A DNA stretch of 38,060 nucleotides, from assembly GCA_009925925.1 (NCBI GenBank), contig RFQA01000007.1, forward strand, positions 1 to 38,060. The letters are read 5' to 3'. Below the pieces are notes generated by a model. That model was not told where the DNA came from, did not search any database, and worked only from the letters and a program-made list of their open reading frames with translations. A program made the position numbers and the translations under genes. This DNA is from Betaproteobacteria bacterium. Lineage in GTDB: Bacteria; Pseudomonadota; Gammaproteobacteria; Burkholderiales; Burkholderiaceae_C. Positions within the stretch are counted from its first letter, which is position 1. Each line of letters starts with the position of its first letter. Shown here one piece after another: positions 1 through 38,060 of this stretch.

Positions 1-107
1 CGTGGACGGCAAAGATGTGATTTACGTGCTGGAAGTGAACCCCCGTGCCGGTGCGGCTGGCACGGGGGTTCACTTCCAGCACGTAAATCACATCTTTGCC
101 GTCCACG
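1..107. repeat. Perfect 49-bp inverted repeat (1-49 and 59-107) with 9-bp spacer at the window edge, within carB
   Basis: 1-49 cgtggacggcaaag...ccccgtgcc is the exact reverse complement of 59-107 ggcacggggg...gtccacg. Confidence 0.97.
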
Positions 108-2623
108 TTCTGGATGGCGAACTGCACGTTCATCAAACCAACCACGTTCAGGGCACCGGCCATGGCTTTGGTCTGGCGCTTGATCTCGGTCACGGTGTCT
201 GCATGCAGGCTATAGGGCGGCAAGGAGCATGCGGAGTCGCCGCTGTGCACGCCGGCTTGCTCGATGTGTTCCATCACGCCACCGATGAAGGTGTCGCCGG
301 TCGCATCACGTATGCAATCCACATCGCACTCAATAGCGTCGTTCAGGAAGCGGTCCAGCAACACGGGACTGTCGTTACTCACCTTCACGGCTTCGCGCAT
401 GTAGCGCTCCAGATCGCGCTGCTCGTGCACGATTTCCATGGCGCGGCCACCCAGCACATAGCTGGGGCGCACGACCAGCGGGTAACCCAGAGCAGCTGCC
501 TTTTCCAGGGCCTCAGCTTCGGTACGGGCCGTGGCATTGGGTGGCTGACGCAGGTTCAGGGCGTGCAGCAGCTTCTGGAAGCGCTCCCGGTCTTCAGCCG
601 CGTCGATCATGTCAGGGGTGGTACCAATGATGGGCACGCCATTGGCTTCGAGGTCCAGAGCCAACTTCAAAGGCGTTTGACCTCCGTACTGCACGATCAC
701 GCCAACAGGCTTTTCCTTGTCCACAATTTCGAGCACGTCTTCGAGGGTCAGGGGTTCGAAGTACAGGCGGTCGGAGGTGTCGTAATCGGTAGACACGGTT
801 TCAGGGTTGCAGTTAACCATGATGGTCTCGTAACCGTCTTCGCGCATGGCCAAGGCAGCGTGCACGCAGCAGTAGTCAAACTCGATACCCTGACCGATAC
901 GGTTGGGGCCACCGCCCAGCACCATGATCTTCTTCTTGTCGGTTGGCGCCGCCTCGCACTCGGAGCCATCTGCCTCGTACGTGGAATACATGTAAGCCGT
1001 GTTGGTCGCGAACTCGGCGGCACAAGTATCCACACGCTTGTAGACGGGGCGCACACCCAAAGCACGGCGCTTTTCGCGCACCGCCTTGTCTGTGGTCTTG
1101 AATTGCCGGGCCAAGCGTCGGTCCGAGAAGCCTTTTTGCTTCAAAGCACGCAGTGTGGGCGCGTCGATCTTGTCCAGCGCAGAGCCGCTGGCAGGCTGGG
1201 GAAGACGTTCGATCTCGAGCTCGAGCTTCACGATCTGCTCGATCTGCACCAGGAACCAAGGGTCGATTTTGGTCAACGCAAACACTTCGTCCACGCTCAT
1301 TCCTTGGGCGAATGCGTCACCCACGTACCAGATGCGCTCGGGGCCGGGTTCGCCCAGCTCTTTTTCCAGCACTTCACGGTCCTGGGTTTTCTCGTTCATG
1401 CCGTCCACGCCCACTTCCAGGCCGCGCAGAGCTTTCTGGAAAGACTCCTGGAAGGTACGACCCATGGCCATCACTTCGCCCACCGACTTCATCTGGGTGG
1501 TCAAGCGGCTGTCAGCCGCAGGGAATTTTTCGAACGCAAAACGCGGAATCTTGGTGACCACATAGTCGATGGAAGGCTCGAACGACGCGGGGGTAGCACC
1601 ACCGGTAATGTCGTTGCGCAGTTCGTCCAGCGTGAAGCCCACCGCCAGCTTGGCCGCGACCTTGGCAATCGGGAAACCCGTCGCCTTGGAGGCCAGTGCG
1701 GAGGAACGCGACACGCGCGGGTTCATCTCGATCACCACCATGCGGCCGTCTTTGGGGTTGATGGAAAACTGCACGTTCGACCCACCCGTATCCACACCGA
1801 TTTCACGCAGCACAGCCAAAGAGGCGTTACGCAGAATCTGGTATTCCTTGTCAGTCAAGGTCTGTGCGGGTGCCACGGTAATGGAGTCGCCGGTGTGCAC
1901 GCCCATGGGGTCCAGGTTTTCGATCGAGCACACGATGATGCAGTTGTCCGCCTTGTCGCGCACCACTTCCATCTCGTACTCTTTCCAGCCCAAGAGCGAC
2001 TCTTCAATCAGAAGCTCGTTGGTGGGCGATGCTTCCAAACCGCGCTTGCAGATGGTTTCGAACTCTTCGGAGTTGTAGGCAATACCGCCGCCGGTGCCGC
2101 CCAAGGTGAAGCTGGGGCGAATGACCGTAGGGAAGCCCAGCGTCTTTTGCACCGCCCAGGCTTCTTCCATGCTGTGGGCAATACCTGAGCGCGCAGAACC
2201 CAGACCGATTTTGGTCATGGCGTCCTTGAATTTGAGGCGGTCTTCCGCCTTGTCGATGGCTTCAGGCGTTGCGCCGATCAGCTCGACCTTGTACTTGTCC
2301 AAGACGCCGTGGTGCCAGAGGTCCAGTGCGCAATTCAGCGCGGTCTGGCCGCCCATGGTGGGCAAAATCGCGTCAGGCTTTTCCTTGGCGATGATCTTCT
2401 CGACGGTCTGCCAGGTGATGGGCTCGATATAAGTCACATCGGCGGTGGCCGGGTCGGTCATGATTGTGGCGGGGTTACTGTTGATCAGGATGACCTTGTA
2501 GCCCTCTTCACGCAAAGCCTTGCATGCTTGCACGCCGGAGTAATCGAACTCACAGGCCTGCCCGATGATGATGGGGCCGGCGCCGATGATGAGAATGCTT
2601 TTGATGTCGGTACGTTTTGGCAT
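50..2623 (-). CDS. carB: Carbamoyl-phosphate synthase large subunit, C-terminus truncated by window edge/fold-back
   Basis: Minus-strand ATG at 2623 gives [57 protein letters not shown]. The same frame at 106-50 reads [19 protein letters not shown] (codon ~840). Not in the ORF list, presumably because it has no stop in the window. Confidence 0.93.
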
Positions 2624-2674
2624 GGTGGACTCTTAGCTTTAGGGCTTTTTACTTTTTAATCAAATCAATCGGGG

Positions 2675-3337
2675 TCAGTTCAGGCTGGCGGTTGCCAACT
2701 TGGCGCCGAACCAGACAAACAGGCCACCCACAGCACTGGACAAGGTGGCGCTCAGCCGCTTCCGACGGCTGAAACCTTGGGCGAGGCGGGCGCCTGCAAA
2801 AATCAGGGCAGACAGATACAACGCACTGAACACCATGATGATGGCGCTCAGAATCAGGAATGGCACCGCCGGGGTGTCGTAACCGGGATCGATGAACTGC
2901 ACGAAGAAGGAGAGCAGAAACAGTATCGCCTTAGGGTTCAGCAAGCTGATCACCAGCGCTCGCTTGAAGGGCTGTTGCAAGTTGCTTGCGGCTTCTGCCA
3001 CGGCAGATTCGGCAGCAACCGGAGCATCGCTTCGCCATTTGAGAACGGCTGCGATCACGAGGTTGACACCTACCCATGTCAGGTAGGCAGCGCCCGCGTA
3101 CTTCACCACCATAAACAAGGCGGGGTAAGTACGCAGCAATCCCGCAGCTCCCAAAGCGGTGAGCAGCAGCAAGATGGTGTCACCCACAAACACGCCCATG
3201 GCGCCCTGGTATCCGGCCTTGACTCCGCGCACGGTAGCCACTGACAGCACGAACAATGAATTCGGCCCGGGCAACAAAATGATGCCCAAAGCGCCAATCA
3301 CGTAGGTCCAGATATCAGTGACGCCATAGAAGCTCAT
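2675..3337 (-). CDS. LysE/LeuE-family amino acid exporter
   Basis: MSFYGVTDIWTYVIGALGIILLPGPNSLFVLSVATVRGVKAGYQGAMGVFVGD... has the LysE/RhtB N-terminal signature GPNSLFVL. Confidence 0.88.
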   Translation of the reverse strand: MSFYGVTDIWTYVIGALGIILLPGPNSLFVLSVATVRGVKAGYQGAMGVFVGDTILLLLTALGAAGLLRTYPALFMVVKYAGAAYLTWVGVNLVIAAVLKWRSDAPVAAESAVAEAASNLQQPFKRALVISLLNPKAILFLLSFFVQFIDPGYDTPAVPFLILSAIIMVFSALYLSALIFAGARLAQGFSRRKRLSATLSSAVGGLFVWFGAKLATASLN

Positions 3338-3342
3338 GCTGC

Positions 3343-4545
3343 TCAGCCTGCCTTCTTTTCCATCTCTGTGATGAAGCGGTCAAACAGGTAGCCGATGTCG
3401 TGCGGACCCGGCGATGCTTCAGGGTGCCCCTGGAAGCAGAAAGCCGGCTTGTCAGTGCGCTCCAGACCCTGCAAGGTGCCGTCAAACAAGCTGACGTGCG
3501 TGGGGCGCAGGTTGGCAGGCAGGGACTTCTCATCCACCGCAAAGCCATGGTTCTGGCTGGTGATGGACACGCGGCCGCTGTCCAGGTCTTTGACCGGATG
3601 GTTGGCACCGTGGTGGCCGAACTTCATCTTGAATGTCTTGGCGCCGCTCGCCAGCGCCATGATCTGGTGCCCCAGGCAGATGCCAAATGTGGGAGTGCCG
3701 GTCTCGATCAGTTCTTTGGCCGCAGCAATCGCGTAGTCGCAAGGCTCCGGGTCGCCGGGGCCGTTGGACAGGAAGATGCCATTCGGGTTGAGCTTGAGCA
3801 CCTCGGCAGCGGACGTTTGTGCAGGAACCACTGTCACCTTGCAGCCGCGCTCGGCCAACATGCGCAAGATGTTTTTCTTCACACCGAAGTCATAGGCCAC
3901 GACATGGAACTTGGGAGCCGTTTGCTGGCCGTAGCCTTTACCCAGGGTCCATTCGGCCTCCGTCCACGCATAGCTGCTGGCGCTGGAAACCACCTTGGCC
4001 AAATCCAAGCCCGCCATGCTGGGCGCGCCTTTGGCTGCAGCCACGGCTTTTTCAATGGCTTCCTTGGTCACCGTTTCTCCGGCAGCCAAGGCCAGGATGC
4101 AGCCGTTTTGCGCGCCTTGCGTGCGCAATTGTCGGGTCAGCTGGCGGGTATCGATGTTGGCAATCGCCACGGTGCCCTCAGCGACCAGGTACTCGGTCAG
4201 CGTCTGGGTCTTGCGGAAGTTGCTGGCCACCAAGGGCAGGTCTTTGATGATCAAACCTGCGGCGTGGACCTTGTTGGACTCCACGTCTTCTGGGTTGATA
4301 CCGTAGTTGCCGATATGGGGGTAAGTCAGGGTGACGATCTGCTGGCAATAGCTGGGATCGGTGAGGATCTCCTGATAGCCGGTCATGGAGGTGTTGAACA
4401 CGACTTCACCGACGGTAGAGCCTGCGGCTCCAATGGAATTGCCAATGTAGACCGTGCCGTCTGCGAGCGCCAGGATGGCGGGTGGGGTGGTTCCCTTGAG
4501 AGACAAAAGCACTGGTTTCTCCGAATGTTTTACGGGTACGCCCAA
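3343..4545 (-). CDS. carA: Carbamoyl-phosphate synthase small subunit
   Basis: [44 protein letters not shown]; glutaminase motif [14 protein letters not shown]-terminal [15 protein letters not shown]. Confidence 0.97.
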
Positions 4546-4662
4546 ACGCGCTCAAGACAGGCTCTTGGCGGGTGCCGCGCGGGAGGTGACTCCTGGCGGG
4601 TGCTTTTTATGAGGGAATGTACAGAGGTGCGCTTGGGACGGCTGTTTTCTGGAAAGCCTCTG

Positions 4663-4668
4663 ATTATA
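4663..4668 (-). promoter_or_regulatory. Candidate -10 (TATAAT) of the carA promoter
   Basis: Minus strand reads GGCTATAATCAGAGG about 120 bp upstream of carA; the -35 is weak. Confidence 0.4.
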
Positions 4669-4693
4669 GCCGAGGGCAAACCCGAATTCAGTT

Positions 4694-5464
4694 TCAGGCA
4701 AGCTTCAAGCTGCTGGCATGCAAGCAAATGGCCGCTGCCGCTGCCACATTGAGGGACTCTTCCCCGCCCGGCTGGCCAATGCGGGCAAACACCTTGGCTT
4801 TGGCCATGAGTGCGTCAGACACGCCCTGCCCTTCGTGCCCCATGGCCCATGCACAAGGGTGAGGCAAATCCAGCTTTTGCACCAGATCCCCCTGGTGTGA
4901 ACTCGTCACCACCAAGGGTACTTTCAATGTTTCCAGGTCTTGCAGCTCCAGCCCTTCGATCAATCGAAGCCCAAAGTGCGCGCCCATGCCGGCGCGCAAT
5001 ACTTTGGGACTCCAGAGTGCAGCCGAACCTTTGAGGGCGAGCACCTGACGGAAACCGAAGGCCACTGCACTGCGCAGGATGGAGCCCACATTGCCGGCAT
5101 CCTGCACCCGGTCGAGAATGACGGTGGCGGCCAAGGGTTCGACGCTTACTGCTTCTGGCAGGTCGACAACAAAGCCCAGTTTGGCAGGCGACTCCAACCC
5201 ACTGACTTCCCGGAACAAGGCGTCCGGAATCACTACAGTTTTGATAGCTGCCTGAGCATATTCCACGGGAGCCATCGGCATAAATGACTCGGAAACCACC
5301 AGTATCGATGGGACCACACCACGCGCCAATGCGGCACTGCACAAGTGGTCACCCTCAATCCAGAAGCGCCCCGCCTTGCGGTAAGCGGTGTTGTCGGTGC
5401 TGAGCTTGCGCAGCTCCTTGAGGAGCACGTTTTCGCGAGAACTGATGAAGATGGGTTCAGACAT
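4694..5464 (-). CDS. TrmH/SpoU-family 23S rRNA/tRNA methyltransferase
   Basis: ATVILDRVQDAGNVGSILRSAVAFGFRQVLAL and AWAMGHEGQGVSDALM...VARIGQPGGEESLNVAAAAAICLHA are SpoU motifs. Confidence 0.92.
   Translation of the reverse strand: MSEPIFISSRENVLLKELRKLSTDNTAYRKAGRFWIEGDHLCSAALARGVVPSILVVSESFMPMAPVEYAQAAIKTVVIPDALFREVSGLESPAKLGFVVDLPEAVSVEPLAATVILDRVQDAGNVGSILRSAVAFGFRQVLALKGSAALWSPKVLRAGMGAHFGLRLIEGLELQDLETLKVPLVVTSSHQGDLVQKLDLPHPCAWAMGHEGQGVSDALMAKAKVFARIGQPGGEESLNVAAAAAICLHASSLKLA
5243..5279 (+). repeat. Candidate palindromic element, copy 1 (inside the trmH-like gene)
   Basis: GATAGCTGCCTGAGCATATTCCACGGGAGCCATCGGC, preceded by ACTACAGTTTTGATAGC. About 27/37 identical by hand count to the nnr/rnr copy. 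Confidence 0.6.
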
Positions 5465-5471
5465 AAAGGCT

Positions 5472-6119
5472 TCAAAGCACGCGGGTTACCGGCGCAAATG
5501 TTTTCCGATGCTCAGGGCACGCACCGTGGGTCTGCAAAGCGGCCAGGTGCTCGGCAGTGCCATAGCCCTTGTGGGTGGCAAAGCCGTATTGGGGGTATCG
5601 AGCATCCAACTCGGTACACCAGCGGTCGCGAGTCACCTTGGCGAGGATGGAGGCAGCCGAAATGGCTGGTACCGTGGCATCGCCCTTGACAATGGCTTCA
5701 GCCAACACATCCAGTACCGGCAGGCGGTTGCCATCGACCAGCACCTTGGCGGGCTTGAGGCGCAAGCCTTCGACGGCGCGGCGCATGGCGAGCAAAGTGG
5801 CTTGCAGGATATTGATTTCGTCGATCTCTTCCACACTGGCCTGTGCGATGGAGCAGCACAAGGCTTTGGCGCGGATTTCGTCAAACAGCTTTTCTCGGCG
5901 CGCAGCGCTGAGCTTCTTGGAGTCGTTCAAGCCGGCAATCGGGCGCAGATCATCCAGAATGACAGCAGCAGCCACCACCGGCCCGGCCAAGGGGCCGCGC
6001 CCGGCCTCGTCCACTCCGGCGACCAGTCCCGGAATGTCCCAGCTGAAGGCCGCTTGCTGCACCTTGGCAGCGAAGGTGCTTTTAGCTTTGGAGGACTTTT
6101 TCAATGGCATCGGTGGCAA
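5472..6119 (-). CDS. rnhB: Ribonuclease HII
   Basis: [23 protein letters not shown]...[15 protein letters not shown]...[12 protein letters not shown]. Confidence 0.96.
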
Positions 6120-7260
6120 GGGCGGCGGTGTCGCGCAGCAACTCGGTGTGCAGCGCGCGGAAGGTGGATTCGAGAGCGGCTATTTTCGCAGGCTCTTGTC
6201 GGGCCGCGTCCAACCAATGCAACACGCCGGCCGCGAGTGCTTCGGGTGTGGCTGCATCCTGCAGCAGCTCAGGCACCACAAAGTCGCGACACAAGATATT
6301 GGGCAAGCCCACCCAGGGCTGCAGCCGCTTGCGGCGCATGATCTGCCAGGACAACCAGGACATGTGGTAGCCGATCACCATGGGGCGCTTGAACAAGGCT
6401 GCCTCCAAGGTGGCGGTGCCGCTGGCAATCAGGGTGACATCACAGGCGGCCAAGACTGTGTGGGATTGGCCGGTCAAGAGCTGCAAACGCCCTGCCATGC
6501 CACTACGCTGCGCAATCGCTTCTATTTCGGGCAGCAAGCCAGGAACCGCTGGCACTATGAATTTGATAGCTGGTCGCGCAGACTGGATGAGCGCTGCAGC
6601 CCTAAAGAATCTGAAAGCTAAGTGGCGGATTTCCGACTGTCGGCTGCCCGGCAAAATGGCTACCACCTCGTCAGTGTCGGATAGGCCCAGTCCGCGGCGC
6701 GCGGCTGCCCTGTCCGGCTCCATAGGAATGACATTGGCCAAAGGATGGCCCACATAGGTCGCGGCGATCCCATGCGAAGCCAGCAATTCCGGCTCGAAGG
6801 GAAAAATGCACAGCACATGGTCGGTGCTGCGGCGCAGTTTTTCCACCCGCTCAGGGCGCCAGGCCCAGATGGAGGGGCAGACGAAATGCACTGTCTTGAC
6901 CCCCTGCACCTTGAGGCGGGCTTCGAGATCCAGATTGAAATCCGGCGCATCCACGCCAATGAACACATCCGGCTTATGGACCAAAAGTCGGTCACCCAAT
7001 GCATCGCGGATACCCACGATTTCACGGTAACGGCGCAACAGCTCCCAGCTGAAGCCATGCACTGCCAACTTGTGGTGTGGCCACCAAGCTTGGAAGCCCT
7101 GCTTGGCCATCTGCGGGCCGCCTATGCCGTGAGCGATCGCTCCTTGCCAGCGTTGATGCACGCCCGCAAGTAGCAGCCCCGCCAGCAAATCGCCGGAAGC
7201 CTCGCCCGCCACCATCGCGATAACAGGCGCATCCTTCGCGCGGGGGCTGCTCTCCATCAC
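6082..7260 (-). CDS. lpxB: Lipid-A-disaccharide synthase
   Basis: [16 protein letters not shown]...[11 protein letters not shown]...[10 protein letters not shown]...[24 protein letters not shown]. Confidence 0.96.
6553..6601 (+). repeat. Candidate palindromic element, copy 2 (inside lpxB)
   Basis: CACTATGAATTTGATAGC + TGGTCGCGCAGACTGGATGAGCGCTGCAGCC. Small CTAT/ATAG hairpin followed by GCTG..GCGC/GCGC..CAGC arms. Confidence 0.6.
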
Positions 7261-7279
7261 AGGCCGTGAACGCTAACGC

Positions 7280-8074
7280 TCAGCGCACGATGCCGCGGTT
7301 CGCGGATACGCCAGCCAGAAAGTCATTCATCATCGCCACGTCAGGCGCCGTTTCAGGGCGCTCTAATGCCATGGTGGCAATGCGCTCTTTGGCCTGGTCC
7401 AGCGTGAGGTCGTCCCGGTACAAGGCCTTGTGAATCGCCTTTACGCCGGAAATGCGCTCCGGGGTCCAACCCCGGCGGCGCAGGCCTTCGAAGTTCATGG
7501 ACCGCGCGCCGGCCGGCTGGCCTTGGCACATCACAAACGGAGGCAGGTCTGCGAACAGCAAGGAGCACATGGCGCTCATGCTGTGCGCGCCCAAACGGAC
7601 AAACTGATGCACTACCGTGAAGCCACCGAGAATCACCCAGTCTCCCACATGCACGTGACCAGCCAGTTGGGAGTTATTGGCAAAAATGACGTTGTTGCCC
7701 ACCATGCAGTCGTGCGCGAGGTGGACGTAGGCCATGATCCAGTTGTCGTTTCCCACTTTGGTAACGCCGGCATCCCCGGGGGAGCCGATGTTGAAGGTAC
7801 AAAACTCCCGAATGGTGTTGCGGTCGCCGATGATCAGTTCGCAGGGCTCCCCGGCGTATTTCTTGTCCTGTGGAATCGCACCCAGCGAATTGAACTGGAA
7901 AATCCGATTGTCTTGACCGATGGTGGTGTGCCCCTCGATCACGCAATGCGGGCCCACCGTGGTGCCGGCACCGATTCGCACATGAGGCCCGATGACGGTG
8001 TAGGGACCAACCGTGACTGAGCTGTCGAGCTCAGCACCGGGCGCTACGATGGCGGTAGGGTGAACGTTTGACAC
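7280..8074 (-). CDS. lpxA: UDP-N-acetylglucosamine acyltransferase
   Basis: Left-handed beta-helix hexapeptides: [32 protein letters not shown]...[26 protein letters not shown]. Confidence 0.96.
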
Positions 8075-8084
8075 GCTCTGCCCC

Positions 8085-8525
8085 TTAGCTGATAGCGCGC
8101 ATGGCGCAGGTCAACTCCGCTTCGCAAGCTAACTCGGTGCCGACCATAGCACTGGCCTTGAACTTGAAGATTCCGGCCTTCATGCGCAGCATTTCCACAT
8201 TCAGGTGGAGTTGGTCGCCCGGCTCTACAGGGCGCTTGAAGCGGGCGCCGTCGATGCCAGCGAAGTAATAGACCATCTGGTCGTTGGGCGCAGTGTCCAA
8301 GGCATCAAATGCCAATAGCGCCGCTGCCTGAGCCAATGCTTCGAGCATCAACACACCCGGCATCACCGGCCGGTGAGGGAAATGGCCTTCAAAAAAGGGT
8401 TCGTTGATGGTGACGTTCTTCAGCGCCTTGATGGTCTTGCCTTTGTCCAACTCCAGCACACGATCCACCAACAAAAAGGGGTAACGATGCGGCAGTTGCT
8501 TCAAAATTTTGTGGATATCCATCAT
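8085..8525 (-). CDS. fabZ: 3-hydroxyacyl-[acyl-carrier-protein] dehydratase
   Basis: [66 protein letters not shown]. Confidence 0.97.
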
Positions 8526-9526
8526 GGCTTGTTCTCTTTTTCTAAGGTTTTGATGCGGTCGCGCAGACTATGCAGCTGCTTCAAAGATGCAGCGTTGCGC
8601 TCCCAGTTTGCATTTTCATCAAGCGGGAAAATGCCGGTGTAGTTGCCTGGCTTGTGAATCGACTTGCTGACCACGGTAGCTGCCGAGATGTGTACACCGG
8701 AAGCCAAACTGAGGTGCCCCAGAATGATTGCGCCGCCACCCACCGTGCAGTGTGCCCCTATGGTCGCGGAACCAGCAACACCGACGCAACCCGCCATCGC
8801 GGTGTGCGCCCCGATGCGCACGTTGTGACCAATCTGGATCAGGTTGTCCAGCTTCACACCATCTTCGATGATAGTGTCACTCAACGCACCTCTGTCGATG
8901 CAGGTGTTGGCACCGATTTCCACGTCGTTTCCGATGCGGACAGCACCCAACTGCTCAATCTTTTCCCAGCGCCCATTATCCGGTGCGAAGCCGAAACCGT
9001 CCGCACCGATCACCACACCCGAGTGGACGATGCAACGGTCACCGATGTGGCAATCCTCACCCAAGGTGACGCGGGACTTCAATATGGTGCCCTCCCCGAC
9101 CTTTGCACCGGCCTCGATAACACACAAAGGCCCGATGCGGGCTGTTGCGGCGATATGAGCCTCTGGATCCACAACTGCACTGGGATGAATGACTGGATTG
9201 CCCGATGCATCACGGGAGGTCCGCTTGCGCCAGAGCTGAGTCAAACGGGCGAAATAAAGGTAGGGATTGGGCGTAACGATGCACGGCCCACGGGTCGACG
9301 CCAATGCCGCCACGGAGGGGCCCACAATCACACATCCCGCATGCGACTGCGTAAGTTGCTGCTGGTATTTCGGGTTACTCAGGAAGCTGATGTCGGCACT
9401 TGTAGCTGAGTCCAACGGAGCCAGCCCGGCAATCAACACATCTGGGGAACCGATAAGCTCGCCCCCCAGCTTTTCAACCAGGACAGCGAGAGAAATTGAT
9501 CTCACATGAACGGCCGATGTCGTCAA
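8522..9526 (-). CDS. lpxD: UDP-3-O-acylglucosamine N-acyltransferase
   Basis: Hexapeptide repeats with [41 protein letters not shown]; 4-nt ATGA overlap with fabZ. Confidence 0.96.
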
Positions 9527-9529
9527 GGC

Positions 9530-10039
9530 TTACTTGGCACCGGCGTTGAGAATTTTCAAAACCTTTTCGGTAATGTCATGACGAGCGCTGCTGTAGACAA
9601 CTTCTTGAAACACCAGATCATATTTCTCTCCCTCTGCAACCTGCTTGACTGCGCGATTTGCAGCGTCCAACACCTTCTGCAGCTCTTCGTTGCGGCGCCC
9701 GTTCAGATCCTCCTGGAATTCACGTTGCTTGCGCTGGAAGTCACGGTTTTGCTCTGCAAATTCTTTCTGGCGTGTTGCGCGTTGTGCCTCCGACATGGCG
9801 GGTGCATCACGTTCAAACTTTTCACTCATGGTCTTGAGCGACTGCTGCAGGTCCGTCAAGTCTTTCTGTCGCTTAGAGAATTCTTGCTCCAGCTTGGCCT
9901 GTGCTGCTTTTGCAGGTGCTGACTCTGTAGTAATGCGTTGCGTGTTGATGTAGCCAACTTTGGACTCCTGAGCGAAACTGTTACCCAAGACCAATGCCAA
10001 CGCAGTCGCCAACGCCCATTTCACTTGTGCTGTTTTCAT
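9530..10039 (-). CDS. OmpH/Skp-family periplasmic chaperone
   Basis: Signal peptide plus KVGYINTQRITTESAPAKAAQAKLEQEFSKRQKDLTDLQ..., immediately downstream of bamA. Confidence 0.93.
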   Translation of the reverse strand: MKTAQVKWALATALALVLGNSFAQESKVGYINTQRITTESAPAKAAQAKLEQEFSKRQKDLTDLQQSLKTMSEKFERDAPAMSEAQRATRQKEFAEQNRDFQRKQREFQEDLNGRRNEELQKVLDAANRAVKQVAEGEKYDLVFQEVVYSSARHDITEKVLKILNAGAK

Positions 10040-12345
10040 TAAAAGGTTGTTCCGATTTGAAATTGAACGCTTTGCATTTTATCCACGTCAAACTTTGACA
10101 GAGGCCGAGCGAGCGCAAGACGCAATGGACCCACCGGAGATATCCAACTGATGCCCACACCGAATGAAGCCCGCAAGTCGGACAACTGAATCGACTCGTC
10201 AACGCCATAGATGCCCCCAGCGTCTACAAATGCAAAGCCGCGCAATGTGCGGTCATTGCCTCCACCCGGTAGCGGAGACAGCAACTCTGCATTAAAAACC
10301 ACTTTCTTAGCGCCGCCTGTGGCCGTAAGCGACGAGGCGCGTTGTGCCGCAGTGGTCAAACTACCCTGCTCAAATCCGCGGACTGAGCCTAAGCCACCCA
10401 AGTAGTAGTTCTTAAACACCGGATATGAACCAGAACCGGTGGCGGCCCCCATGGACAACTCCGTATTGAATGCAGCGGTGACCCTTCTGGTAACGGGAAT
10501 GAATTGCTGAAACTGGGCTGTGCCGCGCACATATCGCATATCCCCCCCGACACTCCACTCGGCATTCGTCCGCATAACGCGACCTGAGCTTGGCACCAAC
10601 GCGCTATCACGCGTATCTCTGGACCAGCCTACAGTCAGAGGGACAGCCGTTGCGCTGTAGCCGAACTCGTTGGCGTAGTCCTGATATACAGTGGGCAAAT
10701 TGGTACCAGGAATGATCCGGGTCTTGTCCGCGCCAAGGCCGAAGTAAACGGTGTCCGAGTCAGAAAACGGAACTCCAAAACGTAAGCCCACACCGGTTGT
10801 CTCAATCGCGTACGTATTTACATCATCATAGGGACGGGTGGTTCGTTGATACAAATCAAAGGTGCGCGACACTCCATCATCTGTAAAGTAAGGATTGGTA
10901 GTGCTCAACACCATGGTACGGTTGGCCTTGCTGGTGTTTACTTCAATTCCCAAGGAGCTTCCCGAGCCAAACGCATTCTCTTGCTTGAAACCGAACGAAA
11001 GTCCCAACCCGTCCGCGCTGGAAATACCTGCCCCCAAGCTAATGCTGCCCGTGGGCTTCTCTGCGACCGTGACCGTCAAGTCAACCTGATCGGGAGATCC
11101 CGCCACTTCCTGAGTATCAATCCCAACGTTAGTGAAGTAACCCAATCTGTCCACACGATTGCGCGATTGCCGGATTTTTTCTCCGTCGTACCAAGCCGCT
11201 TCCAGTTGCCGGAACTCGCGGCGGATCACTTCATCACGGGTGCGATCGTTACCGGCAACATTAATCCGACGGACATAGACCCGGCGAGATGGCTCGCCGA
11301 CTAAGGTAATTTCGACGCGATTCGTGGCGCGGTCAATGTCTGTTCCGGCTTCGACACGCGCAAAGGCATAGCCGAAGTTGGCGAAGTAATCCGTAAACGC
11401 CTTGGTCGTCTGAGCCACATCCGTAGCGTTATAGGGCTCACCCGCTTTGATGGTCACCAGTGACTGGAACTCTTTCTCCTTCCCCAGGAAATTACCGGCC
11501 AACTTAATCTTCGAAACTGCGAATTGCTCACCCTCGGTGATGTTGACCGTGATTGCAATATCTTTTTTGTCCGGTGAGATCGCCACTTGGGTCGAATCCA
11601 CCTTGAATTCCAGAAATCCGCGCGCAAGGTAATAGGAGCGCAGGGTTTCGATATCAGCATTGAGCTTGGTGCGCGCATAGCGGTTGGATTTGGTGTACCA
11701 ACTCAACCAGTTTCCCGTATCAGAGTCAAAGAGGCCGCGAAGTGTGCTTGCGGGGAAGCTCTTGTTCCCGACAATATTGATTTCGCTGATTTTTGCGGTG
11801 TCACCTTCGGTTACAGCAAAACTGACATTCACACGATTGCGCTCAATTGGTGTCACCGTGGTAACGATATCCACAGCGTACATGCTTTTGCTGATGTACT
11901 GCTTTTTGAGTTCTTGCTCCGCCCTATCAACCAGTGCTTTGTCGAACGGTCGACCTTCGGACAAACCAATGTCGCGCAAAGCACGCTTCAGGACATCTTT
12001 GTCAAACTCACGGTTACCAGAAAAATCGACATCCGCGACATTGGGGCGCTCCTCCACAATAACGACCACAACACCGTCTCTACTCTCGATCCGCACATCC
12101 TTGAAAAGCCCGAGCGCAAACAAGGAGCGGATAGAGGCAGCCGCTTTCTCGTCGGTGTAGGTATCCCCCACGCGGACGGGGATGGAGGCAAACACTGTCC
12201 CGGCTTCCACACGCTGAAGGCCTTCCACCCGGATGTCACGAACCGCAAACGGCTCGAGCGCCCAAGCAGATTGCAGCAAGACAGCGAGCAAGCCGCTGCA
12301 TGCAGCAAAACGGACGCTGCGACGACGATTTTTCATAGTACTCAA
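10039..12345 (-). CDS. bamA: Outer membrane protein assembly factor BamA
   Basis: POTRA repeats from FAVRDIRVEGLQRVEAGTVFASIPVRVGD; C-terminal barrel ends GPLRLALARPLSKFDVDKMQSVQFQIGTTF. Confidence 0.97.
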   Translation of the reverse strand: MSTMKNRRRSVRFAACSGLLAVLLQSAWALEPFAVRDIRVEGLQRVEAGTVFASIPVRVGDTYTDEKAAASIRSLFALGLFKDVRIESRDGVVVVIVEERPNVADVDFSGNREFDKDVLKRALRDIGLSEGRPFDKALVDRAEQELKKQYISKSMYAVDIVTTVTPIERNRVNVSFAVTEGDTAKISEINIVGNKSFPASTLRGLFDSDTGNWLSWYTKSNRYARTKLNADIETLRSYYLARGFLEFKVDSTQVAISPDKKDIAITVNITEGEQFAVSKIKLAGNFLGKEKEFQSLVTIKAGEPYNATDVAQTTKAFTDYFANFGYAFARVEAGTDIDRATNRVEITLVGEPSRRVYVRRINVAGNDRTRDEVIRREFRQLEAAWYDGEKIRQSRNRVDRLGYFTNVGIDTQEVAGSPDQVDLTVTVAEKPTGSISLGAGISSADGLGLSFGFKQENAFGSGSSLGIEVNTSKANRTMVLSTTNPYFTDDGVSRTFDLYQRTTRPYDDVNTYAIETTGVGLRFGVPFSDSDTVYFGLGADKTRIIPGTNLPTVYQDYANEFGYSATAVPLTVGWSRDTRDSALVPSSGRVMRTNAEWSVGGDMRYVRGTAQFQQFIPVTRRVTAAFNTELSMGAATGSGSYPVFKNYYLGGLGSVRGFEQGSLTTAAQRASSLTATGGAKKVVFNAELLSPLPGGGNDRTLRGFAFVDAGGIYGVDESIQLSDLRASFGVGISWISPVGPLRLALARPLSKFDVDKMQSVQFQIGTTF

Positions 12346-12382
12346 GTTGAATCTCCGGGGGTCAGGTCAAGCGAAAAGGGAC

Positions 12383-13602
12383 TTAACCAAAGATATGCAA
12401 AACATCGTTATAGAAGGCGACTGACATCATCACCAGCAACAACGCAACACCAGCACGCTGAAGCACTTCCCACCATTTTTCGGGTACCGGACGACCGGTG
12501 AGCCCCTCCCAAAGATAATACATCAGGTGCCCTCCATCCAAGACCGGCAAGGGAAGCAGGTTCAGCACACCGAGACTGATACTGATGAGCGCCAAAAAAC
12601 TCAGAAACTGCAGGGGGCCCAAGGCGGCAGATTTGCCGGCATAGTCAGCAATTGCCAATGGCCCGTTCAGATTTCGAAGCGATACCTGCCCTGTGATCAT
12701 TTGGCCCATGGCTAGCAAAGACATATATGAAATGTCCCACGTTTTCTCAACGGCCCGCGCAAGGCCTTCGGTAAAGCCATATTGAACAGACATAGTATCA
12801 GGGGCGGCACCAATGAAGGCACCAACACGACCGACAACCGCCTCCCCCTGTTTTTCGGCTTTGGGAGTCACAACGATGGTCACAGCTCGGCTTGCCCGCA
12901 AGATTTGCCAAGTCATCGGTATTTCTGGAGAGTTACGTATCAGCGCTCTAAGCTGATTGGCATCGCGTATGGGTGTTCCATTCACTGCTGATACCAAGTC
13001 ACCGGGCATCAGCCCCGCCTCAGTGGCACGTTGCGACCAGGCTCATTGAATTTCACATACAAAACTTTGCGATCCAAGCTAGCCGTTGTGAGCCACCATC
13101 GGAATTCTTCAAAGGTTTGGATCGGGATCAGCGCGTCTTGCGTAACACCCACCTCCAAAACCCGCTCGCCGCCTACCCAACCTCCCTTCTCTGCCAACGA
13201 GGACGCGACGGGTGTCGGGAGAACTGGAGTGGCTAATGTGACTGACTGCCAATTCACAAGGGAGAAAAGTCCTACCGCCAACAACAAATTAGCGAGGGGG
13301 CCGGCAGCCACGATGAAAGATCGACGGCGCAAAGATTGCCTGTCAAAAGCCTGAGATGCTTCCGACTCTGCGATTGGCCCCTCACGTCCATCGAGCATCT
13401 TGACGTAGCCACCAAGAGGAACTGCACTCAGGACGAAGTCTGTTCCCGTCCGTGGAGATGTCCATCCCCACAGCCTCGGGCCAAATCCGATGGAAAATTT
13501 GAGCACCTTGACCCCACAAAGGCGGGCTGCATAGAAATGCCCCCATTCGTGCACGGCCACCAGCAAACCAATGGCAACGAGGAAAGCCAGGACTGTTTGC
13601 AT
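12383..13602 (-). pseudogene. rseP: RseP-type site-2 protease, split into two ORFs (13009..13602 and 12383..13009) with an apparent internal deletion
   Basis: N-half carries the zinc site HEWGH and ends RNVPLRRG*. C-half starts MPGDLVSAVNGTPIRD and carries LLPLPVLDGGHLMYY. The ORFs meet at TGATG; about 40 residues of PDZ1 are missing relative to E. coli RseP. Confidence 0.85.
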
Positions 13603-13620
13603 AGAGAAACTATTGCCTGT

Positions 13621-14808
13621 TTACTGCAGAAGTGATGTGCAAATGTTCTCAGCCAGACTGCGGGCTTCTGTATCCAGGGCCATCAAAGACGATAAATCGT
13701 CAGGGGACACGAAATTCAGCTGGTTCAAGGTGCGAGTATTCACGGTATGGATTTGATCGAAACGGATACGACGATCCAAAAATGCAGCAACAGCAATTTC
13801 ATTTGCTGCATTCAACACAACGGTAGATCCTGCTTGCCCCATTAAAGTTTCCCAAGCGAGTTTTAACCCGGGGAATCGTGCCTGGTGCGCCTCCGAATGA
13901 ATGGATTCAAAGGTCAGCGACGCCATGGTGGAAAAATCCAATGCAGCTGACCCCGATGAAACCCGTTGCGGCCATGCCAAGCCATGCGCAATAGGGCCGC
14001 GCATGTCGGGGGTACCCAATTGGGCAACCACTGAGTTATCGACGTACTGCACCATAGAGTGCACCACGCTTTGAGGGTGAATGATGACGTCAATCTGCCG
14101 GGGAAGCACATCGAATAGAAACTTAGCCTCGATGACCTCCAACGCTTTGTTCATCATGGTCGCGGAGTCCACTGAAATTTTGCGCCCCATGACCCAATTG
14201 GGGTGAGCGCAGGCTTGTTCAGGTGTCGCCTCACGGATTTGAGATTGGTTCCATGTTCGGAAAGGACCTCCCGACGCCGTCAAGATCAGTTTGTCAATGA
14301 CGGATGGCCAGTGGTCCCGACTATCCGGAAGCGACTGGAAAATGGCTGAGTGCTCGCTATCAATGGGCAACAAAACCGCTCTGCCTTGCTTTACGGCCGA
14401 CATAAACACTTCACCGCCAACTACTAGTGCTTCTTTATTTGCCAAAAGCAATCTTTTCCCGGCGATTGCCGCCGCTATACACGACGACAAGCCTGCGGCC
14501 CCAACAATAGCCGCCATCACCACATCTACATCGGCATGTGCTGCCACCGCATCCAGTGCAGTTGGTCCCGAGAGCACCTCCGTCTTTGCACCGGATCGTT
14601 TGAGGCGTGCCTGAAGCTCCATCGCATGTTTGGGGTTCACCATGACCGCAAATTGCGGCCGGAACTCCATACATTGGGCATAAATCACCTCTACGTTGGT
14701 CGAAGCAGTGAGAGCGAAGACAGAAAAACTTTCGGGATGCCGTCTCAATACATCCAGGGTATTGACCCCGATGGACCCTGTCGATCCCAGCACTGTGATT
14801 TTTTTCAT
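13621..14808 (-). CDS. dxr: 1-deoxy-D-xylulose 5-phosphate reductoisomerase
   Basis: MKKITVLGSTGSIGVNTLDVLRRHPESF...ANKEALVVGGEVF...LPIDSEHSAIFQSL. Confidence 0.97.
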   Translation of the reverse strand: MKKITVLGSTGSIGVNTLDVLRRHPESFSVFALTASTNVEVIYAQCMEFRPQFAVMVNPKHAMELQARLKRSGAKTEVLSGPTALDAVAAHADVDVVMAAIVGAAGLSSCIAAAIAGKRLLLANKEALVVGGEVFMSAVKQGRAVLLPIDSEHSAIFQSLPDSRDHWPSVIDKLILTASGGPFRTWNQSQIREATPEQACAHPNWVMGRKISVDSATMMNKALEVIEAKFLFDVLPRQIDVIIHPQSVVHSMVQYVDNSVVAQLGTPDMRGPIAHGLAWPQRVSSGSAALDFSTMASLTFESIHSEAHQARFPGLKLAWETLMGQAGSTVVLNAANEIAVAAFLDRRIRFDQIHTVNTRTLNQLNFVSPDDLSSLMALDTEARSLAENICTSLLQ

Positions 14809-15665
14809 AGAGGACCGGATGAAAAAGATTGCATAAGCATTGCTAGTGGTACCACGGGCAACAACGCATCGACTCGATCTAGTACACCGCCATGGCCTGG
14901 CAAAAGTTGACTACTGTCTTTTGCACCCGCTGCACGCTTCACCAATGACTCCAGAAGATCACCAGATATGCTCATCCCTCCAAGGAATAGGACAGCAAGA
15001 ACCATGAAAGTCCAGTGCCGTGCGGCCAAAACACTATAGATGCTGAGAGAGTCCAATATCCAAGTACGGTCGATGTAGATCCAAAGAACAGCAAGCAACA
15101 GGACACCAACGATTCCACCCAAGGCGCCTTCTCGGGTTTTTCCCGGACTGATGTCGGGAGCCAATTTGTCTTTGAAAAAACGCCCCCCCAACGAGCGCCC
15201 CACAAAGTAAGCGGCGATATCAGCCACCCAGACCAACGCCAGAACCGAAAAGAGGAAGTTGATTCCGCGCGCGCGTGCCATCACAACCGCGAGCCATGCT
15301 GCACACAAAACAGCGAAGCCGATCAATTGGCGCAAAGTTTGATGGATCTCTATCCAAGCGGGTACACCGGCACGAATCAATGCCCCGCCACCGGCAACCC
15401 AAAGAACTGCAATCGCCAACCAGATCCACTGCAAGACCAAAGCAGAGGGTTGGAACACCCACAAAGCACCACAGGCTAGTGCACAACCTGCCCCTGCAAT
15501 AACGGAGTGTGTTTGGCTTGCTCCATTCAAGCGGAACCATTCCCAAGCTCCGCACGCCATCAATGCGCCAGCAACCCAGGCAAATGCAAAGGTTTGCGGA
15601 TAAAAAACTGCAGGAACCAAGACAGCCAACAGGGCGATCGCAGTAAGGATGCGCAAGCGCAGCAT
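14805..15665 (-). CDS. cdsA: Phosphatidate cytidylyltransferase
   Basis: VWVADIAAYFVGRSLGGRFFKDKLAPDISPGKTREGALGG...SISGDLLESLVKRAAGAKDSSQLLPGHGGVLDRVDALL. Confidence 0.96.
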   Translation of the reverse strand: MLRLRILTAIALLAVLVPAVFYPQTFAFAWVAGALMACGAWEWFRLNGASQTHSVIAGAGCALACGALWVFQPSALVLQWIWLAIAVLWVAGGGALIRAGVPAWIEIHQTLRQLIGFAVLCAAWLAVVMARARGINFLFSVLALVWVADIAAYFVGRSLGGRFFKDKLAPDISPGKTREGALGGIVGVLLLAVLWIYIDRTWILDSLSIYSVLAARHWTFMVLAVLFLGGMSISGDLLESLVKRAAGAKDSSQLLPGHGGVLDRVDALLPVVPLAMLMQSFSSGPL

Positions 15666-15695
15666 AGAAACCCCTTCAGATAGAGCAACGCGCGC

Positions 15696-16403
15696 TCAGC
15701 GAACCTGCTCAGAAGTCTTACCAAATCGCCTTTCACGGCTATTGAACTCGGTCAACGCTGTGTCAAGATCCATTTCACTGAAATCCGGCCACAAAACAGG
15801 ACTGAAAAAAAGCTCAGCATATGCAGACTGCCACAACAAAAAATTGCTGAGCCGGTATTCACCGCCGGTACGAATAAACAAATCGGGATCCGCACAAGGA
15901 GACAAGGCCATCGCATTGGAAAGACTATCCTCAGTGATGTCATCTCCGCGCTCAACCAAAGCGCGGGCTGCTTGGACAATGTCCCACCGTCCGCCGTAGT
16001 TAAAGCAGACGTTGAGTGTCAACCCCGTGTTAGAGGACGTTTCCAACTCAGCCAGGTGAAGTCCTTGCCGTACTTTCTCTGATAGTCCGAATCTGCTGCC
16101 CACGAACCTGAGACGAACACCTTCCTGCTTGAGCTGCGAAACTTCTCGGGCAAGCGCTCCGGCAAGCAAATCCATAAGGCCCGATACCTCGTCGGCTGGA
16201 CGATTCCAATTCTCAGAGGAAAAAGCAAAGACCGTAAGGGTTGCTATGTTCCTGGTGGGGCAGGCTCTGACTATCCGCTTAAGCGTGTCCACACCCTGCT
16301 TGTGTCCTGCCAAGCGTGGAAGAAAGCGCTTGGATGCCCATCGACCGTTTCCATCCATGACGATGGCTACATGCAAGGGGCTCGGTGAAACTGAAGCCGA
16401 CAT
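15696..16403 (-). CDS. uppS: (Di)trans,poly-cis-undecaprenyl-diphosphate synthase
   Basis: HVAIVMDGNGRWASKRFLPRLAGHKQGVDTLKRIVRACP...LTVFAFSSENWNRP...PDLFIRTGGEYRLSNFLLWQSAYAEL. Confidence 0.97.
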   Translation of the reverse strand: MSASVSPSPLHVAIVMDGNGRWASKRFLPRLAGHKQGVDTLKRIVRACPTRNIATLTVFAFSSENWNRPADEVSGLMDLLAGALAREVSQLKQEGVRLRFVGSRFGLSEKVRQGLHLAELETSSNTGLTLNVCFNYGGRWDIVQAARALVERGDDITEDSLSNAMALSPCADPDLFIRTGGEYRLSNFLLWQSAYAELFFSPVLWPDFSEMDLDTALTEFNSRERRFGKTSEQVR

Positions 16404-16414
16404 GCGGTTCAGCG

Positions 16415-16975
16415 TTACACCGCCATGATGTCTTGCTCTTTGGAAGCCACCAAACGGTCAATCTCGGTAATGTGCTTGTCGGTCGTCTTTTGCACATCTG
16501 CCTCACAACGCTTTTGATCATCCTCGGATGCCAGCTTGTCCTTGACCAGCTTCTTGACTGCCTCATTGGCGTCGCGACGCAAATTGCGGACCGCAACTTT
16601 GGCACCTTCACCTTCGCCACGGACAACCTTGGTCAGTTCCTTGCGACGCTCTTCTGTCATCGCAGGCATTGGGACCCGGATCAACTCACCCATGCTGGAA
16701 GGATTCAAGCCCAAATCCGAGTCACGAATGGCTTTTTCGATCTTGGGAGCCATGTTTTTTTCCCACGGCTGTACGCTGATGGTACGGGCATCAATGAGAG
16801 ACAGGTTGGCAACCTGGCTCAAGGGGACCATCGAACCATAGTAATCCACGTGTACGGTATCCAACAAAGCAGGATTCGCTCGACCTGTGCGGATTTTGGT
16901 GAGATTGTTCTTGAGGGATGCGATGGACTGATCCATCTTTGCATCCAATGTTTTCTTGATTTCTTCAATGGACAT
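16415..16975 (-). CDS. frr: Ribosome recycling factor
   Basis: [48 protein letters not shown]. Confidence 0.98.
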
Positions 16976-17016
16976 AGATTATTTTCTCCTATGCGATCAC
17001 TTGGTCTGCACTCAGG

Positions 17017-17739
17017 TTAAACATGCACCAAAGTGCCTTCGTCTTCACCCATCACCACTCGCTTCAACGCTCCGTGTTTGAAGATAGAGAAAACCTTGAT
17101 CGGCAGCTTTTGATCCCGGCAAAGGGCGAATGCGGCTGCGTCCATGATGCCCAAGTTTTGGGTCATCGCGTCATTGAACGTGATCTTCGAGTAGCGGGTT
17201 GCCGAGGGATCCTTTTTCGGGTCCGCAGTGTAAACGCCATCCACTTTCGTGGCCTTCAACACCATCTCGGCACCAATCTCTGCCCCGCGCAATGCTGCGG
17301 CAGTGTCCGTAGTGAAAAATGGGTTACCCGTACCTGCAGCAAAGATGACAACTTTGCCCTCTTCAAGGTACTGCAAAGCTTTGGGACGGACATAAGGTTC
17401 CACCACTTGCTCGATGCCGATAGCAGACATGACGCGCGCTGTTAGCCCAGCCTTGTTCATCGTGTCGCCCAGAGCCAGTGCGTTCATCACTGTCGCCAAC
17501 ATTCCCATGTAATCGGCCGTGGCACGGTCCATACCGACAGAACCACCCGCAACACCACGGAAAATATTGCCGCCACCGATCACAACTGCAACCTCTACAC
17601 CCAATCGGGTGACTTCCGCAATTTCATCAACCATACGGACAATGGTGTCACGGTTGATACCGAACTGGTCGTCGCCCATCAATGCCTCTCCGGACAACTT
17701 GAGCAAAATTCTCTTGTAAGCGGGTTTGGATTGGCTCAT
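17017..17739 (-). CDS. pyrH: UMP kinase
   Basis: [33 protein letters not shown]...[40 protein letters not shown]. Start assigned to this internal Met of the listed ORF. Confidence 0.97.
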
Positions 17740-17779
17740 GGACGACTCCCGTTCGATGACTAACAACTTTTCTATCAGA

Positions 17780-18703
17780 TCAAGCAGACTGCTTGGCCGC
17801 TGCCACTTGCGCAGCAACTTCAGCAGCGAAATCGTCTACCTTCTTCTCAATGCCTTCGCCCACCACATAAAGAGTGAAACCCTTCACAGTGGTAGAGACG
17901 GCCTTGAGCATTTGCTCCACGGTCTGCTTGTCGTTCTTGACGAAAGGCTGGTTGAACAAAGAAACCTCTTTCAAGAACTTCTGGACGCCACCTTCGATAC
18001 GTTTTGCAACGATCTCAGCGGATTGCACAGGCTTGCCTGCAGCGGTTGCGATCGCTGCGTCTTCCGCAGCCTTCGCTGCAGCCACAGAACGCTCACGCTC
18101 AACCAACTCTGCGGGAACCTGGTCAGAGGACAAAGACACCGGTTTCATCGCCGCGACGTGCATGGCAACATCCTTAGCAGCGGCTTCATCACCTTCGAAC
18201 TCAACCACCACACCGATACGTGTACCGTGCAGATAAGAGGCCAGTTTGCTGGAACCATCAAAACGCTGGAAACGGCGGAAGGTCATGTTCTCACCAATCT
18301 TGCCGATCAGGCCCTTGCGCACATCCTCCAAAGTGGGACCGAAACCGTCTTGCTCATAAGCCAGTGCACCTAGCGCAGCAACGTCGGCAGGATTGTGCGA
18401 CGCCACCAGGTTGGCAGCGGCATTTGCCAGTGCCAGAAAGCTGTCGTTCTTGGTCACAAAGTCAGTTTCGCAATTGACTTCGATCAGCGCACCCACGCCA
18501 TTTGCAATGCTGGTCGCTACAACGCCTTCGGCCGTCACACGTGCGGCAGCCTTGCCAGCTTTGCTACCCAATTTGACACGCAGAATCTCCTCTGCTTTTG
18601 CCATATCCCCGTCAGCTTCGGTCAAAGCCTTTTTGCATTCCATCATGGGCGCATCGGTCTTGCCGCGCAGTTCTGCCACCATGCTCGCTGTAATTGCTGC
18701 CAT
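17780..18703 (-). CDS. tsf: Elongation factor Ts
   Basis: [44 protein letters not shown]. Confidence 0.98.
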
Positions 18704-18741
18704 TTGTATTCTCCGAATTTCAACAGTTTAAATAAGGGCTA

Positions 18742-18770
18742 AAAAAAAGGGGCAACGAAGCCCCCTTTTT
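18742..18770 (-). terminator. Rho-independent terminator/attenuator between rpsB and tsf
   Basis: aaaaaaaaggggcaacgaagcccccttttt: GGGGC/GCCCC stem with A/T tracts on both sides. Confidence 0.7.
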
Positions 18771-18785
18771 CGGGTGCAGAAGTGC

Positions 18786-19538
18786 TTAAGCGGAAGCTTC
18801 GCTCACTTCAACGAACTCGTCATCACCTTCAGCGGCAACCGCCTTGACGACGTCATCCACCGCGTTTGCACGGCCTTCAAGAATCGCATCAGCAATTCCG
18901 CGAGCGTACAAAGTCACTGCCTTGGAAGAATCGTCATTACCAGGGATCACGTAGTCAATACCTTCTGGCGAGTGGTTGGAGTCCACCACACCGATCAGAG
19001 GAATGCCGAGCTTACGTGCTTCGGCGATCGCAATTTTGTGGTAACCCACGTCGATCACAAAAATCGCATCAGGCAAGGTGTTCATATCTTGGATGCCACC
19101 GATGTCTTTTTCCAGCTTTTCCAGTTCACGAGCGAACATCAACTGTTCTTTCTTGCTCATGCTGTCCAAACCAGCCTCCTGCTGAACTTTCATGTCCTTC
19201 AGGCGCTTGATGGAAGTCTTCACAGTCTTGAAGTTGGTCAACATACCGCCCAACCAACGCTGGTCCACAAAAGGGACGCCTGCGCGCTGAGCTTCTGCTG
19301 CCACGATTTCGCGGGCTTGGCGCTTGGTGCCCACCATCAAAATGGTGCCACGCTTTGCGGACAGCTGGCGCACGAATTTGGCAGCCTCCTGGAACATCGG
19401 GAGCGATTTTTCCAGGTTGATGATGTGAATTTTGTTACGGTGACCGAAGATGAACGGTGCCATCTTGGGGTTCCAGAAGCGGGTTTGGTGACCGAAGTGG
19501 ACACCGGCTTCCAGCATTTCGCGCATTGTTACTGCCAT
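18786..19538 (-). CDS. rpsB: 30S ribosomal protein S2
   Basis: [46 protein letters not shown]. Confidence 0.98.
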
Positions 19539-19803
19539 ATTTAACTCCGAAGGTTAGGTCTGAAATCCACCCCGCTGATCGCCCCCAGACAGCACTGAGG
19601 GAAACACCTTGTGGGGATGGTTTGTGAATACCTCGGCGGGTACGCCCACCAAAGCCCATCGAGTATAACATGCACCCACATCCAATGCCCCATAACTCCA
19701 AGCGCGCCAATTGAGCCTATGCATTGCGTAATTCCGTCAAACGACCCGAAACCTATGAAAAAATGAAGGTAGGTGAAAAACGCATCTGAATTTGAAAGTC
19801 GAA

Positions 19804-21057
19804 ATGAAAATAGCGATTGTGGGCGCGGGAGTTGTCGGAATAACGACTGCCCATGAATTAGCCGAAGCCGGCCACGCTGTCACCGTATTTGAGAAAAACG
19901 GTGCAGCCAGTGAATCTTCGAGCTTTGCGAATGGCGGGATTCACTGCAACAGCTTTACGTTGCCACTCTCTGCCGCCACATTTGCAGGATCCAAGTTGCG
20001 CCGTTTTTGGCAACACACCCGCCAAATGTCGCATTCGCACTGGGCCGCCCCGTCCAATTTCCGATGGCTGTGGGCCCGAAGCTCAGCAGCAGAAGCCGAA
20101 AGGGTGAGCGCGATTCAAACGTACGGCCAACAATTGGCTCGTCTGGGTATGGAGGTCACAGACCAACTAATCTCGCACCACCAATGGGAAGTCGAGCAAA
20201 GTGAAGGACAACTGATTTTGCTCAGCAATGAAGCTGAACTAAATAGACATGCGGCAAGGCTTCAATTCTTGAAGGACGCTGAGCAAAGCTTCCGGTTATT
20301 GGACAGGGAAGAACTGGAAGCCCATGAACCTGCACTCCATGGTGCAGATAGTGTGTTTAAGGCGATCTATCTGCCCGGTGACCGTGTAATGAACTGCCGC
20401 CAGTTCTCGATTTTGGTCAAACAGGCGGCTCAACGCAATGGAGTGGACTTTCAATTTGACACTGAAATCACGGGTCTACACGCACAGGGTAAGCCCCAGA
20501 TTCGCCTCAAAAGTGGTGACACTGAGTCTTTTGATCATGTTGTGATTTGCACGGAATCCCTTCCGTCGGAAGATGTACTGAAGACTGGCCTTCAGGCAAC
20601 TACTGCACAGATCGACAGCTACGCCCTCAGTGTGGCCATCCGCGAACCATTGAATGCGCCGCGTAGCGCCTTGCAGGATTGCAAAGCAGGCATCACTATC
20701 GCTCGCATCGGCAAAAGATTGCGAGTGTGCGGTGGAGCGGAATTGAACAAGTCAGGTGCGGATGAACACGATAAACGCGTTGTCAACAAACTGTTTCGTA
20801 CGCTGGATCAATACTTTCCGGGCGCAGCCAATTACCCCGCCGGTACGCAAATCTGGCGTGGCAGCCGTACGTTTACCTTGGACGGCCTGCCCTTGGTAGG
20901 AAGTGCTGGACTTCCGGGCGTTTGGCTCAATCTGGCGCATGGAGCCAATGGCTGGACATTGGCAACCGCCAGCGCAAGGTTACTATCCGAACAAATCACT
21001 GGCCACTCCACCAGCTTGCCGAGTGAGGCTCTAAGCCCGCAACGCTTTATCCGATAG
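19804..21057 (+). CDS. D-amino acid dehydrogenase / FAD-dependent oxidoreductase (DadA-like)
   Basis: MKIAIVGAGVVGITTAHELAEAGHAVTVFEKNGAASESSSFANGG...RGSRTFTLDGLPLVGSAGLPGVWLNLAHGANGWTLATASARLLSEQI. Confidence 0.88.
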   Translation: MKIAIVGAGVVGITTAHELAEAGHAVTVFEKNGAASESSSFANGGIHCNSFTLPLSAATFAGSKLRRFWQHTRQMSHSHWAAPSNFRWLWARSSAAEAERVSAIQTYGQQLARLGMEVTDQLISHHQWEVEQSEGQLILLSNEAELNRHAARLQFLKDAEQSFRLLDREELEAHEPALHGADSVFKAIYLPGDRVMNCRQFSILVKQAAQRNGVDFQFDTEITGLHAQGKPQIRLKSGDTESFDHVVICTESLPSEDVLKTGLQATTAQIDSYALSVAIREPLNAPRSALQDCKAGITIARIGKRLRVCGGAELNKSGADEHDKRVVNKLFRTLDQYFPGAANYPAGTQIWRGSRTFTLDGLPLVGSAGLPGVWLNLAHGANGWTLATASARLLSEQITGHSTSLPSEALSPQRFIR

Positions 21058-21110
21058 GTTTTGCGAACCTCGTTCTCCTGCAAGCAAAGCAGCACAGGTA
21101 CATTGACGTC

Positions 21111-21953
21111 ATGAGCCCAGAACTGTCACAACGACTTGCCGCCGCGGTGGACGGGATGCCTGCTTTCCCTAAGAGTGTCCAACGTATTTTGGAACTGACC
21201 CGGGATGTCAACAGCACCCCCAAGGATCTGGTGGAGGTCATAGACAAAGATCCGGTGGTCACGGTAAAAATCTTGAAGGTCGTCAACTCTGCGTACTACA
21301 GCCTGCCACGGCAAGTGACCTCCATCGGTCATGCGGTGGTTTACCTTGGCTTCAACACGATCAAAAATCTTGCGTTGAGTATCGCGGCCATTGGCATGCT
21401 TCCAAAAGAAAACCAAGCAGGTTTCGACGTTCAGCAGTATCTTTTGCATTCATTGGCCACAGCGAGCATCGCCAAGCAACTTGCGTTGAAGGTGGACGAT
21501 GCTGATCCAATGGATTGCTTCATTGCCGGCCTGTTGCATGATTTTGGCAAGATGGTTTTTGCCCAATTCATGCCGCAGGAATTCAAAGCCGCGTTGGCGT
21601 TGAGTGCGGCAGCCCACAGTTCTTTGCACACGGCTCTGCAAACCACCATCGGCGCGGATCACGCAGTAGTGGGTGCCATGCTGGTAGAGAAGTGGCGATT
21701 CGCACCCGCCTTGGTGGACACCATCAGGCACCAGAGAACAGACAACCTGAAAGACACCGACATGATCGCCTGCGTTTTTGGCGCTAACCAAATCAGCAAA
21801 CGTCTGGCTTTTGGATTTGCCGGAAACCACTGCATTGACGAGCTTCCAGCACCTCTTCAGAAGCGCTTAGGTGGCAATCTGGAGCAGGTCATTGCCTCTT
21901 TGGGTGATCTGACAGGCTTGTTTGAAGAAGCACAAGTATTTGCGAAGTTGTAA
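21111..21953 (+). CDS. HDOD domain-containing protein
   Basis: MPAFPKSVQRILELTRDVNSTPKDLVEVIDKDPVVTVKILKVVNSAYYSLPRQVTSIGHAVVYLGFNTIKNLAL...AGLLHDFGKMVFAQ. Confidence 0.9.
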   Translation: MSPELSQRLAAAVDGMPAFPKSVQRILELTRDVNSTPKDLVEVIDKDPVVTVKILKVVNSAYYSLPRQVTSIGHAVVYLGFNTIKNLALSIAAIGMLPKENQAGFDVQQYLLHSLATASIAKQLALKVDDADPMDCFIAGLLHDFGKMVFAQFMPQEFKAALALSAAAHSSLHTALQTTIGADHAVVGAMLVEKWRFAPALVDTIRHQRTDNLKDTDMIACVFGANQISKRLAFGFAGNHCIDELPAPLQKRLGGNLEQVIASLGDLTGLFEEAQVFAKL

Positions 21954-21964
21954 AGGACAGGCCT

Positions 21965-22852
21965 ATGAAAGTCAGGTTTTGGGGAGTACGCGGTTCCATA
22001 GCTTCGCCCGGTCCCAAAACCGTGCGGTACGGTGGCAATACGACCTGCATCGAAATTCGTACGGACAACAACGAATTGATCATTCTGGATGCAGGCACCG
22101 GCATCTTCCCACTCTCCCAGACCTTGCTGGCAGAAATGCCGGTCACCGCCAATGTGCTTATCACCCACTCTCATTGGGATCACATTCAGGGACTTCCGTT
22201 TTTTATCCCGAATTTCATCCCCGGCAACACCCTGCGATTGCATGGTGGTTTTGACCCGGTTTCCGGCAAAGGCATTGAGCAGGTGATGGCGGTGCAACTG
22301 CAATACAGCTACTTTCCCGTGCGCGAGGAGGAGATGAAAGCCCGAATCGAGTACGTCACGCTTACGCCGGACCAGCCGATCCAAATTGGCAGCGCCACAG
22401 TAACACCCTGCCTACTGAACCATCCGGTGGTGGATTTCGGCTACCGCATCGAATGCAACGGCAAATCGGTGTTCTTCACCGGGGACCATGAGCCGCCCTA
22501 CAACATCTACGAACCCGGCGATGAAGGCTTTGCAGACTATCAGGCCTTTGTCGATGAAAAGAACAATGCGATTCTTGAGGCGATCAAGGGCGTGGATGTG
22601 TACATCGCTGACACCTCCTATACCGATGCCGAGTACCCCGCGAAAAAAGGATGGGGGCATGGCACTTTCAGCACCAGCATTGCATCGGCCCACGCAGCTG
22701 GAGCCAAAGTACTCTTTTGCACGCACCACGAACCGACCCGCAGTGACGATGCCCTTGAACAGGCTTTTGCCCAAGCAATGGAGCAAAACGCCGACTTGTG
22801 CAAAGGCATGGATATCCGGCTTGCCCGAGAGGGCGACACCTATGAATTCTGA
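21965..22852 (+). CDS. MBL-fold metallo-hydrolase
   Basis: MKVRFWGVRGSIASPGPKTVRYGGNTTCIEI...ILDAGTGIFPLS...ITHSHWDHIQGLPFF...FFTGDHEPP. Confidence 0.88.
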   Translation: MKVRFWGVRGSIASPGPKTVRYGGNTTCIEIRTDNNELIILDAGTGIFPLSQTLLAEMPVTANVLITHSHWDHIQGLPFFIPNFIPGNTLRLHGGFDPVSGKGIEQVMAVQLQYSYFPVREEEMKARIEYVTLTPDQPIQIGSATVTPCLLNHPVVDFGYRIECNGKSVFFTGDHEPPYNIYEPGDEGFADYQAFVDEKNNAILEAIKGVDVYIADTSYTDAEYPAKKGWGHGTFSTSIASAHAAGAKVLFCTHHEPTRSDDALEQAFAQAMEQNADLCKGMDIRLAREGDTYEF

Positions 22853-24296
22853 GTGGATTCTTTCCACCCAGGGTCCCAAGGCTTTTGCGCGTTTCCCTGT
22901 CCTCGACACCATCGCATCTAGGACATTTGAGAAAAACGCCGCATCGAATTCCCCCCCCGGCTACCTGATGCAACAGGCAGGCTTGGCTTTGGCGAAGCTT
23001 GCGCTAGCCGTAGCACCGCATGCACACTTTTTTTGGATTGCTTGTGGGCGTGGCAACAACGGCGGCGATGGCCTGGAGGCCGCGATCCACCTCCACCAGT
23101 GGGGCAAAAAAATCCATGTCAGCATGCCCCCAGGCGACAAACCCATATCTGCTGACGCTGGATGGGCCCTCGCAAAGGCACGCCAAGCCGGCGTGCTCAT
23201 CCATGACCACGCTCCGGATCATTGGGACGCATGCATTGATGCGCTGCTGGGTATTGGGCTGAGCAATGCACCTACCGGGACTTACGCTGATTGGATCGGC
23301 CGCATCAACTCGCAATCTAGCGACGTCATCTCCGCCGACATTCCCAGCGGACTGATGGCTGACACCGGTGATGCACCTGGCGCCTGCGTAGCGGCCACCC
23401 ACACCCTGTCGATGCTGAGTTTGAAACCGGGCCAATTGACCTATCAGGGACGGGATGCCTGTGGCAATGTCTGGCTCACCTGCTTGGGGGTGGCTGCACC
23501 CATGGAGCCGACAGCGTGGCTGAATCCCTTGCCCGCTGTTCACCAACGCCCCCATCTCTCCCACAAAGGCAGTTTTGGAGACGTTGCCATTGCGGGCGGC
23601 ACGCTGGGCATGCAGGGTGCGGCTGTATTGGCGGCTCGGGCAGCATTGCAGTCCGGAGCTGGGCGGGTGTACCTCGCTTTGCTGCCCTCGGCGCAAGGGA
23701 ATATTTCAGCCCACGTTCCTGCGGACATCATGCAGCGACATGCAGACGTACTGCAGCCTCAACAGCTGACGCTGGTCGCCGGTTGCGGAGGCGGTGAAGA
23801 GATTGCTCATGCCCTCCCACGCTTGCTCATGGAGTCCAAGCACTTGGTTTTGGACGCCGACGCGCTCAACGCCATTGCGGCGTCCGCCGACCTCCAAAAA
23901 CTGCTTCAGGGTCGCGCCGGAGACACAACAGTGATCACCCCTCACCCTTTAGAGGCAGCACGTTTGCTGGGCTGCAGCGTCGGCGAAGTGCAAGCAGACC
24001 GCTTACGAGCCGCGCAACTTATGGCGAAGCGATTCAAGTGCACTGTAATCCTCAAAGGCTCCGGAAGCGTCATCGCTGCACCAGATCGTGCACCGTACAT
24101 CAACCCCACCGGAAACGGCAAACTGGCCATCGCCGGAACGGGCGACGTACTTGCAGGCATGACAGGCGCCGCATTGGCGCGCCACGCCAGTGCGTGGAAG
24201 GCAGCATGCGAAGCCTGTTACCGCCATGGTGCCCTAGCGGATCAGTGGGCGACCTCCACCTCGCTCACTGCCAGCAGATTACTGAAATCCATATAA
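22842..24296 (+). CDS. nnr: Bifunctional NAD(P)H-hydrate epimerase / ADP-dependent NAD(P)H-hydrate dehydratase
   Basis: From MNSEWILSTQGPKAF: ACGRGNNGGDGLEAA (epimerase) and GNGKLAIAGTGDVLAGMTGAALA (dehydratase). Start overlaps the MBL stop by 11 nt; the listed ORF extends upstream without homology. Confidence 0.92.
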   Translation: MNSEWILSTQGPKAFARFPVLDTIASRTFEKNAASNSPPGYLMQQAGLALAKLALAVAPHAHFFWIACGRGNNGGDGLEAAIHLHQWGKKIHVSMPPGDKPISADAGWALAKARQAGVLIHDHAPDHWDACIDALLGIGLSNAPTGTYADWIGRINSQSSDVISADIPSGLMADTGDAPGACVAATHTLSMLSLKPGQLTYQGRDACGNVWLTCLGVAAPMEPTAWLNPLPAVHQRPHLSHKGSFGDVAIAGGTLGMQGAAVLAARAALQSGAGRVYLALLPSAQGNISAHVPADIMQRHADVLQPQQLTLVAGCGGGEEIAHALPRLLMESKHLVLDADALNAIAASADLQKLLQGRAGDTTVITPHPLEAARLLGCSVGEVQADRLRAAQLMAKRFKCTVILKGSGSVIAAPDRAPYINPTGNGKLAIAGTGDVLAGMTGAALARHASAWKAACEACYRHGALADQWATSTSLTASRLLKSI

Positions 24297-24338
24297 AAAA
24301 AGCTGCTAGCGCCCATGGAATGTGCGCCAGCAGCTATT
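24295..24338 (-). terminator. Rho-independent terminator of rnr, formed by palindromic element copy 3
   Basis: Minus strand: GCTGCTGGCGC-ACATTCCATG-GGCGCTAGCAGC followed by TTTTTTT, just 3' of the rnr stop. Confidence 0.8.
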
Positions 24339-24349
24339 ATTTCCATAGC
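24302..24349 (-). repeat. Candidate palindromic element, copy 3 (nnr/rnr intergenic, best conserved)
   Basis: Minus strand GCTATGGAAATAATAGC + TGCTGGCGCACATTCCATGGGCGCTAGCAGC: two consecutive hairpins. Confidence 0.7.
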
Positions 24350-24363
24350 AAATATTTATCAGG

Positions 24364-26631
24364 CTATCTGCGCTTCTTTGCGGCTTTTTTCGTTGAAGGA
24401 CTTGCCTTTTCGGCGCCTCGGCTGCTGCGCGAAGACTTCGTTGCACTTCGCTGCTGGCGAACCTTGCCTTTGAAGGCAGCGCCCGTCCCGGCGTCCGGCT
24501 CTGAACGCCCAGCGAAGTCAGCGCGACCCGGTTTGCCATCACGACCTGCACCCTTCTCCGGTGGCAGCCTGGGAATGGATCCCACTCCCTCTTGCACCAA
24601 GCGGAAGTCAATCTTGCGCCCATCCAAGTCCACACGGCTGACCTGAATCCGGACCCGCGTACCGATCGCATAGCGGATACCGGTGCGCTCACCTCGAAGT
24701 TCCTGCTTTGCCTCATCAAACCGGAAGTATTCGCCACCGAGCTCAGTGATGTGGACAAGGCCTTCCACGTACATTGCATCCAATGTCACAAACAGGCCGA
24801 AGGTGGTCGCAGAGGACACAACGCCCGAATACTCCTCACCCAAATGCTCGCGCATGTACTTGCATTTGAGCCAAGCCTCCACATCTCGACTGGCTTCGTC
24901 AGCGCGGCGCTCGTTTGCACTGCAGTGCAAACCAGCAGCCTGCCATGCGGTTCCTTCCGCATTGAGTTTTTTGGGTTTGGTTTCCGGATTGGTCACCCGC
25001 GACGCCAGATTCTTCTCCAGGCGTCGGGCGAGCTTGGCGTGTGCTTCACCCGGCGTCGGCAGCGCTGGCAACTGGTATTTGCTCTTCGCGAGGATCGCTT
25101 TGATTACACGGTGCACCAGCAAATCCGGATAGCGCCGGATCGGGCTGGTGAAGTGAGTGTAGGCATCAAACGCCAAGCCAAAGTGCCCGCTGTTGATAGG
25201 CGTATATATCGCCTGCGACATGGAGCGCAAGAGCATGGAGTGGATCTGCTGCGCATCCGGCCGGTCTTTGGTGGCTTCTGCAATTGCTTGAAACTCGCCG
25301 GGGGTAGGCTTATCGCTGATCGACATGCCGATGCCGCTCGCCTTCAGGTAATTGCGAAGCATCTCCTGCTTTTCAGGCGTAGGACCTTCGTGCACGCGAA
25401 AGAGGCCTTGGTGCTTGTTCTGGGCAATGAAGTCTGCACTACAGACGTTCGCAGCCAGCATGGCCTCTTCAATCAAACGGTGCGCCGTGTTGCGGGTACG
25501 GGGAACGATTTTCTCGATGCGCCCGTTTTCATCACACACGATCTGCGTCTCAGTAGTCTCGAAATCCACAGCACCCCGTTTGTGGCGGGACTTGAGCAAT
25601 GCCTGGTAGACACCATGCAAGTTCAACAGATCCTGCACTCGCTCCTTGCGTTTACTGGCTTCAGGACCACGCGTGTTGCCGAGAATGGCGGCCACCTCTG
25701 TGTATGTGAACCGTGCGTGGCTCCACATCACGGCGGGATAGAACTGGTAAGCATCCACCTCGCCGTCTTCGGTGATGAACATGTCGCACACCATGCACAG
25801 TCGCTCGACTTCCGGGTTCAGCGAACACAATCCATTGGACAGTTTCTCCGGCAACATCGGAATGACGCGGCGGGGGAAGTAGACACTGGTGGCGCGGTCA
25901 TAGGCATCCACGTCAATGGCATTGCCTGTCTCCACATAGTGACTGACATCCGCAATTGCCACCAACAAACGCCAGCCTTTCAGTGCCGTCTTGCCGCGCC
26001 CTTTGCTGGCCGGCTCACAGTACACCGCATCATCAAAGTCCCGTGCATCTTCACCGTCGATGGTGACCAAGGGAATATCGGTGAGGTCGATGCGGTGCAA
26101 TTTGTCTTGGGGTCGGACCTTGTCCGGCAGAGTCCGAGCAAGAGCTACGCAGGCATCCGAAAACTCATGCGGCACGCTGTATTTGCGCACTGCGATTTCA
26201 ATCTCCATGCCGGGGTCGTCCACTTCACCCAGGACCTCTTTGATACGCCCCACCGGCTGACCAAACAGGGCGGGAGGTTCAATCAGTTCCACCACTACCA
26301 CTTGTCCGGGTTTGGCCACACTGGTAGCCCCTTTGGGGATCAATACATCTTGCCCATAACGCTTGTCTTCAGGCGCCACCAGCCAGACACCGCTCTCCTG
26401 CAAAAGCCTGCCGATGATGGGTTGCTTGGAGCGCTCCGTGATTTCCACCACCCGCCCTTCGGGGCGTCCCTTGCGGTCGCTTCGTACGATGCGGACCTTG
26501 ACGCGGTCTTTGTGCAGCACGGCCCGCATTTCATTGGGGGGAAGGTAAATGTCGGGAGCACCGTCATCGCGGGACACGAAGCCGTGTCCATCACGATGCC
26601 CCTGAACAATTCCTTCAACTTCTTCCAGCAA
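24364..26631 (-). CDS. rnr: Ribonuclease R
   Basis: VEGIVQGHRDGHGFVSRDDGAPDIYLPPNEMRAVLHKDRV...IDGEDARDFDDAVYCE...SPIRRYPDLLVHRVIKA, S1 domain, basic C-terminal tail. The listed ORF starts at 26838, but residues before LLEEVEG run antisense through tRNA-Leu; a TTG start near 26631 is one candidate. Confidence 0.93.
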   Translation of the reverse strand: MLEEVEGIVQGHRDGHGFVSRDDGAPDIYLPPNEMRAVLHKDRVKVRIVRSDRKGRPEGRVVEITERSKQPIIGRLLQESGVWLVAPEDKRYGQDVLIPKGATSVAKPGQVVVVELIEPPALFGQPVGRIKEVLGEVDDPGMEIEIAVRKYSVPHEFSDACVALARTLPDKVRPQDKLHRIDLTDIPLVTIDGEDARDFDDAVYCEPASKGRGKTALKGWRLLVAIADVSHYVETGNAIDVDAYDRATSVYFPRRVIPMLPEKLSNGLCSLNPEVERLCMVCDMFITEDGEVDAYQFYPAVMWSHARFTYTEVAAILGNTRGPEASKRKERVQDLLNLHGVYQALLKSRHKRGAVDFETTETQIVCDENGRIEKIVPRTRNTAHRLIEEAMLAANVCSADFIAQNKHQGLFRVHEGPTPEKQEMLRNYLKASGIGMSISDKPTPGEFQAIAEATKDRPDAQQIHSMLLRSMSQAIYTPINSGHFGLAFDAYTHFTSPIRRYPDLLVHRVIKAILAKSKYQLPALPTPGEAHAKLARRLEKNLASRVTNPETKPKKLNAEGTAWQAAGLHCSANERRADEASRDVEAWLKCKYMREHLGEEYSGVVSSATTFGLFVTLDAMYVEGLVHITELGGEYFRFDEAKQELRGERTGIRYAIGTRVRIQVSRVDLDGRKIDFRLVQEGVGSIPRLPPEKGAGRDGKPGRADFAGRSEPDAGTGAAFKGKVRQQRSATKSSRSSRGAEKASPSTKKAAKKRR

Positions 26632-26658
26632 ACTGCTGTTTTGGCCTAAATGTTTGAT

Positions 26659-26664
26659 ATACTT
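26659..26664 (+). promoter_or_regulatory. Candidate -10 (TATACT) of tRNA-Leu
   Basis: tgtttgaTATACTtctctc, about 17 bp upstream of the mature tRNA 5' end. Confidence 0.5.
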
Positions 26665-26680
26665 CTCTCTTTCCTGAGAT

Positions 26681-26765
<85 letters not shown>

Positions 26766-26786
26766 ACAATGGTAATGTAGTTAATG

Positions 26787-26818
26787 AAAAGCCGCTGTGA
26801 AAACAGCGGCTTTTTTTT
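26787..26818 (+). terminator. Rho-independent terminator after tRNA-Leu
   Basis: aaaagccgctgt-gaaa-acagcggctttttttt. Confidence 0.93.
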
Positions 26819-26871
26819 GCTTGTGTGATTCGTGCCACTGACCATATGTTGCATCGGTCAGTGGCAAAAAA

Positions 26872-28275
26872 TCAGATGGGAAGTGCGACCAGATCGTGAC
26901 CTTGCGCACTCACGATACGGGCCTTGGTGAATTCGCCCACCTTCAGTGTCTTGCTGATTTTTTCGGGCGGCAACAGACGCACTACGCCATCAATCTCAGG
27001 GGCATCCGCATAGCTGCGACCCACCCCACCCTTGCGACCCAAAGCCGGCGCGGAATCCACCAATACTTGCATCACCGAGCCGACTCGACGCTGCAAACGG
27101 GCAGCAGACACTTCTTCAGCAACCTGCATGAATCTGGCGCGGCGCTCCTCCCGTACTTCCACGGGCAACATGCCCGGCAAATCATTGGCAGTCGCACCAT
27201 TCACAGCGCTGTAGGCAAAGCAGCCCGCGCGGTCAATCTGGGCTTCACGCACAAAGTCGAGCAAGTGCTCAAACTCTTCTTCTGTCTCGCCGGGAAAGCC
27301 CGCAATGAACGTGCTGCGCACCACCAACTCCGGGCACGCTTCACGCCACTGCTGCAAACGCTCGAGGTTCTTTTCACCGCTGGCCGGCCGCTTCATGCGG
27401 CGCAGCACATCGGGATGGCTGTGTTGCAAAGGAACATCCAAGTACGGCAGCACACGACCTGTAGCCATCAAGGGAACAATCTCATCCACACTCGGGTAGG
27501 GATACACATAGTGCAAACGAACCCAGGCACCGTAGGGCTCGGCAATATCACCCAATGCTTGCACCAGCTCAAGCATGCGGGTCTTGACAGGCTTTCCATC
27601 CCAGAAACCCGTGCGGTACTTCACATCCACACCGTAAGCCGATGTGTCTTGACTGATGACTAACAGCTCTTTAACACCGCCTTCAAACAGTGCACGAGCT
27701 TCGGTCAGGACGTCGCCTATAGGGCGTGACACCAAGTCGCCACGCATGCTGGGGATGATGCAGAACGTGCAGCGATGGTTGCACCCTTCGCTGATTTTCA
27801 AGTATGCGTAGTGACGCGGAGTGAGCTTGACGCCTGCAACCCCAAAGGACTGCGGAACCAAATCCAAAAACGGATCGTGAGGCTTGGGCAGATTCAAATG
27901 CACCGCGTCCATCACCTCTTGGGTCGCATGAGGGCCGGTTACGGCAAGCACCTTGGGGTGCATCTGGCGCACCATGTTTTCCCCGCCATCGGTGGTCTTT
28001 GCACCCAGGCAACCCGTCACGATCACGCGACCGTTTTCGGCCAATGCCTCACCGATGGTGTCCAGGCTTTCTTTGACCGCATCGTCAATAAATCCGCAGG
28101 TGTTGACTATGACCAAATCCGCGCCCTGGAAGGTTTTGGATGTTTGGTAGCCCTCGGCGCTGAGCTGGGTCAAGATGAGTTCGGAGTCGGTCAAAGCCTT
28201 GGGGCAACCCAGGCTCACAAAACCGACTTTGGGGGCAGCTTGCGCTGTCTGGGTGGGGGTCAAAATATCAGTCAT
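26872..28275 (-). CDS. rimO: Ribosomal protein S12 methylthiotransferase
   Basis: [23 protein letters not shown]...[22 protein letters not shown]...[26 protein letters not shown] (radical SAM CxxxCxxC). Start assigned to MTDILTPTQ within the listed ORF. Confidence 0.97.
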
Positions 28276-28320
28276 ATAGCGAAGTTCCGGAGCCCGCCTC
28301 CCAGACACCGGCCCTAGCGT

Positions 28321-28770
28321 TTAGCGCTTGAGGCCGAATGTGCCGAGGAATTGCTCGGTTTGTTTTTGCATGTGTTCCTGCATCTGCTGGAACATATTGT
28401 TGCCCATGACGCCCTGCACCATGGGGGCTTGCATCTCCATGAGCGCCTGCATGTTCTTTTCCAAGTACCCACCCATCATCCCCTGCATCGCATGCCCGTA
28501 AAAACGGATGATGTTGGACAACACAGGGGTCGTAAACATGGGCGAACCATTGGCCTCTTCTTCCAGGATGATCTGCAACAGAATGCTGCGTGTTAAATCG
28601 TCACCGGTCTTGGCATCCACTACCGCAAAAGTCTCGCTGTCCATGACCAACTGCTTGATTTCAGCCAGTGTGATGTACGTGGAGGTGTCGGTATCGTAGA
28701 GACGACGATTCGGGTACTTTTTAATCACCCGTTGCGACGACTTGGATTCTTTTGAGGAGTTTTTTTGCAT
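28321..28770 (-). CDS. phaR: Polyhydroxyalkanoate synthesis repressor
   Basis: QRVIKKYPNRRLYDTDTSTYITLAEIKQLVMDSETFAVVDAKTGDDLTRSILLQIILEEEANGSPMFTTPVLSNIIRFYG. Confidence 0.96.
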   Translation of the reverse strand: MQKNSSKESKSSQRVIKKYPNRRLYDTDTSTYITLAEIKQLVMDSETFAVVDAKTGDDLTRSILLQIILEEEANGSPMFTTPVLSNIIRFYGHAMQGMMGGYLEKNMQALMEMQAPMVQGVMGNNMFQQMQEHMQKQTEQFLGTFGLKR

Positions 28771-28808
28771 TGCGATCGCTCAACACGAGATGTGGGAGCC
28801 AAGTTAGT

Positions 28809-28829
28809 GTTGCACTGCAGCACATTCTA
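28809..28829 (-). promoter_or_regulatory. Candidate phaR promoter -10 (TAGAAT) adjoining a TGC-rich site
   Basis: Minus strand TAGAATGTGCTGCAGTGCAACA about 40-60 bp upstream of phaR. Confidence 0.35.
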
Positions 28830-28891
28830 GAGAGGGACCGGCTGATGCTGACCTAGGATTACCCTAGTGAGAAGAGATATCCGGAGAAATT

Positions 28892-28968
28892 TGGTAGGCG
28901 CAATTGGACTCGAACCAACGACCCCCACCATGTCAAGGTGGTGCTCTAACCAGCTGAGCTATGCGCCT
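28892..28968 (-). tRNA. tRNA-Val (anticodon GAC)
   Basis: Minus strand AGGCGCATAGCTCAGCTGGTTAGAGCACCACCTTGACATGGTGGGGGTCGTTGGTTCGAGTCCAATTGCGCCTACCA. Confidence 0.97.
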
Positions 28969-29066
28969 ACATTTATCCGAGAGGCCGAAGTATAGCAGCA
29001 TAAAAACCGCCTCCCGGACAAAGCGCGCTAGAAAGTTCAAAAAACCAGCATTCACGCTGAGCCATA

Positions 29067-29090
29067 ATTGACGTTTACGTAAACGTCAAT
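29067..29090. promoter_or_regulatory. Perfect 24-bp operator-like palindrome upstream of an SDR gene
   Basis: ATTGACGTTTAC|GTAAACGTCAAT, 31 bp upstream of the ATG. Confidence 0.8.
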
Positions 29091-29120
29091 CCGTTTCAGT
29101 TTTTCTACAAGGAGTACTTC

Positions 29121-29879
29121 ATGGATATCGCAGGAAAAGTCTTTATCGTGACCGGAGGCGCATCCGGCTTGGGCGAAGGGACCGCACGCATGCTCACGGC
29201 CAAAGGCGGCAAGGTTGTCATCGCGGACATGCAAGTCGAAAAAGGTGAGGCGATCGCCAAGGAATTGGGCGGCGCTTTCGTGAAGTGCGATGTCAGCAAT
29301 GAAGCCGATGGTCAGGCTGTGGTTGCCAAGGCTTTGTCGCTGGGCAAGCTCATGGGCTTGGTGAATTGCGCCGGCATTGCACCGGCCGAGAAGACGGTGG
29401 GCAAAAACGGCGCCCATTCGCTGGCCTCTTTCAGCAAAACCATTACCGTGAATCTGATCGGCAGCTTCAACATGATCCGCCTCGCGGCAGACGCCATGAG
29501 TAAAAACGACCCCGAATCCACGGGCGAGCGCGGTGTCATGATCTCCACAGCATCGGTTGCAGCTTACGACGGACAAATCGGCCAAGCAGCCTACAGTGCG
29601 TCCAAAGGTGGTGTGGTGGGAATGACCCTTCCCATTGCCCGTGATCTGGCACGTAACGGCATTCGCAACATGACCATCGCCCCCGGCATCTTTGGTACGC
29701 CTATGCTGTTCAGCATGCCTCAGGAAGTACAGGACTCATTGGCTGCTGGCGTTCCATTCCCTTCACGCTTGGGCACTCCGCAAGACTACGCCAAACTCGC
29801 GATCCACATTTTTGAGAACGACATGCTCAATGGTGAAGTGATTCGCTTGGACGGAGCCATTCGCCTGGCACCGAAATAA
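29121..29879 (+). CDS. SDR oxidoreductase, 3-hydroxyacyl-CoA / 3-hydroxy-2-methylbutyryl-CoA dehydrogenase-like
   Basis: [21 protein letters not shown]...[46 protein letters not shown] resembles the HSD17B10 type; SD aaggag before the ATG. Confidence 0.88.
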
Positions 29880-29928
29880 GTCGGCTTCCTCGGGAAATGA
29901 AGACTCCACGATCCGTGGCGTGCAACCT

Positions 29929-30831
29929 TTATCGGTGCGCTCGGATCGAAGACACCATCCCCAAAATGAAAATCGCACTGGCCAGCCATTGCAAGGCTGT
30001 AGGCCAGTCTCCGTACACCAGAAACGCATAGACGAGTGCAAACAAGGTTTCGGAGACGATAAGTTGCCCGCACAAACTGGCACTCAATCGCCGGCTTGCA
30101 AAATTCCAAAGCACGGCCGCGATCCATGCTGAACCAATGCCCGTTGCTATACAAACCATAGCTGCCCGCGCAACATCTGCCTGCGCCAGCAGGTCTTTGG
30201 CGGGTGTTCCCAAGGCCACCCACAGGAACCAAGCCGCCAAGCCCGCATTCACGCCCATCCAACTCGTCCAGTCCCTCAAGCTCACATTGGTGTGTTGCTT
30301 AAGCCATGCCGAATTGATGATCGCAAAGGCCACCCAAAAGACCATGGCCAACAAGCCATAGAGCACCCCGCGCCAGAATATCCAACCGTGCATTTGAACG
30401 CCGCTGCCACTGCTTTCAGCCGCCATCATGGTGGCGACACCTGCCATTGTGAGTAGCAAGCCCGGAATCAGGCTGCGCCAGCGTAAGCCCACAGGCTTAC
30501 CAAGCAACATGACCCACACGGGTATGGTCCCGATGATCATGGTGGGCACTTCCACACCCGAATCCCGGATGGCGTAAACCAGCAGCAAGTAGTAGCCGGA
30601 GAAACCCAAGACGCTTAGCAGCAGTGCCGTCCCCGCTTGCTTCAGGGTAGGCTGACGTGAACTTCCATTCAACAGGCCAATACCGATCATGCACAGCGAT
30701 GTGAGACCGAAAACCACAAAACGCCCGGCAGTGAGATCCACCGGCGACAAACCCGGTGCCATTGCAGGCGCCACAAACACCAAGCCCCACAAGGCACCGG
30801 CCGCCAGACCAGCAATTACCCCGGCTAGCAA
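29929..30831 (-). CDS. EamA/DMT-family transporter
   Basis: Ten-TM hydrophobic pattern with duplicated EamA halves: GALWGLVFVAPAMAPGLSPVDLTAGRFVVFG... and ...LIVSETLFALVYAFLVYGDWPTALQWLASAIFILGMV. Confidence 0.85.
   Translation of the reverse strand: MLAGVIAGLAAGALWGLVFVAPAMAPGLSPVDLTAGRFVVFGLTSLCMIGIGLLNGSSRQPTLKQAGTALLLSVLGFSGYYLLLVYAIRDSGVEVPTMIIGTIPVWVMLLGKPVGLRWRSLIPGLLLTMAGVATMMAAESSGSGVQMHGWIFWRGVLYGLLAMVFWVAFAIINSAWLKQHTNVSLRDWTSWMGVNAGLAAWFLWVALGTPAKDLLAQADVARAAMVCIATGIGSAWIAAVLWNFASRRLSASLCGQLIVSETLFALVYAFLVYGDWPTALQWLASAIFILGMVSSIRAHR
30146..30193 (+). repeat. Candidate palindromic element, copy 4 (inside the EamA gene, diverged centre)
   Basis: GCTATACAAACCATAGC + TGCCCGCGCAACATCTGCCTGCGCCAGCAGG. 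The first hairpin is intact and the GCGC/GCGC and CTGC/GCAG arm positions match copy 3. Confidence 0.5.
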
Positions 30832-30876
30832 ACAAGCACCATTGCTTTAGAGCTGCAGCCTGTTTTTGGGCAAGGC

Positions 30877-31659
30877 TCAAATTCCAAATCCATCATCCGC
30901 CGCAATCACCGCTCCATTGATAAAGTGGCTCTGGTCCGAGCACAGAGTCACCAACATGGCATCCAAGTCGCTAGGGTGGCCGATGCGCTTGCGCGGCAGC
31001 ATTTGCACCAGTTTCTGCCCGCTCTCCGTCTGCCAATGGTGGTGGTTGATCTCGGTGTCGATGTAACCCGGGCACAGCGCGTTGACATTAATCCCGAACT
31101 TGCCCCACTCCAGCGCCTGGGCCTTGGTCATCTGGATCACCGCCGCTTTGCTCATGCAATACACCCCGATCTGGGGCAACACCCGCAGACCCGCCATGGA
31201 CGCGATGTTGATGATGCGCCCGCCGGTGTAACTGCCGGGCGCCGATCCTATGGCACGGGCCAGCATGCGTTTGCCGACTTCCTGGGCCACAAAAAAGGCA
31301 CCCTTGACGTTTGTGTCAAACATGAAGTCGTAGTCTTCCGGACTCACGTCCTGCAAGCGCTGCGTAGTGCTCACCCCGGAGTTATTGATGAGGATGTCAA
31401 TAGAGCCCACTTCCGTCTCGGCATGGGCCACCGCAGACTTGATCGAATCGTGGTCGGTTACATCCAATTCGATGACATGGGCGTCACCGCCCTGCCCCTC
31501 AATTTCGGCGCGCAAGTCTTTGAGCTTGTCAATGCGGCGGCTGGCCAACACGACCGCGGCACCGGCTGCCGACAAGGTGCGGGCAAACTGCGCCCCCAGC
31601 CCGCCGGAAGCACCTGTGATGAATGCAATTCGGCCGGAAAGATCGATGCTGTAAGCCAT
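30877..31659 (-). CDS. SDR-family oxidoreductase
   Basis: MAYSIDLSGRIAFITGASGGLGAQFARTLSAAGAAVVLASRR...YCMSKAAVIQMTKAQALEWGKFGINVNALCPGYIDTEI. Confidence 0.92.
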   Translation of the reverse strand: MAYSIDLSGRIAFITGASGGLGAQFARTLSAAGAAVVLASRRIDKLKDLRAEIEGQGGDAHVIELDVTDHDSIKSAVAHAETEVGSIDILINNSGVSTTQRLQDVSPEDYDFMFDTNVKGAFFVAQEVGKRMLARAIGSAPGSYTGGRIINIASMAGLRVLPQIGVYCMSKAAVIQMTKAQALEWGKFGINVNALCPGYIDTEINHHHWQTESGQKLVQMLPRKRIGHPSDLDAMLVTLCSDQSHFINGAVIAADDGFGI

Positions 31660-31679
31660 TTAGAGTGCCTCCACAAATT

Positions 31680-31703
31680 AAAAAAGAACGGTCGTTCTTT
31701 TTT
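31680..31703. promoter_or_regulatory. Perfect operator-like palindrome between divergent SDR and ETF-QO genes
   Basis: AAAAAAGAACG-gt-CGTTCTTTTTT: 11-bp perfect arms. Confidence 0.8.
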
Positions 31704-31796
31704 TGAAAATCAGCGAATAAAATCTGCTGCCGGTCGCGTGCGCTCCAGCGCGCGAACGCTGACAAGAAGACCACCCATTATTAAGCGAGACTCCCC

Positions 31797-33488
31797 ATGA
31801 CAAACCAGGAAATACTGGCTCAATTCGGCCCCCGTGAATCCATGGAATACGACGTGGTCGTCGTTGGCGGAGGCCCCGGCGGTCTGGCAACAGCGATCCG
31901 CCTCAAACAGCTGGCGGCCGAGAAAGGCACCGATGTTTCGGTGGTCGTACTCGAAAAAGGCTCTGAGCCCGGCGCACACATTTTGTCCGGCGCGATCATG
32001 GACCCCAAAGCGCTGACCGAACTGATTCCCGACTGGAAGGCCTTGGGCGCCCCCCTGAACCAGCCGGTGACTGACGATGCTTATATTTTCCTGAGCGAAA
32101 AGTCTGGCTTTCGCGTGCCCAACATGGTGCTGCCCCCCTTCGCGCACAACGACGGCAACTACATCATCAGCCTGGGCGCTGTCACCAAATGGCTCGCAGA
32201 GCAAGCGGAGAGTCTGGGCGTAGAAATTTTCCCCGGCTTCACCGCCGCTGAGGTGCTCTACAACGACGACGGCTCGGTCAAAGGTGTAGCCACCGGCAAC
32301 ATGGGCGTCGGTAAAGATGGTGAACCGATGGAAAGCTTCCAGCTCGGTATGGAGTTGCTGGGCAAATACACCGTGTTTGCTGAAGGCGCCCGCGGCCACT
32401 TGGGCAAACAGCTGATCGCCAAATACAAGCTCGACGACGGTCGTGACCCGCAAAGCTTCGGCATCGGCATCAAGGAACTGTGGGAAATCGACCCCAGCCG
32501 CCACCAACCCGGCTTTGTGATGCACACCGCCGGCTGGCCCATGGAGTCCGACACGTATGGCGGCGCTTTCCTGTACCACCTGGAAGGCAACAAGGTCGCC
32601 CTGGGCTTTGTCACTGGCTTGGGCTACAGCAACCCCTATCTCAGCCCGTTTGAAGAGTTCCAGCGATGGAAGACCCACCCGAATGTGCGTTACTACTTCG
32701 AGAACGACAAAGGTGAAATCACCGGCAAACGCCTGTCTTACGGTGCTCGCGCCATCAACGCCAGTGGCATCAATGCCCTGCCCAAAACGGTATTCCCCGG
32801 TGGCTGTCTGGTCGGCTGCAATGCAGGCTATCTGAACGTTGGTCGTATCAAGGGCAGCCACGCCGCCATCAAGACCGGCATGCTGGCCGCAGAAGCGGCT
32901 TATGACGCCGTGGTCGGCGGACGCCAGCACGACGAGCTGATCGCTTACCCCGAAGCGTTTGAAAAGAGCTGGCTGCACACCGAACTGAACAAAGACCGCA
33001 ACTTCAAAAACTGGTTCAAGTACGGCCTGACCACCGCGACGCTGATGAACGGTTTTGAACAATTCGTGCTGCGCGGACACATCCCTTGGACCCTGCGCCG
33101 CGACAAGCCCGACCACGCTTACCTCAAGCCCGCAGCCGAGTGCAAGCCCATCGTCTACCCCAAACCGGACGGCAAGCTCACCTTCGACCGCTTGAGCAGC
33201 GTGTTCATCAGCAACACCAACCACGAAGAGCAGCAACCTGCGCACTTGACGCTCAAGGACGCCTCGGTGCCTGTGAACATCAACTTGGCCAAGTACGCGG
33301 GCCCCGAAGCCCGCTACTGCCCGGCCGGTGTGTATGAGTTCGTCAAGAACGAAGACAACACCGACCGCTTGCAGATCAACGCCCAGAACTGTGTGCACTG
33401 CAAGACCTGCGATATCAAGGACCCTACCCAGAACATCGTCTGGGTCACACCCGAAGGCGGTGGTGGACCCAACTACGCTGGCATGTAA
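31797..33488 (+). CDS. Electron transfer flavoprotein-ubiquinone oxidoreductase
   Basis: MEYDVVVVGGGPGGLATAIRLKQLA...GAHILSGAIMDPKALTEL...NCVHCKTCDIKDPTQNIVWVTPEGGGGPNYAGM (4Fe-4S C-terminus). Confidence 0.96.
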   Translation: MTNQEILAQFGPRESMEYDVVVVGGGPGGLATAIRLKQLAAEKGTDVSVVVLEKGSEPGAHILSGAIMDPKALTELIPDWKALGAPLNQPVTDDAYIFLSEKSGFRVPNMVLPPFAHNDGNYIISLGAVTKWLAEQAESLGVEIFPGFTAAEVLYNDDGSVKGVATGNMGVGKDGEPMESFQLGMELLGKYTVFAEGARGHLGKQLIAKYKLDDGRDPQSFGIGIKELWEIDPSRHQPGFVMHTAGWPMESDTYGGAFLYHLEGNKVALGFVTGLGYSNPYLSPFEEFQRWKTHPNVRYYFENDKGEITGKRLSYGARAINASGINALPKTVFPGGCLVGCNAGYLNVGRIKGSHAAIKTGMLAAEAAYDAVVGGRQHDELIAYPEAFEKSWLHTELNKDRNFKNWFKYGLTTATLMNGFEQFVLRGHIPWTLRRDKPDHAYLKPAAECKPIVYPKPDGKLTFDRLSSVFISNTNHEEQQPAHLTLKDASVPVNINLAKYAGPEARYCPAGVYEFVKNEDNTDRLQINAQNCVHCKTCDIKDPTQNIVWVTPEGGGGPNYAGM

Positions 33489-33500
33489 ACCACGCTTCAC

Positions 33501-33532
33501 AAAAAAACGGGACCTCAGGGTCCCGTTTTTTT
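33501..33532 (+). terminator. Rho-independent terminator after ETF-QO
   Basis: aaaaaaacgggacctcagggtcccgttttttt. Confidence 0.93.
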
Positions 33533-33545
33533 GTGCCATGGTCAA

Positions 33546-33575
33546 TTGACAACTAGACCGACCGGTCTATAGAAT
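33546..33575 (+). promoter_or_regulatory. TetR-gene promoter (TTGACA / TAGAAT) with palindromic operator TAGACC-GACC-GGTCTA (33554-33569) in the spacer
   Basis: gtcaaTTGACAacTAGACCGACCGGTCTATAGAATttcgtATG. Confidence 0.75.
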
Positions 33576-33580
33576 TTCGT

Positions 33581-34201
33581 ATGACCACTCACAACCCACC
33601 ACCCCCCATTGCCGACAACATCCCCGCCCCCACAAGGGATCGGCTGATTGCTGCGATGCTGAATGCCCTGCGACGCACCGGCTTTCACGGTGTGGGCTTG
33701 AGTGAGCTTTTGTCGGAAGCCGGTGCCCCCAAGGGGGTCATGTACCACCACTTCCCCGGTGGCAAGTCAGAATTGGCCATTGCAGCGATCGACCTCGTGG
33801 TCGGCCAGATCACCGTAGGACTGGCAAAGCTCATGCAACGACATGCGGACCCCGCAGATGCTTTGCAGGCATGGATGGCATCCGCCCAGAAACTGCTGGC
33901 CGGCAGCGGCTACCAGCAAGGTTGTCCGCTGGCCTCTATGGCATCTGAATCGACACCGGAAGACATCGCCATTCGGGAGGCCTTGGCAAAGGGATTCGCC
34001 CATATTCGCGAGCAGCTAGGCTTGGCTTTGGAAAGCGCCGGAGTCGCCCCTGCCCGGAGCGCCAACCTTGCGGCATTGATGGTGTCTGCGTACGAAGGCG
34101 CCCTCATCCAGGCCCGCGTGGCCGGGCAGGTAGACGCCATGCAAAACACCACCGACGCACTGGTGGACTTGATTCGTCTGAGCATCGCATCCAAACCATG
34201 A
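33581..34201 (+). CDS. TetR/AcrR-family transcriptional regulator
   Basis: RDRLIAAMLNALRRTGFHGVGLSELLSEAGAPKGVMYHHFPGGKSELAIAAI is a TetR HTH; the C-terminal QQGCPLASMASE resembles LmrA/YxaF-type regulators. Confidence 0.93.
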   Translation: MTTHNPPPPIADNIPAPTRDRLIAAMLNALRRTGFHGVGLSELLSEAGAPKGVMYHHFPGGKSELAIAAIDLVVGQITVGLAKLMQRHADPADALQAWMASAQKLLAGSGYQQGCPLASMASESTPEDIAIREALAKGFAHIREQLGLALESAGVAPARSANLAALMVSAYEGALIQARVAGQVDAMQNTTDALVDLIRLSIASKP

Positions 34202-35097
34202 TTTCCCAGCCCGCCATGAAAGCCCACCAGCCCATGAACACACCGGAGTCACTGACACTCACAACCCGTGACGGATATGCATTGCAAGCCCTGCGTTACA
34301 CCGCCACAGGCCCTCTGCGCGGGCATCTGGTGGTCGCAGGTGCCACTGGCGTTCCGCAGCTGTTTTACAAGAACTTCGCACTCTTCGCTGCGCAGCAGGG
34401 CTACACCACTCTGACGGTGGACTACCGCGGCATAGGCCTCTCCAAACCGGCCGATTTACGAGGCTTTCAGATGGACTATCTGGATTGGGCTTTTCACGAT
34501 GTTGCAGCTGCGGTAGACGCTATGGCGGATGACACCGTTCCTCTTTTCATGGTGGGGCACTCGTTCGGTGGCCATGCATTCGGCCTGCTCCCCAACCACG
34601 ACAGGGTCGCACGGTTTTATACCTTTGCCACCGGGGCGGGCTGGCACGGCTGGATGCCACGTGCCGAGCAATTCAAGGTCCTGCTGATGTGGCACGTCAT
34701 CGGCCCGCTGCTCACCCGCTGGAAGGGCTATCTGGCCTGGAGCAAGCTCCAGATGGGCGAGGACTTGCCACTAGGCGTTTACCGGGATTGGAAGCGCTGG
34801 TGCAAGTTTCCGCGCTACTTCTTTGATGACCCCGGCATGCCGCATGTGGCCGGTTTGTTCGGGAGGGTGCGCACCCCCATCATCGCGGCCAATGCGACCG
34901 ATGACCTTTGGGCGCCACCCGCGTCACGCGATGCCTTTATGGCCGCCTACAGCAACACCACCGTGAGCAAGGTGGACATCCACCCCGGTCAACAAGGCAT
35001 AGGGCCCATCGGCCACATGGGCTACTTCCGCAGACAGGCACAACCATTGTGGAACGACGTGCTGACCTGGTTCGGCGAGCATCAGACTGCCCGCTGA
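34198..35097 (+). CDS. Alpha/beta hydrolase (serine aminopeptidase-like)
   Basis: TTLTVDYRGIGLSKPADLRGFQMDYLDWAFHDVAAAVDAM...LFMVGHSFGGHAFGLL. ATGA overlap with the TetR stop, though a downstream Met is possible. Confidence 0.86.
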   Translation: MISQPAMKAHQPMNTPESLTLTTRDGYALQALRYTATGPLRGHLVVAGATGVPQLFYKNFALFAAQQGYTTLTVDYRGIGLSKPADLRGFQMDYLDWAFHDVAAAVDAMADDTVPLFMVGHSFGGHAFGLLPNHDRVARFYTFATGAGWHGWMPRAEQFKVLLMWHVIGPLLTRWKGYLAWSKLQMGEDLPLGVYRDWKRWCKFPRYFFDDPGMPHVAGLFGRVRTPIIAANATDDLWAPPASRDAFMAAYSNTTVSKVDIHPGQQGIGPIGHMGYFRRQAQPLWNDVLTWFGEHQTAR

Positions 35098-35099
35098 AT

Positions 35100-35822
35100 T
35101 CAGAGGGCGGCCGCGCGGGCGTCCAGCTCGGCGATGCAAGCCTCCATTTGCGCCCTGCACTGCTCCATCAAGGCAGGCATGTCGTCCAGCGTCATGCCCG
35201 AGGTGGGAATGGGTGCCAGTGTCTTGACGATGATGTTGCCGCTGTTCCAGCGGTTCAGGCGCATGGTCTTTTTGTAGTTGCTGCAACACAGCGGCACGAT
35301 GGGCACGCCCGCGTTAATGGCCATCTGGAAGGCGCCCTTTTTGAACGGCAGCATGCCCCGGCCGAGGTTGCGGGTGCCTTCGGCAAACACCCAAATCGAC
35401 GTGTCCTGCTCCTGCATCACCGCCGTGGTGTGCAACATGGCCGCTTTGGCTTTGACTGCGTTACCCCGGTCGATCAGGATGTTGCCGGCCAGCCAGTAAA
35501 TCTGGCCGAAAAAGGGAATCCACTTCAAGCTCTTTTTGCCCAGTGACACCGTGCGCCGTGGCACCGCGCAACCCAGTACAAACAAGTCCCAGTTGGACTG
35601 GTGGTTGGCCACGATCACAAAGGGGTTGAGCTGAGTTTTCAAGCCTTCGGTCTCCAGGCGCATCTTCAGGCCCAGAATCTTCAGCGCGGGGACTGAAAAC
35701 ATCCACCCTGAGAGCCGGGAATTGTCGGGATTGAAGGGCCGGGAAAAACAGATCAGAAGGTTGACCACAGAGGCCAACAGGAACTGGATGCTGATCAGCA
35801 CCAGCCGGAATAGATAGAGCAT
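35100..35822 (-). CDS. plsC: 1-acyl-sn-glycerol-3-phosphate acyltransferase
   Basis: FVIVANHQSNWDLFVLGC (NHxxxxD)...IWVFAEGTRNLGRGMLPFKKGAFQMAINAGVPIVPLCCSN. Confidence 0.92.
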   Translation of the reverse strand: MLYLFRLVLISIQFLLASVVNLLICFSRPFNPDNSRLSGWMFSVPALKILGLKMRLETEGLKTQLNPFVIVANHQSNWDLFVLGCAVPRRTVSLGKKSLKWIPFFGQIYWLAGNILIDRGNAVKAKAAMLHTTAVMQEQDTSIWVFAEGTRNLGRGMLPFKKGAFQMAINAGVPIVPLCCSNYKKTMRLNRWNSGNIIVKTLAPIPTSGMTLDDMPALMEQCRAQMEACIAELDARAAAL

Positions 35823-35904
35823 GCAATGAAGATGAAAACCGGCAAATGCCTGCCGAATGGTAACAAGTGGCCCGCCGGCGCTGTGGCTGGTTTAGAATCG
35901 GCTC

Positions 35905-36148
35905 CGTTCAGGAGAGAGCCCTTCACGGGGCCGCCGAAGGCGCAGGACGGCTGATTGCAGCGGTCTGAACGCTCAGGCAAAAGGACTGATCCCTGCCGGC
36001 AAGGCTTGCTCTGCCGGCAACACCCCACTGGAGAGAGTTTGCACCGCACAGCGGCCTGCAAACCACCGAAGGAGCAACCCGCAGTCTGCGCACCCCACCC
36101 CGTGCACGCAGGCCCGGCGAATCTCTCAGGTAAAGCGGACAGCGGGGG
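35905..36148 (+). promoter_or_regulatory. Tandem glycine riboswitch (two aptamers) upstream of gcvT
   Basis: Aptamer 1 ggagagagccc...ccgaaggcgcaggacggc...gctcaggcaaaaggact. Aptamer 2 ggagagagtttgc...ccgaaggagcaacccgc...ctctcaggtaaagcggacagcggggg. Upstream of the gcv operon. Confidence 0.95.
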
Positions 36149-36234
36149 CAGCACCGGATGGGCGCAGACTTGCGTGCATCCGGGTTTGGATTGCCCCTCC
36201 GGCGTATCGCGCCGGGAATGTTTGGATCGCCGCC

Positions 36235-37395
36235 ATGTCCGCTTCTGACACAACCTTGTTGACCACGCCGCTCAGCGCATTGCACACAGAGCTGGGCGCC
36301 CGCATGGTGCCGTTCGCCGGTTACTCCATGCCGGTTCAGTACCCTGCAGGCCTGATGGCCGAACACCACCACACCCGCAAAGCCGCCGGCCTGTTTGACG
36401 TGTCCCACATGGGCCAGCTGCGCCTGAGCGGCCCGGACGCCTGCGCGGCGTTTGAGAGCCTGATGCCGGTGGACGTGATCGACCTGCCCGTGGGCAAACA
36501 GCGCTACGGCCTGTTGCTCACCGAAGAGGGCACGATCATCGATGACCTGATGTTCTTCAAAAAGGCGCAAAACGAACTCTTCGTCATCGTCAACGGTGCC
36601 TGCAAGGCGGGGGATATCGCCCACATCCAAGCCCAGATCGGCAAGCGCTGCCAGGTCACCCCCCTGCCCGACTACGCGCTGCTGGCCCTCCAAGGCCCGC
36701 AGGCGGTGACGGCGCTGGCCCGCCTGGCACCCGGCGTGGAAAAGCTGGTGTTCATGACGGGTGGAGACTTCACGGTCGACACCGGCACCCAAAAGATCAA
36801 CGTGTTCCTCACCCGCAGCGGCTACACCGGTGAAGACGGTTTTGAGATCTCGGTCCACAACGAGCACGCCGAAGCCCTGGCCCGCGCCCTGCTGGCACAG
36901 CCCGAAGTACAGCCCATCGGCCTGGGTGCCCGCAACTCCCTGCGCCTGGAAGCCGGCTTGTGCCTGTATGGCAACGACATTGACACCACCACCACGCCGG
37001 TAGAAGCCAGCCTGAACTGGGCCATCCAGAAAGTGCGCCGCACCGGTGGTGCGCGCGCAGGCGGCTTCCCCGGCGCTACAAAAATCCTAGCTGCTCTCGC
37101 AGATTCCACCGGGGCTAGCGGCACAAAAGGCACCAAAAAGCGGGTGGGCCTGATTGCGCAGGAGCGCATTCCGGTGCGCGAGCACACCGAGCTGCAAGAC
37201 GGCGCGGGCAACCGTATCGGCGAAGTCACCAGCGGTCTGCTCGGCCCCACCATCAACCAGTGCGTGGCCATGGGCTATATCGACGCTTCGCTGGCGGCTT
37301 TGGGCACCCCGGTGGTGGCCATAGTCCGCGGCAAACCGGTGCCCATGGTGGTGAGTGCCATGCCCTTTGTGCCCACGAACTACTACCGCGGCTGA
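36235..37395 (+). CDS. gcvT: Glycine cleavage system aminomethyltransferase (T protein)
   Basis: TTPLSALHTELGARMVPFAGYSMPVQYPAGLMAEHHHTRKAAGLFDVSHMGQ...YTGEDGFEIS...RERIPVREHTELQD...MPFVPTNYYRG. Confidence 0.97.
   Translation: MSASDTTLLTTPLSALHTELGARMVPFAGYSMPVQYPAGLMAEHHHTRKAAGLFDVSHMGQLRLSGPDACAAFESLMPVDVIDLPVGKQRYGLLLTEEGTIIDDLMFFKKAQNELFVIVNGACKAGDIAHIQAQIGKRCQVTPLPDYALLALQGPQAVTALARLAPGVEKLVFMTGGDFTVDTGTQKINVFLTRSGYTGEDGFEISVHNEHAEALARALLAQPEVQPIGLGARNSLRLEAGLCLYGNDIDTTTTPVEASLNWAIQKVRRTGGARAGGFPGATKILAALADSTGASGTKGTKKRVGLIAQERIPVREHTELQDGAGNRIGEVTSGLLGPTINQCVAMGYIDASLAALGTPVVAIVRGKPVPMVVSAMPFVPTNYYRG
37075..37135 (+). repeat. Candidate palindromic element, copy 5 (in frame inside gcvT)
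   Basis: GCTACAAAAATCCTAGC + TGCTCTCGCAGATTCCACCGGGGCTAGCGGC (37-mer at 37086-37122). About 28/37 identical by hand count to copy 3. Confidence 0.6.
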
Positions 37396-37516
37396 TCCAA
37401 GACAGCTTGGTGCCGGAAACTGCAGATTCAGCCGCTACAGTGGCGTCTGGCAGGTTCCAGTTCCGGTGGTTCAACCCTTTACCGCAAACCCTTTTTTCAA
37501 GTTTCAGGAGAACGTT

Positions 37517-37888
37517 ATGTCTATCAAATACACAGCCGATCACGAATGGCTCCAGGTCGATGGCGATATCGCAACCGTCGGCATCACCCACCACGCGCAG
37601 GATGCGCTCGGCGACGTGGTGTTTGTGGATCTGCCCGCCGTGGGCGCCAGCATTGACGCCAAGGCCGTGGCCGGCGTGGTCGAGTCCGTGAAGGCGGCCG
37701 CTGACGTGTACATGCCCGTGACCGGCGAAATCACCGAGGTCAACGAAACCCTGCGCGACGACCCCTCGCTGGCCAACACCGACCCGCTGGGTGCCGGCTG
37801 GTTCTTCAAGGTCAAGCTGGCCAACCAGGCCGAACTCGAAGGCCTGATGGACGAGACCAGCTACACCGCTTTCGCCGCCAACGCTTAA
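37517..37888 (+). CDS. gcvH: Glycine cleavage system H protein
   Basis: MSIKYTADHEWLQVDGDIATVGITHHAQDALGDVVFVDLPAVGASIDAKAVAGVVESVKAAADVYMPVTGEI. Start trimmed from the listed ORF; SD caggag. Confidence 0.97.
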   Translation: MSIKYTADHEWLQVDGDIATVGITHHAQDALGDVVFVDLPAVGASIDAKAVAGVVESVKAAADVYMPVTGEITEVNETLRDDPSLANTDPLGAGWFFKVKLANQAELEGLMDETSYTAFAANA

Positions 37889-37987
37889 AGCCGCTTTGCG
37901 GGCCCAGCCTGCAAAGTCCCCGGGAGCCGGCCCTGAACCAGCAGGCTACCCGTTTGTGTGAACTGCCCACCACCGAACGCCACCGCC

Positions 37988-38060
37988 ATGTCCACTTCTG
38001 CTACCACCTCCACGCCCACCTTGGCCCAGCTGGAAAACGCCAGCGAATTCCAGGCACGCC
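37988..38060 (+). CDS. gcvP: Glycine dehydrogenase (P protein), N-terminal fragment truncated at window end
   Basis: MSTSATTSTPTLAQLENASEFQAR..., positioned after gcvT-gcvH; identified largely by synteny. Confidence 0.75.
   Translation, partial: MSTSATTSTPTLAQLENASEFQAR

Follow-up and report, generated by a model that had tools for sequence, protein, structure and literature searches.

The rseP gene in the window (the whole stretch of 38,060 nucleotides analysed here) is located on the minus strand between dxr and bamA, as in known RseP loci, and is present there in two pieces. An ORF of 197 aa with the motif HEWGH is followed by one of 208 aa with LPLPVLDGGH, and both share base 13009, where stop and start overlap as TGATG (Table 1). 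The 197-aa ORF ends in GRNVPLRRG and a stop, NVPLRRG and the stop being out-of-frame or junction-derived, and the 208-aa ORF starts with MPGDLVSAVNG; upstream of its ATG the latter frame reads RATEAGLMPGD and is open over 219 codons from stop to stop. The first-pass annotation of this DNA had described the split rseP with its TGATG at 13009, its ORF ends and its motifs and had considered dxr and bamA intact, and the ORFs read in the window bore this out. In the profile of TIGR00054 (RIP metalloprotease RseP), positions 4-155 were matched by the N-half and 222-419 by the C-half, and the N-half also matched positions 1-101 of PF02163. Together, the two halves match TM1-TM2 and TM3-TM4 of RseP (TIGR00054/PF02163; E. 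coli RseP, PDB 7w6x), with the HExxH zinc motif of TM1 (hydrophobic stretch at residues 3-21) and the LDG motif of TM3 both present. Unlike RseP, the gene in the window is without 46 codons at the PDZ-N/PDZ-C junction and its frame is broken. The periplasmic PDZ tandem that should separate TM2 from TM3 is incomplete, a PDZ_6 match stayed under its cut-off, and instead of one ORF of ~450 aa there are 197 and 208 aa with a frame change, compared to an intact rseP of 452 aa in G007, the closest relative compared (same genus, one contig).

Table 1. Features of the split rseP locus in the window, and blunt deletions in the window genome relative to G007.
Feature	Position	Strand	Size	Remarks
5' part of rseP	13009..13602	-		TM1 with HEWGH zinc site, TM2, most of PDZ-N
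3' part of rseP, from first in-frame ATG past the junction	12383..13009	-		rest of PDZ-C, TM3 with LDGGH, TM4
Open frame of the 3' part	upstream as far as 13042	-
Deletion junction	13029..13030	-	139 bp	missing relative to G007; flanks overlap by 2 bp (CG)
TGATG stop-start overlap	13007..13011	-		inherited; the intact gene has CTG ATG in frame (Leu-Met)
dxr, intact upstream neighbour	13621..14808	-		open in the window
bamA, intact downstream neighbour	10039..12345	-		open in the window
Blunt deletion	window 13030		139 bp	rseP
Blunt deletion	C408:1875 (L133:1875)		138 bp
Blunt deletion	C429:9353 (L154:9353)		165 bp	pssA, conserved C-terminus
Blunt deletion	C430:3748 (L155:3748)		88 bp	HhH-GPD DNA-3-methyladenine glycosylase (alkA-like), out of frame, inside domain
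Blunt deletion	C443:520 (L228:520)		66 bp
Blunt deletion	C443:8176 (L228:8176)		125 bp
Blunt deletion	C460:7233 (L244:7233)		229 bp	PilZ gene, out of frame

Over positions 49-33533, the window and G007 are collinear (88-89% identity); the sole large interruption inside this stretch is the rseP junction, where G007 is longer by 139 bp. As 139 equals 3 x 46 + 1, that is 46 codons and one base, the frame changes at this point. The missing residues correspond to ~192-237 of the G007 protein (46 residues) and, by alignment to E. coli RseP (7w6x) with PDZ domain limits that are partly assumed, run from the last part of PDZ-N through the linker into the first part of PDZ-C. Such a split pattern is far beyond chance. 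The out-of-frame deletion, as opposed to a single-base indel, had been recognized before, and the number of ~40 missing residues given then relative to E. coli RseP was close. With a GC of 0.57 in G007, the missing segment resembles the gene and the window, and unusual base composition was rejected as a cause of dropout. Bordering the collinear stretch, ~690 bp of the window (33534-34227) are missing from both G007 and OS-4; they contain a 206-aa ORF (33581-34201) resembling a TetR-type regulator, as read from its sequence, which adjoins an alpha/beta-hydrolase-like gene (34198-35097). Two tandem glycine riboswitch aptamers (Rfam RF00504) are found on the plus strand at 35899-36152. In G007 itself, both bamA and dxr are broken into two reading frames, probably due to small indel errors of its assembly, and G007 is therefore an imperfect reference.

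The search for a second rseP elsewhere, proposed in the first-pass annotation, yielded neither another copy nor a copy of the missing piece in the same genome. An M50 protein on C411 (229-aa frame) turned out to be a separate, shorter relative, and a match on C77 was weak and covered the PDZ part only. No second copy of the junction was detected in a DNA-level search, and a plasmid collection searched for rseP gave distant rseP fragments only.

Related loci were subjected to an automatic test for one frame of >330 aa containing the HExGH and LDG motifs, which considers frame and motifs only. The test was passed by 108 related loci, a number that does not stand for independent genomes, as some loci overlap or represent the same genome twice. 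The 12 loci that failed were six stretches of the window genome, three stretches of G007 or OS-4 that fall short of the full gene, and the loci L039, L077 and L079. In L077, rseP is cut by the contig end, and in L079 (Variovorax sp. E3; 4234-5630) and L039 (Rhodoferax draft bin; 255-884) its frame is broken at other places, probably by small indels in draft sequence. The gene is intact in G007, and a split of the type seen in the window was found in none of the relatives examined; as rseP is open in a single frame at 108 related loci, the split is not a conserved trait.

Both halves of rseP look like a constrained gene as judged from substitution patterns, with dN/dS values against G007 of 0.12 for the N-half and 0.14 for the C-half. 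The dN to the outgroups OS-4 and L036 was the same for the window and for G007 within a few hundredths, and neither half showed a further stop or frameshift. A decaying pseudogene was rejected on these grounds, as extra stops are lacking and dN is not raised. From the lack of decay it follows that the gap is either recent or absent from the organism.

For the TGATG overlap, it had also been considered that a two-polypeptide protease is made by termination-reinitiation, in which the N-half (TM1-TM2, HEWGH) and the C-half (TM3-TM4, LDGGH) would assemble in the membrane to a functional site-2 protease with damaged PDZ domains. TGATG together with GAGG 8 nt before the ATG and the constrained sequence of both halves would be in line with this, as would the dispensability of the PDZ domain of E. 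coli RseP, whose disruption makes site-1 cleavage unnecessary (Bohn 2004 and Kanehara 2003, cited in PMC10202637). E. coli RseP variants with a disrupted or removed PDZ domain (PMC10202637) resemble the window gene in the loss within the periplasmic PDZ tandem, but are single polypeptides, whereas the window has a shifted frame and two ORFs. At the same place, however, the intact gene of G007 reads GGG CTG ATG TCC (AGLMSGD) with CTGATG in frame as Leu-Met, showing that the hexamer predates the gap and that its TGA acts as a stop because the frame is shifted. Among the 97 GLxxGD sites listed, CTGATG occurred only in the two entries of G007 itself. GAGG belongs to the ordinary coding sequence, where it is part of a Glu-Ala codon pair that is frequent in relatives in the form EAGL. 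The junction features did not arise with the split; TGATG is inherited, and the stop-start overlap is a by-product of the frame change and no designed reinitiation site. In addition, the lone C-half would start inside PDZ-C and continue for ~138 residues before its first hydrophobic helix (139-157), and no signal sequence was found in it. In E. coli RseP, the PDZ domains are periplasmic; this N-terminal tail of 138 residues would therefore have to cross the membrane without a signal sequence, and a correct membrane insertion of the C-half alone is unlikely. As the split is found in none of the relatives examined and the low dN/dS can be explained by descent from an intact gene, we regard a functional two-polypeptide protease as highly improbable, and the proposal is not supported by the CTGATG of G007 or by the C-half with its lack of an export signal. 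If true, it would represent a natural split site-2 protease with damaged PDZ domains, possibly freed from site-1 control.

RseP serves the rpoE-rseA-rseB pathway, and contig C459 of the same genome carries open rpoE-, rseA- and rseB-like genes (rseA assigned by Pfam, rpoE and rseB by position and sequence). A real, recent 139-bp deletion could have turned rseP into a pseudogene, either throughout this strain or in a fraction of the population, which would be consistent with the clean single junction in an otherwise collinear stretch of 33 kb, the failure to find a second rseP and the lack of further decay. Without RseP, the usual route by which RseA is removed from sigma-E would be closed, and a suppressor or a dispensable sigma-E response would be needed. 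The intact sigma-E operon and the rseP open in one frame in the 108 related loci (by frame and motifs only) argue against such a loss, as does the fact that E. coli cannot do without the protease RseP (YaeL), which is essential there (Bohn 2004, cited in PMC10202637).

The window genome is a draft (465 contigs, 94.6% complete, 4.3% contaminated; near Rhodoferax/Comamonadaceae). Stretches of 54 of its contigs were compared to 1.26 Mb of G007; ~320 kb could be aligned. An interruption was counted if it measured 60-250 bp and its flanks overlapped, or were separated by additional sequence, by no more than a few bases, a criterion that was set after the first examples had been seen. At seven blunt places the window genome is shorter by 66-229 bp, with 0-3 bp of flank overlap or extra sequence (Table 1), so that the assembly contains, apart from the gap in rseP, other gaps of this kind that look unselected. 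Besides rseP, the deletions affect pssA, the alkA-like glycosylase, the PilZ gene and a response-regulator-like gene, and further sites are at or near gene ends. Less clean length differences, for example in C413, C417, C421 and C425, were left out of the count. In the opposite direction, a single blunt insertion of comparable size (85 bp; C460:8602) was detected in the window genome against G007, and the resulting ratio of 7:1 (two-sided binomial p ~0.07, with one comparison genome and a post hoc criterion) is a modest asymmetry that can be taken as indicative only. Of the five deletions within coding sequence, three shift the frame, which is what the absence of selection would predict. All 8 same-genus relatives searched have PssA residues 219-276, which are missing in the window genome only; the glycosylase is whole in 6 of 8 (cut at a contig edge in G002, partial in G006) and split in the window genome; and the PilZ protein is whole in all 5 same-genus relatives carrying the gene. 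These losses, two of the three out of frame and all in conserved genes, are easier to explain as assembly faults than as independent real deletions, and a single biological event would not account for them together with the gap in rseP. Real recent deletions could have the same appearance, and the loss of rseP in the organism itself is, on the evidence given above, possible though rather unlikely.

Of the 61 contigs whose lengths are known (C400-C460 sampled), 45 have a length that differs from a multiple of 30 by at most one base, where ~6 would be expected, which suggests an unusual trimming, processing or assembly and is in favour of an assembly fault without accounting for it. This pattern was rejected as the cause of the gaps, as a period of 30 is seen neither in the positions of the junctions nor in the lengths of the deletions. 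Runs of N were not found inside the contigs read, with seven short contigs being N throughout. To our knowledge, no specific assembler fault leads to blunt losses of 60-230 bp, and a literature search on gene-fragmenting assembly errors in metagenome bins gave no result with the terms used. The near-zero overlaps at the junctions are unlike repeat-mediated deletions, and a repeat collapse was rejected for rseP, as the shared sequence at its junction is only ~2 bp. Of the "assembly/collapse error" that the first-pass annotation had placed first among its three options, the assembly part thus gains weight from the further blunt deletions, and the collapse part is not supported.

Because several more blunt deletions of 66-229 bp occur in the same assembly, some of them in conserved genes, we infer an assembly fault, and the 139-bp gap is probably a systematic assembly deletion in an ordinary single-copy rseP. 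A blunt false join, of the type found elsewhere in the assembly, would have removed the 139 bp of the PDZ-N/PDZ-C region, and the two ORFs and TGATG would be its by-products; the organism itself probably carries an intact RseP of ~450 aa. The locus would then resemble deletions in draft-genome assemblies, in that a single assembly has blunt gaps, apparently unselected, in several of its conserved genes. When a draft genome shows an "essential" gene as broken, the frequency of such gaps across its assembly should accordingly be considered before gene loss or a new protein architecture is claimed. If the deletion is real, a lineage in which the rpoE-rseA-rseB operon is intact would include a member with a defective rseP.
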